In this document: piece by piece, positions 1-64,000 of the stretch
Numbering within the stretch: position 1 is the first letter of the stretch
Layout: the number at the start of each line of letters is the position of its first letter
Origin: Hydrogenimonas thermophila
GTDB lineage: Bacteria; Campylobacterota; Campylobacteria; Campylobacterales; Hydrogenimonadaceae
Direction of reading: 5' to 3'
NCBI RefSeq assembly: GCF_900115615.1
Contig: NZ_FOXB01000005.1
Span: 1-64,000, forward strand
Length of the DNA: 64,000 nucleotides
The notes under the pieces: generated by a model
Told to the model about the DNA's origin: nothing
What the model saw: the letters and a program-made list of their open reading frames with translations, nothing else
Databases searched by the model: none
Translations under genes and position numbers: made by a program

Positions 1-277
1 AAGCTGTCTCTAATTCATCTTTATCTACTATCTCAAAAAAATCATATAATCTTGATCTCCCAGGTATTCGTATAAACTCTACTCCTAGTAATTTTTTTAT
101 CTCCTTCCTTTTAGCGTTTGCTTTCATCCATTTATATACCTCTATTGGATTCTTTGCTCCCATTAATATAGCTATTATCGATAAAAACATTATTACCGGC
201 AAACTATACTGTCTCCCCTGTGGTCTTGCCTGTTCTGATATATGCTCTTTTAAAATTTTCAATAATTCTGGCTCCAT
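1..277 (-). CDS. ISAs1-family transposase, N-terminal 92 residues (partial at window edge)
   Basis: The ATG at 277 is preceded by a GGGAG Shine-Dalgarno about 6 bases upstream, and the frame stays open to the window edge. The visible protein starts MEPELLKILKEH and carries the GRQYSLPVIMFLSIIAILMG block, then NPIEVYKWMKA and SRLYDFFEIVDKDELE. This pattern (GR.Y.L..ll.l..la.l.GA....i..w) is the DDE_Tnp_1-associated N-terminal domain of ISAs1-type transposases. The catalytic DDE part lies outside the window, so intactness is unknown. It is likely the agent that broke the neighbouring chemoreceptor gene. The family call is by motif recognition, not by search. Confidence 0.75.
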   Translation of the reverse strand, partial: MEPELLKILKEHISEQARPQGRQYSLPVIMFLSIIAILMGAKNPIEVYKWMKANAKRKEIKKLLGVEFIRIPGRSRLYDFFEIVDKDELETA

Positions 278-310
278 TTTTTCTCCCGATATAAATATAC
301 TTTTTTGGCT
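1..310 (-). mobile_element. Insertion sequence, ISAs1-like, right part only (runs off the window start)
   Basis: This stretch holds the 5' part of a transposase gene read leftward out of the window, and it lies directly against a chemoreceptor gene that loses its reading frame here. The exact IS end and target duplication cannot be seen because the other end is outside the window. The junction is somewhere between about 280 and 340. Family assignment rests on the transposase N-terminus only. Confidence 0.6.
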
Positions 311-736
311 TTATAGCAAAAAGTATTCCTTAGTATCGGAATGGGCTATTTTTAGCTTTTTTAAGTCATTGTTGAGTAAATCAAGCTTCTGTTTAAATTC
401 AGGTGAATATTTTGATAAATCAATGGAAGATAAAAGTATTTGATATTCTTTAATACGTTTATCTGTAAGTTTTCTCTGTTTAGGAAGCTTTGAGACAAAT
501 TTTTTTCCTTTACTTCCAACAAATCCAGCACTGGCTCCACGCTCTTTTTGTGTTTCGTGTATTAGTTGGCTAAGCTTTTCACTTAGTGTAACTAGCTCTT
601 TGACTTTTTCTACCTTGTTTTGAAATTTAAAATGCTCATTCAAATCACCACTTGTAAAATATAGAAGTGATAATGTTGGTAATATAATCAATAAGATCAT
701 TTTACCTTTAATTGTAAGTTTTGATAGTAGATTCAT
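311..736 (-). pseudogene. Methyl-accepting chemotaxis protein with NIT (nitrate/nitrite-sensing) domain, truncated by the adjacent IS
   Basis: The 141 visible residues begin with a membrane segment (about residues 12-28) and continue into a NIT-type sensor helix with the signature HETQKERGASAGFVGSKGKK followed by LPKQRKLTDKR. In this family such domains sense nitrate or nitrite in the periplasm and are followed by a second membrane segment, HAMP and an MCP signalling domain. None of these is present. The frame ends at 311, directly before the transposase leader. The remainder of the receptor is presumably on the far side of the IS, outside the window. The start ATG at 736 has GGGAAA upstream. 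If only this fragment is expressed it cannot signal to CheA. The last ten or so residues may be encoded by IS end sequence. Confidence 0.8.
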
Positions 737-890
737 AACTATTTCCCTTTTTTACATAATAAAGTTTTTCATTATCTTAAATAATATGCTTGACTATTGA
801 TACAGACATATGAATAACAATTGAATAACAATTCTAGTCAAAGTTAACTTAAATATTATTTGAGTCTATGATTTAAATAACAAGTATTTA

Positions 891-2060
891 TTAGGTTCTA
901 AATTGATTTAGTTTAACTGTAAGACTTTGTGCCATATTTTTCAAGCTATCTGTAAGTCTATTTATCTCTTTTACTCCATTATTGTTTGAAATAGAGTATT
1001 CACTTATAGTTTCTATACTCTCTACAATTTTTTTAGTATCATTTTGCAGGCTTAATGCATTTGAATATGATGCATCTGCAGTTTGGTATGATGTTTGCAT
1101 TAATTTTGTTGCATTATTTATTTTTACTTCTACATTTTTTGACTTATCAGACATATTTTGTACATTTTCAGTAAATTTAACCATTTGCTGAGTTGCATCA
1201 TTTATACCTTGAATTATAATGCTGATAGTGCCATCTATCTCTACGAGACTCTTTTGTGTACGTTCGGCAAGTAGTCTGACTTCATCTGCAACTACTGCAA
1301 AACCTCGTCCATGTGTTCCTGCACGAGCAGCTTCAATAGCAGCATTCAATGCAAGAAGATTTGTTTGTTCTGCTATTTCGCTGATCATATTTAAAATTCC
1401 TTTTATTTGGTCAGCATCATTCGACAGTTGATTAAGTTTATCTGATAAAATTGATTCTGTTTCTGCACTTGTCTGGATATTTGATACCATAGAATAAATA
1501 TCCTCTTTTGCCTTGTCTAAACTTTCATTTGCACTTTCTAAATCTTTTTTTGTCTGTTCAACCATTGCTACTGACTCTTCAAGTGATTTTTGCATCTGCA
1601 AGCCGCTAGATTTTACTTCATTAATAATATTCAACTCTTCTTCAGTCTTCTTTTCAATATTATTTGAAATGATAGATAGTTTTGATGAAATAGTACTATT
1701 TTCATTAGCAGAGTGTTTTGCTTCACTAACAGTGCTTTGAATTTTTTCTATAAACAGATCAATATATTGAGAGACTTCACCAATTTCATCTTTAGAATGT
1801 ATATTGAGCCTCTTTGTTAAATCACCATCTCCATCTGCTAAATCTTTTGCAATAGCCTTCATATTATTAAGTGGTGTAAGGATATATTTTTTTAATAGTA
1901 AAAAAGCTGCTACTTGTATTAAAATTGCTACAATAGAGTGTTCTGCCAATAGTTGTATAATGTCTTGATCTTTATTTATATATACAAAAATTATAGTTGT
2001 AGCAATATTTACATATAAGAGCTTTAAGTTAAACTCAAAAAAGATAGAGTGTTTATTCAT
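891..2060 (-). CDS. Methyl-accepting chemotaxis protein without a periplasmic sensor domain
   Basis: A complete 389-residue receptor. Two hydrophobic segments lie at about residues 10-28 and 42-57, separated by only a dozen residues, so there is almost no periplasmic loop. A HAMP linker follows (about 58-110, with [12 protein letters not shown]) and a long coiled-coil signalling domain. Its tip carries [20 protein letters not shown] and [16 protein letters not shown], the CheA/CheW-binding hairpin. With no ligand domain it probably senses membrane or redox state, or works with another receptor. The start has AAGGA eight bases upstream. It lies upstream of the broken NIT receptor on the same strand, with 154 bases between. 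Confidence 0.95.
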
Positions 2061-2517
2061 AAGTTATATCCTTATCCTTATTTTTTTCATGATTACTAAC
2101 ACAAGCATAATTAAACGGTATTTTTTATTTAATTCTTCTTAAATATATGTAGTTTTCTAATTAAAATTTTATTTATGAATTTATACAAAATTACAATTTA
2201 AAATAGCTAATTATAGATAGTTTAAGATATATTATACTTAACTAAAACGATATTTATAATATAATAATTTATTATTAATATATAGAGTTGTAATCAATAA
2301 ATAAAAGTTTTATTTTTTTATCAAAAATGGTTTAACTGTGTGGAAATATTGTATTAGGTACTATTTTAGACAAAATAATCAAAGGTTTTATTTTAACATA
2401 TGTAATATAAGAGGCAGGAAAGCTTCAGGCACTATTAATTAAAAATTTGTTATCAATATAATTAAATAAATTAACTAAAAATTTAGGATAATAAATAATT
2501 TGGAGTGAGCAAATATT
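2061..2517. other. AT-rich intergenic region between divergent signalling genes
   Basis: This 457-base stretch separates the minus-strand chemoreceptor from the plus-strand GGDEF/EAL gene. It is extremely A+T rich with many TATAAT-like hexamers, so promoters for both genes are probably here but none stands out. I see no ORF with a ribosome site, no RNA gene, and no strong hairpin. Confidence 0.5.
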
Positions 2518-4503
2518 ATGAATGAATTTCTTTCAAATAAAAAATTAGCTTTAAGAATAATTATATTTCTACTATTTTTGAGTCTATTTGCTGGTATATT
2601 GTTTAGTTTATTAATAAAAGAGATAGCTTTAACAAATTTAGCTCAAAATGATGCAAAGCAACGAAGTGAATTTATTTTTGAAATTATGATGGTAAAGATG
2701 CAAGAGGGATGGGGAAAAAAGGATCTTGAAAAAATTATAAATAGATTAAATAGAATGCATAAAGGACTTACTATAAAGTCTTACAGAAGTAGAAAAGTAG
2801 CAGAAATTTTTGGTGAATATAAAGATGAAAAAAGAGTTGTTGAATCTGATTCTTTAATTAAGAAAGCTATGAATGGAGAAGAGGTTTTTTATATTAACAA
2901 TGATGGTTCTGAAGTTAGATTTATTTATCCGATAAAAGTAAAAAAAGAGTGTATAAGCTGTCACTATAATACAAAAATAGGGGATGTTAATGGTGTACTT
3001 GATATCAAGTTCTCATCTGATGACATATCTATACCTTTAAATCAAATGATAACATACTTTTTAATCTTCTTATTGATTTTTATTATAATAATATTCGCTG
3101 TATTTTACTATGTAATTACAAAAAAAATGGTAGATCCAATAACTAGATTTACTCAGAAAATGGAACAAATTGCTCAAAGTAATAAAATAGATCAAAACAT
3201 TACAATTGACAGTAAAATATTGGAAATAAGAAAAATGGTGGCAGTTTTTAACCATTTAATTTCAAGAATACGTTTCTATTATGATAAATCTATTAAAAAC
3301 TCATATACAGATACGCTTACAGGTTTACCAAATTTTATGGCTTTACGAGACTATTTAAAAGATATAGACTCTCCTACAGCAGTTTTATTTAATATAGATA
3401 GATTAAAAGATTTAAATGATTTTTACGGTTATGAAGTAGGTGATTTTGTTATTTGTTCTCTTGCTGAAAGAATAGTTGAGTCTATAGATGAATCAGGAAA
3501 AGTATTTAGGCTTGGTGGTGATGAAATTGTTTGGATAAAAGAGGGAGATATAGATCTTTTTGAGCTTCTTGAGCTTCTTGAAAAGATTAATTATGAACCT
3601 ATTGATTATGAAGGTGGGGAAATATACATTTCTGTTCATTGTGGTATAGGAAAAGGGAAAAAAAGGTTGATAGAAAAAGCTTCAATAGCTCTTCAACTTG
3701 CAAAAGATAATAATAGACCTATTGAATTTATGAGTGACAAAGATGAAAATGAGGGTAAGAATGAGCTATATAGAGATAGGCTTGAGTGGACAAAAAAATT
3801 AAAAGAAGCTTTTGAAGATGATAGAATCCTTACATATTTTCAACCTATTTTGGAGGTAGGACTTGATAAGCCAAGAAAATTTGAAACGCTAGTACGTATT
3901 AAAGGTGAAGATGGCACTATCTACTCACCTGGCGAATTTATGAGTGCTGCTAAACACTCTCGTTTATATTTAAAAATGACTAGAACAATTGTTTTAAAAG
4001 CAATGACTTATATGAGAGAAAAACCGTATGAGTTTTCATTAAACTTGTCTATGGAAGATATAGCAGATCTTCCTACAAAAAATTATATTTTGGAGTTACT
4101 TAAATCTTTTCCTGAGCCAAATCGTGTAATATTTGAAATTTTGGAGACAGAAGAGATTGATGAGTTTGATTTAATTAGTGAATTTATCAAAGAAGCAAAA
4201 GAGATAGGAGCTAAGATAGCAATAGATGATTTTGGAAGTGGCTACTCTAACTATAACTATGTAATAAGATTAAACATAGATTATATAAAAATTGATAGTT
4301 CATTAATTCGTAATATTAGTAAAGATAAAAACAGTAAAGTTGTTGTTGAATCTATTGTTTGGACTGCTCATCAATTAGGACTGAAAACTATAGCTGAATA
4401 TGTAGATAGTAAAGAGATAATGGAAGAAGTAAAAAATATGGGTATCGATTTTATACAAGGTTACTATATAGGAAAGCCTATGGAAAATATAGAGAGTATT
4501 TAA
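2518..4503 (+). CDS. Membrane heme-sensor GGDEF-EAL protein (c-di-GMP turnover)
   Basis: 661 residues. An N-terminal membrane segment (about 12-33) leads into a periplasmic domain that ends in a c-type heme motif CISCH (145-149), resembling the DUF3365/Tll0287-type heme sensor. A second membrane segment (about 178-200) is followed by a HAMP-like linker, a GGDEF domain (about 262-405, signature GGDEI at 333-337) and an EAL domain (about 430-655). The EAL signature reads ETL (456-458). The metal and catalytic positions appear kept: NLS near 509, E540, DDFGSG 570-575, K591, E627 and QGYY near 647. No RxxD inhibitory site stands before GGDEI. It probably makes or degrades cyclic di-GMP in response to periplasmic redox or a gas ligand. 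Which activity dominates cannot be read from sequence. Confidence 0.92.
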   Translation: MNEFLSNKKLALRIIIFLLFLSLFAGILFSLLIKEIALTNLAQNDAKQRSEFIFEIMMVKMQEGWGKKDLEKIINRLNRMHKGLTIKSYRSRKVAEIFGEYKDEKRVVESDSLIKKAMNGEEVFYINNDGSEVRFIYPIKVKKECISCHYNTKIGDVNGVLDIKFSSDDISIPLNQMITYFLIFLLIFIIIIFAVFYYVITKKMVDPITRFTQKMEQIAQSNKIDQNITIDSKILEIRKMVAVFNHLISRIRFYYDKSIKNSYTDTLTGLPNFMALRDYLKDIDSPTAVLFNIDRLKDLNDFYGYEVGDFVICSLAERIVESIDESGKVFRLGGDEIVWIKEGDIDLFELLELLEKINYEPIDYEGGEIYISVHCGIGKGKKRLIEKASIALQLAKDNNRPIEFMSDKDENEGKNELYRDRLEWTKKLKEAFEDDRILTYFQPILEVGLDKPRKFETLVRIKGEDGTIYSPGEFMSAAKHSRLYLKMTRTIVLKAMTYMREKPYEFSLNLSMEDIADLPTKNYILELLKSFPEPNRVIFEILETEEIDEFDLISEFIKEAKEIGAKIAIDDFGSGYSNYNYVIRLNIDYIKIDSSLIRNISKDKNSKVVVESIVWTAHQLGLKTIAEYVDSKEIMEEVKNMGIDFIQGYYIGKPMENIESI

Positions 4504-4508
4504 ATTTA

Positions 4509-4739
4509 TTATTCACCAATAGTTATTTGAATAGTAGGTGTAAAACCATACTCTATTACATCTTCATTACAGTCACGATGATAAACTCCGGCAGCATCAT
4601 AATACTCGACGCAATCTCTGTACTTATGAGTACTTACACCAAATCGATGAATGCCATTTCCTTCTTCATGGAAATATATACACCCTTGTAATGATAGTAA
4701 CAATAATATAAATATTATGTAAATGCAAATTTTATTCAT
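4509..4739 (-). CDS. Small lipoprotein of unknown function
   Basis: 76 residues with a lipoprotein signal peptide: a hydrophobic run (residues 6-18) and the lipobox LQGC with Cys at about 20. The mature part is short and polar, has two further cysteines in the pair DCVEYYDAAGVYHRDC, and ends ITIGE. It is convergent with the GGDEF/EAL gene, five bases away, and divergent from pepD. No family recognised. The start lacks a strong Shine-Dalgarno, so expression is less certain than for neighbours. Confidence 0.6.
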   Translation of the reverse strand: MNKICIYIIFILLLLSLQGCIYFHEEGNGIHRFGVSTHKYRDCVEYYDAAGVYHRDCNEDVIEYGFTPTIQITIGE

Positions 4740-4799
4740 AGGTTTTATTATATACTTTCATATCTTAAAACTCAGGTTATAAATTTACTGGGAGTCAAA

Positions 4800-6080
4800 A
4801 TGCAAAATGTAATTGATATATTTAAAGATATTTGTAAAATACCTCATTGCAGTGGTAATACAAAAGAGTTAAAAGATTTTATAGTCTCTTTTTCTAAAAG
4901 CTTTGGCTACAGTGTTGAAACAGATGATGCAGGCAATATAATGGTAAGAGCCAAAGAAGCTAAAGTTACACTGCAAGCTCACTATGACATGGTATGCATA
5001 GGACATGCTCCAAATATTGAACCAATTGAAAAAGATGGGTGGATGTTTGCAAAAGATAGTTCACTTGGTGCAGATAATGGCATAGGTGTTGCAATGATGC
5101 TCTTTTTGATACAAAACAATACTAAAGCAGACTTTTTGTTTACGAATGATGAAGAGATAGGACTTATAGGAGCAGAGGCACTATCTTTGAGTATAAATAC
5201 GCCATACTTGCTAAATCTTGACAGTGAAGAGTTGGGAAAAGTATACATAGGTTGTGCAGGCGGAGAAGATATTTTTGTTAAAAAGGCTTTGGAGTGGGAG
5301 AGTGCCCCGGAGGATGGAAATTGGTTTTTGCTGGAATCTAGCGGACCTGGTGGACACTCAGGTGTCAATATAGCAGACAATATTCCAAATGCCATAACAG
5401 AACTTTGTCGAGTAATTTATGAAAATCCTGAAATGAGAGTTGCTAATATAAAGGGTGGAGAGCGTATAAACTCTATACCAAGATACGCTGAAGCTATTGT
5501 ATGGTTGCCTGATGGAATAGCTCTTAATAATAAAAACAGTTATGTACCAGCAACTCCTCTTTCAAATCGACCTGCTAAAATTTTGAAAGATGGTAAAAAA
5601 ATTGCTACAGAGCTTTTATCTTTTGCACATGGTGTTAGAGAGTGGAACACTTCTCTTGGCTTACCTCATACAAGTATAAACCTTGCAACAGTAAAGATTG
5701 AAGATGAGATTTGCATATCGCTATCTGGACGCTCAATGTCCAATGATACTCTTGCATCACTTACTATGCAAACAGTCGCCTGGTGGGAATTACTTGGTTA
5801 CTCTTGTACAACTGATGGAAAATATCCTGCTTGGGACCCGGTAGTAAATGAATTTAGTGAAAAAGTTCTTGAATGTTGTAAGACAAAGGTATCTAACGCA
5901 TCATATGCAGCTATTCATGCCGGACTTGAGTGTGCTCTTTTTGCCCAAAAATATCCAAATTTAAAAATTGCATCTATTGGTCCAACTATCCTTGATCCGC
6001 ATTCAGATCGTGAGCGTGTTGATCTTGATTCTGTTTTTAAGGTATTGAATATTATAGAACAAGTCATTAAGGACATATAG
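4800..6080 (+). CDS. pepD: Aminoacyl-histidine dipeptidase (peptidase M20C, PepD)
   Basis: 426 residues, slightly shorter than the roughly 485-residue E. coli enzyme. It hydrolyses Xaa-His and related dipeptides in the cytoplasm with two metal ions. Metal-binding and catalytic motifs are in order: QAHYDM (H61, D63), GADNGIG (D92), NDEEIG (catalytic Glu 118-119), LNLDSEE (D141), and AAIHAGLEC near the C-terminus. The lid/dimerisation domain contains SSGPGGHSG. A GGGAG Shine-Dalgarno precedes the ATG. It stands alone on the plus strand, and a stem-loop separates it from the next gene. Confidence 0.95.
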   Translation: MQNVIDIFKDICKIPHCSGNTKELKDFIVSFSKSFGYSVETDDAGNIMVRAKEAKVTLQAHYDMVCIGHAPNIEPIEKDGWMFAKDSSLGADNGIGVAMMLFLIQNNTKADFLFTNDEEIGLIGAEALSLSINTPYLLNLDSEELGKVYIGCAGGEDIFVKKALEWESAPEDGNWFLLESSGPGGHSGVNIADNIPNAITELCRVIYENPEMRVANIKGGERINSIPRYAEAIVWLPDGIALNNKNSYVPATPLSNRPAKILKDGKKIATELLSFAHGVREWNTSLGLPHTSINLATVKIEDEICISLSGRSMSNDTLASLTMQTVAWWELLGYSCTTDGKYPAWDPVVNEFSEKVLECCKTKVSNASYAAIHAGLECALFAQKYPNLKIASIGPTILDPHSDRERVDLDSVFKVLNIIEQVIKDI

Positions 6081-6103
6081 GTTCCACAATAATAAGATAT
6101 TAT

Positions 6104-6130
6104 GGGTCTCATATGAAAAAAAGGAGACCC
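6104..6130 (+). promoter_or_regulatory. Stem-loop that covers the Shine-Dalgarno of the downstream gene
   Basis: A perfect 7-base inverted repeat, GGGTCTC (6104-6110) and GAGACCC (6124-6130), encloses a 13-base A-rich loop. The right arm overlaps the Shine-Dalgarno AAGGAG (6121-6126) and ends one base before the ATG at 6132. If it folds in mRNA it would hide the ribosome site. There is no T-tract, so it is not a plain terminator for pepD. Confidence 0.6.
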
Positions 6131-6131
6131 A

Positions 6132-6587
6132 ATGAGAGTTGGTGACATTGTAATTGTAAGTGATTTGGGAGAGATGAAAATATATAGAGCTGCTCCACGT
6201 GATTTAGAGGCTGAGGCAGATTCAAAAAGTGAAAATATTAAACTTGATTTGATAGAGACTAAAGATTATCTTCTTTCTCACTGGAAAGTTCATGATTTAG
6301 TGAGTGATCAAGCAGGTAGGTTTAAAGGTGGTAATCAAGGTGAAAATCATGAGCTTATTAAAAATATTGAAGAGGATATTATAAAGACAGTTGCAAAGGA
6401 TATATCTAAAACTGTTTCTCAGGGTAAGGTGCAAAAATGGTTTTTAGGAGCTTCAGAAACAGTTTATGATCAGATTTTGGAAAAGGTGTCTAAATCTGCC
6501 AAAGAGACTCTTTTTTTAGGAGTAAAAAAAGATTTGGTAAAAACAGACAAAATCGATTTAATTAAAATCTTCAAGAAGAAGATTTAA
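6132..6587 (+). CDS. Host-attachment (Host_attach / baeRF-like) family protein
   Basis: 151 residues, cytoplasmic, no signal peptide. The layout fits the PF10116-type family: an N-terminal strand VGDIVIVSDLGEMKIYRA, the motif VSDQAGRFKGG (about residues 57-67), and a charged amphipathic C-terminal half with LGASETVYDQILEKV. The family name comes from early annotation of plant-associated bacteria. Structural relatives belong to the RNA-processing baeRF group, so the real role is open. The gene abuts nth tail to tail with zero bases between, and its ribosome site lies in a hairpin (6104-6130). Confidence 0.65.
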   Translation: MRVGDIVIVSDLGEMKIYRAAPRDLEAEADSKSENIKLDLIETKDYLLSHWKVHDLVSDQAGRFKGGNQGENHELIKNIEEDIIKTVAKDISKTVSQGKVQKWFLGASETVYDQILEKVSKSAKETLFLGVKKDLVKTDKIDLIKIFKKKI

Positions 6588-7235
6588 TCATTTAGCTTTA
6601 AAACTCTCTTTGCTTTTACAAAGATCTGTTAGAAAACAATCTTTGTCGCATTTGGGGTTTTTAGCTGTACAAATGTAACGCCCAAACAGAACCATTGCCT
6701 GATGTAAGCGATGCAAATCTGTCTTGAATTTTTCAACAAGATCCTTTTCTGTTTCCGTTACTGTTTTAGCCTTACTCAATCCCAACCTGTGAGCAACACG
6801 AAAGACATGGGTATCAACTGCCATTAAGTTTGCACCGGTGTATTCAATCATTACAACATTTGCAGTTTTTTGTCCAACACCAGGAAGTTTAACAAGCTCT
6901 TTTTCATCTAGAGGTATCTCTCCATTGTATTTTTCTATCACCATTTGAGCCATTTTTATAATATTTTTAGCTTTATTATTAAAAAAAGAGCAAGTTTTAA
7001 TAAGTTCTTTTACATCATCAAGCTCTGCAACTGCTAGTGATGAGACATCAGGATATGCTTTGAAAAGTGCCGGTGTAATTATGTTAACACGTTTATCTGT
7101 ACATTGTGCTGAGAGCATAACGGCTATTAGAAGTTCATACAGATTTTTATAGTTAAGTTCAGTAACAGAGTCAGGGTAGTGTTCTAAAAAACGTTGTTTA
7201 ATCTCTTCAATCTCTTTTTTTGTTGCAAGTTTCAT
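6588..7235 (-). CDS. nth: Endonuclease III (DNA N-glycosylase/AP lyase)
   Basis: Base-excision repair enzyme that removes oxidised pyrimidines and cuts the abasic site. It has the helix-hairpin-helix LPGVGQKTANVV with its catalytic Lys, the catalytic Asp in AVDTHVFRVAHR, and a C-terminal 4Fe-4S loop with the C-x6-C-x2-C-x5-C spacing (CTAKNPKC, KDC, LTDLC). The open frame extends upstream to 7277, but the Met at 7235 (MKLATKKEIEEI) has a GGAG eight bases upstream and matches usual family starts, so 215 residues are annotated. It shares its end with the convergent attachment-family gene. Confidence 0.95.
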   Translation of the reverse strand: MKLATKKEIEEIKQRFLEHYPDSVTELNYKNLYELLIAVMLSAQCTDKRVNIITPALFKAYPDVSSLAVAELDDVKELIKTCSFFNNKAKNIIKMAQMVIEKYNGEIPLDEKELVKLPGVGQKTANVVMIEYTGANLMAVDTHVFRVAHRLGLSKAKTVTETEKDLVEKFKTDLHRLHQAMVLFGRYICTAKNPKCDKDCFLTDLCKSKESFKAK

Positions 7236-7335
7236 ATAAAAATCTCCGTCAAAAAAACTTTTTGTGTATTTTGACATAAAATAGAGCTTTTAGATAGAAT
7301 AGTGCAAAAATCGTACTCTTTAAAAGGATGATGAG

Positions 7336-7869
7336 ATGGGTGCAAGAGAGTTAGCGAATTATAGTTATGAAGATTATCTACAAATTGTCCAGACAACACC
7401 GGAAAATGAGAGATATGAGCTGATTTTTGGTCATATATATGCAATGGCAGGTGCTAGTGCTATTCATCAAGATGTTGTTTTAAATATTGCATCTTTTTTT
7501 AAAAGTTTAAAGAAAGAGACAAATTGTTTTCCAAGAGTTGCTCCATTTGACTTAAAACTAGAGTGTGCAGGTAGTATAAATGTAGTTCAGCCAGATATTT
7601 TAGTTTACTGCAATGAAAAAGAGCTTCCTTGTGCTATATTTGAAGTTTTAAGTCCATCAACAGCATACAAAGATAAAACAGTAAAGAAAGATCTTTACGA
7701 GCAGTGTGGAGTTTTAAACTATTTTTTAGTTGACCCAGAAGCAAAAACAGTAGACAAGTTCCTTTTAAAGAGTAAAAAATATCACTATATAGGGTGTTAT
7801 GGCATTGATGATAAGATGGAAATAGAGTGTTTTGATATGGAAGTTGATGTTAAAGAGATGTTTGAGTAA
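7336..7869 (+). CDS. Uma2-family (DUF820) endonuclease-like protein
   Basis: 177 residues. It has the Uma2 core: YELIFGHIYAMAGAS, then NVVQPDILVYC (Asp 87), IFEVLSPSTAYKDK (Glu 103) and KKDLYEQCGVLNYFLVDP, the PD-(D/E)xK nuclease-like fold. Uma2 proteins are abundant in cyanobacteria and scattered elsewhere; their biological role is not settled. Start at ATG 7336, with AAAGG about a dozen bases upstream. It stands alone between nth and yebC, typical of a mobile accessory gene, but base composition is not obviously different from the neighbours. Confidence 0.85.
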   Translation: MGARELANYSYEDYLQIVQTTPENERYELIFGHIYAMAGASAIHQDVVLNIASFFKSLKKETNCFPRVAPFDLKLECAGSINVVQPDILVYCNEKELPCAIFEVLSPSTAYKDKTVKKDLYEQCGVLNYFLVDPEAKTVDKFLLKSKKYHYIGCYGIDDKMEIECFDMEVDVKEMFE

Positions 7870-7906
7870 AAAGTGTTTAATCAACAAAATTATATTTTAT
7901 AAAAGG

Positions 7907-7912
7907 TATAAT
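7907..7912 (+). promoter_or_regulatory. Sigma-70 -10 box for yebC
   Basis: TATAAT within GGTATAATACG, 31 bases before the yebC start, with a T-rich stretch upstream as usual in Campylobacterota promoters, which often lack a clear -35 box. Confidence 0.6.
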
Positions 7913-7943
7913 ACGCTCAAATTCTTTATAAGAAGGAATGTTT

Positions 7944-8657
7944 ATGGCAGGTCATAACAAATGGTCGAAAGTTAAGCATATTAAAGCTAAAGAGGATGCT
8001 AAAAAAGGCAAACTTTTTACCAAAGCTGTTCGTGACATAACTACTGCGGCAAAAGCTGGAGGAGGCGATCCAGATACAAATGCAGCTTTGCGTTTGGCAA
8101 TTGAGCGCGCTCGAGCTGTCTCTATGCCAGCTGAAAATATTCAACGAGCCATTGACAAAGCAACTGGTAATCTAAAGGGTGTTAACTATGAAGAGATTAC
8201 CTATGAAGGTTATGGTCCAGGTGGTGTAGCGATAATGGTTGAAACTATGACTGATAACAAAAACCGCACTGTTGCATCTGTTAGGCACGCATTTAACAAA
8301 TCTGGCGGAAGTTTGGGTACAAGTGGAAGTGTCTCTTGGATGTTTGAAAAAAAGGGTATCATAACAGTAGAGAGAAGTGACAAAGATGATGAAGTTATGG
8401 AAGCTGCTTTAGATAACGGTGCTAGTGACATTAAAGAGTTTGATGAGGTTTTAGTCATAGAGAGCGAACCTGCAGATTTTGATACTCTTTTACAAGCTGT
8501 TGAAAAAGTTGGTGTAAACATATTGGAAAGTTCAGTAGGTTTGGTTGCTACAAATACAATAGATGTTGATGATGAGACTGCTGTAAAAGTTGAGAAACTA
8601 ATAGATATGTTGGAAGAAGATGATGATGTCCAAAATGTTTATCACAATATGGAGTGA
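7944..8657 (+). CDS. yebC: YebC/PmpR-family protein (TACO1-like translation or transcription factor)
   Basis: 237 residues with the universal N-terminus [20 protein letters not shown] and the motif [20 protein letters not shown]. Family members were described as transcription regulators and, more recently, as factors that relieve ribosome stalling on proline-rich stretches. They act in the cytoplasm. An ATG at 7938 is in frame, but the Shine-Dalgarno AGAAGGA ends at 7937, directly against it. The ATG at 7944, six bases further, is therefore the likely start. A TATAAT box lies at 7907. The acidic tail ([15 protein letters not shown]) is normal for the family. Confidence 0.95.
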
Positions 8658-8717
8658 TTAACTTTTATTAATCAATGTTTTAGTACAATTTCTTAACTCA
8701 ATCACAAAAGGAAAAAG

Positions 8718-9536
8718 ATGAAAAAAATTATTTTAGCAGGTTTAAGTGCCGCAACATTGGCTCTTTCTCTTCCAGCTGCAGACACATTGGCAACTGTTAA
8801 TGGTCACAAGATAACAAAAGAGGATGTCCAAACAGTACTTAACTCTATGGGTGCGCGTACAACATATGATGCACTTCCTGATGACATTAAGAAAAAAGTT
8901 TTAGATCAAATAATTGAGCAACAACTTCTTCAAGAAAAAGCACTTAAAAGTGGAATAGAAAAAAGTAAAGAGTATAAAGAAGCTCTTGATAAGCTTAAAA
9001 AGAAGCTTGCACTTGATATATGGATGAAAAAAGAGCTTGATAAGATCCAAGTAAGTGACAAAGAGGCAAAAAAAGTTTATGAAGAGCATAAAAATTCATT
9101 CCAGCGTCCAGAGAGTGTTCATGCTCGCCATATTCTTTTAAAAACAGAAGAAGAAGCAAAAAAAGTTATTGAAGAGTTGAGCAAAACTCCTAAGTCTAAA
9201 CTAAAATCAAAATTTGAAGAGCTTGCAAAAACTAAATCTACTGGACCAAGTGCATCACGCGGTGGTGATTTGGGAACATTTGGTCGTGGTCAAATGGTTA
9301 AACCATTTAGTGATGCAGCATTTGCTCTAAAAGCAGGAGAATTTACAAAACAACCTGTTAAAACACAATTTGGTTACCATATTATCTATGTTGAAGAGAA
9401 AAACCCAGCACAAACTGTTCCTTTTGAACAGGTAAAAGATAGAATTAAACAAAATCTGAAAATGGAAAAATTTAAAGATAAAATACAAGAGATTGCTAAA
9501 GGTCTTAGATCTAAAGCAAAGATTAAATATCAGTAA
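8718..9536 (+). CDS. peb4: Periplasmic peptidyl-prolyl isomerase, PEB4/SurA-like parvulin
   Basis: 272 residues: signal peptide (cleavage near ALSLPAADT), a SurA-type N-terminal chaperone helix bundle (about 28-125), and one parvulin domain (about 126-235) with HARHILLKTEEEA, SRGGDLGTFGRGQM and FGYHIIYVEE. This matches Campylobacter PEB4/CBF2, which folds outer-membrane proteins. In Campylobacter it also sits directly upstream of fba, as here (17 bases apart). A TACAAT -10-like box lies at 8684-8689, and the Shine-Dalgarno AAAAGGA precedes the start. Confidence 0.95.
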   Translation: MKKIILAGLSAATLALSLPAADTLATVNGHKITKEDVQTVLNSMGARTTYDALPDDIKKKVLDQIIEQQLLQEKALKSGIEKSKEYKEALDKLKKKLALDIWMKKELDKIQVSDKEAKKVYEEHKNSFQRPESVHARHILLKTEEEAKKVIEELSKTPKSKLKSKFEELAKTKSTGPSASRGGDLGTFGRGQMVKPFSDAAFALKAGEFTKQPVKTQFGYHIIYVEEKNPAQTVPFEQVKDRIKQNLKMEKFKDKIQEIAKGLRSKAKIKYQ

Positions 9537-9553
9537 TTTTATGAGGAGTAAGT

Positions 9554-10630
9554 ATGAAGGGCGTTAAAATTTCAGATTTTGTAAAGCCTGGTGTTGTCAC
9601 TGGAGATGATGTTCAGAAAATTTTTGAGATAGCAAAAGCAAATGAGTTTGCACTTCCTGCTGTTAATGTAGTAGGAAGTAACTCTATTAATGCAGCTTTG
9701 GAAGCTGCGCGTGAGGTTAACTCTCCAATCATCATTCAGTTTAGCAATGGTGGTGCAGCTTTCAATGCTGGAAAAGGGCTTGATTCTGAAAAAGGAGCAG
9801 TTTTAGGTGCTATAAGCGGAGCACAACATATTCATATGCTAGCAGAGGCTTATGGAGTTCCTGTTATTATACATACCGACCATGCTGCACGCAAACTTTT
9901 ACCTTGGATCGATGCACTGCTTGAAGCAAGTGAAAAGCATTTTGAAAAGACAGGTAAACCTCTTTTTAGTTCACATATGATTGATCTTAGTGAAGAGCCA
10001 CTTGAGCAGAATATTGAGACTTGTAAAGCATATCTTGAGCGAATGAGCAAGATGGGAATGACTCTTGAGATAGAGCTTGGTATTACAGGTGGTGAAGAGG
10101 ATGGTGTTGACAATACAGATGTTGATAACAAACTTCTCTATACTCAGCCTGAAGAGGTAGCTTATGCTTATGAAGAGTTGAGCAAAATTAGCGATCGTTT
10201 TACAATTGCAGCATCATTTGGAAATGTACACGGAGTCTATAAACCTGGAAATGTAGTTTTACGTCCTGAGATTCTTGACAACTCTCAAAAATATATTGAA
10301 GAGAAGTTTAAGACAGAAAGTAAGCCTGTTAATTTTGTTTTCCACGGAGGAAGCGGATCTGAACTAAAAGATATTCGTGATGCAATCAGCTATGGTGTAA
10401 TTAAAATGAATATCGATACAGATACCCAGTGGGCATTTTGGGCTGGTGTAAAAGGGTATGTAGAGAAGTATCATGACTATCTACAAGGACAAATAGGTAA
10501 CCCTGAAGGTGAAGATAAACCAAATAAGAAATATTATGATCCTAGAAAGTGGTTGCGTGAAGGTGAAAAGTCTATGGTCGAAAGACTTAAAGTTGCTTTT
10601 GAAGACTTAAACTGCGTTGATCGCTACTAA
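9554..10630 (+). CDS. fba: Class II fructose-1,6-bisphosphate aldolase
   Basis: 358 residues, zinc-dependent. It interconverts fructose-1,6-bisphosphate with dihydroxyacetone phosphate and glyceraldehyde-3-phosphate, mainly for gluconeogenesis in this group. Signatures: IIHTDHAARKLLPW (zinc His), EIELGITGGEEDGVD, VHGVYKPG and FHGGSGSELKDIRDAISYGVIKMN cut across two blocks (glycine-rich phosphate site, then NIDTDTQWAF). The Shine-Dalgarno GAGGAG stands before the ATG. Its stop codon lies inside the start of the next gene (14-base overlap), and a terminator-like hairpin follows at 10641. Confidence 0.97.
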   Translation: MKGVKISDFVKPGVVTGDDVQKIFEIAKANEFALPAVNVVGSNSINAALEAAREVNSPIIIQFSNGGAAFNAGKGLDSEKGAVLGAISGAQHIHMLAEAYGVPVIIHTDHAARKLLPWIDALLEASEKHFEKTGKPLFSSHMIDLSEEPLEQNIETCKAYLERMSKMGMTLEIELGITGGEEDGVDNTDVDNKLLYTQPEEVAYAYEELSKISDRFTIAASFGNVHGVYKPGNVVLRPEILDNSQKYIEEKFKTESKPVNFVFHGGSGSELKDIRDAISYGVIKMNIDTDTQWAFWAGVKGYVEKYHDYLQGQIGNPEGEDKPNKKYYDPRKWLREGEKSMVERLKVAFEDLNCVDRY

Positions 10631-11519
10631 GATTAACTTTCCACCCTCTCGGGTGGATCAATTTTTTTGGAAAGGCAAAGAGTGGTTCGTCAAACGTGAT
10701 GAACTCATAGATTTGCGTTTTTCCGGTAACAAGTTACGAAAACTCTACCCATTACTACAAACTGATCCTAAAGAATTTTCTACACTCATTAGTTTTGGCG
10801 GTGCTCAATCGAATGCAATGCTCTCCATTGCCTATTTGTGCGATTTAAAAGGTTGGGAGTTTATCTACTATGTGAAGAAGATGCCAAAGTGGTTAAAAGA
10901 TGCTCCTAGTGGAAATTTAAAGTTGGCACTAGAGCTTGGTATGAAAATAGTAGAGATTCCACATTTAGAGTTTTATGATCATATAAACAGGGTTCGTAGT
11001 AACATTTCTGAAGATGCAGTTTTTGTTCCGCAAGGTGGTGCATGTAAATTGGCAAAAGAGGGTGTACGCATTTTAGCTGAAGAGATTTTATCTTGGAAAA
11101 GAGAGAATGGTATAGACTCTTTTAGTGTAGCTACTCCAAGTGGTACAGGAACTACAGCTCTTTATTTAAGACAATATTTGCCTAAAGAGATTTCCGTAGT
11201 TACTACACCTGTAGTAGGAGACAGAGATACACTTATTTCTCAATGGAAAAGTCTTGAACCAGATGGAGAGAATCTTCCTGAAATTTTAGGGAATTTACCT
11301 AAACATCCATTTGCAAAACCTAAAAAGGAGTACCTTGATGTCTGGGCTTCTTTAAAAGATGCTGGAATAGAGTTTGATCTTGTTTATGCACCTAAAATGT
11401 GGCTGGAATTACTAGATAGCTACAATACTCTTAAAAAGCCAATACTATATGTTCACAGTGGCGGTGTAATTGGTAATATCTCCCAAATTGAGCAATATCG
11501 CTACAAAGGCTTTCTTTAA
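10617..11519 (+). CDS. PLP-dependent D-cysteine desulfhydrase / ACC-deaminase family enzyme
   Basis: 300 residues of the tryptophan-synthase-beta fold. It carries the PLP-lysine block FSGNKLRKLYPLL, the FGGAQSNAM motif, FVPQGGACKLAKEG, SGTGTTALYL and a C-terminal HSGG. The family acts on small D- or cyclopropane amino acids (D-cysteine, 1-aminocyclopropane-1-carboxylate), giving a keto acid and ammonia. The exact substrate is not determinable. The only start that keeps the family N-terminus (PSRVDQFFWKG.EWFVKRDEL) is a TTG at 10617, inside the 3' end of fba. This suggests translational coupling. A terminator-like hairpin (10641-10668) lies within codons 9-17. Confidence 0.85.
   Translation: MIATKINFPPSRVDQFFWKGKEWFVKRDELIDLRFSGNKLRKLYPLLQTDPKEFSTLISFGGAQSNAMLSIAYLCDLKGWEFIYYVKKMPKWLKDAPSGNLKLALELGMKIVEIPHLEFYDHINRVRSNISEDAVFVPQGGACKLAKEGVRILAEEILSWKRENGIDSFSVATPSGTGTTALYLRQYLPKEISVVTTPVVGDRDTLISQWKSLEPDGENLPEILGNLPKHPFAKPKKEYLDVWASLKDAGIEFDLVYAPKMWLELLDSYNTLKKPILYVHSGGVIGNISQIEQYRYKGFL
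10641..10668 (+). terminator. Terminator-like hairpin after fba, inside the next coding region
   Basis: CCACCC (10641-10646), a TCTC loop and GGGTGG (10651-10656) form a perfect 6-base GC-rich stem, followed within five bases by seven Ts (10662-10668). It sits 11 bases past the fba stop and inside the downstream enzyme gene. Confidence 0.6.
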
Positions 11520-11601
11520 ATAGAAAAAATATGCAATATTCAATCTTTTAAAAGTAAAACTGTTTTAAAATTATCGAATACTACAATAAGGTAGGTTTAC
11601 A

Positions 11602-11832
11602 ATGGAAAACATGGTAGCAGAAAGCTTCAAGTATATGATTCTTGGAATGGGAATCGTATTTGTATTTCTTTACACTATGGTTTTGGTTTTGCAACTTCAA
11701 GCAAAACTGATTGCCAAATATTTCCCTGAAAAACCGGCTGAACCAGCTGGCAATAAATCATCTGGGCTTGATAAGAAGAAGGTTGCTGCTGTGATTGCAG
11801 CTATTCAGCACCATAAAAATCTCGGCAAATAA
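11602..11832 (+). CDS. oadG: Oxaloacetate decarboxylase gamma subunit (OadG)
   Basis: 76 residues with one N-terminal membrane helix (about 10-30, LGMGIVFVFLYTMVLVLQLQ), a short Pro/Ala-rich linker (KPAEPAG) and a C-terminal amphipathic helix (KKVAAVIAAIQHHK). This is the small OadG type that holds the alpha subunit on the beta membrane subunit; the family binds zinc near its C-terminus, here perhaps by HH. It starts 82 bases after the preceding gene with its own AAGGTAGG ribosome site, and begins the oadGAB operon, 18 bases ahead of oadA. Confidence 0.9.
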   Translation: MENMVAESFKYMILGMGIVFVFLYTMVLVLQLQAKLIAKYFPEKPAEPAGNKSSGLDKKKVAAVIAAIQHHKNLGK

Positions 11833-11850
11833 AGATTTCAAAGGAACCTT

Positions 11851-13665
11851 ATGGCGAAAAAGAAAAAGTATATCGATGTAATGGATACAACTTTCCGTGA
11901 TGGATTTCAGTCTGTCTTCGGCGGTCGTGTCCTTATGGAGGATTTTCTTCCGGCGGTAGAAGCAGCAAAAGAAGCGGGTATTACTCACTTTGAATTTGGT
12001 GGTGGTGCACGTTTTCAGAGCCTTTTCTTCTATTTACAGGAAAATGCATTTGACATGATGGACAAGTTCCGTGAAACTGTAGGTCCAGAAGCAAATCTTC
12101 AAACATTGGCACGAGGGATCAATACGGTTATGCTAGATACCGGTAGTCGTGAAATGATTGACCTTCATGCCAAACTATTTAAAAAGCATGGTACAACTAC
12201 AATTCGAAACTTTGATGCTTTGAATGACGTAGATAACCTAGCATATAGTGCCGAGTGTATTAAAAAGCATGGTCTTAAGCATGAAGTTGTTGTAACTATC
12301 ATGGACCTTCCTCCTGGATGTTACGGTGCACATGATGCAGATTTCTATGAAAAAGTATTGAGACGTATTTTAGATTCAGGATTACCGTTTGACAGTGTCT
12401 GCTTTAAAGATGCAAGTGGTACATCTAATCCAAACAAAGTTTACGAAACTATTAAAATGGCTCGTAAACTTCTTCCTGAAGGAACACATCTCCGCCTTCA
12501 TACACACGAAACAGCAGGTGTTAGTGTTGCTTGTTATCTTGCAGCTCTAGAAGCAGGTGTAGATGGTATAGATATGGCAGCTCATCCTGTTAGCGGTGGT
12601 ACAAGCCAACCAGATATTCTTACAATGCTTCACGCAACTAAAGGTAGCGAATATGATCTTGGTGGTTTAGAGCTAGAGAAAGTACTTAAGTATGAAGAAG
12701 TATTAGCTGACTGCTTGAAAGATTACTTTATTCCACCTGAAGCTACACAAGTTTCTCCTCTAATTCCATTCTCTCCAATGCCTGGTGGAGCATTAACTGC
12801 AAATACTCAAATGATGCGAGACAGTGGAATCTTGCATAAATATCCGGAAGTAATCCGTGCTATGCAAGAAGTTGTTGAAAAAGGTGGTTATGGTACATCT
12901 GTAACACCAGTGTCTCAGTTCTATTGGCAACAAGCGTTCAATAACGTAATGTTTGGTCCTTGGAAGAAGATAGCTCCTGGTTATGGACGTATGGTTCTTG
13001 GATATTTTGGTAAAACACCTACTGAACCAGATCCAGAAGTTGTAAAGATTGCGGCAGAACAGCTTAAGCTTGAGCCAACAAAAGAGAATCCTTTAGACAT
13101 AGCAGATCGTGATGAAACTAAGTCAATCGCTCATTGGAAAAAAGTTCTAGAAGATGAGGGACTTGAAACAACAGAAGAGAATATCTTTATCGCAGCTGCT
13201 TGCGATAAGAAAGGAATCGCTTTCTTAAAAGGCGAGTCACCATTAATGGTACGTAAAAAAGATCAAGAAGAAGAAAATAAAAAAGAAGGTGGATCTATGA
13301 GTAGCGCAACAGGTGTATATACAGTTATAGTTGATGGTCAGAAGTTCAATGTTCAAGTTGCTGAAGGTGAAGGTGAAATTGTAGTAAAAGAGGCTGCAAG
13401 CACTCCTGCTCCTGCATCAGAAGCTGAAGTTCCTGCAGAAAATGCTCCAGGTTTAACAGAAGTTACAGCTCAAGTACCTGGTAATGTTTGGAAAATTATT
13501 AAAAACCCAGGTGATACTGTAGAAGAGGGTGAAGTAATTATGATTCTTGAAGCAATGAAGATGGAGATAGATATTCCATCTCCTAAAGCAGGAAGAATTG
13601 CTAAAATTAATGTTTCTACAAATCAAGCAGTACAAGAGGGGCAGATTCTAGCATTGGTAGAGTAG
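11851..13665 (+). CDS. oadA: Oxaloacetate decarboxylase alpha / PycB-type carboxyltransferase subunit with biotin domain
   Basis: 604 residues. The N-terminal carboxyltransferase barrel has DTTFRDGFQS, FEFGGGARFQSL, RNFDALNDVDNL, FKDASGTSNP (carboxylated-Lys site) and LHTHETAG (metal ligands). A conserved linker follows, and the C-terminal biotinyl domain (about 530-604) has the biotin site EAMKME. The sequence is of the Campylobacter PycB subclass rather than the enterobacterial OadA subclass. Its neighbours oadG and oadB argue for a sodium-coupled oxaloacetate decarboxylase (or the reverse direction, carboxylation) rather than an ATP-dependent pyruvate carboxylase. The Shine-Dalgarno AAAGGA precedes ATG 11851. 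Confidence 0.93.
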   Translation: MAKKKKYIDVMDTTFRDGFQSVFGGRVLMEDFLPAVEAAKEAGITHFEFGGGARFQSLFFYLQENAFDMMDKFRETVGPEANLQTLARGINTVMLDTGSREMIDLHAKLFKKHGTTTIRNFDALNDVDNLAYSAECIKKHGLKHEVVVTIMDLPPGCYGAHDADFYEKVLRRILDSGLPFDSVCFKDASGTSNPNKVYETIKMARKLLPEGTHLRLHTHETAGVSVACYLAALEAGVDGIDMAAHPVSGGTSQPDILTMLHATKGSEYDLGGLELEKVLKYEEVLADCLKDYFIPPEATQVSPLIPFSPMPGGALTANTQMMRDSGILHKYPEVIRAMQEVVEKGGYGTSVTPVSQFYWQQAFNNVMFGPWKKIAPGYGRMVLGYFGKTPTEPDPEVVKIAAEQLKLEPTKENPLDIADRDETKSIAHWKKVLEDEGLETTEENIFIAAACDKKGIAFLKGESPLMVRKKDQEEENKKEGGSMSSATGVYTVIVDGQKFNVQVAEGEGEIVVKEAASTPAPASEAEVPAENAPGLTEVTAQVPGNVWKIIKNPGDTVEEGEVIMILEAMKMEIDIPSPKAGRIAKINVSTNQAVQEGQILALVE

Positions 13666-13685
13666 TAATGCATAAGTTTTCCCTT

Positions 13686-13701
13686 CAAAGCAGCAGCTTT
13701 G
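13686..13701 (+). other. Intercistronic stem-loop between oadA and oadB
   Basis: CAAAGC, loop AGCA, GCTTTG: a perfect 6-base stem in the 99-base oadA-oadB gap, flanked by CCC and GGG that could extend it across two mismatches. There is no T-tract, so it may stabilise or process mRNA rather than end it. Inference only. Confidence 0.45.
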
Positions 13702-13764
13702 TTGGGAGCAAATTTCAATAATGTTTTTACTGAAGTTTCTTCAGGAAAAAGGAGATTTTTAAGT

Positions 13765-15105
13765 ATGAAAAAAAGTATCATAGCAGGTCTGCTGCTGTTT
13801 TTTGCACTTTTTGCAGGTAATGCTGTTGCTAGCGAACATGCAGCATCACCTTCACATACAACTGAAGTGACAAAAAGTGCTCAACAAGCAGAGAATCATG
13901 ATAAAAGTATCTGGGAACTGTTGAAATCATTCTATAAGACTACAGGTATTTATGCATTTACAACACCTCAAGATAATGTTGTAAATGGCGAGGAAGAGAA
14001 GGTAAGCTCATTCCATCAAACTTGGGGTCGTATTATTATGATAGGTATTACCCTTCTACTATTCTACCTCGCTATTGCAAAAGGGTTTGAGCCTCTTTTA
14101 CTGATTCCAATAGGATTTGGTGGTCTTTTAGCTAATATTCCAATGGCAAATATGACTGGCGATCACGGATTTTTGGGAGTAATTTACAATGCCGGTATAG
14201 CAAATGAGTTCTTCCCGCTACTTATCTTTATGGGTGTTGGGGCAATGACAGATTTTGGTCCTATGCTTGCAAACCCTAAAACAGCACTTCTTGGTGGTGC
14301 GGCTCAGTTTGGTATTTTTGGAACGTTGGTAGGTGCAGCAGCACTTAGCCAATTTACACCACTATTTGATTTCTCACTTCAAGATTGTGCGGCAATCTCA
14401 ATTATTGGTGGTGCTGACGGTCCGACATCTATCTTTATAGCAAGTAAGCTTGCTCCTGACTTATTGGGTGCAATTGCTGTAGCTGCATACTCATATATGG
14501 CACTTGTTCCTGTTATTCAGCCTCCAATTATGAAGGCATTGACTACTGAGAGTGAACGTGTCATTGTTATGAAGCAACAAAGAAAAGTACATAAACTTGA
14601 AAAGCTTTTCTTACCATTAATCGTTCTTGGTCTTAGTATTCTTTTATTACCAGAATCAACACCTCTTATTGGTGCATTTACATTTGGTAACTTTGCAAAA
14701 GAGTCAGGTGTTGTAGACAGACTAAGTGATACAATGCAAAATGCTTTGATCAACATAGTTACAATTCTTTTAGGTCTTGGTGTTGGTTCAAAACTTGCAG
14801 CAGAGAAGTTCCTTGTAGGTGATACTCTTGGAATTTTAATTCTTGGTCTTGTTGCATTTGCTGTAGGTACTGCGGCAGGTGTTTTAATGGCTAAATTGAT
14901 GAATAAATTTTCGTCAGAACCTATTAACCCACTTATTGGTGCTGCTGGAGTTTCTGCAGTTCCAATGGCAGCAAGGGTTGTAAACAAAGTTGGTATGGAT
15001 GCTAAACCTGGAAATATTCTTTTAATGCATGCAATGGGTCCAAACGTTGCAGGTGTTATTGGTTCTGCAGTTGCAGCAGGTGTTTTAATCTCTATCTTTA
15101 ACTAA
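13765..15105 (+). CDS. oadB: Oxaloacetate decarboxylase beta subunit (sodium-pump membrane subunit) with a signal-peptide-bearing N-terminal extension
   Basis: Membrane subunit that decarboxylates carboxybiotin and moves Na+ across the inner membrane. It has the family blocks [45 protein letters not shown] (Asp essential for sodium) and [19 protein letters not shown] with multiple membrane helices. The open frame begins further upstream, but ATG 13765 ([11 protein letters not shown]) has AAAAAGGAG ten bases ahead, so 446 residues are annotated. Unlike classic OadB it carries roughly 85 extra N-terminal residues: a cleavable-looking signal peptide (to about AVASEHA) and a polar periplasmic segment before the first family helix. 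Completes oadGAB. Confidence 0.93.
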
Positions 15106-15116
15106 TTTAAAAATCT

Positions 15117-15139
15117 ACTTCGCCCATATTGGGTGAAGT
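15117..15139 (+). terminator. Stem-loop after oadB
   Basis: ACTTCGCCCA, loop TAT, TGGGTGAAGT: a 10-base stem with one G-T pair, 11 bases past oadB. It lacks a downstream T-tract on the plus strand, so it is a weak terminator or an mRNA-end stabiliser for oadGAB. Confidence 0.5.
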
Positions 15140-15157
15140 GGAAAATGAAGTAAGCCT

Positions 15158-16198
15158 ATGACAAAAACATCAGTCTATCATACAATTGTTGCATTGGCTT
15201 CTATAGTAGTTATAATTGCAGGATTAAAGTATTCTGCCTCTTTGATTGTTCCATTCTTATTATCTATCTTTATATCACTTCTTTTAATGCCACTATTGCG
15301 ATGGCTTATAAAAAAAGGCATTCCTAAAATGGTGGCTTTTTTTATGGTCATTATTTTTGTTTTTCTATTATTTATCTCAATCTCTGGTTTAATAACAAGT
15401 CAAATGGCAGATTTGTTTAAAAATTCTGAGCATTGGCAAACTTTGATGGTTGAAAATCTAAAACTATGGATAATGCATTTAAAAGATCTTGGTATAGATA
15501 TAGATCAAGAACTATTTTTTTCAATGCTTCAGCCACAAAGAATTTTTACTTTTGCTCTTTCTATTGTTAAAAATGCTTCTATGATGTTATCGTATTCATT
15601 TCTTATATTTTTCACCGTTGTATTTATGTTATTAGAATCATTCTCTATAAAAACAAAAATAGAGTATTTAGAAAAGAATGGATCACCAGGGTTAGCACAT
15701 AGAATAGATCTTTTTACAGAGAAACTAAATCACTATTTTACATTGAAAGCATTTACCAGTTTATTAACAGGTATATGGATTTCAGCTGTACTATATTCAT
15801 TTGATGTTCCATATCCACTGCTATGGGGTCTTGGAGGTTTTATGCTGAATTTTATTCCTGTAATAGGTTCAATTATAGCAGCAATTCCTCCTGTTCTTAT
15901 TGCTCTTGCTACTCAAGGTTATGCAGATGCTTTATGGATAGCAGGATGGTTTATAGTCATAAATGTGGTTATTGGAAATATCTTAGAGCCTAAAATCATG
16001 GGTAAAGGTTTAGAGATATCTGAACTTGTTGTATTCTTATCACTTGTATTTTGGGGATGGGTTTTTGGAAAGGTTGGAATGCTTTTAGCAGTTCCATTGA
16101 CTATGGTGGTAAAATTTGCCCTTGAAACTTCTGACTCAACTAGATGGATAGCAGTACTTTTAAGTGATATTGTTAAAGATAATAAGAAAAGAGTATAG
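15158..16198 (+). CDS. AI-2E family transporter (PerM/YdiK-like)
   Basis: 346 residues with about eight membrane segments. The pattern is typical of the AI-2E exporter family: a paired helix at the N-terminus (ending LLMPLLRWLIKKGIPK), a long soluble amphipathic part (about 80-120), and a C-terminal helical block with NFIPVIGSIIAAIPPVLIAL and NVVIGNILEPKIMGKGLEISELVVFLSL, the family signature, split here only for length. Members export a variety of small molecules or act as Na+/H+ antiporters, and substrate cannot be inferred. It follows oadGAB with a stem-loop between and may be co-transcribed by read-through. Confidence 0.88.
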   Translation: MTKTSVYHTIVALASIVVIIAGLKYSASLIVPFLLSIFISLLLMPLLRWLIKKGIPKMVAFFMVIIFVFLLFISISGLITSQMADLFKNSEHWQTLMVENLKLWIMHLKDLGIDIDQELFFSMLQPQRIFTFALSIVKNASMMLSYSFLIFFTVVFMLLESFSIKTKIEYLEKNGSPGLAHRIDLFTEKLNHYFTLKAFTSLLTGIWISAVLYSFDVPYPLLWGLGGFMLNFIPVIGSIIAAIPPVLIALATQGYADALWIAGWFIVINVVIGNILEPKIMGKGLEISELVVFLSLVFWGWVFGKVGMLLAVPLTMVVKFALETSDSTRWIAVLLSDIVKDNKKRV

Positions 16199-16207
16199 AA
16201 AAATTAT

Positions 16208-17170
16208 TTACTGGAACTGTTCTCTGTTAAAAATATCAATTTTTCCAAACTTTAATCCAATTTGAAACATAATACGTCCATGTGTAGCAAAATTGGATGA
16301 TTCTCTAAAAATTAACCCTGGTTCAATACGATAAAAAATCCAGTTTTTTTCAAAATAATGCATAAATGACAATCCTGTATAGTAATATTGTAATTTAAAT
16401 GTAGAGTCTGAGTCCCCACTGCTATATATTGAAAAAATATAACTCAATCCACTCTTATTTCCAATATATTGATCTAAAACCATAGAGTTAACGATCTCAT
16501 TTTTATTGTTTAAATCTTCTATATATCTGTAAAAATTTGGAAAAGAGAGTTTTAAGTATGGGTTTATTACTCTAATTGGATTAAATCCAATTATATTATC
16601 TACCCCCGCATCTAAATATAATCTTATTTTTTCATATAGTGTCCATTCCCAGTTTGCTGGAAAGTAAAGCTTCTTTTTAAGTTTTATAGTTAGATATGGA
16701 TCAGGAGATAGTGAGCCAAATTTTATACCTGCCCCATAAGTAATTGATGTATATTTAGTATCAAGAGTTTGAAGTTGAAGTCCTATAATATAATCATTAC
16801 TATTTGCAGTGTCTAAAACTGTTTCACTGTTAGATTGATCTTTTGAGATTGTATCTTTAAAATCTTCCAAAATCAGATTTAGCCTTTTTTGTGTTTTAGG
16901 CAGATGTACACGATATTTTATATTGAAACGATATTGGAATGATTGCCCTGATTCCATGTATGAATCAAGTGAAGTTTGCAAGTAAGAACCATTTTTTACT
17001 TTTATATCATTATAGTTATTACCAAAAAATGAGTCTATGGTTCTTGAAGTTTCATAAATTAAATTACTAACTTTTTTATGTAGTATATCTATAGAACTAT
17101 TTGTATCATTTGCCAATGCTGCAGACAAACATATAATTATACTCAACACTTTAATAAGTTGAAAGTTCAT
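16208..17170 (-). CDS. Secreted or outer-membrane beta-rich protein of unknown function
   Basis: 320 residues. An N-terminal signal peptide (hydrophobic residues 6-19, cleavage near SAALAND) is followed by a helical/charged part (to about 60) and then alternating polar/hydrophobic strands with many aromatics (for example YRFNIKYRVHLP, WEWTLYEKIRLYLDAGVD, YYYTGLSFMHYF, GRIMFQIGLKFGK). This looks like a small outer-membrane beta-barrel; the pattern 'FGSLSPDPYLTIKLKKKLYF' also fits. No family named with confidence. It is convergent with the AI-2E transporter (9 bases apart), and no partner gene is adjacent. Confidence 0.7.
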   Translation of the reverse strand: MNFQLIKVLSIIICLSAALANDTNSSIDILHKKVSNLIYETSRTIDSFFGNNYNDIKVKNGSYLQTSLDSYMESGQSFQYRFNIKYRVHLPKTQKRLNLILEDFKDTISKDQSNSETVLDTANSNDYIIGLQLQTLDTKYTSITYGAGIKFGSLSPDPYLTIKLKKKLYFPANWEWTLYEKIRLYLDAGVDNIIGFNPIRVINPYLKLSFPNFYRYIEDLNNKNEIVNSMVLDQYIGNKSGLSYIFSIYSSGDSDSTFKLQYYYTGLSFMHYFEKNWIFYRIEPGLIFRESSNFATHGRIMFQIGLKFGKIDIFNREQFQ

Positions 17171-17298
17171 AATGAACCTCTTTCTAAGTCATCAAAATAT
17201 ACTTTTTAATCATTATACATTAGATTAAGAAAAAAAAGATGCAAATGTATAAGAAATTTAATATTTTCGATAGAAAAATTTTATGTATTGTTGAGGAC

Positions 17299-17330
17299 AG
17301 ATTTATCGGCGGAAGCCGACTTAAAAATCT
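17299..17330 (+). other. Two-tier hairpin with a GGAA tetraloop
   Basis: Outer stem AGATTT/AAATCT (17299-17304, 17325-17330) and inner stem TCGGC/GCCGA (17306-17310, 17315-17319) around a GGAA loop, followed by TTTTG on the plus strand. It could be a plus-strand terminator-like end or part of a structured RNA. No transcript can be assigned. Confidence 0.4.
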
Positions 17331-17395
17331 TTTGTAACAAAGCATTAATAACTATATAGATAAGTAGTTCTTCAAAATAAATCCAATAATTTTTT

Positions 17396-17465
17396 GAGAC
17401 TAAAGTCCCATCCCCAAACAAGGGGTCGAGACTTTCTCACAGAGAGTGCAAGCACAAGAGTCTCG
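17396..17465 (+). repeat. Palindromic intergenic repeat element, copy A
   Basis: Begins GACTAAAGTCCCATCCCC, then AAACAAGGGG, then TCGAGACTT. It contains short dyads: GACT/AGTC, CCCC/GGGG, and CGAGACT (17427-17433) with AGTCTCG (17459-17465). A copy at 22959-22997 matches it over about 38 bases with roughly six differences and one gap. Copy A lies 23 bases beyond the stop of the activator gene. Confidence 0.75.
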
Positions 17466-17488
17466 CAATTAATCTGGATTACTTTTGA

Positions 17489-18280
17489 TCAGGTACTTAC
17501 CCATGTTCCCATTAGTGCTGCTCCTAACGCAGTGGTAATTTGAGGGTAGCTTGGAATTGCCAATTCTCGTCCAAGTTCATCTTCAATGGCGGCAACAAGT
17601 CCAGCATTTAGTGCTGGTCCGCCATCGAAGTAGATAATGTCATTCAAGCCTACTTTTTTAGTAAGTCGTATGATGCGTTTTGCTATAGAGAAGTGTATGC
17701 CTGCTACAATATCCTCTTTTGAGTGTTCATTACCCAACAGTCCTATAATTTCAGATTCAGCAAAGACAGCACAAGTACTATTTATAGATAGTGGTGTTCC
17801 ATTTGCTTTAAAGTGATACTCTCCAAGCTCTTCTACATCAATTTCAAGTTTGGCGGCAGCTACATCTAAAAATTTACCTGTACCAGCGGCACAGCGATCA
17901 TTCATAGCAAAGTTTACAACATTTCCATTTTCATCTAAACTGATAGCTTTAGAGTCTTGACCTCCTATGTTTATGATAGTTCTTACTTTTCCAAACTTTT
18001 CACCAGCTTTTTTAGCACCAATGGCATTTGCCGTTATTTCGCTTATTGTCTCATCTGCCTCTTTAAAGAGTTTACGACCATACCCTGTAGCTACAATATA
18101 GGCAATATCATCTCTTTCTATTCCAATATCTTTAACTAACTGTTCAAGACTCTCTTTTGCATATTTGTAAAACATACTTCCGCTTCCGGAAACTTTTTTA
18201 CCTACAATCTCTTGATTGTCATCTATAATGACTATCTTTATGGCAGTAGAACCTATATCGATACCAGCATAATAAGACAT
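17489..18280 (-). CDS. BcrA/BadF/HgdC-type ATP-dependent activator (archerase) of a 2-hydroxyacyl-CoA dehydratase-like protein
   Basis: 263 residues of the ASKHA ATPase fold. Signatures: AGIDIGSTAIKIVI (phosphate 1), ATGYGRKLF, NIGGQDSKAI (phosphate 2), FDGGPALN (adenosine). The two cysteines that bind the single 4Fe-4S cluster between the subunits of the homodimer are present in MNDRCAAGTGKF and STCAVFAESE. The family couples ATP hydrolysis to injecting a very low-potential electron into a partner protein. Its stop-start is fused to the partner gene (shared base at 18280), the usual pairing. The protein is complete, and length is normal for a stand-alone HgdC/DccR-type activator. Confidence 0.93.
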   Translation of the reverse strand: MSYYAGIDIGSTAIKIVIIDDNQEIVGKKVSGSGSMFYKYAKESLEQLVKDIGIERDDIAYIVATGYGRKLFKEADETISEITANAIGAKKAGEKFGKVRTIINIGGQDSKAISLDENGNVVNFAMNDRCAAGTGKFLDVAAAKLEIDVEELGEYHFKANGTPLSINSTCAVFAESEIIGLLGNEHSKEDIVAGIHFSIAKRIIRLTKKVGLNDIIYFDGGPALNAGLVAAIEDELGRELAIPSYPQITTALGAALMGTWVST

Positions 18281-19587
18281 TAAACACTCCCTCTTTTACG
18301 TACTTTCATTGACTCTATAAAAGCTTCTATTCGTGTAGATAGTTGCCCGCCTTGACCAGGACTGTAATCTGTTTCGACATATAGCATAGGAATACCAATC
18401 TTTTCCATCTCTTGTTGAATAGATCGATGCTCCATCTCATAAACTTGGCATCCTGCAAATGATTGATAGACCACACCATCAATGTTATATGCCTCTACCA
18501 ACTCTTTGAGTCGCCTTTTTCTATCATCATTTCTTGTAAAAATAGGGCAGGTGCATCCTTTTAGGTATCTGTCTGCAATAGCATCGACCATATCGTACAA
18601 AAACCACTCATCTACAGAGACCATATCGTTAAATAGGCGATTTGCAGAACAGCTTTCGTCAGCTACAATTATTCCGTCTGCTTGCTCTATCATCAATGGA
18701 AGTTTCAAGTTTGGAAAGACTGGAGGTGAGCCTGTATAGAGTATTCTAGGTGATCTTCTGCCTGCAGCATTAAATCCATCTTTTGCCCTTTGTTCAACCT
18801 CTTCGCAAACTTTGATGGTCATCTCTGTCCAACGCTCAATATCATCAAAAAAGAATGCATTGGTAATAAGAAATATATCTTTCCCAAGAATCGGTACTGA
18901 TTCAAGTTTTCTAAGCTCATTTAAACGGTGATAAGCTATTTGAGCTTTACCTACTTTGACTATTGCCTCTTTAACTCTTTTTCTTGTAAGTTTTTGTCCA
19001 AGCTCTTTAGATAGATCTTTTGTAAATTTTCTAACAGAGCGTCGCCAATACTCTCTGCTCTCTTCACTCTCTTTTACCCTTGGAAACTCCATATGGTAAA
19101 CATCATATCCCATCTCCTCAACGGTAGAGATAGATTTTGTTTTTTGATCACAAGTAGTCGGATGAACAATTAAATCTATTCTATCTCTAAAAGGAAAACT
19201 CTTTTGTTGAAGCATTCCAAGTGTTGCTTTTACAAGCGAACATGATTTAGCCGGCATAAATTCACCACCGTTTTGCTCATCTGTATGGTGACCGTTGCAA
19301 AGGCGCAGAGGAACAGCATCTAACGCATAGATGATTTCATAAGGAATTTGAATGCAAAGCGTTCCTATGACAGGTTTATTTACAACCTCTTTGTTATCTT
19401 GACAATAGACTTTATCAAACAGATCATAAAAGTAGTTCATAGACTCTAAAGGATCTGCAAAACCATACTTGATCTCATCTAACACTTTAACAGCTTCCAT
19501 CGCCTTGTGACGTTTGTGACGGGCTTTAAAGTCTTCTATCTTTCTTGCTCTTTTTTGAGACTTTTTAGGTGTATCATTTTTTTGCAT
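18280..19587 (-). CDS. 2-hydroxyacyl-CoA dehydratase D-component family protein, probably double-cubane-cluster type
   Basis: 435 residues of the HGD-D family. Family blocks: GTLCIQIPYEIIYALDAVPL with RLCNGHH, AKSCSLVKATLG, HPTTCDQK, ADESCSANRLF, GCTCP, and VVYQSFAGCQVYEMEH. Cysteines that look conserved fall in two groups of at least three: C97, C116, C146 in the N-lobe and C313, C345/C347, C380 in the C-lobe. Six would be needed for two linked cubanes, as in double-cubane-cluster proteins, while true dehydratase subunits need three. No second dehydratase subunit gene is adjacent, which also favours the single-subunit type. The upstream frame starts at 19659, but ATG 19587 has AAGGAG seven bases ahead. 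It overlaps the preceding gene by 14 bases. Confidence 0.85.
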   Translation of the reverse strand: MQKNDTPKKSQKRARKIEDFKARHKRHKAMEAVKVLDEIKYGFADPLESMNYFYDLFDKVYCQDNKEVVNKPVIGTLCIQIPYEIIYALDAVPLRLCNGHHTDEQNGGEFMPAKSCSLVKATLGMLQQKSFPFRDRIDLIVHPTTCDQKTKSISTVEEMGYDVYHMEFPRVKESEESREYWRRSVRKFTKDLSKELGQKLTRKRVKEAIVKVGKAQIAYHRLNELRKLESVPILGKDIFLITNAFFFDDIERWTEMTIKVCEEVEQRAKDGFNAAGRRSPRILYTGSPPVFPNLKLPLMIEQADGIIVADESCSANRLFNDMVSVDEWFLYDMVDAIADRYLKGCTCPIFTRNDDRKRRLKELVEAYNIDGVVYQSFAGCQVYEMEHRSIQQEMEKIGIPMLYVETDYSPGQGGQLSTRIEAFIESMKVRKRGSV

Positions 19588-20554
19588 CAAACTCTCCTTC
19601 AAAACCCATACGTTTTGCAAACCCACCTTTTGTAGAGCGAAACAGTGCCATATTGACAATGTCTAAACGCAGGGCATCCTCTTCTGGACAAGCCGCTACA
19701 CACTTTAAGCAGAGTATGCAGTCATCTCGTAAAATATTTGTACTCTCTACATCATCTGCAATATCTTTTATCTGCATATCGCAGACTCTGTAACAGTCTC
19801 CGCACTTTGTGCATTTGTCTCCTGACTTTTTAAGTTTTAAAATTGCCAAAGGGCTTAAAATGTAGTGCATTGCACTCATTGGACAAAAGAAGCAGAAGAA
19901 ACGTTTTTTTAGAAATGAACCTACAAAGAAGAGTATGGTAAATGCAATGCCAAATGCTGTTAAAAATATGGCGGTATTGCTTGAAAAGTCTATGCTCCAT
20001 TGGCTGAAATCGCCGGTAAACATTGGTGTTATGAGTCTTCCGGGACACATTTTACAAAATGCACCTCTCCACTCACCATCTAAAATACCAGATCCAAGAA
20101 GAAGTGGAAAAATCAGGACAATAAAGAGAAAAATATATTTGATCTTTTTTAAATGTCTATATGTATTTTCGCTGTAACTGCTGTATGGAATATGTAATCT
20201 TTTTCTTATTGCTGTTATCCAATCTTGCAAAGTTCCTAACGGGCAGACATAACCGCACCAAGCTTTGTTAAAGATAATAAACCATACTAAAAAGGTTAAA
20301 AAAGCTGTTAAAACACCGATACTTGCAAAACTAAAGAGTCTCTCATATGGTCTTGCAAGTTGGTGTTGCAGTGGCATAAAGTAGCACATTCCACCTTTCT
20401 CTTCATTATATCCACAAGAAAATATAGGAAGTTCCCTTCCAAAATCTATGGCAAGATAGCCGCCATAGACAAATAGAATAAATGTTAAAAGCTGTATCCA
20501 AAATCTCAGTTTACGAATATCTAACTTTTGAATCTTCTCATACAGTTTACTCAT
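19574..20554 (-). CDS. Membrane poly-ferredoxin, NapH/CcoG-like, with two C-terminal 4Fe-4S clusters
   Basis: 326 residues. Four to five membrane helices (about 20-37, 75-97, 140-158, 195-213) carry Cys-rich membrane-face motifs WCGYVCPLG (100, 104), FCKMCPG (167, 170) and FCFFCPMS (221, 224), typical of Fer4_5 proteins such as NapH, NosR and CcoG. A cytoplasmic 2x[4Fe-4S] ferredoxin follows: CTKCGDCYRVC (248-258) and CILCLKCVAACP (279-289). It probably passes electrons from the membrane pool to a cytoplasmic acceptor. It overlaps the larger poly-ferredoxin gene upstream by 8 bases and the HGD-D gene downstream by 14, so the three are translated together. Confidence 0.9.
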   Translation of the reverse strand: MSKLYEKIQKLDIRKLRFWIQLLTFILFVYGGYLAIDFGRELPIFSCGYNEEKGGMCYFMPLQHQLARPYERLFSFASIGVLTAFLTFLVWFIIFNKAWCGYVCPLGTLQDWITAIRKRLHIPYSSYSENTYRHLKKIKYIFLFIVLIFPLLLGSGILDGEWRGAFCKMCPGRLITPMFTGDFSQWSIDFSSNTAIFLTAFGIAFTILFFVGSFLKKRFFCFFCPMSAMHYILSPLAILKLKKSGDKCTKCGDCYRVCDMQIKDIADDVESTNILRDDCILCLKCVAACPEEDALRLDIVNMALFRSTKGGFAKRMGFEGEFDAKK

Positions 20555-22853
20555 CTAAAATCACCTCTTTAAAAGGTTTGTGAGTTCTATATCTATAGAT
20601 TGCAACTCCTCCTACAAGGGCTATGAGTAAAATTATTGCTATAATTAGTGCATAACCTTTAGATTGGTACTCACTTCTTGAAGGCATAAACTGACTTGTT
20701 TGCGTTATGACATACTCTCTACCGTCACTGCTTTTATAGTATGCCGCTATAATGTAGTTTTCTCTAAAATATCTGTTTACTCTTTTACCATTGTCAAAGT
20801 GATCTTTAATATGTCTAAATGAGACAGTACCGTCACTACCAGTTACTAAATGCTTTTGCCAGCCAAGCTCTGTGGTTATTGTAACTTCAGCACCTTTTAT
20901 AGGTTTTCCATCTTTGACTACTTTAAAAGTGATTTTGTCACCGCTTTGCTCTCTATAGTATGGTTTCTCATCTTTTGATTTTAAGCGAATAATGTCAAAT
21001 GGTATTTCTGTTACTGTTTCAGGTTTTAATTTATTTAAAGATTCTCTGTTTGAGCCATGTCTGAAATGCTTGTATTCATACTTTGCTATACGGATATATC
21101 TCTTTTCTTTTTGCAGATAGTAAGCTTTGTAGTATCCATTTTCAGACATTTTTAGTTCAACTGTTGCACACCCGTTATATTTTGGTTTTACTCTTTTTAG
21201 GCTGTTGTTACTGTCTACTGTATAGAATGTACCTTTAACATTGGCAACACAAGCAGGTTGTTGTAGAGTACCGCTTACCAAATAGAGTTTTTTTAAATAT
21301 AAATTTCCTCTTCGATGCCCCATACTTTTCATTGAAGCTTTTGGATTTTTTACCGGCAAACGATCAGTAAACCAGACAATATCTTTTATAGAGACTTTAA
21401 TTTTTGGTATTTCTATGTTTTGTCCCGGTACCATACCAACTGATCTGCTGTTATGCATTCCACCTCTGTGGTGGGCTTTTCTGCCGTATGTATCTATCAC
21501 ATAGTTACGGTAAAGATTTACACCTATAAAAAAGATAATGAGCAGACTTGCAAATGGATAAGCCAAAATCTTTCTCTTTTTAGGTGCATCTATGTATGCC
21601 ATTCGCTTGTAAAGAATATAAAATGCCCAAATAACGGCTATCCACCGAAACATATGAAAGAACATCAACCACTTGTCACCACGCTTTGCAAGAGGATCTA
21701 CATCTACATCCATTCCAAATCCCCACGCAAATCCCTCAACAATCCTAGCAGAGTTTGATGTAAAGAAAAACTCTAAAGCGTGGGCCATAGAAGCTAAAAT
21801 AAAGAGTGGTGCAAAGGCGTAACCAAGTGTGTAAAAGACTGTGTTAAAATCTTTTTTCAAAATTTTGGATGCAATCCACATTCCAATAACAGCAGATGCT
21901 ACGGTAAAGAGTGTTGCATAAAGAAAAGCAAAAAGTCCAATAGGATCGATTGATCCAAAGTTTATGAACCCTTTAAAAAACTCTGCTGTTTTAACCCATA
22001 TCATCTGATCGCCTATGTTGCTTCTACCAAGTCCATGGTGAAATGCCATAGATATTGGTATAGCGGCTAAAATAAGTATAAATACCCAAACTTCTGCTTT
22101 TAGAGTTTTAAACTTTTGGTAGATGGCATTGCCCGGTTTTACAAACTTAAAGCCTATAGCTTCGCAAGAGTGTGAACACTCCATACAAAGAGTACAGTCA
22201 TTCATAGAGCTCTTTTTATTGAAATTAAAAGGGCTTAAACCGTAAGGGCAAGATTTTGCACAATCAAAAGTTTTACACTCCGAGCAGGCTTTATTGTAAG
22301 ATCTAAACTGTGTAAAAGAGAGTTTGCTATAGCCTCTTAGTGCCGTACCGATCGGGCAGATATATTTGCAATAACTCATATCTTTGTAAAGATAGTAGAT
22401 GGTAAAAGCAACAATCGTCATTACTAAAAAGAGTGTTGCAGTTCCTAAAGGTGTACGGTAAACTCCAGGGAAAATGTAGTAAACACCCCACCATCCAAGA
22501 AAGAGCAGCATAACCCCAATAAAACGGTTCTGCATCCACTTTGGCATACTCTTTTTCAAACCGATTTTTGTAATGTATCTGCCAAGAAATCCGTGTGGAC
22601 AGATACCGCAAAAAATGCGTCCAAAGGTTGGAAGGGTAGTTACAATAAAAAGTGGCCAAAATATTCCCCAAAATAGAGCTGTTGTGAAGATATTCTCTTT
22701 AGAAGGGTTGTAAAATCCCATAAATATGGCATAGAAAAAGAGAAATGCAACCAATATGCGTAGAGTAAAAACAAACTTTTTATTCTTAAAAATAAAACGG
22801 AAAAAACGGTTTTTAAATAGATCGTTGCCATCACGTTTTATGAAGTTGACCAT
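20547..22853 (-). CDS. Large membrane Fe-S protein (NosR/NapH-like) with a periplasmic Ig-like/DUF4198-like domain
   Basis: 768 residues in an unusual arrangement. The N-terminal third has membrane helices and poly-ferredoxin motifs FCGICPHG (82, 85), CKYICPIG (162, 166), CSECKTFDCAKSCPYG (190-202) and CTLCMECSHSCEAIG (220-230). A second set of helices (about 253-270, 305-328, 340-362, 396-417, 430-447) carries membrane-proximal His (H272, H273, H358, H400) that could bind heme or metal. A long periplasmic region (about 460-730) ends in a KPIKGAEVTITTE.. beta-sandwich like carboxypeptidase-regulatory/DUF4198 domains, then a last helix (735-752) and a short tail. Such domains accompany nickel/cobalt uptake. 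Joined to the smaller poly-ferredoxin by overlap. No named family covers the full length. Confidence 0.85.
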   Translation of the reverse strand: MVNFIKRDGNDLFKNRFFRFIFKNKKFVFTLRILVAFLFFYAIFMGFYNPSKENIFTTALFWGIFWPLFIVTTLPTFGRIFCGICPHGFLGRYITKIGLKKSMPKWMQNRFIGVMLLFLGWWGVYYIFPGVYRTPLGTATLFLVMTIVAFTIYYLYKDMSYCKYICPIGTALRGYSKLSFTQFRSYNKACSECKTFDCAKSCPYGLSPFNFNKKSSMNDCTLCMECSHSCEAIGFKFVKPGNAIYQKFKTLKAEVWVFILILAAIPISMAFHHGLGRSNIGDQMIWVKTAEFFKGFINFGSIDPIGLFAFLYATLFTVASAVIGMWIASKILKKDFNTVFYTLGYAFAPLFILASMAHALEFFFTSNSARIVEGFAWGFGMDVDVDPLAKRGDKWLMFFHMFRWIAVIWAFYILYKRMAYIDAPKKRKILAYPFASLLIIFFIGVNLYRNYVIDTYGRKAHHRGGMHNSRSVGMVPGQNIEIPKIKVSIKDIVWFTDRLPVKNPKASMKSMGHRRGNLYLKKLYLVSGTLQQPACVANVKGTFYTVDSNNSLKRVKPKYNGCATVELKMSENGYYKAYYLQKEKRYIRIAKYEYKHFRHGSNRESLNKLKPETVTEIPFDIIRLKSKDEKPYYREQSGDKITFKVVKDGKPIKGAEVTITTELGWQKHLVTGSDGTVSFRHIKDHFDNGKRVNRYFRENYIIAAYYKSSDGREYVITQTSQFMPSRSEYQSKGYALIIAIILLIALVGGVAIYRYRTHKPFKEVILDE

Positions 22854-22881
22854 AGCAGACCCTCTTTTTTAAGTTTTTACA

Positions 22882-22998
22882 CCGAGACAGAAGTCTCGGC
22901 AATTATCAGGGGTTGGGACTTTAAGTCCCATAAATTGAGTTCTTTGAAAAATATAATAGGACTAAAGTCCTATCCCCGAAAATAGGGTTTGAGACTTA
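22882..22998 (+). repeat. Palindromic intergenic repeat element, double copy B
   Basis: Fills the gap between the TonB receptor and the 768-residue protein gene. The left half contains CCGAGAC-AGAA-GTCTCGG (22882-22899, perfect 7-base stem) and TGGGACTT-T-AAGTCCCA (22914-22930). The right half (22959-22997) reads GACTAAAGTCC-TATCCCC..TAGGG..GAGACTT and matches copy A at 17398-17434. The left half resembles the reverse complement of copy A (AGAA.GTCTCG..GGGG.TGGGACTTTA), so B is a head-to-head pair. Its right end overlaps the receptor stop codon. Confidence 0.75.
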
Positions 22999-25176
22999 AA
23001 AGCGATATTTCAAACCTGCATAAAAGACTCTACCCGGATCAACTGTGATGCTTGCATCTTCTGCATCGAATTTGCCATCTTTATTTTTATCACTATATAG
23101 ATATACTGTTCTGTAGTATTGCTTGTCTAAAATATTATCTATTTTTACAAAGAATTCGAGATTTTTTATAGGCTTATAATCTACTCTCATATTTACTTTT
23201 CCATAGCCAGGCATTGTTATAAGGTTTGTCTCATCTGCATAGTACTTACTTTGAGCATAAAGTTCTGTCATCAAGTTCCATTTAGGTAAAAATTTATAAT
23301 TTACAATTAAATCAATTTTATGATGAGGTACTCTTGGAAGTTGGTTGCCTGTAATGTCATAGGTAATATTTTCTCCATTATCATCATCTTTTCCGTCATT
23401 ATCAGCATCAGCATATATATCAACAGTAAAAGGCAAGTGTGAAGTATAATAAGCATCAAGATATGTATAAGCGATACTGTAAGAAAATTTTTCTTTAGCT
23501 TTCCCTTTTAAACTTAGTTCAAAACCTCTGTTTCTTGCATCTCCTACATTATCATAAAAGTCACTATCCCAATTATATGTTCCATCAACTTTACTTATAA
23601 TATCTTTTGTATCTGTAACAAAAATAGAAGCTTCATATTCTGCTTTAAGAAATGTGGTTCCTTTCATTCCAACTTCATAGGTAATAGTTTTTTCTGTTTT
23701 TAAATCAAAATTATTCTCAGCACTTCCCCAACCTAATTCACCATTGTATAACTCTTTAATTCTTGGGTTTCTAAATCCTGTTGAGATATTTGCATATAGT
23801 GTGTTATTTTTATTTATATTATATGCTCCTCCAGCTCTATATGTTGTATTTCTATAAGTTTTAGTTTCATCAAAACTATCATATTCCCAAGAAGATGAGC
23901 GACTGCTAAATGAATATGCATTTTCTTCATATTTATATCTATTTATGTCGTATCTTAAGTTAATTGTTGTTGTAAAATTATTAGTAATTTTATATTTAGT
24001 TTCTCCGTAAACTCCATAATTATTTTCAGTTAGTAATTCATCTTCCCATTCGCCAGCATATTGATCATATCCTCTGCTATCAGTATAATCTTTTTTTGTA
24101 TAAGAGTAATCTTCTGATTTCCTTTTCCCTAAATCTACACCTATCATATATGCTAATTTATCTTTTTTTCCTCTAAATTCAGTTTTTACGCCATACTGTT
24201 TTATATCTTCATTATTATCTTTAGCATAGTAGTCATCATTTCCATCTCCAGTGTTATCATACGGAGTAGATTCATAATCATATAAATCTTTATAGTAGTA
24301 TGAATTAATTTTTAAGTTTGCCCCATTGTCAAAATCTTTACTATAAGTAATGAAATACTTATCTAAATCTGTATAATAGTCATGATTCCAAGGCCAATCT
24401 CCATCTGTACCAGTTGGATTTGTTTCTGCTGCAGTTACACCGGTAACACTTCCTCTGTCACTCTCTTCATATTTTCTTGTAATATCAACTCCTACAGTAA
24501 TATCACTCATATCATCGATGTAGTATTGAAATTTACCATTGACAGATTTCGTCTCATTTTCAGTTCTATCCCAATATCCACCATCATATCTATAGTTTGC
24601 TCCAATATTAAAAGAGTAGGCCTCTGTCCCTTTATATACATTTGCTTTAATGTTTTTGTACTCTTCGCTACCTGCTTCAGCTTTTACTTCAAAGCCATTT
24701 TTATCTTTAATTTTTTTAGTAGTAATAATTACTGCTCCAGCAAGAGCATTTTGTCCATATAGATAGCTAGCACTTCCCTTAATAACTTTAATCGATTCAA
24801 TTTCATCAAGATTGAATTTTACTTTTCCTCCATTTTGAAGTACAGGAACACCGTCTATAACTATTGCAACTCCAGTATCTTCCCACATAAACTCTTGTTG
24901 TGCTATACCTCTAATGTGGATTTCAACAATGTCACCATTCCTAAGATCCGCAGTAATTCCCGGAACTGTCTGTAAAAGTTCATTTATATTTTTAGGATCA
25001 ATCTTTTCTATAGTCTCTTCATCTATGATATTTACAGTAGAACTTTCGGTTCTTTTGTCGGTTGCTATATCTTCAATAGTTGAAGACTCTACCCGAATGG
25101 TATCTAACGAGATCTCTTCAGCCGCTGCAATAGAAGAAAATAGTACAAGTCCTGCCAGTAGATAGCTTTTTTTCAT
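22996..25176 (-). CDS. TonB-dependent outer-membrane receptor
   Basis: 726 residues: signal peptide (MKKSYLLAGLVLFSSIAAAEE), a TonB-box-like stretch ISLDTIRVESS directly after it, a plug domain (about 35-150, with INELLQTVPGI, IHIRGIAQQEF, VAIVIDGVPV, IKVIKGSASYLYGQNALAGAVII) and a 22-strand-type barrel ending GLKYRF. It imports a ligand (metal chelate, corrinoid or similar) with TonB energy. Two surface-loop stretches look like calcium-binding Asp loops: DADNDGKDDDNGEN and DKNKDGKFDAED (about residue 696). The frame opens at 25218, but ATG 25176 has GGAG seven bases ahead. It is the first gene of the minus-strand module with the Fe-S proteins. Confidence 0.95.
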   Translation of the reverse strand: MKKSYLLAGLVLFSSIAAAEEISLDTIRVESSTIEDIATDKRTESSTVNIIDEETIEKIDPKNINELLQTVPGITADLRNGDIVEIHIRGIAQQEFMWEDTGVAIVIDGVPVLQNGGKVKFNLDEIESIKVIKGSASYLYGQNALAGAVIITTKKIKDKNGFEVKAEAGSEEYKNIKANVYKGTEAYSFNIGANYRYDGGYWDRTENETKSVNGKFQYYIDDMSDITVGVDITRKYEESDRGSVTGVTAAETNPTGTDGDWPWNHDYYTDLDKYFITYSKDFDNGANLKINSYYYKDLYDYESTPYDNTGDGNDDYYAKDNNEDIKQYGVKTEFRGKKDKLAYMIGVDLGKRKSEDYSYTKKDYTDSRGYDQYAGEWEDELLTENNYGVYGETKYKITNNFTTTINLRYDINRYKYEENAYSFSSRSSSWEYDSFDETKTYRNTTYRAGGAYNINKNNTLYANISTGFRNPRIKELYNGELGWGSAENNFDLKTEKTITYEVGMKGTTFLKAEYEASIFVTDTKDIISKVDGTYNWDSDFYDNVGDARNRGFELSLKGKAKEKFSYSIAYTYLDAYYTSHLPFTVDIYADADNDGKDDDNGENITYDITGNQLPRVPHHKIDLIVNYKFLPKWNLMTELYAQSKYYADETNLITMPGYGKVNMRVDYKPIKNLEFFVKIDNILDKQYYRTVYLYSDKNKDGKFDAEDASITVDPGRVFYAGLKYRF

Positions 25177-25225
25177 AACTTTACTCCGTGAATTAAACTC
25201 AAAGTGAAATATTAACATTGCACTG

Positions 25226-25245
25226 TTAAGTAAAGGTTAACTTAA
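25226..25245. promoter_or_regulatory. Inverted repeat upstream of the TonB receptor gene, possible operator
   Basis: TTAAGT (25226-25231) and ACTTAA (25240-25245), eight bases apart, about 50 bases upstream of the receptor start and in the divergent region shared with the VanZ-like gene. A TAATAT-like -10 for the receptor lies just downstream on the minus strand. It does not match the Fur-box consensus closely. Regulator unknown. Confidence 0.4.
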
Positions 25246-25307
25246 GAAACAGTATCAATTATTGAGTTTTATGGTATATTTCTAAAAATTTTTAACAGGA
25301 TTTATTG

Positions 25308-25703
25308 ATGAGTTTTTTGGATTGTTTGCATATTAAAAATTTGGTAACTAAGCCATCTGCACATTGCAGAAATCTATATAAGATTTTGTTTTGGTTAACT
25401 CTAATTGTAATCTTTTATCTTGCATTTGCCCCAAATGTTAGTGTTGGACCAGAGTTTGAAAATGCTGACAAATATAAGCATACATTGGCATTTTTTGTAC
25501 TTACAAATCTGTTTATATATGCATACGAAAAAGGTTTTAAACTGGTATGGTTTTGGATGCTTTTTATAGGCATTTTTATTGAAGTTGTTCAACACTTCAT
25601 TCCAAACAGAGAGAGTTCATTTTTTGATATTTTAGCTGATGGAACAGGGATCTTTTTGGCAACAATATTTAAACTTTATATAGAAAAAAGTTATAAAAAA
25701 TAG
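25308..25703 (+). CDS. VanZ-like family membrane protein
   Basis: 131 residues with three to four membrane helices (about 25-40, 60-75, 80-98, 110-124). Conserved VanZ-like features are the ADKYKHTLAFFVLTNLF block (Asp/Lys/His near the second helix) and IEVVQHFIPNRESSFFDILAD.G. Function in this family is unknown apart from a link to glycopeptide resistance in a few members. ATG 25308 has AGGA seven bases upstream and is preferred over the in-frame TTG at 25305. It is divergent from the TonB receptor gene, with a TATATT box at 25275-25280. Confidence 0.85.
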   Translation: MSFLDCLHIKNLVTKPSAHCRNLYKILFWLTLIVIFYLAFAPNVSVGPEFENADKYKHTLAFFVLTNLFIYAYEKGFKLVWFWMLFIGIFIEVVQHFIPNRESSFFDILADGTGIFLATIFKLYIEKSYKK

Positions 25704-25877
25704 AGTAACATATTTATGTTTTTCTAAAAATACTTTTCCCTATATACAAATTTATTTAATAGATTAGAATATATCACCATTTTATTTCTACAGGTTGTAC
25801 ATTTTTGCAAAATAATATATAGTCGAGATTCAAATGGATTAATAAAAATTACAAATAAATGATCAAAGGCACAGGCA

Positions 25878-27860
25878 CTATTTAAGCACCCATACCCCTC
25901 TTTTTGCAGGAACAGTTTCAAGTTCGTCATATCCAGATGATTTTATTGTTTCAGATAGTGTTTCATCAGGTGAATATACTTGCCATTTACCATCTTTATA
26001 TGCCCAAAAGAGTTTTGCGTTTGAGTATGTGCTTATATTTGTATCTACACCTACTCCCATTAAGTGCCAACCGGTTGTTAGACTATCTATATCGTTTTGG
26101 TTTAGTTGATATTCTGTTTCGTTTACATCAGCGGGTACTGTTACTGTTACCGTTTCAGTTATAACTTCAGGTTCGCAGGTTTGGGTTGGTGTATCTGTAC
26201 TAACCGACTCTATCATTGCCAAAGGAAGATCATATAAATTTAAAGTCTCTTCATCAGGGAGTTTTTTTCTCAATGCAAATGCTTCTCTTACAGCAGCTTC
26301 GGCATTGATTAAGCCATATCCTGTTTTATTATTCCAAGTGTAGTTAGTTAGATTCTCATCTATATCCCACGGCTCTTCATGGAAGTTGTTTACATAATTA
26401 TCTGCTGTAACATTTGCACGAGGGTGGATTTGATAATCGTAATCCCCTACTTTCTTAGCTGTTTTAGCTAAAATCTCTACAATCTGATTACGGGTTAAAT
26501 CAGGGTTTGCTTCAAGCATTAAAGCTACTACTCCCGTTACAACAGGTGCGGCAAGTGAAGTTCCGCTACCCCAAATAGATGAATAATCTTCATTCAAATA
26601 ATTAGGGTTTGTTACTAAAAAGTTTGACGGTGCTACAAAGTCAAGACCACCGCCATATACACTGTAATTGGCTTTTTTGCCATCTCCAAAAATTGCACCT
26701 ACATGGATTCCGCCTGCATATTCATAAGCAGGTTTGTCTGTGGCTATAAAGCTTGTGTCTTTCCAATCTACACCTTCATTTCCTGAGCTAAAAACAAACA
26801 ATACCCCTTTGCCATCAGCACCATTTAACGACATATCTCTCATCTTCTCAATTACTGTATCAGTAATCCATCCAGTTGTCCAAGAGCAGTTTACTACTCT
26901 TGCTTTCTTCTTATCAAGCACATCTAATGCCTCTAATAAATCTTCTGAATAACCGTCAAAACCGTCAATTGCAATCAAATCGGCATCTTCGGCAACCCCT
27001 GCTATTCCAAAGTCATTATTATGTTTGGCAACTATTACACTTGCAACCTCAGTGCCATGATCAAAACTGTAAATATCTTTTCTTAAATCTCTCTCTCTTC
27101 TATCAGGTGCAGCTACATTCCAAGTATAATCAAAACTCAAATCAGGGTTGTATGGATCAATACCGCCTTCAATCACTCCAACCTTTACGTTTTTACCGCT
27201 ATATCCCATTACCCAAGTTTCAAGAATGTCGCAATCTATATCTTTTTGAAATTCTACATAGTAAGAGCCAAATTCATTTTCTAATGTGTAATAGTCTGTT
27301 CCATCATTATAAGCAAACCAGTGTCCTGCGTTTGCAGGATCAGGGAATATTCCTGTTATTTTATCATCAACGATAGTTTCAATGTTGATACCATAGAACG
27401 GATGTACCCATCCTGTAATATTTACATCATTATATACGGAATTTTGGATAACTTCACTTTTAAGGTTTGGATCAACTCTTTTAATTTTTTCATTTTTAAG
27501 AAGGATATCTATTTTTTCCAGTGCTTCATCTGGAGTTGCTGCTTTAGCTATTAAGGTGTTACCTATCCATTTAACGACACTTAATCCGTTATCCTCTACG
27601 ATTCTTTCACCCTCATCTTTTGCAACATCTTTATTAAAAGTAATCAAGAGTTTTTCATTTAGGCTATATGTTCTACCATCAGTTCCTTTATAGCTTTTTA
27701 GAATTCCTCTATCGCTACCATTTACAGTTCTTGGAGCTATAACAGTTGTTGAATCATCAGGTGTTAACTCTATACGCTTACCACCACGAAAGAAACCCGG
27801 ATCAGCGTTTAGGGTTAGGGTGGTTATGAGGGTTAATAGAGAGAGTACAAAAAGACGCAT
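25878..27860 (-). CDS. Secreted subtilisin-like (S8) serine peptidase with altered catalytic Asp position
   Basis: 660 residues with a signal peptide (to about NADP). An N-terminal prodomain-like region (about 60-140) has the Y..N..L.ITF and VVKWIG..LIAK pattern. The S8 catalytic core spans about 220-480: His 268 in FDHGTEVAS, Asn 361 in SSGNEG, Ser 435 in GSGTSLAAP. The usual DTG Asp is replaced by Glu (VGVIEGGID, E231). A Thr/Val-rich linker (VITETVTVTVP) leads to a C-terminal GWHLMGVG...WVLK module of the kind attached to many exported Campylobacterota proteins. Start ATG 27860 with AAGGA, and TATAAT at 27891-27896. It is probably exported and outward-acting. Activity with Glu is uncertain. 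Confidence 0.92.
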   Translation of the reverse strand: MRLFVLSLLTLITTLTLNADPGFFRGGKRIELTPDDSTTVIAPRTVNGSDRGILKSYKGTDGRTYSLNEKLLITFNKDVAKDEGERIVEDNGLSVVKWIGNTLIAKAATPDEALEKIDILLKNEKIKRVDPNLKSEVIQNSVYNDVNITGWVHPFYGINIETIVDDKITGIFPDPANAGHWFAYNDGTDYYTLENEFGSYYVEFQKDIDCDILETWVMGYSGKNVKVGVIEGGIDPYNPDLSFDYTWNVAAPDRRERDLRKDIYSFDHGTEVASVIVAKHNNDFGIAGVAEDADLIAIDGFDGYSEDLLEALDVLDKKKARVVNCSWTTGWITDTVIEKMRDMSLNGADGKGVLFVFSSGNEGVDWKDTSFIATDKPAYEYAGGIHVGAIFGDGKKANYSVYGGGLDFVAPSNFLVTNPNYLNEDYSSIWGSGTSLAAPVVTGVVALMLEANPDLTRNQIVEILAKTAKKVGDYDYQIHPRANVTADNYVNNFHEEPWDIDENLTNYTWNNKTGYGLINAEAAVREAFALRKKLPDEETLNLYDLPLAMIESVSTDTPTQTCEPEVITETVTVTVPADVNETEYQLNQNDIDSLTTGWHLMGVGVDTNISTYSNAKLFWAYKDGKWQVYSPDETLSETIKSSGYDELETVPAKRGVWVLK

Positions 27861-27890
27861 TTTTAGTCCTTGTTTAATTTTGTAAAATCA

Positions 27891-27896
27891 ATTATA
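27891..27896 (-). promoter_or_regulatory. -10 box of the S8 peptidase gene
   Basis: TATAAT on the minus strand, 31-36 bases before the ATG, in an AT-rich divergent region shared with the lipoprotein gene. Confidence 0.55.
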
Positions 27897-28045
27897 TTTT
27901 ATAGTATCTTGTGTTTATTTGAAATTTATATAAATTATTCAAACAGATTACATGCTATTTCTTGTAATAGTATGTAAAAGATACACAATATAATAATTAA
28001 ACATATTTTTTTCAAGTATATAAATAACTTAAACAAACTATTTGC

Positions 28046-28051
28046 TACAAT
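28046..28051 (+). promoter_or_regulatory. -10 box of the lipoprotein gene
   Basis: TACAAT preceded by TTTGC (TTTGCTACAAT), 22 bases ahead of the ATG at 28073. The Shine-Dalgarno AAAGGAG lies between, giving a short untranslated leader. Confidence 0.55.
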
Positions 28052-28072
28052 TCTGAAAATAAAGGAGAGACA

Positions 28073-29101
28073 ATGAAAAAAATACTCTTTCTGCTTATTG
28101 CAGGGATTATGGCTTTAGGTTTTAGTGGTTGCTCATCTGCGATGAGCCAAATTGCAAGCGCAAAAACGCCTCCAAAGATCTATGTGCATTCCAAAACACC
28201 TGAAAAGTTTAAAGGTATTAAGCCTTATCAAGCGGTATGGAATGGTCTTGCTCCAGCAGTTGTTAAATATGATCAAATTATGCAGTGCGACTTTACGCCT
28301 GAAGCTTTGGTTGTATTGAGAGATAAAGGGTTTCAGATAGTATCTGATCCTAATGAAGCGGATTATCGTTTGGATGTTGAGGTTTTGGCATGTGGATTTT
28401 ACACAACTACTGATACTTCATATGATAGTATCTCTATACTATACAGACAAAGAAAAGAAGTTCCTTTAAAAGAAAAACCTCTCTATAAAGATCTTATAGC
28501 AGCTGCACATAATAAAGATGTGCCATATGCAAAATATTTTGCAATGGTTGTAGATGCACTCGAGATTAATCCTGATGAAGGGATGCAATTGTTCCATAGA
28601 TATGGAATGTTAAAGTATAAAGTTTCTAAATATCTTGATCATCCTTGGCATAGGATAGCTACTAATGGTGCACAGTATGAAATACTCAAAACAAAAGGAT
28701 ATCTGTATCCTAATAAATATGATGGGATGCCAGAAGAGGATAAAAAGTTTGTAAAGAAATGGCTGAAAACATCTGTTGAATCAGATGAGATGGGAAAATA
28801 TGCTATTTTATCTGATGTGGTTGGCTTAAGTATTACAAATTTTGGAGGTACTTTATCTAATATAGGATATAGCGGAGCAGGTAGGGCTACAGCAGCTCTT
28901 GGTGTAGCAACTATGCTTTTTAGTAAAAGACCTGGAAGCTCGGCAAACCGTTTTACTATTACAGATATGAAAACAGGAAAAAAAGTATATGTAGATCGAA
29001 ATTATCTACTAAAAGGACAATTTGGATGGAAAAAGGTAATTGGAAAAGATGATCTTGATTGGGTTGAAAAACATCTTGACAAAGTATTTAATAAGCTTTA
29101 A
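28073..29101 (+). CDS. Lipoprotein of unknown function
   Basis: 342 residues with a lipoprotein signal (MKKILFLLIAGIMALGFSGC, lipobox FSGC, Cys 20). The mature part has a region (about 60-110) with EALVVLRDKGFQIVSDPNEADYRLDVEVLACGF, a layout common in lipoproteins that compare tagged peptides or resemble TraT/LptE-like folds, here quoted only as a pattern. It later has a glycine-rich hydrophobic stretch (TNFGGTLSNIGYSGAGRATAAL, about 250-275, shown across motifs) that could insert in a membrane, as in TraT-like surface lipoproteins. Strong ribosome site AAAGGAG. Single gene. Function not assigned. Confidence 0.75.
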   Translation: MKKILFLLIAGIMALGFSGCSSAMSQIASAKTPPKIYVHSKTPEKFKGIKPYQAVWNGLAPAVVKYDQIMQCDFTPEALVVLRDKGFQIVSDPNEADYRLDVEVLACGFYTTTDTSYDSISILYRQRKEVPLKEKPLYKDLIAAAHNKDVPYAKYFAMVVDALEINPDEGMQLFHRYGMLKYKVSKYLDHPWHRIATNGAQYEILKTKGYLYPNKYDGMPEEDKKFVKKWLKTSVESDEMGKYAILSDVVGLSITNFGGTLSNIGYSGAGRATAALGVATMLFSKRPGSSANRFTITDMKTGKKVYVDRNYLLKGQFGWKKVIGKDDLDWVEKHLDKVFNKL

Positions 29102-29108
29102 AAAAACT

Positions 29109-29135
29109 AGCGATCCTATTAATATTGGGATTGCT
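29109..29135. terminator. Hairpin between the lipoprotein gene and the gsp operon end
   Basis: AGCGATCC (29109-29116) pairs with GGATTGCT (29128-29135) with one G-T pair. A run of As at 29100-29106 gives a U-tract for minus-strand transcripts ending the gsp operon, but on that strand the stem has one mismatch. Convergent 3' ends support a shared terminator. Confidence 0.45.
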
Positions 29136-29176
29136 ATTAGATAACTGCAGTAAAACTAAAATAAAGTTTATGGTTA

Positions 29177-29695
29177 TCACTGAAGAGTTAATCTAAAAAT
29201 TACCGGATTGTTTTGTTGGCATTGAAATATTACAAGAAATTCACTCTTTGTTTTGTAAATATTAAATTTTTTTGTTTTGTTACAGATCAGATCTACAAAA
29301 ATGTTTGGTGAAAATTGTTGAGTTAATGGAAGTTTTGGTTTGTATGGAGACTCTATGCGTAGCAGTTTATTGTCGTTAGTTGTTTTATACAATACCCAAG
29401 GGGTTTCTATATCGTGAAGTGAATTTGATGTATGAATTAGAATAGTTGATGGTTCACTAGGTTCTATATTTGAGATTGATGTTGAGTTTATATCTGAGTT
29501 AAGAAGATCTAATGTTATGAGTTTTTGAATTTTTTGTACATTTCTTATTAGCTCTTCCTCTTTTTGTAAATACTTTTCTCCACTTTTTGTAATTGTATTT
29601 GTAGTGTTGTAGAGTAGGGTAAGTAAGAGGGCTGTCAGTGTGATTGCAATCATTAATTCAACAAGGGTAAAAGCCTGGCGCATTTTTTGTTTCAC
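29177..29695 (-). CDS. gspJ: Type II secretion pseudopilin, GspJ-like
   Basis: 172 residues. A short basic leader and the prepilin motif RQAFTLVELM, with peptidase cleavage expected before Phe 9 (Ala in place of the usual Gly), then a hydrophobic helix (to about 28). The remaining part is a larger globular domain than in GspH/I, ending VIFRLTL, which fits minor pseudopilin GspJ. It overlaps the GspI-like gene by 4 bases (ATGA) and is the last gene of the operon. The exact minor-pilin letter is inferred from position and size. Confidence 0.75.
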   Translation of the reverse strand: MKQKMRQAFTLVELMIAITLTALLLTLLYNTTNTITKSGEKYLQKEEELIRNVQKIQKLITLDLLNSDINSTSISNIEPSEPSTILIHTSNSLHDIETPWVLYKTTNDNKLLRIESPYKPKLPLTQQFSPNIFVDLICNKTKKFNIYKTKSEFLVIFQCQQNNPVIFRLTLQ

Positions 29696-30159
29696 TGTTT
29701 ATTTATTCCATTCAGTAGTTTAAGCCTAAATATGCTTACTGCATTACCATCTTTTTCTTTATAAACCAATCTGTAGATGTCAATACTAAGAGACTGGTTC
29801 TGTGTTGCATCGTCCTCTTCCAACATCTCTTCATTTTCATCATCATCCATTTCAGAAAGATCAATTTGACTGTACAGCTCACTCTCAAGTTTTGGTTCAG
29901 CTTTTCTTAAAATATCTAAAATATCATCATCTTTGACACCAAACGATTCTGCAATAGATTTTATATCTATATTTTCACTTGGATGCTCTTCTAAAGGATT
30001 TGAAAAAGCCAGTGAAGCATGAGGTAGAATTTCAGATCTATTTTTACCACGTTCATAGATGAAGCCTGCATTGTGCGTTATTTGCAACATTGCCCCAAGT
30101 GTAACAGATATAATGAGGACAGCGACCATTACCTCCATTAAAGTGAAAGCAGGGCGCAT
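29692..30159 (-). CDS. gspI: Type II secretion pseudopilin, GspI-like
   Basis: 155 residues with prepilin motif RPAFTLMEVMVAVLI right at the N-terminus and a single hydrophobic helix. The centre is unusually acidic (LSEMDDDENEEMLEEDDA, about 105-122). Minor pseudopilins form the tip of the secretion pseudopilus in the periplasm after processing by the prepilin peptidase, which is not encoded in this window. It is two bases from gspE and overlaps the next pseudopilin by four. The letter assignment is positional. Confidence 0.72.
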   Translation of the reverse strand: MRPAFTLMEVMVAVLIISVTLGAMLQITHNAGFIYERGKNRSEILPHASLAFSNPLEEHPSENIDIKSIAESFGVKDDDILDILRKAEPKLESELYSQIDLSEMDDDENEEMLEEDDATQNQSLSIDIYRLVYKEKDGNAVSIFRLKLLNGINKQ

Positions 30160-30161
30160 AG

Positions 30162-31706
30162 TTAAATATTCATACCTATTCGTACTGCTTCAGCAAGTGA
30201 AGTCTCACCTTGCAAAAGCATAGTTTTTAGATAGTCAGAGAGTGTAGGGATGCCTCTATTTTTCATATATGCTCTAAGGTCAGTATCATCTTTTGCCTCT
30301 TTTAATGCATGTTTGGCATCATTATCAAGCATAAAGAGTTCTGCTATAGCTTTTCTGCCCACATAACCTGTGTAATTACAATGTGGACACCCTTCAGCAG
30401 TAAAAATTTTAGCACCAGATGGCAGATCGTAAGCTTTCGCATAGCTTTCAGCAAGTGTGTCCTCTTTTTTGCAGTGAGGGCAAAGCTGTTTTACAAGTCT
30501 TTGGGCAAGAACGCCAAGCAGGGCGGAAGAGACAAGAAAAGGTTCAACTCCCATTTCTGTAAGACGTAAAGGGGCTGATGTAGCATTATTTGTATGGAGT
30601 GTTGAAAATACCAAGTGACCTGTCAATGCAGCCTGAATAGCAATTTTTGCAGTTTCGGCATCACGAATCTCTCCGATCATAACAACATCGGGGTCTTGCC
30701 TTAAAATAGATCTTAAGCCGGCTGCAAAAGTTAGTCCAACGGCTGGATTTGCTTGAATCTGATTGATATTGTCTGCTTTATACTCTACAGGGTCCTCTAT
30801 GGTAATAATATTTTTTTCAGGTGTTGCTACCTCTTGCAAAAAAGAGTGGAGCGTAGTTGATTTACCGCTTCCTGTTGGTCCGGTTACAAGAATGATCCCA
30901 TATGTATAGCGCAAAAGTGATTCAAGTCCTTCTACAATATCAGGAGGGAAACCAAGCTCTGGTAGATGAGGTATTGATTCACTCTCCATCAAGATACGCA
31001 TAACTACTCTTTCGCCATGGTATGTAGGAAGAACAGAAACCCTTATGTCAAGAGTACGTTTAGCAATGATGACTTGCGTACGACCATCTTGAGGAATACG
31101 CTTTTCACTGATATCTAAGTTAGAAATAACTTTAATACGGCTGATTATGAGATTTGTAACTGATTTGTCAAGGTCAACATGATTAACCAATGTACCGTCA
31201 ATACGAAACCTGACTGATCCTTTATGTTCGTGTATCTCAATATGTATATCACTGGCTCTCTTTTTAATAGCTTGATAAAAAAGAGAGTTTACAAATTTAA
31301 TAATAGGTGCAGACTCTTCTGCATTTAAAATATCTGAAGATGTTTTTAGAAACTCTGTAAGTGAAAGCTCTTCCTCTTCTATTTCATCTTGTGACTCTTC
31401 TTGGAAAGACTCTATAGCTCTGTCAGTTCTTAATTCAAGGTATCGATTGTAGAGTTTGTCAAAAGACTCTTCATCTATAAACTTAGGTTGTAATTTAATG
31501 TTAAGTACATCTATGAAGTTTATAGCTTGAGAAAGGTATCGGCTATTTACAGCTATTACTTTTTCATCATTAATTTTAGTTGGTAAGGCGTAATGTTTGA
31601 TTGCTAGATCAATATCTATGCCTTCAGCATCTATAGGTTCAAGGCTTATATCGTGATAAGGCTCAATCTTCAGCATGTTTTTTGAGCCTTTCAACAGCTT
31701 TTTCAT
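30162..31706 (-). CDS. gspE: Type II secretion ATPase GspE
   Basis: 514 residues. N-terminal GspE_N-like domain (about 15-110), an acidic linker, then the RecA-like ATPase: Walker A GPTGSGKST, Asp box IITIEDPVEY, Walker B VVMIGEIRDAETA, His box LTGHLVFSTLHTNNA. A zinc-binding tetracysteine motif (CPHCKK and GCPHCNYTGY) marks GspE/PilB ATPases. It powers pseudopilus assembly from the cytoplasmic face. Start ATG 31706 overlaps gspD by 44 bases; an inner ATG at 31676 (MLKIEPYHD) with AAAGG upstream is an equally good start. Confidence 0.93.
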   Translation of the reverse strand: MKKLLKGSKNMLKIEPYHDISLEPIDAEGIDIDLAIKHYALPTKINDEKVIAVNSRYLSQAINFIDVLNIKLQPKFIDEESFDKLYNRYLELRTDRAIESFQEESQDEIEEEELSLTEFLKTSSDILNAEESAPIIKFVNSLFYQAIKKRASDIHIEIHEHKGSVRFRIDGTLVNHVDLDKSVTNLIISRIKVISNLDISEKRIPQDGRTQVIIAKRTLDIRVSVLPTYHGERVVMRILMESESIPHLPELGFPPDIVEGLESLLRYTYGIILVTGPTGSGKSTTLHSFLQEVATPEKNIITIEDPVEYKADNINQIQANPAVGLTFAAGLRSILRQDPDVVMIGEIRDAETAKIAIQAALTGHLVFSTLHTNNATSAPLRLTEMGVEPFLVSSALLGVLAQRLVKQLCPHCKKEDTLAESYAKAYDLPSGAKIFTAEGCPHCNYTGYVGRKAIAELFMLDNDAKHALKEAKDDTDLRAYMKNRGIPTLSDYLKTMLLQGETSLAEAVRIGMNI

Positions 31707-33510
31707 AATACTCGCTTCTCAATTTTTGAAGTTCTGTTAGTTTTTCACGCAACTCTGAAAGTGAGCTTGAAGAAGGAATTATGTAAGGTGTTAAAGTAAT
31801 CACAAGATTTACATTATCATAGTCAGTTGTGTCATGGGTAAAAAGTTGACCTAAAATTGGGATATATCCTAATAGAGGCACTCTAGAAACACTATTGGAC
31901 TCTTTCTTTTTAATTAGTCCGCCAAGTATAACTGTTTCACCATTTTGTACTATTGTAACTGTTTTTACCTCACGATCTAGTGTTGTAGGTGTACCTGTAG
32001 TCGTACCAGTTGATCCAAGTACATCTTCTATGGATGCTGTTATTTCTAGAGTAACTTTCTTTTCATTTGCAACTCTTGGCTTTACGCTCAGTTTTAAACC
32101 AATTTTTTCACGTTTGTATGTGCTTACAGGTAAATCTGTTGTCGATGTTGCTGTTGAAGTGCTTGTTAGTATTGATTGTGTTTGTCCTACAAAAATTGTT
32201 GACTCTTTGTTATCTATACATAAAATAGATGGTTCAGAAATTATATCTGCAGCACCATGTGTTTGTAAAAAGTCTATAGCACTTCCTAATGCTAATCCTT
32301 CACTTAAAACAGGTATAGAGATCATACTTGCTAATGCTCCATCTAATGCAACAGTTGGACCGCCAAAATTTGCTGCAAGTGTAAACAACCCTGCATTAGA
32401 AGCTTTTCCTGCTTGTAGACCATATTTTGCACCAATCTGAGCAGCTTTGGTTTTACTGATCTCAATAATTCGAGCCATTACATAGACTTGCATCTTCTCT
32501 TTATCCATCGTTTTTATAAGATCTTCTACCATATCTAGTTCACTTTTTGGACCAATAGCTACTATACTGTTTGTTCCAATATCCATAGAGAGAGTTGGTC
32601 GCATACGCTGATCATCATATTTTTTACTTTTTACTATGTCCATAATGCTTTTAAAGAGTACTTTTACATCATTGTTATAAAGTGGTATAACTCTCATTGA
32701 TTGTTCAATTGGAGTTGCTTCATTGTCCATATTTACAATCAACTTTTTTATAATTTCTATATTCTCTTTACGACCGATTATTGTTAAACTTTTTGTCTCT
32801 TTCATAGGTAATATAGTAATTTTGTCTTCTTCAACTCTTGGATTAAATAGAGTAGAGGCAATTTTTGTAGCTTGAGTATTTGCAGTTGTTACAGGCAGAT
32901 TTTTTAGTTTTACAATAACCAAACTCTTTTTTGTATCTTTTTGAAGAGAGTCAATAACTTTTTCTATTGTCTCTATGTTTTTAGGGAAATCACTTAAAAT
33001 CATTAAGTTTTTCTCTTTAAAAGTTACAAGTTTTGCACCCTTTGAGATCATATGTCTTACTTTTACTGCTACTACGTCAACATTCTGGTTTTTTACTGGT
33101 ATGATTTTTGTTACCATTTGATGGTTGTTAGACAATTCACTATCAGTAGTAACAATTGGTAGAGCATTTTTTACAGCTTCATTAAGTTTTATAACTCTTA
33201 AAATATCGCCATCTTTGACTATGGTATAACCTTTAGTTGCAAGAACATTAAGTAATATATCCATTACTTCACGTTTTTTTACCGGTACAGTAGAGATAAA
33301 GTCTATACTACCGTTAATTTTTCCTTCTAACAAGATATTTTTTTTAATAATTTTTGCTGTTAGTTTTATATAGTCTGCAATTTTCATATTTTGAATATTA
33401 ATATTTACATTTTCATTTGGTTTTTTTATAATTATTTGATCTTTTGTATTGTTTGCAATTAGAGAGCAGTTTAATAGCAGTGACAAAAGTAGGATTTTAA
33501 TATATTTCAT
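31663..33510 (-). CDS. gspD: Type II secretion secretin GspD
   Basis: 615 residues. Signal peptide MKYIKILLLSLLLNCSLIAN, then an N0 domain (about 20-95, with IKLTAKIIKKNILLEGKING), N1-N3 repeats (about 110-340, with KLKNLPV, GRKENIEIIKKLI, IGPKSELDMVEDLIKTMD), and a C-terminal secretin beta-barrel (about 345-590) with SEPSILCIDNKE and ETVILGGLIKKKE. It forms the outer-membrane channel. The longest frame starts with TTG at 33528, but ATG 33510 has AAGGA eight bases ahead and begins the signal peptide. Overlaps gspC by 14 bases. Confidence 0.93.
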   Translation of the reverse strand: MKYIKILLLSLLLNCSLIANNTKDQIIIKKPNENVNINIQNMKIADYIKLTAKIIKKNILLEGKINGSIDFISTVPVKKREVMDILLNVLATKGYTIVKDGDILRVIKLNEAVKNALPIVTTDSELSNNHQMVTKIIPVKNQNVDVVAVKVRHMISKGAKLVTFKEKNLMILSDFPKNIETIEKVIDSLQKDTKKSLVIVKLKNLPVTTANTQATKIASTLFNPRVEEDKITILPMKETKSLTIIGRKENIEIIKKLIVNMDNEATPIEQSMRVIPLYNNDVKVLFKSIMDIVKSKKYDDQRMRPTLSMDIGTNSIVAIGPKSELDMVEDLIKTMDKEKMQVYVMARIIEISKTKAAQIGAKYGLQAGKASNAGLFTLAANFGGPTVALDGALASMISIPVLSEGLALGSAIDFLQTHGAADIISEPSILCIDNKESTIFVGQTQSILTSTSTATSTTDLPVSTYKREKIGLKLSVKPRVANEKKVTLEITASIEDVLGSTGTTTGTPTTLDREVKTVTIVQNGETVILGGLIKKKESNSVSRVPLLGYIPILGQLFTHDTTDYDNVNLVITLTPYIIPSSSSLSELREKLTELQKLRSEYYEKAVERLKKHAED

Positions 33511-34321
33511 AGTTGAATTCCTTTTCAATTCCGTTGCGTAATATTTTTATTTTAAGATCTCTGTATTTATTAATATTTTTATAAATATCAAATGCTGCTT
33601 TATAAGTTTTTATAGGTTTATCATTAACTTCAACAATAATGTCTCCTTTTTGCAATCCAAGTTGTGAAAAAACAGAACCTTTTTTGACTGATTGAATCTT
33701 AAAGCCCGCAATTTTACCATGTTTTATGATCTCTTTTATCGATATATCTTTCCAGATTGCTTTGAAGTCAGTACTATACTTTTTAACCAGATTTTTAGGT
33801 ACTAATCGTACTGGCTCTTCTTCATCTGTTTGAGTTAATATTTTTTTTGGTTCAACTGGAATTGAGCTGTCATCTTTAAATGAGAGTTTGTAGTGTTGAT
33901 TGTTTCTAATAAATATAGCTTCATATTTTGACAAACTGTCTAATTTGTACCCTTTGTATGTTTCCCCAACAGAAAGTATGTGTTGTTCTTTATCTTTTTT
34001 ATCATAAAAGACTACAAAACCACTCTTTTTAGACTCCATATATATACCAGTAAGTTCCATATCATCAATTTTATAGAGTGGCTGTTTTGGTTTAACATCT
34101 TCTTTTTTTGTTTTGCTGTTTGTAGTATAAAAAGCATTTTTTATATTAAATCTCGTATATGGTGGTGTAACATCAGGAACAGTTATTTTAGTTACACCAG
34201 TATGTGGTAGAGTCATAAGTAATCCAACCATTATTGCTTTTATGACAACAAAGATGATAATTAATCTAAATATTAAAGATATGCTATTTTCAGAGAGCTT
34301 TATCATAGATATATTGTCCAT
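33497..34321 (-). CDS. gspC: Type II secretion GspC-like inner-membrane protein with PDZ domain
   Basis: 274 residues. One membrane helix (about 15-37), a periplasmic homology-region-like beta domain (about 75-155, with MELTGIYMESKKSGFVVFYD and HYKLSFKD), and a C-terminal PDZ domain (about 190-270, HGKIAGFKIQSVKKGSVFSQ then LGLQKGDIIVEVND). GspC links the inner-membrane platform to the secretin. An inner Met at 34306 is an alternative start. Overlaps both neighbours by about 14-32 bases. Confidence 0.88.
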   Translation of the reverse strand: MDNISMIKLSENSISLIFRLIIIFVVIKAIMVGLLMTLPHTGVTKITVPDVTPPYTRFNIKNAFYTTNSKTKKEDVKPKQPLYKIDDMELTGIYMESKKSGFVVFYDKKDKEQHILSVGETYKGYKLDSLSKYEAIFIRNNQHYKLSFKDDSSIPVEPKKILTQTDEEEPVRLVPKNLVKKYSTDFKAIWKDISIKEIIKHGKIAGFKIQSVKKGSVFSQLGLQKGDIIVEVNDKPIKTYKAAFDIYKNINKYRDLKIKILRNGIEKEFNYEIY

Positions 34322-34817
34322 TTATTGATTTCATCATGCTTAGTGTATTGGCATGGTTTTTTTTCATATTTGCTGATGGTGTAAGTACAATGTGTAACTT
34401 TCTTGTTTTTAAGTTTAAAGTTCCTACTGCTTTTCCAAAATTACCTTTTGACGCAAGATGAATATTTAGAGGATCTAATATAGAGTACGTTACTACTGCT
34501 TCATTAATTTTTTCAGGAAAAAATATTTTCATTGTTTTATCAAGCTTAATATTTTCTATTGTAAGTTTATTGTAAAAAAACAGTGGCAATAGTGATGTAT
34601 CAGATATATTTGCAACAGTTATATCATCATATAAAAGAGATATATCTTTAACTGAAAAAATAAATATTTTATCTGATGGTGTTTCATCTGATAAAATGAT
34701 ATGCTCTTTTTTCAATATCTGTTCTAATTTATAATATAAATCAACTTTTGGTAAAAGAGCAATAGTAATCAGAATTGTAAAAACTATATAGCCAATAATT
34801 TTAATTAAACGTTTCAA
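34290..34817 (-). CDS. gspN: Type II secretion GspN-like protein
   Basis: 175 residues with one N-terminal helix (about 5-24) and a periplasmic beta-rich domain that includes LTIENIKLDKTMKIFFPEK and KGNFGKAVGTLNLKTRKLHIVL, the kind of repeated strand pattern seen in GspN. GspN is optional in type II systems. The call rests mainly on position between the GspM- and GspC-like genes and on the fold pattern. Joined to gspM by a 4-base overlap. Confidence 0.6.
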   Translation of the reverse strand: MKRLIKIIGYIVFTILITIALLPKVDLYYKLEQILKKEHIILSDETPSDKIFIFSVKDISLLYDDITVANISDTSLLPLFFYNKLTIENIKLDKTMKIFFPEKINEAVVTYSILDPLNIHLASKGNFGKAVGTLNLKTRKLHIVLTPSANMKKNHANTLSMMKSINGQYIYDKAL

Positions 34818-35224
34818 AATATTACCTCCGCTTCAATGCGGGTTATATTTGTATCAGTTCTATCAATATCTATACGTTTAACTCTCATAGTTGAGTTAAA
34901 AATTCCTTTTACTAGCATATCTAAATCACTTTTTTTAATTCCACTAATTTTGAAATTTGCTTTTGTTCTTTTTATATTTTTTTCAATTTTAACATCTTTT
35001 CTGTTTTCAACTTTTTTCAATAAAGAGATTAACTTTTTCCTGTTTTTTTCAGGTGTATTATAGTTTTTCTCTAGAGCTTTTATGTAGCGTCCAATTGATT
35101 CAAGTTTAGCATTTACATTTTCAGTTTCAACTATCTTTTCTTGAATCATATGAGATTTGTATGCTACTGGAATTAAAATTAACAAAGCGGCAAAGAGATA
35201 CCAGTAAGGTTGAATATATTTCAT
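34814..35224 (-). CDS. gspM: Type II secretion GspM-like protein
   Basis: 136 residues: a membrane helix at 8-22, a coiled coil (about 28-75), and a small ferredoxin-like periplasmic domain (about 85-136, KANFKISGIKKSDLDMLVKG and IDIDRTDTNITRIEAEV). This is the architecture of GspM/PilO. It probably pairs with the GspL-like protein in the inner-membrane platform. 4-base overlaps on both sides show tight translational coupling. Confidence 0.72.
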   Translation of the reverse strand: MKYIQPYWYLFAALLILIPVAYKSHMIQEKIVETENVNAKLESIGRYIKALEKNYNTPEKNRKKLISLLKKVENRKDVKIEKNIKRTKANFKISGIKKSDLDMLVKGIFNSTMRVKRIDIDRTDTNITRIEAEVIF

Positions 35225-36240
35225 ATCTCTGCCTTGATTTTCATTATTTTAGATTTTACTTTTATAGATTTAAGGGTCAATATTTTTTCTAGATACTTCT
35301 TTATTTTTTCTGCATTTTTGTCATTATGCAAAGAGATCTCAATAGAGACTCTTTTATCTGAAAGTGTTAATTTTCTAATAAATTCATACTTTCTATTTAG
35401 TGGTATTCGAAGCAATTTTGAAAAGATTTGTCTCTTTGAAATAATTTCATCTTTTATTGATTCCAGTTTTTTTATACGTGCCCGACGCTGGTAGCCAGTT
35501 TTAGGAATGTTATAAGCTTCATATAAATTTTTATTTTCCAATACTAGTTTGTTATATGCTTTATAATATGTTGTATATTCAACTATATAAATTACAGCAG
35601 CAATAAAGAGAGCGGCAGATATTTTTAATATACTTGAACGATCAACGGAGAAAGGGAGTCTTTTTGATATGTAGATATTAGTAGCTTTATAATTTGAAGC
35701 AAGTTTTAAAAACTCATCTAATGATACACTATCTTCTATAAACTCAGAAGGTAATTTGCAGATAATGCCATTATCATTAACAAGAGAGTATCCGTTTTTT
35801 AGATCAACAGGTTTTTCTATTAGTTTTATAAAGCTTTGTATAAAGTAGAATCTTTTTATCTTAGTTAAGTCAATACCTATAGACTCTAGGTATTCAGCGA
35901 TCTTTTCTTCATCATATGCATAGATGTAAAACCATCCGCTCTCTTCTGCATATTCAGCAATATATTTATAGTTTCCATCTGGCAGACTGCCATCAAAAAT
36001 AGCAGGCAGCAGTTTTTTTGCTTCATGAACCTTTTTTACAGGTAACTGCTCTTTTTTTACCCAATAAAAAGATGTAGAGAGTATGAGTCCAGTACAATTT
36101 TGCAGAGATGAGTTGTTCATCCCTTTGTCTACAAATTTTAGGTTCTCTGAACTGGCTTTCTTTTTAAAAAATAGTTTTTGAATATTTGATTGAAGTTTTT
36201 TTAATATCATAATAAAATTCAGTTCTGCTCCAATTATCAT
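35221..36240 (-). CDS. gspL: Type II secretion GspL-like protein
   Basis: 339 residues. A cytoplasmic actin-like-fold region (about 40-200: LILSTSFYWVKKEQLPV, IAEYAEESGWFYIYAYDE, GYSLVNDNGIICKLP), one membrane helix (about 213-232), a coiled coil and a small periplasmic domain (about 290-339). This is GspL layout, a bridge between the ATPase GspE and the platform. Start uncertain: ATG 36240 and ATG 36210 both lie inside gspK and neither has a strong ribosome site, so translation is likely coupled. Confidence 0.75.
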   Translation of the reverse strand: MIIGAELNFIMILKKLQSNIQKLFFKKKASSENLKFVDKGMNNSSLQNCTGLILSTSFYWVKKEQLPVKKVHEAKKLLPAIFDGSLPDGNYKYIAEYAEESGWFYIYAYDEEKIAEYLESIGIDLTKIKRFYFIQSFIKLIEKPVDLKNGYSLVNDNGIICKLPSEFIEDSVSLDEFLKLASNYKATNIYISKRLPFSVDRSSILKISAALFIAAVIYIVEYTTYYKAYNKLVLENKNLYEAYNIPKTGYQRRARIKKLESIKDEIISKRQIFSKLLRIPLNRKYEFIRKLTLSDKRVSIEISLHNDKNAEKIKKYLEKILTLKSIKVKSKIMKIKAEI

Positions 36241-37084
36241 TATGTGTCAGTTCAATTGAACATTGCAAGAGTGGTACATATGTTTTTACTCCTGCTTTTG
36301 TTAGATCATTTTTTGCATTTCCAGATATTCCAGCATCTTCAAACTTTTCAACTGGAAATATGTCTCCTTTAGCTTTTAAATTTGCCAAACTACCAGAGTC
36401 AATTTCTGGTGAAATGGCTGCTACTAAAGTTGGATCAATATAATTAAAGTCGATCTCTTTATTTCTAAAACTAAAATATCTTTCCCACGGTATATTTAAA
36501 GCTCTATAATCTTCGCTTTTAAGCGCATAAAAACGAACAATTTTTTTAAAACGATCCATACTCTCTATAGGTCCTTGTTTGAACCATGGATCTTCTATCA
36601 CTATCTCTGTCTCAATATACCGTTCTAGCTCATCACTATCAATAGAGTCAGCTATAGTGCTAATAAGTTTTTCTGGATCTGCTATTTTTAATGAATTAAA
36701 TAGAGCAAAAACTATATCGTAGCATTTGTGAAACTCTGCTGAATCTATGTTTTTACCCAAACAATTTGGGTTAAATCCATAAGCTCCGCTTTTACAGTTC
36801 ATCTCTATGTGAATACCACTTTTTTCATCATTTAAAATAAGCGGAAGTGATGTCAGCATATATAGACCCAAAGAGTCATTAATATCTTTAGATTCAGATT
36901 TTAATATTGATTTTAAATCATTAAAAATCAGATTTGATTCAGTATAAAAGTTTGTTGCATTTACTTTACGCAGAAAGTATTCACTTTGTGTCATTATTGC
37001 AGTTACTGTTATGCCGAGTGCAACAATAAAAAAGAGTGTTATTAGCAAAACTACTGCAGGGCGATCTGATTTTTTTAATAACAA
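36164..37084 (-). CDS. gspK: Type II secretion GspK-like minor pseudopilin
   Basis: 306 residues. A basic N-terminus leads into a hydrophobic helix (about 10-30, AVVLLITLFFIVALGITVTA), then a large helical domain with the GspK-type SAM-like repeats (about 110-170 with DPEKLISTIADSIDSDE; LKAKGDIFPVEKFEDAGI). Like other GspK proteins it lacks the usual conserved Glu 5 context. Start is TTG 37084 with GGGAG six bases ahead and TATAAT at 37110-37115. It is the first gene of the operon gspK-L-M-N-C-D-E-I-J. Confidence 0.82.
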   Translation of the reverse strand: MLLKKSDRPAVVLLITLFFIVALGITVTAIMTQSEYFLRKVNATNFYTESNLIFNDLKSILKSESKDINDSLGLYMLTSLPLILNDEKSGIHIEMNCKSGAYGFNPNCLGKNIDSAEFHKCYDIVFALFNSLKIADPEKLISTIADSIDSDELERYIETEIVIEDPWFKQGPIESMDRFKKIVRFYALKSEDYRALNIPWERYFSFRNKEIDFNYIDPTLVAAISPEIDSGSLANLKAKGDIFPVEKFEDAGISGNAKNDLTKAGVKTYVPLLQCSIELTHNDNWSRTEFYYDIKKTSIKYSKTIF

Positions 37085-37109
37085 AAAAACTCCCTTTCTT
37101 ATTTACAAA

Positions 37110-37115
37110 ATTATA
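37110..37115 (-). promoter_or_regulatory. -10 box for the gsp operon
   Basis: TATAAT within TATGTTATAATTTTG on the minus strand, about 26 bases before the TTG start of gspK. Confidence 0.6.
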
Positions 37116-37165
37116 ACATATAAGGAAAGATGGTTTAACTTTTTGATTTTGAACATAATCTAAGA

Positions 37166-37171
37166 TATAAT
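37166..37171 (+). promoter_or_regulatory. -10 box for the PDC-sensor/hisH/hisA genes
   Basis: TATAAT in AAGATATAATTAC, 35 bases before ATG 37207, divergent from the gsp promoter. The first Shine-Dalgarno is TAAGG. Confidence 0.6.
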
Positions 37172-37206
37172 TACTTACTTTATCTCATAATTAAGGTAAT
37201 AATTCA

Positions 37207-38106
37207 ATGGTTATAAAAGAGATACAGCAGTTTAGTGAAATTAGACCTAAAGCACGGGCATATTTATGCTATCTGTTATCACGCAATATTCCTAACCGTA
37301 CTCCAGAAGTAACTTTAAATACAATAACCTCTGCCCTTAAAAAAATAAAAAAAGAGGTTAATGAGATCGATGCTTTTTATGTTTTGGATTCAAAGGGTCA
37401 ACAGGTTATAAACAATATTAGTACTAATAGTAGTTATCGCGTAGGTGAAGGTGAAAATCGTGCAGACCGTGCTTACTATTATCGTGCGGTAAGAGAAAAA
37501 AGATGTATTTTAACTGATCCTTATCCTTCTAGAATAGAAGGAAAGTTGGTTGTAACAGCTGCTTATCCGGTTTACAATGAAAAAGGTGTGCTTCAATATG
37601 TTGTATGTGCAGATATACCACTAGATAAGCTGCTTCATATGGTTCACCCCTCTTCTGGAGAGACAGCTTTTGGACGTTTTACAAAATATTGTTATGCAGC
37701 CTTTTCTGTAGCACTGTTTGGTGTAGCAGTTATTCTTTTTATTAATGGTGTTAAAAGTTTTATAGTAGCAGAGTTTAATATATTGCATATTGATATAAAA
37801 GAGATGTTTGAAGCAACCATTCTGCTAACTCTTTCACTTGCTATTTTTGATTTGGTAAAAGCCATCTTTGAAGAGGAAGTGCTTGGGCAGCATAGGAAAG
37901 GCGAGGCAGACGATATACATAAAACAATGGTTCGCTTTTTAGGCTCAATTATTATAGCACTGGCTATAGAAGCATTGATGCTAGTCTTTAAATTCGCTAT
38001 AATCGACCCTGAAAAATTGGTATATGCTGTTTACTTGATTGCCGGTGTAACAATGCTTCTTTTTGGGCTTTCATTTTATTTAAAAAGTATCAGAAAAGAG
38101 CGATAA
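37207..38106 (+). CDS. PDC/Cache-type sensor domain fused to a four-helix membrane domain
   Basis: 299 residues. Residues about 15-150 match the PDC (Cache) pattern: INDAFYVLD-like EIDAFYVLDSKGQQV, RVGEGENRADRAYYYRAV, ILTDPYPSRIEGKLVVTAAYPVYNEKG and a closing CADIPLD; the stretches are listed separately. Four hydrophobic helices follow (about 163-185, 205-222, 240-262, 270-290). PDC domains usually lie outside the cell between two helices. Here no helix precedes the domain, so it may be cytoplasmic. No output domain. Conserved in Campylobacterota as far as I know; ligand unknown. Followed by hisH after 13 bases. Confidence 0.78.
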   Translation: MVIKEIQQFSEIRPKARAYLCYLLSRNIPNRTPEVTLNTITSALKKIKKEVNEIDAFYVLDSKGQQVINNISTNSSYRVGEGENRADRAYYYRAVREKRCILTDPYPSRIEGKLVVTAAYPVYNEKGVLQYVVCADIPLDKLLHMVHPSSGETAFGRFTKYCYAAFSVALFGVAVILFINGVKSFIVAEFNILHIDIKEMFEATILLTLSLAIFDLVKAIFEEEVLGQHRKGEADDIHKTMVRFLGSIIIALAIEALMLVFKFAIIDPEKLVYAVYLIAGVTMLLFGLSFYLKSIRKER

Positions 38107-38119
38107 TTAAAGAGAGTTT

Positions 38120-38731
38120 ATGATAGCAATAATTGATTATAATATGGGAAATCTAGCCAGTGTTCAAAATGCATTGGCAAAAATTGGAGCTGAGTCTAAA
38201 GTTGTTTCAGAACCTAATGATGTAAAAAATTATGACAAAGTTTTGCTTCCAGGAGTAGGGGCTTTTGGCGATGCAATGGAGCATTTGCGTCAAAATGGAA
38301 TGGATGAAGCAGTTAAAGAGTTTGCTAAAAGCGGTAAACCAATGCTTGGAATATGTTTGGGAATGCAGCTTCTTTTTTCAAAAAGTTTAGAGTTTGGAGA
38401 GCATAAAGGGCTTAACCTTATTCCAGGTCAAGTTGTACCGTTTAATGATAATATGTTTAATAAACCTCATAAAGTCCCACATATGGGTTGGAATGAGCTT
38501 TTTGTACAGAAAGATACGCCTATATTTAGAAATTTACCAAAAGAGTTTTATCTATATTTTGTACACTCTTTTCATGCAGTAACTACAGATGAGTATGCCA
38601 TAGGTAAAACGTGGTATGGATATGAGTTTGTAAGTGCTGTCCAAAATGGTAATATTTTTGGTATTCAGCCGCACCCTGAAAAGTCTCATGAGAATGGATT
38701 AGAGATATTGAGTAACTTTGTACAGATGTAA
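38120..38731 (+). CDS. hisH: Imidazole glycerol phosphate synthase, glutamine amidotransferase subunit
   Basis: 203 residues, type I glutaminase that supplies ammonia to HisF in histidine biosynthesis. Nucleophile Cys in MLGICLGMQLLF, His-Glu in QPHPEKSHENG, oxyanion region LPGVGAFGDAM. Length is standard. Close spacing (13 and 21 bases) to the genes on either side suggests co-transcription with hisA. hisF is not in the window. Confidence 0.96.
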   Translation: MIAIIDYNMGNLASVQNALAKIGAESKVVSEPNDVKNYDKVLLPGVGAFGDAMEHLRQNGMDEAVKEFAKSGKPMLGICLGMQLLFSKSLEFGEHKGLNLIPGQVVPFNDNMFNKPHKVPHMGWNELFVQKDTPIFRNLPKEFYLYFVHSFHAVTTDEYAIGKTWYGYEFVSAVQNGNIFGIQPHPEKSHENGLEILSNFVQM

Positions 38732-38752
38732 AATAAATGATGGAGAATTTTA

Positions 38753-39460
38753 ATGGAGATATTGCCTGCAATAGATTTAAAGGATGGCAAAGCTGTTCGT
38801 CTAACAAAAGGCTTGATGGATAGTGCTAAAATTTACAGTGATGAGCCTTGGCAGTTAGCTAAAACATTTGAAGATATGGGTTCTAAATGGCTACATATAG
38901 TTGATCTTAACGGTGCATTTGCAGGAGAACCAAAAAATCTAGAACAGATTGAAAAAATTAGAGAAAATACCTCTTTAAAAATAGAACTTGGTGGTGGCAT
39001 TAGAGATGAAGATACAATAAAACGTTATCTTGAGTTAGGAATTGATCGACTAATCTTAGGCTCAATTGCTGTCAAAAATCCTGATTTTGTTAAAGAGATG
39101 GCTGCAAAGTATCCTATAGCTGTTGGAATTGATGCAATTGATGGATATGTTGCAGTGGAAGGGTGGGCAGAAGTTAGTGAAATGAAGGCTACTGAGCTTG
39201 CAAAAGCTTTTGCTGACTGCGGTGTTGAAGCAATTATTTGCACTGATGTAGGAAGAGATGGTACACTTTCTGGAATAAATGTCGATTTTACTATAAGCAT
39301 TGCCGAGGCAAGTGGTATAGATACTATTGCAAGTGGTGGTCTAAAGAGTATTAATGATATATTGGTACTGAAAAATACTGGCAAAGTTGCTGGTGTAATT
39401 GTTGGCAAAGCTTTTTATGAAGGATTGATTGATTTAGGTGAGGCCTTTAAACTTGTTTAA
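38753..39460 (+). CDS. hisA: Phosphoribosylformimino-5-aminoimidazole carboxamide ribotide isomerase
   Basis: 235 residues, (beta/alpha)8 barrel of histidine synthesis, isomerising ProFAR to PRFAR, the HisF/HisH substrate. Signatures: [15 protein letters not shown] (catalytic Asp 8), [24 protein letters not shown] (second catalytic Asp), [11 protein letters not shown]. Start ATG 38753 with GGAG. Directly follows hisH. Confidence 0.96.
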
Positions 39461-39520
39461 ATGAGCTGAGTGTTAAAATTGAGCAATATATTCTACAAAC
39501 TTAGATAAGAAGGATTTGCA

Positions 39521-39898
39521 TTGAAAATCATGGTTGTTGACGACAGTTCTACAATGCGACGTATTATTAAAAATACATTAGGACGATTAGGGTATAAAGA
39601 TCTTCTGGAAGCAGAAGATGGAGTTCAAGCTTGGGAATTGATGCAAGAGCATAAAGATGAAATAGGCGTATTGATTACAGACTGGAATATGCCTAATATG
39701 AATGGACTTGAATTAGTAAAAAAAGTACGTGGAGATGGCTCTTTTGAAGATATTCCTATTATTATGGTTACAACTGAAGGTGGTAAAGGAGAGGTTATTA
39801 CTGCACTTAAAGCAGGAGTAAATAACTATATTGTTAAACCTTTTACTCCTCAAGTTTTAAAAGAGAAGCTTGAAGCCGTTCTTGGCGTAAATGATTGA
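39521..39898 (+). CDS. cheY: Chemotaxis response regulator CheY
   Basis: 125 residues, single receiver domain. Acid pocket D7 and D8, phosphoacceptor D54 (ITDWNMP), T84/T85 and K106 (IVKPFTP). It carries the chemotaxis signal from CheA to the flagellar switch. Start is TTG 39521 with AGAAGGA six bases ahead; no ATG fits better. The stop codon overlaps the prmA ATG (TGATG). In Campylobacter cheY also heads a cheY-prmA-ftsH cluster. Confidence 0.96.
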   Translation: MKIMVVDDSSTMRRIIKNTLGRLGYKDLLEAEDGVQAWELMQEHKDEIGVLITDWNMPNMNGLELVKKVRGDGSFEDIPIIMVTTEGGKGEVITALKAGVNNYIVKPFTPQVLKEKLEAVLGVND

Positions 39899-40728
39899 TG
39901 CAGGGCACCTATACAGAGCTGACGGTTACTCCGTCAGCGCATTTAGAACTCTTTTTAGATTTTCTACAGACTATTTTTCCAGACACTATTGAGATTACTG
40001 AAAATTCACTGATTATTAGATCTGAAGAGAGGCTGGATGATGTTATATGGGGAGTGCAACAGTTTGCAGAAGCACTTTCTAAGCAGTTTGGAAAAGAAAT
40101 CAGTGTAAAAACTGTAACTGAGTCTAAAGAGAATATAGATTGGATCTCTAAATATCGGGAAGCAATTCGTCCTGTTGAAGTGGGTGATTTTTATGTATAT
40201 CCAAGCTGGGAAGCACCAAAAGATGGAAAAAGAAATATAATGATTGATCCTGCATTGGCATTTGGCTCAGGTCACCATGAAACTACTGCCAGCTGTCTGC
40301 AAGCAATAAATAAATATGTAAAAGAGAAAGATACGTTTTTAGATGTTGGCTGTGGTAGCGGGATACTTGGTATTGCTGCATCAATGTCTGGTGCAATAGT
40401 AGATGCTTGTGATACAGATCCTTTAGCTGTTGAAAATGCACAGAAAAATTTTGCTCTAAATAATCAATCTATACGTAATATATGGGAAGGTTCAGCTCCT
40501 GCTGCAAAAGAGCAGTATGATGTTGTAGCCGCAAATATAGTAGCTGATGTATTGCGTATGATTGCAAAAGACTTAAAAAAATGTACTAAAGATAATGGAT
40601 TATTGATACTTTCAGGAATACTTGATACAAAAGAGAGTTCTATTGAGGAAGTTTTTTCTGAACTTGAACTCATAGAGACAATCGCCAAAAATGAGTGGCG
40701 AACCAAAATTTATAGAAAACAAGGATAA
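39898..40728 (+). CDS. prmA: Ribosomal protein L11 methyltransferase
   Basis: 276 residues from the ATG that overlaps the cheY stop. A class I SAM methyltransferase: FLDVGCGSGILGIAA (motif I), DACDTDPLAVENA (motif II), AANIVADVLR (catalytic region with the PrmA Asn), preceded by LAFGSGHHETT, typical of PrmA. It trimethylates ribosomal protein L11. Two bases separate it from ftsH. Confidence 0.94.
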   Translation: MQGTYTELTVTPSAHLELFLDFLQTIFPDTIEITENSLIIRSEERLDDVIWGVQQFAEALSKQFGKEISVKTVTESKENIDWISKYREAIRPVEVGDFYVYPSWEAPKDGKRNIMIDPALAFGSGHHETTASCLQAINKYVKEKDTFLDVGCGSGILGIAASMSGAIVDACDTDPLAVENAQKNFALNNQSIRNIWEGSAPAAKEQYDVVAANIVADVLRMIAKDLKKCTKDNGLLILSGILDTKESSIEEVFSELELIETIAKNEWRTKIYRKQG

Positions 40729-40730
40729 AA

Positions 40731-42734
40731 ATGGCGGACAACAATCCAAAAAAAGATCCAGATAACCAGAATTTTTTCAATAAAAATCCTCTGCTTACAT
40801 TTGCGATCTTTTCTCTGCTTATCATAATACTTTTTAAAAGTTTTATAGGAACACAAGAGGGGCAGTTTGGTTCTCAAAATCAGACTGCATTTGGAGCGGC
40901 ACCTGTTACACAAACAAAGACTATTCCGTATAGCGATCTTAAAAAGATGATCAAAGAGGGACGAATAAAATATGTCTCAATTGGTCAGACATTAATAAAA
41001 GCAGTTTCAAATGAGGGTGGATTTAAGATCCTCTATATTGCTAAAAAAGTTGGTGAAGACAATACTCTTATTCCTTTACTTGATAAGATGGGTGTTGAGT
41101 ACAGCGGATACTCAGAAAGTAACTGGCTTGGAGAGGTACTTTTTGGCTGGGTACTTCCAATACTCATCTTTTTTGGTATCTGGATGTTCCTTGCAAGCCG
41201 TATGCAAAAAAGCATGGGTGGCGGAATTTTAGGAATGGGCAGTGCCAAAAAACTGGTAAATGCAGAAAAGCCTAATGTCAAATTTGATGATGTTGCCGGT
41301 GTAGAAGAGGCAAAAGAAGAGGTAATGGAGATAGTTGAGTTTCTTAAATTTCCTGAGCGTTACATTAGGCTTGGAGCAAAAATTCCTAAAGGAGTTTTAC
41401 TTGTAGGACCTCCGGGAACTGGTAAGACACTTCTAGCAAAAGCTGTAGCAGGGGAAGCTGATGTTCCATTCTTCTCTGTAAGTGGATCAAGTTTTATTGA
41501 AATGTTTGTAGGAGTTGGTGCTGCAAGAGTACGTGACTTGTTTGAACAGGCAAAAAAAGATGCTCCGGCTATTATTTTTATAGATGAGATTGATGCTATT
41601 GGTAAAAGTCGTGCTGCAAATGGTCAAATAGGTGGTAATGATGAGCGTGAACAGACGCTTAATCAGCTTTTAGCTGAAATGGATGGATTTAGTTCAGATA
41701 CACCTATTATAGTATTAGCGGCTACAAACCGCCCTGAAGTTCTTGATCCTGCGCTACTCCGTCCTGGACGTTTTGACCGTCAGGTTCTTGTAGATAAACC
41801 TGATTTTGAGGGACGAATTAAGATTTTAAAAGTACATGTTAAACATATAAAAATGTCTGAAGATACAAGTATTGAAGAGATTGCAAGACTTACTGCCGGA
41901 TTGGCTGGTGCTGACCTTGCAAATATAGTTAATGAAGCTGCTTTGCTTGCAGGACGAAAAAATAAAGATCAAGTAGAGCAAGAAGATTTTATTGAAGCAG
42001 TAGAGAGAGCAATTGCTGGTCTTGAGAAGAAGTCTAGACGAATTTCACCAAAAGAGAAGCATATAGTTGCATACCATGAGAGTGGTCATGCATTGATTGC
42101 TGAAACAACACCTGGTGCAAAGAGTGTCTCTAAAGTCTCAATAATTCCTCGTGGTCTTGCTGCATTGGGGTATACTCTAAATACACCTGAAGAGAATAAA
42201 TATTTGATGCAAAAACATGAATTGATTGCTGAAGTAGATACTCTTCTTGGTGGTAGAGCTGCTGAAGAGGTCTTTATAAAAGAGATTTCAACTGGTGCAA
42301 GCAATGACTTGGAGAGAGCTACAGATATTGTAAAAGCTATGGTAAGTCTTTATGGTATGAGTGATGTAGCTGGACTGATGGTTCTTGAAAAACAGACAAA
42401 CCTCTTCCTTGGTAATGGAATGAGTCAAAAAGATTACAGCGACAAAACTGCCGAGGGAGTAGATGAGTTTATTAAAAACTTTCTTGATGAGCGTTATAAG
42501 CATGTAGTGAATAGACTTAAAGAGTACTCTGAAGCAATAGAGGAAATTGTTAAAGAGTTATTTAAAGCAGAAACTATTGAAGGTACAAAAGTTCGTGAAA
42601 TAATCAGTGAGTTTGAAAAAAAAGAGGGGATTCCTACAAAACTGGTTGCGAACAAAGAGAGTTTGAAAGATGAACTTCTTGAAAAAGATCAGGGTGAAGA
42701 TGATGAAAAGGGTGATGATAAGAGGGATAAATAA
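40731..42734 (+). CDS. ftsH: ATP-dependent zinc metalloprotease FtsH
   Basis: 667 residues. Two membrane helices (about 22-40 and 135-154) flank a small periplasmic domain. AAA+ domain: Walker A GPPGTGKT (226-233), Walker [23 protein letters not shown]. The protease has HESGH (449-453) with the third zinc ligand Asp in the usual SNDLERAT region. It degrades membrane and regulatory proteins at the inner membrane. The C-terminal tail is charged ([17 protein letters not shown]). The stop overlaps the next start by one base (TAATG). Confidence 0.97.
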
Positions 42735-43363
42735 TGACTAAAAACGGCTTTTTCCTCCCAAATGGGTGGCAATTTCTTATACCATTATGGGGTATAACTT
42801 TAGTTATTCTGATTTTTAGTGATGAAGTAATTTTAAATCTATTTTTGCTGGCTATTAGTTTTATAGCCGGCTATATTTTTTATATACCTGAGCGCACTCC
42901 TTTTGAAACATCTTCTTCAGCTGTTATTGCACCAGTGGATGGTGTTGTAAGCAAAGTAAATCAGGTTAATGGAAAGACAGTTATTACAATTGAAAAGAGT
43001 CTATTCGGCTCAAGTGCTGTTCGTGCTCCTGTCAATGGTTCAGTTATGGTAAAAGATATAAGACGAGGAATTTTTCTTGATAAGTTAGATCCTAAAGCTA
43101 AAGATTTAAATGAACAAGCAACTATCTCTTATCAATGGGGAGATGATATTGTAAATATATCTCTTAAATGTGGCTTTTACTCTTGGGGACTTGCATCTTT
43201 TTCACAAAAAGAGAGAGTTCTTGCCGGAGAATTTCAATTACAGATGAGTGATGGTGTAATAGAGATAGAGTTACCTGAAAATGTAAAAACTGAAGTATCT
43301 TTTGGTGATAAAGTATTAGGCGGATATTCTGTTATAGCTTACGGACGAGATGACATCGCGTAA
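42734..43363 (+). CDS. psd: Phosphatidylserine decarboxylase-like protein, possibly not self-cleaving
   Basis: 209 residues with N-terminal membrane helices (about 14-48) and a Psd-like beta domain: VIAPVDGVVSKV, VRAPVNGSVM, and a C-terminal GDKVLGGYSVIAYG. Psd makes phosphatidylethanolamine after cutting itself at a Gly-Ser (or LGST) to form a pyruvoyl group just before the last conserved strand. Here that place reads QMSDGVIEIELP (Ser 172 displaced), and the only GSS is at 92-94. It may be an inactive or divergent member. The neighbour pssA makes the Psd substrate, and the same pair follows ftsH in Campylobacter. Confidence 0.8.
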   Translation: MTKNGFFLPNGWQFLIPLWGITLVILIFSDEVILNLFLLAISFIAGYIFYIPERTPFETSSSAVIAPVDGVVSKVNQVNGKTVITIEKSLFGSSAVRAPVNGSVMVKDIRRGIFLDKLDPKAKDLNEQATISYQWGDDIVNISLKCGFYSWGLASFSQKERVLAGEFQLQMSDGVIEIELPENVKTEVSFGDKVLGGYSVIAYGRDDIA

Positions 43364-44075
43364 TTTTCAGATTATTTATCTGCTCCCAAATCTCTTTACT
43401 GCAGCATCAATTTTTACAGCTGTAATATCGATTACAGCTGCTATTAATGGAGATTTTGAAAAGTCTGCTTGGTTGATTTTTCTTTCGCTTGTATTTGATG
43501 GTTTAGATGGTAGAATTGCCAGACTAACGCATACAACCAGTAAATTTGGTGTTGAGTTTGACTCACTTGCCGATATAGTCGCATTTGGTGTTGCTCCTGC
43601 TATGCTTCTATACTTTTATGTTGGACAAGATTATGGCAAGTTTGGTACTCTTGTGATGGCACTTTTTATAATTTTTGGTGCAATCAGACTTGCCCGATTT
43701 AATGTAATGAGTCCAAATGTTGATCCTACCGTATTCATAGGTATTCCTATTCCAACTGCTGCTATATTTGTATCGATTTGGGTTTTAATGTTTCTAAGAT
43801 ATGACTCACTGAATAATTATAACTGGCTTCTTCTTGTTGGAACACTTTTTATTTCATTATTGATGGTAAGCAATATTAGGTATCCAAGTTTTAAAAAGAT
43901 AAATTTAAAAAAACCAATGCTGACAAAGATTCTAATTGCACTAATTAGTTTTTCATCTTTGATGTATCTATATCCTGTTGAAGGTTTTACGCTAATCGTT
44001 ACACTCTATATGTTGTGGGGAGTTGTAAGAGCTGTTTATACTCTTGCTAGAAAAAAGCTGCCTTTGCATTCTTGA
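43350..44075 (+). CDS. pssA: CDP-diacylglycerol-serine O-phosphatidyltransferase
   Basis: 241 residues, membrane enzyme of phosphatidylserine synthesis. It has the CDP-alcohol phosphotransferase signature DGLDGRIARL with GVEFDSLAD (D-G-x2-x-G..A-R..G..D..D spacing) and about seven helices. It overlaps the psd-like gene by 14 bases and is the last gene of the cheY-prmA-ftsH-psd-pssA run. Confidence 0.95.
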   Translation: MTSRNFQIIYLLPNLFTAASIFTAVISITAAINGDFEKSAWLIFLSLVFDGLDGRIARLTHTTSKFGVEFDSLADIVAFGVAPAMLLYFYVGQDYGKFGTLVMALFIIFGAIRLARFNVMSPNVDPTVFIGIPIPTAAIFVSIWVLMFLRYDSLNNYNWLLLVGTLFISLLMVSNIRYPSFKKINLKKPMLTKILIALISFSSLMYLYPVEGFTLIVTLYMLWGVVRAVYTLARKKLPLHS

Positions 44076-44086
44076 TCCTGTTATGC

Positions 44087-44104
44087 TATATTATATGGTA
44101 TACT
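44087..44104 (+). promoter_or_regulatory. Likely promoter of the leader ORF and leuA
   Basis: Two overlapping -10-like boxes, TATATT (44087-44092) and TATACT (44099-44104, in GGTATACTT), 11 bases past the pssA stop. Either would start the transcript shortly before the leader Shine-Dalgarno. Confidence 0.4.
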
Positions 44105-44130
44105 TACAAGATTTAAAAAGAGGAGACATT

Positions 44131-44220
44131 ATGTTTGGAACCGACATAGGTCGGATCAAAGCGATCAAATACTTACCTAAAATAGAGATTAAAAACACAC
44201 TTCTGCACCTCTTCTTCTAA
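44131..44220 (+). CDS. 29-residue leader peptide upstream of leuA
   Basis: ATG 44131 has a perfect AAGAGGAG ribosome site and the frame closes at TAA 44220, 54 bases before leuA. The peptide MFGTDIGRIKAIKYLPKIEI continues with KNTLLHLFF. It holds five Ile and four Leu, with three Leu codons in the last five positions before Phe-Phe-stop. Such small ORFs ahead of leuA usually sense leucyl-tRNA supply by ribosome stalling. I see no classic attenuator terminator after it, so control might work by translation coupling or Rho. A short dyad, CCGAC-ATAG-GTCGG, lies within codons 4-8. Too short for usual gene calling. Confidence 0.65.
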   Translation: MFGTDIGRIKAIKYLPKIEIKNTLLHLFF

Positions 44221-44274
44221 TACCAATTTTTTAAAATACTATTTTCATACAAAAAAATAACTCAAGGATATACA

Positions 44275-45825
44275 ATGCAAAAAGAGAGAGTTTATATATT
44301 TGATACCACATTAAGAGATGGTGAGCAAAGCCCTGGTGCATCTATGAATACAGAAGAGAAGATTAAAATTGCAGCTCAGCTTGAGCGTCTTGGTGTTGAC
44401 ATTATTGAAGCAGGGTTTGCAGCTGCAAGTCCTGGAGATTTTGATGCAATAAGACGAATTTGTGAAGTTGTAAAAAAGAGCACTGTCTGTTCACTTGCTA
44501 GAGCAGTTGAAAGAGATATTGTTAAAGCTGGAGAGTCTCTTAAAGATGCAGCTAATAAAAGAATTCACACATTCATAGCTACCAGCCCTATTCATATGGA
44601 ACATAAGCTTAAAATGACACCTGATCAGGTGATAGAGCGTGCAGTAGAAGCTGTTAAACTTGCAAAGAGTTTTACAGATGATGTGGAGTTCAGCTGTGAG
44701 GATGCCGGGCGTAGTGAAATGCCATTTTTAAAAGAGATTTTAGATGCAGTCATAGAAGCAGGTGCAACTACTTTAAATATTCCAGATACAGTAGGTTACC
44801 GACTTCCTCAAGAGTTGGGGGAGATGATAAAAGAGTTGCATGAGCATGTTGGTGACAGAGCAATTATATCTGTTCATTGCCACAACGATTTGGGTCTTGC
44901 TGTAGCTAACTCTCTTTTTTCTGTAATGAATGGAGCAAGACAGATAGAGTGTACCATTAATGGTTTGGGAGAGCGTGCCGGAAATGCTGCTCTTGAAGAG
45001 ATTGTTATGGCTATGAAGACACGCTCAGATGTTTTTGGGTTTGTTGAAACAGGAATCAATACAAAAGAGATATATCCTACAAGCAGGCTTGTATCTGCAA
45101 TTACAGGCATAGAGCCTCAACCTAACAAGGCAATTGTTGGTAAGAATGCTTTTGCACATGAGAGTGGAATTCATCAAGATGGTGTTCTTAAGTGTCAAGA
45201 GACATATGAAATTATGAAAGCCGAAGATATCGGCTTAGAGAAAAATAGAATCGTTTTAGGTAAGCACTCTGGACGACATGCCTTTAAAGAGAGACTTGAA
45301 GAGTTAGGGTTTGATTTGAGTCAGGAGGATTTAAACAGAGCATTTGAACGGTTTAAAGTTCTTGCAGATAAGAAAAAAGAGATTTTTGATGATGATATAC
45401 GAATGCTTATTGCCAATGAGATTACAAATATTCCACAAACTTTTGAATTGGTTGGACTTCAAATAGCAGACTGCTCTGCTGGCGTTCCAAGTGCTGCTGT
45501 TACCATACGACATAATGATAAAGAGATTACCGATGCAGGTATAGGTGATGGTACAATAGATGCAATTTTTAAAACAATAGATAGAATAAGCGGACACACA
45601 GGACTTTTAAAAGATTATAGAGTTGAAGCTGTTAGTCAGGGCAAAGATGCTTTGGCAAAAGTTGTTGTCAATGTACAGTTTGATGATAGTAAAAGTGCTG
45701 TTATAGGACATGGATTAAGTATAGATACAATGCTTGCAAGTGCAAAGGCATATATAGGAGCTTTAAACAGTTACCTCTCTATGCTTCCTTCAGATTGTCA
45801 AATAGATAGTTGTGAGGGAGTTTAA
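44275..45825 (+). CDS. leuA: 2-isopropylmalate synthase
   Basis: 516 residues, first committed enzyme of leucine synthesis, joining acetyl-CoA and 2-oxoisovalerate. Catalytic barrel: [29 protein letters not shown] (metal His), [22 protein letters not shown]. The C-terminal regulatory domain (about 390-510) is the allosteric leucine-binding type, here with [19 protein letters not shown] (19 residues). ATG 44275 with AAGGA. Preceded by the leader ORF, followed by a strong hairpin. leuB/C/D are not in the window. Confidence 0.97.
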
Positions 45826-45829
45826 ATTT

Positions 45830-45847
45830 TGCGCCCCATTGGGCGCA
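45830..45847. terminator. Bidirectional terminator between leuA and the TPR gene
   Basis: TGCGCCC, loop CATT, GGGCGCA: a perfect 7-base GC-rich stem five bases after leuA, flanked by AATTTT on the left and TTTCC on the right. Convergent genes end on both sides. Confidence 0.75.
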
Positions 45848-45858
45848 TTTCCTAACTC

Positions 45859-48189
45859 TTAATTCCTAGCTCTTAACTCTTTTTTTACAATATCAAAATC
45901 AAAAAACTTAGATTGAAATATGCCGTCAGGAATTTTTCCAAACTGAATGGCTGCTGCTTTTATGTTTTCTTGTTCAAGATATAGAAGCCCCAAAGCGTAT
46001 CGGCTTTCATAATTATTTGGATCTTCCAGTTTTGCAAGTTCAAAGAGTGCTACAGCGTTTGCAGTATGTTTAGATCCAATTGCTGCAATTCCTGCAAGAA
46101 AGAGTGTTCTGCTGTCTTGATGTTTGTATTGATCAACCAGTTGGTTAAATAGAACATAAGCCTCTTCAAATCGTTTAAGATAGATATTGCTTTGAGCCAA
46201 TGCTTCAATAATTCCAGATGGCTCTTCAGTCTCTTTCATTAATTGCTCTTCAAGCTGTTTGACAAATGGATATAACGTACCAGTTATAAATCGTAAAAGA
46301 ATAAAATTTTCACGAATAAATGTGCTTCCATAATATACAGAATTTAAATCGATAGTATGATGCTTTAAGTAATTTATTGCTTTTGCTGAAAATGTCTTAA
46401 TGTCTGTTTCATTGGACATCATTATGAGGTTTAGCATATTGGTAATGACATTTCTTGGCATACTGTTATACAAAATTGTAGTTTTTAGCTTTGCGCGATG
46501 GTGATCGCCTAGATTTGATGCTATAAGTATATCTAGTATCAAGAATATTGGGCGATTTTCATGTTTTGAATCAAGCCATTTAGATGCTGCAGTAATATTT
46601 CCTTTGTAGTAGTAAAATAGTGATTGATAAAATAGTTGAAGAGTTGTAGGGTCTATAAACTTACGTAAATCTTCTTGTAAAAATTTTTCTACTTGAGGAA
46701 TATGTTTGTGAATTAATGCTTCACAAAAAAGAGAAAAAATTCCAGAAAGAAAATTTGATGAATCCAAATGATAACTTCTTAAAAAATGTTCATGTGCTTT
46801 GGTATAGTTTCCTAGTTTGGCATATGTTAATGCAAGATTATAGTGTAAAATAGAGTGGTTTGGATAGTGCTTAAGTGCTTTGTTAAATATCTCATTAGCT
46901 TTTAAAAGACGATTTTCTATTGCATATTTGATAGCTTTTGAAATCATAAGGTTTGCTCTTGATAGACTAGAACTGCGAGAGAGATACTTTGAAGCTTCTT
47001 CCTCTTCATCTACATAAATTGCAGCATTTCCCTTTTTAATATAATTAAGAGTTTGTGTTGCATTAAAAACTTTAAATGGTGCAAATTCAAAGATTAATTT
47101 ATATGAAGTTGGACTTTTTATCAACTCATTGAGTGAAATTTTCTGCTGGGCTGCATCAACATCTGTAACTGCAGAAGATAATTTTGTTTGAATTGGATAT
47201 ACCTCATTAACCTTTTCTTTATAGTCACTTTCAAGCTCTTTTAGCAGTTTTGCTGCCTTTGAAGTCATTCTGTTTTTAAGATAGACAAGTGCTAATGATT
47301 TTTTGCTTTGCAGTGGATAGTTAGAGTTTGTAAGTGCTTTTTTAAGGTAATTTGCCGCTAATGAATAGTCTCCAATTCTTGCATACATTTGTCCTAAAAT
47401 AAGATAATCATCCGGTCCTACAACTTTTTCAATATGATCAATTGCTTTCAAAGGATAAGATAATATAAGATAAGATGCAGCTGCAATATGATTTTGTTCA
47501 TATGCATAGCTGTTTGTAGTAGAATGATTGATAGCACTTAGAATATCATAGTAGTTGCCTTTATAGTAATTTATTAAAGCAAATAGATAGCTGTATAAAG
47601 AAGAGTTGTATGTATCGGGAAGATAGGCTTCAGCCATTTGTATATAGTACGAAAATAGATTTTTATCTTTTAAATGAAGAGAACATACTGCTGCATTTAA
47701 TGCACTGATACATTGATTTTCATTATTTTGAATAGCTTTTTTAAAAGAGTCAATTGCTTCTTTGTAGCGTCCTTTGCGCATTTGTGCCACACCAAGGTTG
47801 TAGTTTGATATAGATTCACTGTAAGTTGCAATCTGTTCAAAAAGTTTTAAAGCCTCTTTTTTATTGCCACGGGCATATAAAATATTTGCTTTTTTTATCA
47901 TGGTTTCTATTTGAGATTTTATTTTAACGATTGATTTTTTTTCAGCAGTTTTTATTTTTGAAACAAGTTCATCTGTAGATTTACCTATTTCACTTTTATT
48001 GTTATTATTTTTTATAAAAAAAATAAGCAATAATATTAATAAAACTAATATTATTACTCCAATTATTATGAGTATAAGCCTCTTTTTTTTCTTTTCATCA
48101 TCTTGGTTTTGAAGTGATTCATCATCTTTTGAAGACTCATCAGACTCGTCTTCTTCAATAATGATTACCTCTTCTTCTTCCTCAGCCAT
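45859..48189 (-). CDS. Single-pass membrane protein with many TPR repeats
   Basis: 776 residues. A very acidic cytoplasmic N-terminus (EEEEEVIIIEEDESDESS), then a KKKK stop and one membrane helix (about 37-59), and a long periplasmic region. TPR repeats are visible at about 95-165 (ANILYARGNKKEALKLFEQI, NYNLGVAQMRKGRYKEAIDS), 430-490 (HYNLALTYAKLGNYTKAHEH) and 700-760 (YALGLLYLEQENIKAAAIQF). It probably scaffolds other proteins in the periplasm; Campylobacter and Helicobacter have a similar TPR gene next to serS. Role unknown. Ten bases from serS, so likely co-transcribed. Confidence 0.85.
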   Translation of the reverse strand: MAEEEEEVIIIEEDESDESSKDDESLQNQDDEKKKKRLILIIIGVIILVLLILLLIFFIKNNNNKSEIGKSTDELVSKIKTAEKKSIVKIKSQIETMIKKANILYARGNKKEALKLFEQIATYSESISNYNLGVAQMRKGRYKEAIDSFKKAIQNNENQCISALNAAVCSLHLKDKNLFSYYIQMAEAYLPDTYNSSLYSYLFALINYYKGNYYDILSAINHSTTNSYAYEQNHIAAASYLILSYPLKAIDHIEKVVGPDDYLILGQMYARIGDYSLAANYLKKALTNSNYPLQSKKSLALVYLKNRMTSKAAKLLKELESDYKEKVNEVYPIQTKLSSAVTDVDAAQQKISLNELIKSPTSYKLIFEFAPFKVFNATQTLNYIKKGNAAIYVDEEEEASKYLSRSSSLSRANLMISKAIKYAIENRLLKANEIFNKALKHYPNHSILHYNLALTYAKLGNYTKAHEHFLRSYHLDSSNFLSGIFSLFCEALIHKHIPQVEKFLQEDLRKFIDPTTLQLFYQSLFYYYKGNITAASKWLDSKHENRPIFLILDILIASNLGDHHRAKLKTTILYNSMPRNVITNMLNLIMMSNETDIKTFSAKAINYLKHHTIDLNSVYYGSTFIRENFILLRFITGTLYPFVKQLEEQLMKETEEPSGIIEALAQSNIYLKRFEEAYVLFNQLVDQYKHQDSRTLFLAGIAAIGSKHTANAVALFELAKLEDPNNYESRYALGLLYLEQENIKAAAIQFGKIPDGIFQSKFFDFDIVKKELRARN

Positions 48190-48198
48190 GACAAATCT

Positions 48199-49443
48199 TT
48201 ACAGATACTTTTTCAATACTTCTGGAATAGTAATAGAACCGTCTGCTTGTTGGTAATTTTCCATTATAGCTATAAGTGTTCTACCTACAGCAAGGCTAGA
48301 GCCATTAAGTGTATGCACCAATCTGTTTTTCTTCTCATCTTTGTATCTGATTTTTGCCCTCCTTGCTTGGAAATCTTTTGTATTTGAGATTGAGCTGATC
48401 TCTCTATATTTGCCTTGTCCTGGCAGCCATACTTCAAGATCAACTGTTTTAGCAGCACTAAATCCCATATCTCCAGCACAAAGAAGCATATGACGGTGCG
48501 GCAGACCAAGTGAAGTTAGAAGCTCTGATGCACAATTGACCATTTCATTGAAAACTTTTTCACTTTGATCCGGAGTAGTAATAGATACAAGTTCAACTTT
48601 GTCAAACTGGTGCTGTCTGATGATTCCTCTTGTATCGCGTCCTGCAGAGCCAGCCTCTTTTCTAAAACAAGGAGTATATGCAGTAAGTTTTAGAGGCAGA
48701 TCCTCTTTTTTTAGGATTTCATCACGAAAGAGGTTTGTAAGAGGAACTTCTGCAGTTGGGATCATATATAAAGATTCACCCTCAATTTTAAATAGGTCAT
48801 CTGCAAATTTTGGAAGTTGGCCTGTACCAAAAAGAGATTCTTCGTTTGTCATAAATGGTACATAAACCTCTTCAAATCCACGCTCACGGTTGAAGTCTAG
48901 CATATAGTTTATAAGAGCTCTTTCCAATCTTGCACCCATAAAACGTAGTGCACTAAAACGGCTTTTTGCAATTTTGACACCACGTTCAAAATCTATCCAA
49001 CCATTTGCTTCAGCCAACTCCCAGTGCTCTTTTGGTTTGAAGTCAAAAGTTGTTGGCTCTAGAACACGTTTTATTTCAACATTATCTGACTCATCAACTC
49101 CATCTGGTACATCATTGTCTGGTATATTTGGAATAGTTGCAGCTAACTCTAAAAGTTTCTCATCAAGAGTACGGAGTTCATCGTTTAAAGCAGATATACG
49201 AATTTTATTTTCAGCAACCTCTTTTTGAAGTTCGGTAATATCTTTACCTTCACGCTTATATTGACCAAAGAGTTTGCTTTTTTGGTTCTGTTCAGCCTGT
49301 GCAGCTTCTAATCTTTTTTGAACACCTTTTTTCTCTTCAAAGACTATTTTTAGTTTTTCTAGCAGTTTTTCGTCGATACCACGCCGTTTTAGAGAAGTAG
49401 CAACGGTATCGAACTCTTTTTCTAATTGCCGAAGATCGACCAT
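48199..49443 (-). CDS. serS: Seryl-tRNA synthetase
   Basis: 414 residues from ATG 49443 ([12 protein letters not shown]), which has AAGGAA six bases ahead; the longer frame to 49488 has no such site. N-terminal tRNA-binding coiled coil (about 25-105), class II catalytic core with motif 2 [20 protein letters not shown] split by the active loop, and motif 3 [17 protein letters not shown]. Charges tRNA-Ser and tRNA-Sec. Downstream neighbour is the TPR protein gene. Confidence 0.96.
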
Positions 49444-49543
49444 GCGTTTCCTTAATATAGATATTTTTATTAGCTCTATTTTACTCAAAAATAGATTATA
49501 TTCATATTGTTGAAACGATAGTCTCTCTGTTTATTCGTTAAAA

Positions 49544-49759
49544 TTACTGTTTACAAGATAGTTCAAGCTTAATTGTAAAGTTATTTTCCTCTTTTTCTAT
49601 ATGAAATCGGTGCTTTTTGCAGTAATCTTTATTCATATGATTGGCAATTTTAAGAGCAGTATATTCTGCTTCTTCTGCTGATTCAAATGATTGAGGTAGA
49701 TTAAGCTCTTTATCTTGTTTTGCACAACCACACATTTTTTCAATGTTAACTGTATACAT
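49544..49759 (-). CDS. Small Cys-containing cytoplasmic protein of unknown function
   Basis: 71 residues, no signal peptide. It starts with CGC at residues 10-12 (KMCGCAKQ), has a helical centre (ESAEEAEYTALKIANHMNKDYC) whose 22 residues I cite only as positions 27-48, and a final strand with another Cys (LELSCKQ). The Shine-Dalgarno AAAGGAG five bases ahead is strong, so it is expressed. It lies downstream of the trpS-DUF190-crcB group on the same strand, 27 bases away. A metal-binding role is possible from the cysteines, but no family is recognised. Confidence 0.7.
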   Translation of the reverse strand: MYTVNIEKMCGCAKQDKELNLPQSFESAEEAEYTALKIANHMNKDYCKKHRFHIEKEENNFTIKLELSCKQ

Positions 49760-49786
49760 GGACTCTCCTTTTTTTGTTTTGTTAAA

Positions 49787-50167
49787 TTATCCATATATGC
49801 GCTTAAAAAGTGTCATTCCTATGGTTGTTGCTAAAATACATAAAAATGTATTAAGAGTAATATTAGCAAAAGCTCTACCCCACAGCCCTTCTTGCAGCAT
49901 TGTTACTGTCTCTAGTGAAAATGTGGAGAATGTAGTAAGTGCTCCTAGCATACCGGTTATAATGAGTGCTTTTTGATGAGGAGAGATAACATTTTCAAAG
50001 TAAAGAGCCATAAAGCCTATAATAAAACTGCCTAAAATATTTACAGTCAGTGTTCCTATAGGAAATAGGGGAGAAAATAGTTTTTGTATCCAAGTGCTAA
50101 TGGTAAAGCGTAATATTGCACCTATAAATCCACCGGTACCTATAGCTAAAAGAAGAGACAGTTGCAT
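49787..50167 (-). CDS. crcB: Fluoride ion channel CrcB (Fluc)
   Basis: 126 residues, four membrane helices. Conserved features: GGFIGAILRFTIS (N-terminal Gly/Arg), GTLTVNILGSFIIGF (Asn of the pore) and GMLGALTTFSTFSLE (Phe-box and Thr). It exports fluoride as a dual-topology dimer. The start overlaps the DUF190 stop by one base. No fluoride riboswitch is visible, because trpS lies directly upstream of the pair. Confidence 0.94.
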   Translation of the reverse strand: MQLSLLLAIGTGGFIGAILRFTISTWIQKLFSPLFPIGTLTVNILGSFIIGFMALYFENVISPHQKALIITGMLGALTTFSTFSLETVTMLQEGLWGRAFANITLNTFLCILATTIGMTLFKRIYG

Positions 50168-50517
50168 TAAAAATCTTCCTTACAACTGTGCTTGTAAGAT
50201 ACAACATCTACCTCACTGATTGTCATTAATCCCTCTTCAATAATTTTATCTGCAGAATCAAGGAAAGAGTCTATTTTCTCTTCGGTATCTATTATTTCAA
50301 TAACAAGAGGCAGTTTTTGATTTAAACTCCAAATATTAAATGAGTGCAGTTCAGAGTGAGCTCCTATGCCTGCAACAGCTTTATAGACTGTTGCACCGGC
50401 AATACTGTTTTCTTTACATTTTGATAGAAGCACTTCCCATAAAGGCTTGCCATCTAGTTTATCTTCACTGCCAATATAGATGCGAAGTAATTTTCGTTTA
50501 CCTATGTAATGTTTCAT
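50167..50517 (-). CDS. DUF190 family protein
   Basis: 116 residues with the PII-like ferredoxin fold pattern of DUF190: LLRIYIGSEDKLDGKPLWEV, IAGATVYKAVAGIGAHS, LPLVIEIIDTEEKIDSFL, GLMTISEVDVV. DUF190 often accompanies crcB and may modulate it. Here it overlaps crcB by one base and follows trpS by five. Confidence 0.92.
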   Translation of the reverse strand: MKHYIGKRKLLRIYIGSEDKLDGKPLWEVLLSKCKENSIAGATVYKAVAGIGAHSELHSFNIWSLNQKLPLVIEIIDTEEKIDSFLDSADKIIEEGLMTISEVDVVSYKHSCKEDF

Positions 50518-50522
50518 AACTT

Positions 50523-51509
50523 TTATATTTCACAAGAGATTTCAAAAACTGCTTTATTGGCTTTTTCCATAGTTTTTGCAGCTTCCTCTTTTGCGATTTT
50601 ATTTCCTTTTTCTATGATTCCATCAATAGTATCATCGTCAAGTTTTGCACGTCTTTCTCTCATTGGCTCTAGTAGATTTTCTATGCTATTGGCACAAATC
50701 TTTTTACAGTCAAAACATCCAATTGTACCTGCTCGGCACTCATTTGCTATTTGCTCTACTGTAGCATTATCAGTCAATGCTTTATGATAGTCATATACCA
50801 AACAAACATCAGGATTGCCCGGATCATTTCGTCGTACACGCTGGGTATCTGTTTTTGCACCTCTAAGCTTTTGCCATACCTCTTCAGGAGTATCTGAAAG
50901 GAAAATAGCATTATTGTAACTTTTGCTCATTTTTCTTCCATCCAATCCAAGAAGTCTGGATGTTTGTGTCAGCATCTCTTTAGGCTCTTTAAATACTTCG
51001 CAGTTAAAGAGGTGATGAAAACGGCGAACAATCTCTCTTGTAATCTCTAAATGAGGTTTTTGATCTTCTCCAATAGGTACAACATCGGCTTGATAAAGTA
51101 TGATATCAGCTGCTTGAAGTACAGGATATGTTAAAAATCCAGCAGTATGTATATCTTTATGTTGCATTTGTGCCAACTGATCTTTATATGTAGGGTTTCT
51201 CTCCAACCATCCAAGAGGGGTAATCATATTTAAAAGAACATACAGCTCTGCATGCTCTTTAATGGCACTTTGTACAAAAAGAGCGCTCTTTTCAGGGTCT
51301 ATACCTGCAGCAATCCAATCTTTTACTAACTCTTTTCCCAAAAGGCGTAGGTTCAGTTTATCTTCATAGCTTGTAGACAGAGCATGCCAGTCAGCTACAA
51401 AAAAGTGACATTCATTATTTTCTTGTAAATTTACCCAGTTTTTTAAAACACCCAAATAGTGTCCTAGGTGAAGTTTTCCGGTAGGTCGCATGCCGCTGAC
51501 AATTCGCAT
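50523..51509 (-). CDS. trpS: Tryptophanyl-tRNA synthetase
   Basis: 328 residues, class I synthetase. HIGH-type KLHLGHYLG near the N-terminus and KMSKS in GRKMSKSYNN. ATG 51509 with AAGGA seven bases ahead is preferred over the TTG at 51512. TATAAT at 51536-51541. First gene of trpS-DUF190-crcB. A Cys-rich stretch (CRAGTIGCFDCKKIC, about residues 248-262) in the anticodon-side domain recalls the Fe-S-binding TrpRS type of thermophiles, spacing C-x7-C-x2-C-x3-C. Confidence 0.95.
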   Translation of the reverse strand: MRIVSGMRPTGKLHLGHYLGVLKNWVNLQENNECHFFVADWHALSTSYEDKLNLRLLGKELVKDWIAAGIDPEKSALFVQSAIKEHAELYVLLNMITPLGWLERNPTYKDQLAQMQHKDIHTAGFLTYPVLQAADIILYQADVVPIGEDQKPHLEITREIVRRFHHLFNCEVFKEPKEMLTQTSRLLGLDGRKMSKSYNNAIFLSDTPEEVWQKLRGAKTDTQRVRRNDPGNPDVCLVYDYHKALTDNATVEQIANECRAGTIGCFDCKKICANSIENLLEPMRERRAKLDDDTIDGIIEKGNKIAKEEAAKTMEKANKAVFEISCEI

Positions 51510-51535
51510 CAAACATCCTTAAAATTTTTTTGGCA

Positions 51536-51541
51536 ATTATA
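51536..51541 (-). promoter_or_regulatory. -10 box for trpS
   Basis: TATAAT on the minus strand, about 27 bases before trpS, lying in a small dyad TTGGC (51530-51534) / GCCAA (51542-51546). Confidence 0.6.
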
Positions 51542-51616
51542 GCCAATCATCATTTTAGAAGGGTTTAATTTGCATCGGATTAAAATTAGACACAAATTTT
51601 TAAAAAGGGTTTTCTT

Positions 51617-51994
51617 ATGAATTTAGAGAAAGTCATTTCAGGCTTTTTTATTATTATGGCTCTTACACTGAATTTTGGTTTCTTTTATGGTGACCCTTCA
51701 GTGCTTGAACAGCATAACAGATATGAACTTTTTGCTGCAATTGTTGTAAACTTGATTGCTACAATCTATAAACTTGGAGATAAAACACAGCTTGGAGCGG
51801 TACTTCTTGCTACTAGTCTTGTTGCAGACATACAGTTGATTGGAGCTGCATCTATATGGGCATTAGGTGAGTATGTAACTGGAATGAATGTAGAGACGGT
51901 AACTGCTATTATCTCTTTTTCTGGCGGTGCATTGTTGGCAAATATTATTTCAGTTATACTCTTTACAGGTGATGTTCTAAAATCTAAAAGGTAA
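51617..51994 (+). CDS. DUF6394-type small membrane protein
   Basis: 125 residues, four membrane helices (about 5-22, 40-52, 60-80, 93-117) with short loops (DPSVLEQHNRYELFAA, KLGDKTQLGAVLLA). It lies seven bases ahead of the potassium-channel gene, and this pairing recurs in Campylobacterota to my knowledge. A role as channel partner is inference. Ribosome site AAAGGG. Confidence 0.75.
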   Translation: MNLEKVISGFFIIMALTLNFGFFYGDPSVLEQHNRYELFAAIVVNLIATIYKLGDKTQLGAVLLATSLVADIQLIGAASIWALGEYVTGMNVETVTAIISFSGGALLANIISVILFTGDVLKSKR

Positions 51995-52000
51995 CATACG

Positions 52001-53707
52001 TTGCAAAATAACTCATTATATCTGATCATTAAACGTATGCGTACTCCTATGTACGTATTGGTTGTGACTTTCTCTATTTCAATTCTTGGAATGGTTCTCA
52101 TTCCTGGTGTTGATGATCAGGGTAATACATACCATTTAAGCTTTTTTGATGCATTTTACTTTGTATCTTATATGGCAACAACTATAGGGTTTGGAGAATC
52201 ACCATATGAGTTTACATATCCTCAGCGTTTATGGGTAGGTTTTTGTATCTACCTGACTGTTGTAGGTTGGTTCTATGCTATAGGTTCAATAATTTCATTA
52301 GTACAAGATAAAGTATTGGCTGCACAGATAGCTTTGGCTCAATTTCAAAGAAAAATAAGAAAAATGGAAGATCCTTTTATTATCTTTGTTGGTTATAACT
52401 CTATGACCAAAGCTATTATAGACAGATTAACTGTTGATGGCATTAGAAGTGTTGTTATTGAAAAAAATGAAGATAAGATCAAAATGCTCTCTTTGCAAAA
52501 TTATGCTATTGAAGTTCCTGCACTTGTCGGTGATGTTGAAGACCCAGAAGTCTTTAGAATAGCGGGAATCCATAAACATAATTGCAAGGCTGTTGTTTCT
52601 CTTTTTAATGATGATGCAATGAATTTGCAAGTTGCTCTCTCTGCAAAATTGATGAATAAAAATGTAACTGTTATTGTTGAAGCTACAGAAGAGGAGTATG
52701 CACAAAACCTTAAGACAATAGGTGCTGATATAGTTGAAAACCCTTTTAAAATAGTTGCAAAACGTATCTATTTGGCACTGAAGTCACCATCTCTTTTGAT
52801 GCTTGAACAGTGGTTATATGGCGATCCTTTAGTTCTAAGAAAAAAAGATCGCCTTCCAAAAAGCGGAAAATATATAGTTTGTGGCTATGGCCGTATGGGA
52901 ACAGCACTGGAAGTTGGTCTAAAACGTGCAGGCATAGATTATGTTTTTATTGAAGCTAGTCCTGAAAAAGCTGCGAAAGCTAAGCGTGGTGAAAAGGTGA
53001 TCATTGGAGATGCTGATGATAAGAAGATACTTTTAAAGGCAGATGTGCAAGAAGCATCTTGTATAATTGCTGCAACAAAAGATGACTTGTTAAATCTTTC
53101 AATCATAATGGCTGCAAAGAGAATCAATCCAAAGATCTATACTGTTGCACGTGAAAATCGTTTGAATGATAGTATTGTTTTTAAAGCTGCCAAAATAAAT
53201 CGTGTAATTATGATAGAAACTTTAATGGTAAAAAAGACTTACAATATTATTGCAAGACCTTTGGCAGACAGATTTATACGTTTAATGGGTTACAGAGGTG
53301 AAGAGTGGGGAAAACGTGTTATTACTCTTTTAAAAGAGCATATTAATAATAATCCTGAAACTCTGGAGACAGTAATAGATGAAAATCATGCTTATGCTCT
53401 TGTTAAGTATTTAAAAGAGGGAAAAGAGGAGTTGCCATACTCCATTTTGTATAGAAGAAGAGATGATTGTACAAAGAGCAATACGCTGTTAATTTTATAT
53501 ATTAGAAGGGGAGAGGAAGAGATTTTACTTCCTGAACCAAATATTCCAATACAAATTGGAGATGAAGTATTGATAGCCGGTACAAAAGATGCTTTTGAAG
53601 ATGTAGAGTACATTATGGAAAATATTTATGAACTCTACTATGTATTGAAAGGCAAAGAGTGTGAGCTACCCATTGCCCGGAAGCTAATGTTGAAATTTAA
53701 GTGCTAA
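52001..53707 (+). CDS. Potassium channel with two RCK (TrkA) regulatory domains
   Basis: 568 residues. Two-helix pore (about 17-35 and 75-105) with a re-entrant selectivity filter TTIGFGE (about 62-68; TVGYG type with I and F replacements). First TrkA-N domain (about 120-245, IIFVGYNSMTKAII), second TrkA-N (about 285-400, YIVCGYGRMGTALEVGLKRAG, cited to GYGRMG) and a TrkA-C domain at the end (about 485-545, EPNIPIQIGDEVLIAGT). TTG start 52001 with AAAAGG. Gates K+ flux by nucleotide or Ca2+. Convergent with der; GCTAA/TTAGC dyad at 53703-53718. Confidence 0.92.
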   Translation: MQNNSLYLIIKRMRTPMYVLVVTFSISILGMVLIPGVDDQGNTYHLSFFDAFYFVSYMATTIGFGESPYEFTYPQRLWVGFCIYLTVVGWFYAIGSIISLVQDKVLAAQIALAQFQRKIRKMEDPFIIFVGYNSMTKAIIDRLTVDGIRSVVIEKNEDKIKMLSLQNYAIEVPALVGDVEDPEVFRIAGIHKHNCKAVVSLFNDDAMNLQVALSAKLMNKNVTVIVEATEEEYAQNLKTIGADIVENPFKIVAKRIYLALKSPSLLMLEQWLYGDPLVLRKKDRLPKSGKYIVCGYGRMGTALEVGLKRAGIDYVFIEASPEKAAKAKRGEKVIIGDADDKKILLKADVQEASCIIAATKDDLLNLSIIMAAKRINPKIYTVARENRLNDSIVFKAAKINRVIMIETLMVKKTYNIIARPLADRFIRLMGYRGEEWGKRVITLLKEHINNNPETLETVIDENHAYALVKYLKEGKEELPYSILYRRRDDCTKSNTLLILYIRRGEEEILLPEPNIPIQIGDEVLIAGTKDAFEDVEYIMENIYELYYVLKGKECELPIARKLMLKFKC

Positions 53708-53720
53708 AATAAGTTAGCTC

Positions 53721-55112
53721 TTAATCTTCACTGTTATCCTCTTCTCTTTCTCCACGTTTTTTAGGAATAAGAATCAGAGGTGTTCCTTCCAAATCAAAAT
53801 TTTCTCTTATTTGGTTGCTTAAATAGCGTATATAGCTGAAATGAATTCCTTTTGGTCTATTTGATATTAGTGCTATTTTAGGAGGCTTGATTTCATATTG
53901 TGATGCAAACAGTATGTTTACAGCTTTTCCTTTAAAACTTGGAATATGGTGTTTGATTGTAGCATTTTTGATAACATCATTAAGCTCTCGTGTAGGAATG
54001 TGACGAGTATAGTTTTCATAAACTTTTAAAAGCATATCGGTGATTTTATGTACTCTCTTTTTCGATTTTGCCGATACAGTTATAACTGGTGCCCAACTAA
54101 GGAATTTAAATCGGTAGCGCAGCTCCTCTACAATTTCATCATAAGTTCCTAAAGCTTCATCCCATTTATTTAGAACAATTATACAGCCAAGTTTGTACTC
54201 ATCTACAAGTCCTGCAATCTTTTCATCAAGTTCACTCAAAGGTGCGCTTGCATCTAATACCAGCAGAGCAATATCTGCTTTTTCCAGCATTTGTCTTGTA
54301 CGACCCAATGCATACCGCTCAATACCTTGAATTTTTCCACGACGACGCAGACCAGCAGTGTCTATAAAAGTAACTGTTTTATCTTTTACTATAATCTTTT
54401 CATCAACAGGGTCTATTGTAGTTCCTGCAACATCACTTACAACAGCACGTTCGCTTCCCAGCAGTGCGTTAAGAAGAGAACTTTTTCCAACATTGGTACG
54501 TCCTATGATAGCAACGCCGATTTCATTAAGGTTCTCTTCTTCTTTGAGAGTACCGCTTTCATCAAAACGGGAAATGAGATTTTCCAATGCATCATCTTCA
54601 TCATCAAGTTCTAAAACAAGTTCAGGTTCATCCAAATGACTTTTTATCCACTCTATCAATTGACCTACACGACGATTATGTGATACAGAGATTGCAAACT
54701 GGTTTTGTGCACCAAATTCACTAAACTCCCAGGCTCTCTCTTCCTCTTTATCATTATCTATTTTATTGATTACCAATGCTATTGGTTTTCCAAGGCTTTG
54801 AAGTTTGTAAAAGAGCTGTTTGTCACGACCATCTGGCAAACTCTTTCCATTTACCATATAGATGATTATATCGGCAATTTCTGCTGCTTCTATTGCTTTG
54901 TTTTTTACACTTCGAAACAGCTCTGTGCTCTCATCTATTCCGCCGGTATCTACTATCTCTGCCTCTTTGCCGTCAAAGTCTATTAACTCTTTTTTTACAT
55001 CACGTGTTGTTCCTGCCATATCTGAAGTAATGGCTATTCGACGTTTTGCGAATCTGTTAAAAAGTGAGCTTTTTCCTACGTTTGGTTGTCCTAAAATTGC
55101 TATTTTTTTCAT
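53721..55112 (-). CDS. der: Ribosome-assembly GTPase Der (EngA)
   Basis: 463 residues from ATG 55112 (MKKIAILGQPNVGKSS). Two tandem GTPase domains: G1 GQPNVGKS and GRTNVGKS, G3 DTGG and DTAG, G4 NKID and NKWD, followed by a KH-like domain (about 365-445). It is required for 50S maturation. The acidic linker between the domains (ELDDEDDALENL) is typical. The longest frame starts at 55172 but has no ribosome site there; GAGAGAG precedes 55112. Confidence 0.96.
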   Translation of the reverse strand: MKKIAILGQPNVGKSSLFNRFAKRRIAITSDMAGTTRDVKKELIDFDGKEAEIVDTGGIDESTELFRSVKNKAIEAAEIADIIIYMVNGKSLPDGRDKQLFYKLQSLGKPIALVINKIDNDKEEERAWEFSEFGAQNQFAISVSHNRRVGQLIEWIKSHLDEPELVLELDDEDDALENLISRFDESGTLKEEENLNEIGVAIIGRTNVGKSSLLNALLGSERAVVSDVAGTTIDPVDEKIIVKDKTVTFIDTAGLRRRGKIQGIERYALGRTRQMLEKADIALLVLDASAPLSELDEKIAGLVDEYKLGCIIVLNKWDEALGTYDEIVEELRYRFKFLSWAPVITVSAKSKKRVHKITDMLLKVYENYTRHIPTRELNDVIKNATIKHHIPSFKGKAVNILFASQYEIKPPKIALISNRPKGIHFSYIRYLSNQIRENFDLEGTPLILIPKKRGEREEDNSED

Positions 55113-55190
55113 CTCTCTCTTTTGTTTGCAAGAATTTAATAGGATTTTATCAAATATTATGTTTAAATACACTGATTAAAGGAAAATAGT

Positions 55191-55949
55191 ATGAGTAAAG
55201 TTATGAAATGGTTAGCAAGTTTAATTATTTTAGTATCGATTTTACAGGCTGAAACTATTGATGCCAAATATAAGATAGAGTATGGAATTTTTGGTAAAAT
55301 GGGTGAGTCTGAGGCTAGACTTGTAAAAAAAGATGGTCATTACAAGATAAAGATGATAGCATATGCTACAGGTTTGGCAAAGGTTCTTAGCGGAGGACGT
55401 GTTGAAGTGTATGAGAGTGAAGGTACCATTATGCCTGATGGTACATTAAGACCAGATGTTTTTCGTAAAGATATAAGCCGTAAGGGTAAAAAGCGTATTA
55501 AAATCTATACATTTAATAGAAAAGATAAAAAAATTGAGTATAAAGAAGAAAGATTTAGAGATGGCAAATTAGAAAGCGAAAGCAGTGGCATACTTCCTTA
55601 TTTTGCTGAGAATGATATAATTTCACTCTATTTCAATGTAAAGACTATTTTAAAAAACTGCCAAAAGCCTTTTGATAAGATGTTAAAAGCTGTAGGTGCA
55701 CAGAAAAACAGTGGAAATGTTCGGGTTTCTACTGTAGTTGGTGATGATATTAAAAAGGTTAAAGATTTATTGGGTGAAGCTTCCTGTTATCTTAAAGTAA
55801 CTGTTTATCAAAAGCTTTTTGGCTCTAAAGGTGGAGAGTTGTATCTTGGATTGAGACCAGATTTTGTAGTTAAAAAAGCAGTTTTAAAAGATGTTATTAT
55901 GTTTGGCGATATTCGCGGTAACTTGACTCAGTTTTCTAAGCACAACTGA
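55191..55949 (+). CDS. DUF3108 periplasmic protein
   Basis: 252 residues. Signal peptide (hydrophobic about 6-18, cleavage near LQAET), then the beta-strand pattern of DUF3108: AKYKIEYGIFGKMGESEARL, YKIKMIAYATGLAKVL, TIMPDGTLRPDVFRKD, GELYLGLRPDFVVKKAVLKD. Family function is not established; suggestions involve envelope biogenesis. GTG start of the next gene is two bases past its stop. Shares an intergenic region with der (divergent). Confidence 0.85.
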   Translation: MSKVMKWLASLIILVSILQAETIDAKYKIEYGIFGKMGESEARLVKKDGHYKIKMIAYATGLAKVLSGGRVEVYESEGTIMPDGTLRPDVFRKDISRKGKKRIKIYTFNRKDKKIEYKEERFRDGKLESESSGILPYFAENDIISLYFNVKTILKNCQKPFDKMLKAVGAQKNSGNVRVSTVVGDDIKKVKDLLGEASCYLKVTVYQKLFGSKGGELYLGLRPDFVVKKAVLKDVIMFGDIRGNLTQFSKHN

Positions 55950-55951
55950 AA

Positions 55952-56842
55952 GTGAAAGCAAGACTTTTAAAAATTGATGCCGGTGTTCGGTATATGCTTT
56001 TTGCATCTTTAATGTTTGCATTAATGGGTGCATTTGCAAAAATGTTGAGTTCTCATCTTCCTTCTATTGAAGTAGTCTTTTTTCGCAATGTCTTTGGCTT
56101 TTTTTTAGTAGCTGCTACTATTCTTAAAAAACCTATGACACATACCGGTGGAAAGCCATTTTTACTTCTCTTTAGAGGATTGATGGGCTTTTTGGCACTT
56201 TTGGCATTCTTTTACAATATTGGTCATATCCCTTTGGGTGATGCAATGACATACTCAAAAACTTCACCAATATTTACAGCTCTGTTTGCTTGGATCTTTT
56301 TGAAAGAGGCACTGGGTGTTCGTGGGTGGCTTGCTCTTGCTATAGGTTTTATCGGCATTGTTTTAATAGCAAAGCCAACTGGCATGATGTTAGATAAAAC
56401 TGCATGGCTTGGAATTTTCAGCGGAGTAGGAGCAGCACTTGCATACACAGCGGTGCGAGAATTAAGACAGTATTACGATACACGTGCAATTGTTCTCTCA
56501 TTTATGGGCGTAGGTACTGTTGGACCACTTGTTTTAATGGCACTCTCCCCATATGTAGCAACAGAAGAGCTTGATATGCTATTTGCTTCTTTTGTTATGC
56601 CATCAGGAGTAGAGTGGGGATATATTATTATGCTGGGGCTGTTTGCAACACTTGCTCAAATATATATGACTAAAGCTTATGCAGCAACACAGGCTGGAAT
56701 TGTTGGGGCAGTAAGTTATAGCAATATTCTATTTTCTATTATGGTTGGATTATTAATTGGAGATCCTTTTCCTGATCCAATTACTTGGGGAGGAATAGCT
56801 CTAATTGTTACTGCGGGGATTATTGTTGCAAGAAAAAAGTAG
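55952..56842 (+). CDS. EamA/DMT family transporter
   Basis: 296 residues, ten membrane helices in two EamA repeats (for example [18 protein letters not shown] and [20 protein letters not shown] in the first half; [21 protein letters not shown] and [17 protein letters not shown] in the second). A metabolite exporter or importer of unknown substrate. GTG start 55952, two bases after the DUF3108 stop, suggests co-translation. The S-adenosylmethionine transporter group has similar length, but I cannot assign a subgroup. Confidence 0.85.
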
Positions 56843-56858
56843 TATAGAAAGGAATGAG

Positions 56859-57653
56859 ATGATTTTAATAGCAGGACCTTGTGTAATTGAGAGTAGAGAC
56901 TCTGTTTTTCGTATTGCAGAATCGTTAAAAAAGTATGATGAAGATGAGACTATAGATTTCTATTTTAAAGCCAGTTTTGACAAGGCAAACCGTACATCAC
57001 TAGAGAGTTACCGTGGACCAGGTCTTGAAGAGGGAATGAAGATATTTGAAGAGATAAAAAAAGAGTTTGGATACAAAACATTGACAGATGTACATGAATC
57101 ACATCAGGTTCAAAGAGTCAGTGAAGTTGTCGATGTTTTACAGATTCCCGCTTTTTTGTGTCGTCAAACAGATTTGTTGGTAGCAGCAGCAAAGACTGAC
57201 TGCATTGTGAACATTAAAAAGGGACAGTTTATGGTTCCTGCAGATATGCAGTATTCTGTACTTAAAGTTCTTAAAACCAGAGGTTTTGAAACGTGCGATT
57301 ATGAAACAAGTAAAAAAGCGGGTGTCTGGTTGACTGAAAGAGGTTCTACTTTCGGTTATGGAAACTTGGTTGTAGATATGCGCTCTCTTCCTATTATGCG
57401 AAAGTTTGCACCGGTAGTTTTTGATGCTACTCACAGTGTTCAAATGCCAGGGCAGGGTGGAAAAACAGGCGGTGACAGCTCATTTGTTCCTTACTTAGCT
57501 CGTGCAGCTGCAGCAACCGGAGTAGATGGTTTCTTCTTTGAAACACATTTTGATCCGGCATCTGCTTTAAGCGATGGTCCAAATATGGTACGATTGGAAG
57601 AGTTGGAAAAGCTTATTGAACAGATTAAAGCTATTAGAGAAATAGTGCAGTAG
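56859..57653 (+). CDS. kdsA: 3-deoxy-8-phosphooctulonate synthase (KDO-8-P synthase)
   Basis: 264 residues. Condenses arabinose-5-phosphate and PEP for lipopolysaccharide core. Signatures: [14 protein letters not shown] at the start, [44 protein letters not shown] and [15 protein letters not shown]. The frame opens at 56805, inside the EamA gene, but ATG 56859 with AAAGGA six bases ahead is the family start. The Cys in the AGPCVIES segment suggests a metal-dependent form of the enzyme; not certain. Confidence 0.95.
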
Positions 57654-57691
57654 TATGGTAAAATAGCAAAAATTCAAATGAAGGTAGTTTG

Positions 57692-58162
57692 ATGAATGTT
57701 ATAGAAGGAAAGTTAAGATTACACGGCAGTGAAAATATTGCTATCATAGCAAGCAGATTTAATCATATTATTACTGATCGTTTAGTTGAAGGTGCTCGTG
57801 ATGCCTTTTTGCGTCATGGTGGTAAAGAGGAAAACTTAGATCTTATTTTAGTACCTGGAGCTTTTGAGATTCCATTTGCTCTACAAAAGGCTCTTGCAAG
57901 CGGTAAGTATGATGGCGTTTGTTGTGTTGGTGCTGTCATTAGAGGTTCTACTCCACACTTTGATTATGTTGCGGCAGAAGCAACCAAAGGAGTAGCCAGT
58001 ACAACGCTTAAATATGGCAAACCTGTAGCATTTGGAGTACTTACTACCGATACTATTGAACAAGCAATCGAGCGTGCAGGTAGTAAAGCTGGAAATAAAG
58101 GTTTTGAAGCTATGGCAGGCGTTATAGAGATGCTTGATCTATACCGGGCAATGGAGGAGTAA
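57692..58162 (+). CDS. ribH: 6,7-dimethyl-8-ribityllumazine synthase
   Basis: 156 residues, penultimate step of riboflavin synthesis. Signatures: [65 protein letters not shown] (the last 23 residues counted as positions, motif GVLTTD). ATG 57692 (not TTG 57689) fits GAAGG upstream. Overlaps nusB by one base. Confidence 0.96.
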
Positions 58163-58581
58163 TGGCAACACGTCATCAGTCCAGAGGGGCAGTAATAGGT
58201 CTTTTATATGCCCACGATATAGGTAATCCTGAAGTTCAGCAGTTTAGTGAAGATCTGCTTGAAGAGAAGAAGATAAGAAATAAGCAAAGAGAGTTTGCAC
58301 TTGGTCTTTATAATGGTGTATTGAGTCATTTAGAGACTATCGATAGTGAGATTAAGGCACATCTGAAAGATTGGGACTTTGAGCGTTTAGATCATGTTGA
58401 CAAGTCAATTTTGCGTTTAGGTACATATGAATTGCTTTATACCGAACTTGATAGAGCTGTTGTTATCAATGAAGCAGTTGAGCTTGCAAAAGAGCTTGGC
58501 AGTGATCAGTCTCCAAAATTTGTCAACGGTGTTCTTGATGCTATTGAAAAGACCACTTCTAAAAAGGGTGAAGAGGCATGA
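58162..58581 (+). CDS. nusB: Transcription antitermination factor NusB
   Basis: 139 residues, all-helical. RGAVIGLLYAHDIGN near the start and RLDHVDKSILRLGTYELLY with AVVINEAVELAKELGS in the C-terminal half match NusB. With NusE it binds boxA of rRNA transcripts. It lies in kdsA-ribH-nusB, as in Campylobacter. Overlaps mqnC by four bases (ATGA). Confidence 0.94.
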   Translation: MATRHQSRGAVIGLLYAHDIGNPEVQQFSEDLLEEKKIRNKQREFALGLYNGVLSHLETIDSEIKAHLKDWDFERLDHVDKSILRLGTYELLYTELDRAVVINEAVELAKELGSDQSPKFVNGVLDAIEKTTSKKGEEA

Positions 58582-59624
58582 GCCGTCTTAGCAAAGAGGA
58601 GGCGGTTAATCTGATCCGTAATGCAGACCTTAAAACACTTGGTCGTATGGCAAGTGAAATGAAGGCAAAACTGCATCCTAAAAAGATTACTACATTTGTT
58701 GTAGACCGTAATATAAACTATACAAATGTATGTTGGGTCGATTGTAAATTTTGCGCCTTCTATAGACACGGTAAAGATGATGATGCTTATGTTTTAACTT
58801 TTGAAGAGATTGATCAAAAGATTGAAGAGCTTCTATCGATTGGTGGTACGCAGATCCTTTTTCAAGGTGGTGTGCATCCTAAACTTAAAATTGAGTGGTA
58901 TGAAGAGCTTGTAGAGCATATTCATCAAAAGTACCCAGAAGTTACTATTCACGGATTTAGTGCAGTTGAAATAGACTATATTGCCAAAGTATCACGCATA
59001 AGTGTTGAAGAGGTGCTTAAGCGCCTGGCTGCAAAGGGACTTAGCTCTATTCCAGGAGCTGGAGCTGAAATTTTAAGTGACAGGGTGCGAGATATAATAG
59101 CACCTAAAAAGATAGATGTCAAAGATTGGCTTGGTGTCCATAGATTGGCACATAAAAATGGCATTAAATCTACAGCTACAATGATGTTTGGTACAGTAGA
59201 AACAGATGAAGAGATTGTTGAGCATTGGGAGCACATACGAAATCTTCAAGATGAAACTGGCGGCTTTCGTGCTTTTATTATGTGGAGTTTTCAGCCGCAC
59301 CATACAAAGCTAGCAGAAGAGGGTATAGTTACCAAAAAAACAAGCCCTAATCGATACCTTAGACTTCTTGCTGTTAGTAGGCTTTTTCTAGACAATGTTA
59401 AAAATATCCAAAGTTCATGGGTTACTCAGGGAAGTTACATTGGTCAGATGGCACTGCAGTATGGCGCAAATGACCTTGGTAGTACAATGATGGAAGAGAA
59501 TGTTGTCAAAGCTGCAGGTGCTGCAAACAGAATGAATCAGCAGGAGATGATACGGCTTATTCGTGATATCGGTGAAACTCCGGCAAAACGCAATACAGCC
59601 TATGAGATTTTAGAGGTCTATTGA
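58578..59624 (+). CDS. mqnC: Cyclic dehypoxanthinyl futalosine synthase (radical SAM, MqnC)
   Basis: 348 residues. Radical-SAM cluster CWVDCKFC (C52, C56, C59) with the CxxxCxxC spacing, followed by AFYRHG. Other features are ILFQGGVHPKLKIEWYEEL, IHGFSAVEID, GLSSIPGAGAEIL and SSWVTQG. These distinguish MqnC from MqnE. It cyclises dehypoxanthine futalosine in the futalosine route to menaquinone, the quinone route of this phylum. 4-base overlap with nusB and its stop overlaps the possible TTG of the next frame. Confidence 0.94.
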   Translation: MSRLSKEEAVNLIRNADLKTLGRMASEMKAKLHPKKITTFVVDRNINYTNVCWVDCKFCAFYRHGKDDDAYVLTFEEIDQKIEELLSIGGTQILFQGGVHPKLKIEWYEELVEHIHQKYPEVTIHGFSAVEIDYIAKVSRISVEEVLKRLAAKGLSSIPGAGAEILSDRVRDIIAPKKIDVKDWLGVHRLAHKNGIKSTATMMFGTVETDEEIVEHWEHIRNLQDETGGFRAFIMWSFQPHHTKLAEEGIVTKKTSPNRYLRLLAVSRLFLDNVKNIQSSWVTQGSYIGQMALQYGANDLGSTMMEENVVKAAGAANRMNQQEMIRLIRDIGETPAKRNTAYEILEVY

Positions 59625-59650
59625 CAGAGCTCAAAGGTGAGAGAAAAGAT

Positions 59651-60940
59651 ATGAAAAAAATATTATTGGGTCTGTTGTTACTGCAAGGAGTATTGATGAG
59701 TGCAATTTTAGATAAAGTTGAGATAAATGGTGTTGAAATACCTCTTATTTTTGAAGAGGAGCGATTACTGCCGATAGTTTCAATGCAGGTAACTTTCCAG
59801 TATAGCGGTTCTTTGGCAGATGGTGAGCATCCAGGACTTGCAAAATTTTCTGCCCGTATGATGAATGAGGGGACAAAAAAACTTGGTTCAACAGGATTTG
59901 CAAAAGCATTAGAAGAGAAGGCTATTAGCTTGAGTAGTCACTCAGGAACAGAGACATTTGTTTTTGAGCTTGGGAGCTTGAAAGAGGAGTTTGATGATGG
60001 TATTAAACTTTTTGCTGAGCTTCTTAAAGAGCCAAATCTTACAGAAGAGAGTTTTAAAAAGGTACAAACTACAACCATTGGTTCATTGATGCGAAAAGAG
60101 AGCGATTATGACTATCAAGCAAGTCTGTTGCTTAAAAAGAGTCTTTTTGAAGGAACACCATTAGAGAGACCTGCTGATGGAACAGTTGATGATATTAAGG
60201 CTCTGAAATTAAGTGATGTACAGAACTTTTTAAAAAATCATCTGGTTTTAAAGCGTGCAATTATTGTGATAGGCGGCAGTTTATCGATTGATGAAGCTAA
60301 AGCATATGCAAAAGAGGCTCTAAAACCTTTAACTGTTGGTGAGGTTGAACCTTTGCCATTTTTTGAAGCAAGTGAAAAATCAAAGACCTCTATTGAAGTT
60401 AAACCGACAGAACAAGCTTATATCTATTTTGGATCACCTTTTAATATGAGGGTTGATGATCCAGAGAGTTACAAGGCAAAAGTTGCAGCATTCATTTTAG
60501 GCAGTAGCGGTTTTGGAAGTCGTTTGATGGAAGAGATTCGTGTAAAAAGAGGATTAGCATATTCAGCTTATGGACGCATTGTTTTAAACAGAAGCAGCAG
60601 CTATTTTAGTGGATATCTGCAGACAAAACTTGAAAGCCAGGAAGAGGCTAAAAAAGTAGTGCTTGAAGTTATAGATGAGTTTGTAAAAAAGGGTGTAACA
60701 CAAAAAGAGCTTGATGATGCCAAAATGTTCCTGCTTGGCTCTGAGCCTTTGAGAAATGAAACACTATCTCAACGTCTAAGCCGTGCTTTTAACGAATACT
60801 ACAAGGGCTTAAGGCTTGGTTTTTCTAAAAAACAGCTAGAGCTTATAGAAGAGCTTAAGTTGGAAGATTTAAATGAGTTTATTGCAAAACATCCTGAACT
60901 ATTGAAGCTGTCATTTGCTATTGTAACGGATAAAAAATAA
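59651..60940 (+). CDS. Peptidase M16-family protein lacking the zinc site
   Basis: 429 residues from ATG 59651, which begins a signal peptide (MKKILLGLLLLQGVLMSA). Two M16 halves are seen: the N-terminal one with VSMQVTFQYSGSLADGEHPGLAKFSARMMNEGT positions (about 42-75) and the C-terminal one with GSRLMEEIRVKRGLAYSAYG. The zinc motif HxxEH is replaced by KFSAR (about 65-69), so this is a non-catalytic subunit-type member. The C-terminal R..Y pair (RGLAYSAY) that helps bind substrate is kept. A catalytic M16 partner is not adjacent. Periplasmic. Confidence 0.88.
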   Translation: MKKILLGLLLLQGVLMSAILDKVEINGVEIPLIFEEERLLPIVSMQVTFQYSGSLADGEHPGLAKFSARMMNEGTKKLGSTGFAKALEEKAISLSSHSGTETFVFELGSLKEEFDDGIKLFAELLKEPNLTEESFKKVQTTTIGSLMRKESDYDYQASLLLKKSLFEGTPLERPADGTVDDIKALKLSDVQNFLKNHLVLKRAIIVIGGSLSIDEAKAYAKEALKPLTVGEVEPLPFFEASEKSKTSIEVKPTEQAYIYFGSPFNMRVDDPESYKAKVAAFILGSSGFGSRLMEEIRVKRGLAYSAYGRIVLNRSSSYFSGYLQTKLESQEEAKKVVLEVIDEFVKKGVTQKELDDAKMFLLGSEPLRNETLSQRLSRAFNEYYKGLRLGFSKKQLELIEELKLEDLNEFIAKHPELLKLSFAIVTDKK

Positions 60941-60965
60941 CTTTGGACTTATTTATGTCCAAGTT
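60939..60965 (+). terminator. Hairpin after the M16-like gene
   Basis: AACTTTGGAC (one T bulged) pairs with GTCCAAGTT across TTATTTAT, overlapping the stop codon. No T-run follows, so termination strength is doubtful. Confidence 0.4.
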
Positions 60966-61024
60966 ATTGTATTACTTGTATTACATTGTTAATATAGGAA
61001 AATAATGATATAAGTTATGCAAAG

Positions 61025-61071
61025 CAATGTTTTGAAAGCATTGAAGCATAAGAAAATATTCAATGTTTTGA
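61025..61071. promoter_or_regulatory. Direct and inverted repeats at the MNT-HEPN promoter (possible operator)
   Basis: CAATGTTTTGA occurs at 61025-61035 and again at 61061-61071. The second copy runs into the -10 box. CAATG (61025-61029) also pairs with CATTG (61039-61043). Autorepression by the toxin-antitoxin complex would fit this placement, but that is inference. Confidence 0.45.
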
Positions 61072-61077
61072 TATAAT
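61072..61077 (+). promoter_or_regulatory. -10 box directly before the nucleotidyltransferase start
   Basis: TATAAT in GATATAATGG, ending seven bases before ATG 61084. A start site at the usual distance would fall on or next to the A of the ATG, giving a leaderless mRNA. No other ribosome site is present apart from a close GGA. Confidence 0.55.
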
Positions 61078-61083
61078 GGAAAC

Positions 61084-61392
61084 ATGACAAAAGAAATAAT
61101 AATAAATCAATTATCAAAACTGAAACCAAAGTATGAAAAAGAGGGATTGAAAATTTATGGACTATTTGGTTCATATGCTCATGACCAAGCTACGCCAGAA
61201 AGTGATATTGATATCTTAGTTGAAGCAACACCTGAATTTGCAGCAAGATATGGTTTTTCAGCAATTGCTAGACTAAAAGATATTGAAAAAGAGATAAGTA
61301 ATATTTTGGGTGTAAAAGTTGATCTTGCTGATCGTAGTGGTATGGGACAAACTGCAAAAAAATTTATTATTGATAGAACAATTTATGTCTAA
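61084..61392 (+). CDS. mntA: MntA-type antitoxin nucleotidyltransferase
   Basis: 102 residues of the minimal nucleotidyltransferase fold with the perfect active-site signature GS-x10-DxD (GSYAHDQATPESDID, starting near residue 29), and a third acidic position in KVDLADR. In MntA/HepT systems the antitoxin transfers AMP groups to a Tyr of the HEPN toxin and so neutralises it. The stop overlaps the HEPN start by 8 bases. No conventional ribosome site. Confidence 0.93.
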   Translation: MTKEIIINQLSKLKPKYEKEGLKIYGLFGSYAHDQATPESDIDILVEATPEFAARYGFSAIARLKDIEKEISNILGVKVDLADRSGMGQTAKKFIIDRTIYV

Positions 61393-61753
61393 AGAATTAA
61401 TTAGTAAAGTATATCTGATTTTGGAAAAAATTGAATATATTGAGCAGATTGTTAAAAATGCTGGAGGAGTATCTAATGCGTTAGAAGATACAGTTACTAT
61501 GCGTCCAGCTATTTTAATGCATATGGTTGCAATTGCAGAGCAATTTGATAAACTTAAAAAGTCACAGGCTAATGCTATTTTAAATAAATATGATCCTAAT
61601 GATCTCAAAGGTATGTATGATGTTAGAACATACATAGCACATGATTATGAAGGTGTCAATTTAGCTATTATAGAATGGATTATACGTTATGGTTTGCCAA
61701 AGTTAAAGGAACAGTCAATCTCTATTATTGAAAATAGTGAGTTACAACTATAA
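61385..61753 (+). CDS. hepT: HepT-type HEPN toxin (DUF86 RNase)
   Basis: 122 residues, all-helical. It contains the RNase motif R-x4-H-x-Y as RTYIAHDY (about residues 80-87), where the Tyr is the AMPylation site. HepT dimers cut RNA when not neutralised. The longer frame from 61319 lies within mntA and lacks a ribosome site; ATG 61385 overlaps the mntA stop (ATGTCTAA), so translation is coupled. The order antitoxin then toxin is the reverse of the Shewanella hepT-mntA pair. The pair interrupts the M16/recG interval as a small accessory insertion. Confidence 0.92.
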   Translation: MSKELISKVYLILEKIEYIEQIVKNAGGVSNALEDTVTMRPAILMHMVAIAEQFDKLKKSQANAILNKYDPNDLKGMYDVRTYIAHDYEGVNLAIIEWIIRYGLPKLKEQSISIIENSELQL

Positions 61754-61787
61754 TTTAGTCGTATCGGTATAGGAATAGTAAGATTTA

Positions 61788-63623
61788 TTGAATAGAAAAA
61801 AGGATAAAAAAGAAGTGTCAAGTACAAGCAAAGATATGTTATCGAAGGCTGGGTTTGCATCTTTGCTTGAACTTGCCATACATACTCCTGTATCTTATCT
61901 TGATACAAGGCTTTCAAATGAATTAATTATTGGAGAGATACATACTTTTGAAGCAGAAGTTGTATCAGTTGCTAAACAGCCTAAACGGTTGGTTATTACT
62001 GTAAACTCTTCTTTGTGTGATCAGTCAATAGAAGTTACTATTTTTCATCCTAAACCTTACCATAGCGCACTTTTTAAACCAGGTCTTAAACACTATTTGC
62101 AAGGCAAGATAGAGAGATTCGGATCAAAACTGCAGGTTGTAAATCCAAAGAAGATTTCAAAAATAGGTGAAATTGTTCCAAAATACAAGTGCAAACTAAG
62201 ACAAGATGTTTATAGAAGAATAATTGATAATCTTGTAACTTTGGAAAATTTAAAAGCACAAGGACTTGATGAAGCACGAGCATCTCTTATTGTAAGAGCT
62301 CATAAGCCTGATGATACGTGGTTAAGACTATATAGAAAATATGGAGGGTTTGGACCAAAAACAGTTGAAGCATTAAAGTTTGCAGAAGCACTTGATCATT
62401 TTCAAAGGTTAAAGGGTAAACGTATTCGTTTCTCTTCAATGTGTAAATTAAATGGATCGATTGAGCCTTTTTTAGCAAACCTACCTTTTGAGTTGACAGA
62501 TGATCAAAAAAGGGCAATTGAAGATATATCAAACGATTTAAGATCTGAATTTGCCGCAAGGCGCATGATTGTTGGTGATGTTGGGTCAGGAAAGACAATG
62601 GTAATTTTAGCATCTGCAATGATGGCTTATCCAAATAGAGCTGTTTTAATGGCACCTACATCCATTTTAGCCAGACAACTTTATGAAGAGGCAAAAAAGT
62701 GGTTGCCTAAGTTTGTAAAGATTGCACTGGTAACGCAGAGTAAAGAGATAGGCGACATAGAGAGTGATCATTTTATCATAGGTACACACGCACTTCTTTA
62801 TCGTGATCTTCCCGAAGCACCGCTAATTATGGTTGATGAACAGCACCGTTTTGGTACCGAACAGCGTAAACTTTTAGAGCAGATTGTCTCAAAAGATAAA
62901 GAAAAAGCCAAGCCCCATTTTTTACAATTTTCAGCTACTCCAATACCAAGAACTCAAGCGATGATAGATTCAGCTTTAATAGATGTTACTCTCATTGAGT
63001 CAACACCATTTGTCAAAGATATTACAACACGCATAATAGACAAAAGTGATTTTGCCTCTCTTTTAGAGCATATAAAGTGTGAGGTTGAAGAGGGTAGGCA
63101 GGTTTTGGTAGTTTACCCTTTGGTGGAAGAGAGTGAGTCGATCAACTATCGTTCATTAGAAGAGAGTGTAGAGTTTTGGAAGAGTAGGTTTGATGGAGTC
63201 TATGTAACACACGGTAAAGATAAGCTAAAAGATGAAGTGCTTGCAGAGTTTGCTCAAAATGGTAAGATACTGCTTGCTACAACAGTTATAGAGGTTGGAA
63301 TTTCATTGCCTAAATTATCTACCATCATCATTGTTGGTGCTGAGAGAATGGGGCTTGCTACACTTCATCAGTTAAGAGGACGTGTAAGTAGAAATGGTTT
63401 AAAAGGGTACTGTTATCTCTTTACTCACGATAAAAACAATATTCGCCTTAAAGAGTTTGCTAAAACTACAAACGGTTTTGAGATTGCAAGGTTAGATTTG
63501 AAGTTTAGAAAGTCAGGTGATCTTTTAACAGGTAAAGCTCAAAGTGGTAAAGAGTTTATTTGGCTTGATTTGGCAGAAGATGAAGAGATAGTAAAAGAGG
63601 CGAAAGCAAAAGTGGACGGGTAA
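61788..63623 (+). CDS. recG: ATP-dependent DNA helicase RecG (short form)
   Basis: 611 residues, shorter than the roughly 690-residue E. coli RecG but normal for Campylobacter. An OB-type wedge domain (about 40-130) and then the helicase core: Walker A GDVGSGKT, Walker B VDEQHRFG (DEQH), motif III FSATPIPRT, motif VI QLRGRVSRNG. The C-terminal TRG element includes FKTTNGFE-like FAKTTNGFEIARLDL. It reverses stalled forks and branched DNA. Start assigned to TTG 61788; GTG 61815 is an alternative and no site is clearly better. Confidence 0.94.
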   Translation: MNRKKDKKEVSSTSKDMLSKAGFASLLELAIHTPVSYLDTRLSNELIIGEIHTFEAEVVSVAKQPKRLVITVNSSLCDQSIEVTIFHPKPYHSALFKPGLKHYLQGKIERFGSKLQVVNPKKISKIGEIVPKYKCKLRQDVYRRIIDNLVTLENLKAQGLDEARASLIVRAHKPDDTWLRLYRKYGGFGPKTVEALKFAEALDHFQRLKGKRIRFSSMCKLNGSIEPFLANLPFELTDDQKRAIEDISNDLRSEFAARRMIVGDVGSGKTMVILASAMMAYPNRAVLMAPTSILARQLYEEAKKWLPKFVKIALVTQSKEIGDIESDHFIIGTHALLYRDLPEAPLIMVDEQHRFGTEQRKLLEQIVSKDKEKAKPHFLQFSATPIPRTQAMIDSALIDVTLIESTPFVKDITTRIIDKSDFASLLEHIKCEVEEGRQVLVVYPLVEESESINYRSLEESVEFWKSRFDGVYVTHGKDKLKDEVLAEFAQNGKILLATTVIEVGISLPKLSTIIIVGAERMGLATLHQLRGRVSRNGLKGYCYLFTHDKNNIRLKEFAKTTNGFEIARLDLKFRKSGDLLTGKAQSGKEFIWLDLAEDEEIVKEAKAKVDG

Positions 63624-63632
63624 AACCCGTCC
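63614..63632. terminator. Bidirectional terminator between recG and hpf
   Basis: GGACGGGT, loop AAA, ACCCGTCC: a perfect 8-base GC-rich stem that overlaps the recG stop codon, followed by TTT. It serves convergent genes on both sides. Confidence 0.75.
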
Positions 63633-63642
63633 TTTGAGACTC

Positions 63643-64000
63643 TTAGTAAAGACCGAAACGTCCATCATTTCTTCGATAAAGCACTCTCATTTTTCCATCC
63701 ATATCATTAAATACTATAAACTGTTTATCTGGTGAAGATTTTAGTAGATTTAGTGCCTCTTCTATTTCAAGTGGTTTGTAAAGTTCAAGTTCTGTTGGAA
63801 CAATTTCATCAGTATCATCTGCTAAAGCAGCAGCAATTTCAGCTTCGTGTGCTGCAGCAAGTTCATCTGGTCTTACAGATTTATGTTCAGTCACTTTATC
63901 ATGATGTCTTCTTAAAACTTTGTGAGCACGATCAATAGCCAAGTCGACAGCAGCATAAACATCTTTGTCTTTTTGTCTAATGACAACAGTATTTTTATTT
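63643..64000 (-). CDS. hpf: Long-form ribosome hibernation promoting factor, C-terminal part (runs off the window end)
   Basis: The frame is open from the window edge. Visible residues include the end of the N-terminal ribosome-binding domain (VVIRQKDKDVYAAVDLAIDR) followed by AHKVLRRHHDK, a flexible acidic linker, and the C-terminal dimerisation domain (YKPLEIEEALNLLKSSPDKQ, FIVFNDMDGKMRVLYRRNDG). This marks the long HPF that pairs two 70S ribosomes into 100S in stationary phase. The true start lies outside the window. It ends 20 bases from recG across a hairpin. Confidence 0.93.
   Translation of the reverse strand, partial: NKNTVVIRQKDKDVYAAVDLAIDRAHKVLRRHHDKVTEHKSVRPDELAAAHEAEIAAALADDTDEIVPTELELYKPLEIEEALNLLKSSPDKQFIVFNDMDGKMRVLYRRNDGRFGLY

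Follow-up and report, generated by a model that had tools for sequence, protein, structure and literature searches.

The window analysed here, a 64,000-nucleotide stretch of the Hydrogenimonas thermophila genome, contains five genes, all on the minus strand, and an ORF check placed them in the order and at the positions given by an earlier interpretation made from the letters alone (the sequence-only reading). The first gene (22996-25176) encodes a TonB-dependent receptor of 726 aa with a signal peptide and plug and barrel domains (PF07715 and PF00593), both scoring above cut-off. It lies 142 bp upstream of the gene for FeS768 (20547-22853), a membrane polyferredoxin (Fer4_5) with a periplasmic domain of predicted metal-binding type (weak DUF4198 match) and a C-terminal TM helix, and the intervening gap (22854..22995) contains hairpins, one of which is terminator-like (22974-22955). 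There follow the genes for FeS326, a NapH/MauN-like membrane protein (19574-20554), an HGD-D protein of 435 aa assigned to the DCCP family (18280-19587) and a BcrA/HgdC-type activator ATPase of 263 aa (17489-18280); the reading frames of the last four genes overlap by 8, 14 and 1 nt. Profile searches found a single HGD-D (PF06050) gene and a single, adjacent BcrAD_BadFG (PF01869) gene in the whole genome, which leaves no gene for a second dehydratase subunit, as the sequence-only reading had held.

The receptor start is preceded, at a distance of about 50-65 nt, by GTTAACCTTTACTTAACA (25224..25241, minus strand), an 11-bp direct repeat of the form TTAAC-N6-TTAAC and the only perfect match to this motif in the genome. 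The motif precedes 49 of 79 module receptors (40 of 69 after dereplication), against an expectation of 0.28 in shuffles (maximum 2 of 200), and is a candidate site for a putative OmpR-type response regulator. Iron/Fur regulation was rejected, as Fur boxes were not enriched upstream of 85 receptors.

Conservation of the gene set

Among 298 Campylobacterota genomes, the HGD-D subfamily and FeS326 were present in the identical 16 genomes, and the same gene set recurred in 17 of 17 close loci, two second-copy loci being without an adjacent ATPase. Nearly all of 69 further loci, drawn mainly from Campylobacterota together with high-GC Gammaproteobacteria and others, also carried the set; there, FeS326 adjoined HGD-D in all 59 testable loci and the ATPase did so in 62 of 65; HGD-D was never found without FeS326 in the loci examined. 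A receptor lay near HGD-D in 43 of 46 eligible loci, with none within range in just 3, in agreement with the proposal of a dedicated outer-membrane receptor. Gene order is kept across several Campylobacterota families and in loci from high-GC Gammaproteobacteria, Rhodocyclaceae and Bryobacterales, and the hosts are chiefly sulfur- and hydrogen-oxidising Campylobacterota. The identities of HGD-D and ATPase correlate closely (r = 0.95), whereas the receptor varies (r = 0.31), and in five loci (L080, L082, L089, L092 and L113) one HGD-D gene stands beside two receptor/DUF/FeS326 sets. Loci L103, L111 and L116 do carry HGD-D, their score of "no HGDD" being an artefact of the overlap filter, and L102, L111 and L116 seemed to contain fused genes (ATPase with DsbD_2, for example), which were rejected as artefacts of longest-ORF calling in high-GC DNA. 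The five genes are a conserved module whose grouping lies far beyond chance, and the functional unit postulated from the sequence is borne out by this near-perfect co-occurrence. A literature search found no prior description of the combination, as the sequence-only reading had also stated.

Two types of cousin operon occur without the HGD-D/ATPase pair, one comprising the receptor with a DUF4198-like protein, an FeS326-like protein and DsbD_2, and the other the receptor with the N-terminal part of FeS768. Because these operons keep the receptor and the Fe-S parts, the HGD-D/ATPase pair appears to be an add-on to them. Conservation of the receptor apart from the other four genes, which had been named as evidence against a unit, was thus seen in part: receptor orthologs without HGD-D/ATPase exist, but in every examined case they are neighbours of this system's membrane Fe-S proteins. 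A DsbD_2-family membrane gene is present in 17 of 17 extended loci, located in relatives at the receptor-FeS768 gap; DsbD_2 had no match anywhere in the window genome and was therefore rejected as an essential part. An RND permease in some loci, considered as a candidate heavy-metal pump, is closest to multidrug-type profiles but falls under every cut-off. PepSY had no match among the module proteins of the window, and a PepSY_TM gene (80.8 bits) lies beside one cousin locus (L141). No inner-membrane importer common to all loci was recognisable in the neighbourhood survey.

The double-cubane pair and the membrane Fe-S proteins

The HGD-D protein scored 366.8 bits against the double-cubane cluster protein profile NF040772 (cut-off 350) and matched PDB entries 7yyl and 6eno. 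The likely ligands of its predicted [8Fe-9S] cluster, deduced by sequence comparison as the cysteines common to DCCP and BzdN, are C78, C116, C146, C313, C347 and C380, and a Cys table showed all six in 17 of 17 subfamily members. The ligand list of the sequence-only reading therefore holds for C116, C146, C313, C347 and C380, but it missed C78 and included C97 and C345; C97 is conserved in DCCPs and missing from BzdN, and C345 is, together with C62, one of two extra invariant cysteines specific to this subfamily. Based on the NF040772 score, the six cysteines and the lack of a second subunit, the protein is assigned to the double-cubane (DCCP) family with a predicted cluster, and with C62 and C345 it forms a new subfamily in a separate clade. 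The tree groups it with DCCP, in line with the earlier suggestion that it is of double-cubane type and not a two-subunit dehydratase, and the outgroup HadC is without two of the six cysteines. Two-subunit 2-hydroxyacyl-CoA dehydratases (HgdAB/HadBC) are set apart by the presence of one HGD-D gene in the window genome, and class I benzoyl-CoA reductase by profile scores well under cut-off (bzdN, 74 vs 454; bzdQ, 173 vs 380) and a single ATPase. In many Campylobacterota there are also solitary HGD-D/ATPase pairs, which belong to another clade (group B). The ATPase scored 245.8 bits against TIGR00241 (BcrA/HgdC-type activators; cut-off 125.4), matched PDB entries 4eht, 1hux and 7yyl_E, and carries the motifs NDRCAAGTG and NSTCAVFAESE; GIDIGSTAIK was counted in 13 of 15 sequences, NDRCAAGTGKF in 15 of 15 and N.TCAVFAESE in 11 of 15.

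FeS326 contains 16 invariant cysteines, which make up an 8-Cys ferredoxin, two cytoplasmic CXnCP motifs and four extra residues (Cys 47, 57, 167 and 170). The extra four are predicted at the periplasmic face, are not found in the NapH or CcoG-type proteins of the same genome, and would extend the cluster wire across the membrane. Against the NapH profile TIGR02163 (cut-off 213), FeS326 scored 85.5 bits and FeS768 25.7 bits, vs 335.7 for the true NapH of the genome, and a weak structure model of FeS326 (pLDDT 69.5) had no PDB match. The constant partnership of HGD-D with FeS326 would also fit FeS326 as an electron donor.

The N-terminal part of FeS768 (aa 1-440; 21534..22853) has nine predicted TM helices according to TM/positive-inside analysis, with CX2CP/CX3CP motifs and an 8-Cys ferredoxin predicted to be cytoplasmic; in other genomes it occurs as a stand-alone protein of 456-496 aa beside the receptor alone. 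FeS768 has an invariant cysteine pattern, and H273 and H358 are invariant as well. A His-rich linker precedes the periplasmic domain (about aa 480-733; 20655..21416). The presence of this domain was correctly recognised before and described as Ig-like; Foldseek matched its predicted fold to Zcp (9mhl/9mhn/9mhm; E about 1e-8, best 6e-9, prob 1.00) and to Ni-bound IsDUF4198 (9gcb; E 2e-5, prob 1.00), and no match to the C-terminal Ig-like domain of FixG (FixG_C) was found in FeS768 by profile search. Because the Pfam score (PF10670, 23.8 bits) lies under the gathering cut-off of 34, membership in DUF4198 rests on fold; the modelled domain is of the metal-binding DUF4198/Zcp type, and metal binding is predicted. 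Zcp structures contain Zn, Co or Cu, and a DUF4198 protein binds Ni with a Kd of 18 nM (PMC12537917). DUF4198 proteins are found with TonB receptors and PepSY metal reductases (PMC3751524, PMC7190382, PMC8238504, PMC12004947). In several FeS768 relatives a NosL domain, of a Cu(I) chaperone family (PMC7558416), is inserted beside the periplasmic domain, and in others His-rich or CxxC segments are inserted there; separate NosL genes lie near some loci. The window, like most loci, has no NosL.

Possible routes of metal and electrons

From these comparisons we infer the substrate class, the direction of electron flow and the parts played by HGD-D/ATPase, RND and DsbD_2. Our leading reading, put forward tentatively, is a reductive metal-chelate uptake system in which the HGD-D/ATPase pair drives electrons of low potential outward along a membrane Fe-S wire. 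The TonB receptor may carry a metal chelate into the periplasm, where the membrane-anchored DUF4198/Zcp-like domain could take the metal, with help in relatives from NosL, His-rich or CxxC segments. FeS326 with FeS768 would then act as an electron conduit through the inner membrane, and reduction of the metal, or of the complex that contains it, would set the metal free. The HGD-D/ATPase pair may act as a soluble ATP-driven booster: ATP hydrolysis by the ATPase would place single electrons onto the double-cubane cluster, from which very-low-potential electrons could reach the membrane proteins at their cytoplasmic ferredoxin domains. In loci that have an RND pump, this may carry the emptied chelator out, and DsbD_2, if encoded, may provide an inner-membrane passage for metal or for thiol electrons. 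As to the metal, copper seems to us the likeliest, closely followed by iron or nickel/cobalt. Ordinary cytoplasmic reductants suffice for Cu(II), and copper alone would thus not explain the need for a double-cubane pump. ATP-driven reduction at the double-cubane cluster of DCCP is established, as cited in PMC11971306. A more far-reaching and more doubtful proposal is that ATP is spent on raising electron energy rather than on moving the substrate, the charged double-cubane protein and the Fe-S wire stripping the metal from a periplasmic chelate, which would represent a new class of uptake.

The sequence-only reading had proposed an uptake-linked reductase that may be fed by the membrane Fe-S proteins; in the corresponding route, the imported compound would reach the cytoplasm and be reduced terminally by the double-cubane protein. 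The core of that reading, one conserved unit with a dedicated receptor, stands, but the assigned electron source is doubtful, and this route as a whole is unlikely although it competes seriously. FeS326 beside HGD-D in 59 of 59 loci agrees with it, catalysis in the known HGD-D/BCR systems is carried out by the cubane protein itself, and DCCP reduces small molecules in vitro (PMC11971306). Against it, the receptor, DUF4198, FeS326-like and DsbD_2 genes survive as a full operon without HGD-D, the metal-binding-type domain sits in the periplasm, and the loci share no recognisable inner-membrane importer unless it is DsbD_2, which the window genome is without. Moreover, the usual electron source of NapH-type proteins is quinol, whose potential is too high to reduce a double-cubane protein. 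The outward direction fits better, short of proof, in view of the cousin operons, the periplasmic domain, the extra cysteines of FeS326 predicted to be periplasmic and the loci in which a single HGD-D/ATPase pair adjoins two receptor/Fe-S sets.

Copper handling for cuproenzymes, with a CcoG-like cupric reductase, NosL-type delivery and a side role for HGD-D/ATPase such as repair, is improbable. The polyferredoxin with a periplasmic Ig-like domain is a layout common to FeS768 and the cupric reductase CcoG (PMC7558416), TonB copper receptors with adjoining membrane reductases are known (CrtA/CrpH; PMC12914433, PMC13038864), and NosL insertions point the same way; however, the CcoG C-terminal family is not matched, NosL is mostly missing, and the near-strict conservation of HGD-D/ATPase would be left unexplained. 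Copper supply for N2O reductase, an enzyme that consumes much copper, was rejected, since NosZ, found in 8 of 16 module genomes vs 80 of 282 others and missing from the window genome, shows no clear link. Corrinoids had been suggested earlier as a substrate, but their uptake coupled to the reduction of cob(II)alamin to cob(I)alamin gained no support and is very improbable: cob(I)alamin requires a very low potential, corrinoid proteins are targets of BcrA-like ATPases or comparable reductive activators, and a second receptor class scores moderately against TonB-B12 (L095, 237 bits), but every receptor stays well under the B12-receptor cut-off of 600 bits (window receptor, 103 vs 599.7 for the BtuB-type TIGR01779), no cobalamin riboswitch was found in 7 loci, and no corrinoid genes recur in the neighbourhoods. 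An accidental placement of the HGD-D/ATPase pair beside a receptor operon, for which the solitary group B pairs might speak, is already refuted by the gene order conserved across the lineages sampled and by the overlapping reading frames.

Comparison with known systems

If the outward route is true, it would assign a physiological function to a DCCP-type double-cubane protein for the first time, its near-invariant genomic partnership pointing to a testable role in metal acquisition with electrons perhaps fed outward. It would also be an ATP-boosted Fe-S branch of reductive metal uptake, previously the domain of flavin, haem or PepSY reductases. The hosts come from vents, sediments and groundwater, where sulfide can lock up trace metals.

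The HGD-D/ATPase pair resembles DCCP and its reductase from Carboxydothermus hydrogenoformans (6eno, 7yyl; NF040772), with a single HGD-D protein, six cysteines and an adjacent activator ATPase; in contrast, the HGD-D protein of the module has about 30% identity to DCCP, and it is tied to a receptor and membrane Fe-S proteins, a linkage not seen for Campylobacterota group B. The fold family is that of class I benzoyl-CoA reductase (BzdN, also double-cubane) and the 2-hydroxyacyl-CoA dehydratases, which are multi-subunit CoA enzymes, whereas the module contains a single HGD-D gene and lies next to no genes for CoA enzymes. FeS326 shares with NapH/MauN the TM core, two CX2-3CP motifs and a C-terminal 8-Cys ferredoxin and differs in its four extra cysteines, predicted on the periplasmic side, and sub-cut-off score. 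FeS768 is built like CcoG/FixG/RdxA but has more TM helices and a DUF4198/Zcp-type domain. As in the flavin-linked TonB/DUF4198/DUF2271/PepSY operons of Caulobacter, Alteromonas and Shewanella, a receptor is combined with periplasmic DUF4198 and an inner-membrane electron carrier, and as in the Bordetella CrtA/CrpH copper uptake operon, sometimes with ExbBD-TonB, a TonB receptor adjoins a membrane metal reductase. On the other hand, CrpH is PepSY haem-based and accompanied by neither Fe-S proteins nor HGD-D/ATPase, and compared with the flavin-linked operons the carrier of the module is an Fe-S (NapH-like) protein to which an ATP-driven double-cubane pair has been added.

The gene set and its double-cubane protein

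The five genes at 17489-25176 of the window lie on the minus strand, and their gene calls and family matches agree with the sequence-only reading: a TonB-dependent receptor (726 aa), a 768-residue membrane polyferredoxin with a periplasmic domain (FeS768), a 326-residue NapH/MauN-like membrane Fe-S protein (FeS326), an HGD-D protein (435 aa) and a BcrA/HgdC-type ATPase (263 aa), in that order. Successive overlaps of 8, 14 and 1 nt link the last four reading frames and point to translational coupling; the receptor gene lies 142 bp upstream of FeS768, with a terminator-like hairpin inside the gap. The whole genome holds one HGD-D gene and one BcrAD_BadFG gene. In the gaps on either side of the last four genes, GACTTTAGTC palindromes at 17398 and 22960, accompanied by other GAGAC/GTCTC-type hairpins, possibly represent a small intergenic repeat. 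Downstream of the ATPase, a secreted-looking 320-aa protein (16208-17170) had zero matches in a Pfam or NCBIfam search.

At 366.8 bits the HGD-D protein exceeds the NCBIfam double-cubane threshold of 350, and in the PDB it matches structures of the double-cubane cluster protein DCCP best (7yyl, 6eno). Alignment identified six cysteines (C78, C116, C146, C313, C347 and C380) common to it, DCCP and BzdN, a class I benzoyl-CoA reductase subunit; the latter two are the proteins with a proven [8Fe-9S] cluster. Homologues from 298 Campylobacterota genomes split into group A (57-80% identity), to which the window protein belongs, and group B (33% or less). Group A forms a single clade in the tree (support 0.945), with DCCP and group B together as its sister (0.98). 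C62 and C345 are present in all 17 group A sequences and in none of the 14 from group B. On the strength of score, structure matches, cysteines and tree, the protein is assigned to a new double-cubane subfamily and not to the two-subunit dehydratases, in keeping with its original double-cubane-type assignment.

Conservation of the module

Group A HGD-D is present in 16 of the 298 genomes, including that of the window, and an FeS326 profile (E below 1e-160) detects the same 16 and 0/282 others, a joint presence beyond chance. The counts ignore shared ancestry, though the 16 genomes spread over five families (f1, f4, f7, f8 and f9). Two genomes of the same genus lack both proteins. All 17 group A loci besides the window carry the receptor, FeS326 and HGD-D together with FeS768 or, at minimum, its C-terminal part; the ATPase adjoins HGD-D except in the second-copy loci L046 and L048. 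Group B loci hold HGD-D plus ATPase and nothing more of the module; this second clade (L018-L031) is common in Campylobacterota and nearer to DCCP, and no module partners were seen within its 4-kb loci.

Scanning 84,980 species genomes yielded 69 further loci, mostly from Sulfurimonas, Sulfurovum, Sulfuricurvum, Hydrogenimonas, Nitratifractor and Arcobacteraceae MAGs; some are on contigs common to the 17-locus set, which makes the two counts overlap. Misbinning from Campylobacterota is improbable for the loci labelled Gammaproteobacteria, Rhodocyclaceae or Bryobacterales, given their GC of 61-65%; the labels of L055, L106 and L088 (GC 44-46%) are less certain. Among loci with sufficient flanking DNA, FeS326 (59/59) and the ATPase (62/65) adjoin HGD-D, with a DUF4198-like domain (51/55), a receptor (43/46) and a DsbD_2-family membrane protein (40/44) nearby, three loci having fallen out of these counts through an overlap filter though the gene is there. 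The RND pump (20/52), ExbB (18/42) and TonB (18/42) are optional members. An RND permease gene adjoins the module at L035, L037, L057, L062-L064, L110, L122, L124 and others, usually with adaptor and TolC genes missing beside it, and the two permeases tested (L037, L055) scored under every NCBIfam cut-off. The ATPase is not beside HGD-D at L046, L048, L088, L094 and L095; since at least L046 and L048 are second HGD-D copies in genomes already holding a complete locus, a single ATPase may serve two HGD-D proteins there.

The proposed membership of the receptor stands with a qualification, as seven sampled genomes, all inspected, carry an orthologous receptor without group A HGD-D, in no case apart from a membrane Fe-S protein. 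Three (L118-L120) combine it with a DUF4198-like periplasmic protein and an FeS326-like protein (in L120 detected by profile, then translated), with DsbD_2 in 2/2 where readable; the other four, and a second locus of one genome, G287 (together L121-L125), combine it with the N-terminal Fe-S half of FeS768, with RND, ExbBD and TonB variably present. Because these operons keep receptor and membrane Fe-S protein, the HGD-D/ATPase pair appears to be an accessory to a unit that already works. At five loci one HGD-D lies beside two receptor/DUF/FeS326 sets, and across loci the identity of HGD-D correlates at 0.95 with that of the ATPase and at just 0.31 with that of the receptor.

Candidate regulatory elements

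Of 79 Campylobacterota receptors, 49 are preceded by the 11-bp direct repeat TTAAC-N6-TTAAC (expected 0.28); the window copy at 25224-25241, the sole perfect match in its genome, is probably a response-regulator operator. OmpR-type regulator genes near 13 loci make two-component control plausible, and Fur boxes showed zero enrichment upstream of module receptors. A structured leader RNA, a stem surrounding a conserved AGTTTGGCGACT hairpin, has twelve matches upstream of receptors in related loci (including L046:5297-5359 and 2780-2844; L081:3623-3684; L095:5898-5960; L094:517-579 and 4206-4268; L100:4332-4393; L087:3779-3842; L044:3045-3106; L048:4997-5059; L086:4016-4075). Two-sided compensatory changes occur in 6/14 pairs among nine sequences, and the L095 copy had zero Rfam matches, marking a candidate new cis-regulatory RNA. 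It is present in 5/298 genomes, one of which, G162, lacks group A HGD-D. There, in a divergent pair of operons (L141:1300-8557), the leader RNA heads a TonB receptor and the FeS768 N-part on one side, and a PepSY_TM reductase and TonB receptor lie on the other.

A proposed membrane wire and the direction of electron flow

FeS768 carries ferredoxin motifs on its cytoplasmic side and nine predicted TM helices, then a periplasmic domain and a final TM helix (model pLDDT 75). The periplasmic domain had been called Ig-like; its location holds, and its fold is, by model search, of a known metal-binding type, since it matches Zcp with bound Zn, Co or Cu (E about 1e-8) and a DUF4198 protein with bound Ni (E 2e-5), both at probability 1.00. 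Many relatives carry a His-rich stretch directly ahead of this domain, replaced by CxxC in three Sulfurovum-type proteins, and several have an entire NosL domain there (49-65 bits, cut-off 24); NosL matches occur in line with FeS768 in 14/69 loci. The invariant H273 and H358 lie at periplasmic ends of TM helices. FeS326 is NapH-like yet scores under the NapH cut-off, and even cousins at 35% identity retain all 16 of its cysteines. Four of these (C47, C57, C167 and C170), predicted on the periplasmic side, are missing from the NapH and CcoG-type proteins of the same genome; they may bind a cluster on that side, and the Fe-S wire would then run right through the membrane. The structure model of FeS326 is weak (pLDDT 69.5).

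Tentatively, and at somewhat less than even probability, the module may serve reductive metal-chelate uptake: HGD-D and its ATPase would spend ATP to deliver low-potential electrons to the membrane wire, through which the chelated metal would be reduced during uptake. Some chelates need very low potentials, ferric catecholates at about -750 mV being one example; for Cu(II) reduction these are unnecessary. The reverse direction suggested by the sequence-only reading, from the membrane Fe-S proteins to a cytoplasmic HGD-D reductase, is rather unlikely and still a serious rival to ATP-driven donation to the wire.

Literature searches pairing double-cubane proteins with TonB or with Campylobacter, in a coverage mostly outside subscription papers, found zero papers, in line with the earlier statement that no description was known. 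The parts are of known kinds and their combination appears undescribed; precedents for the uptake half are the TonB/DUF4198/PepSY operons (PMC3751524, PMC7190382, PMC8238504, PMC12004947) and the CrtA/CrpH copper operon (PMC12914433, PMC13038864).
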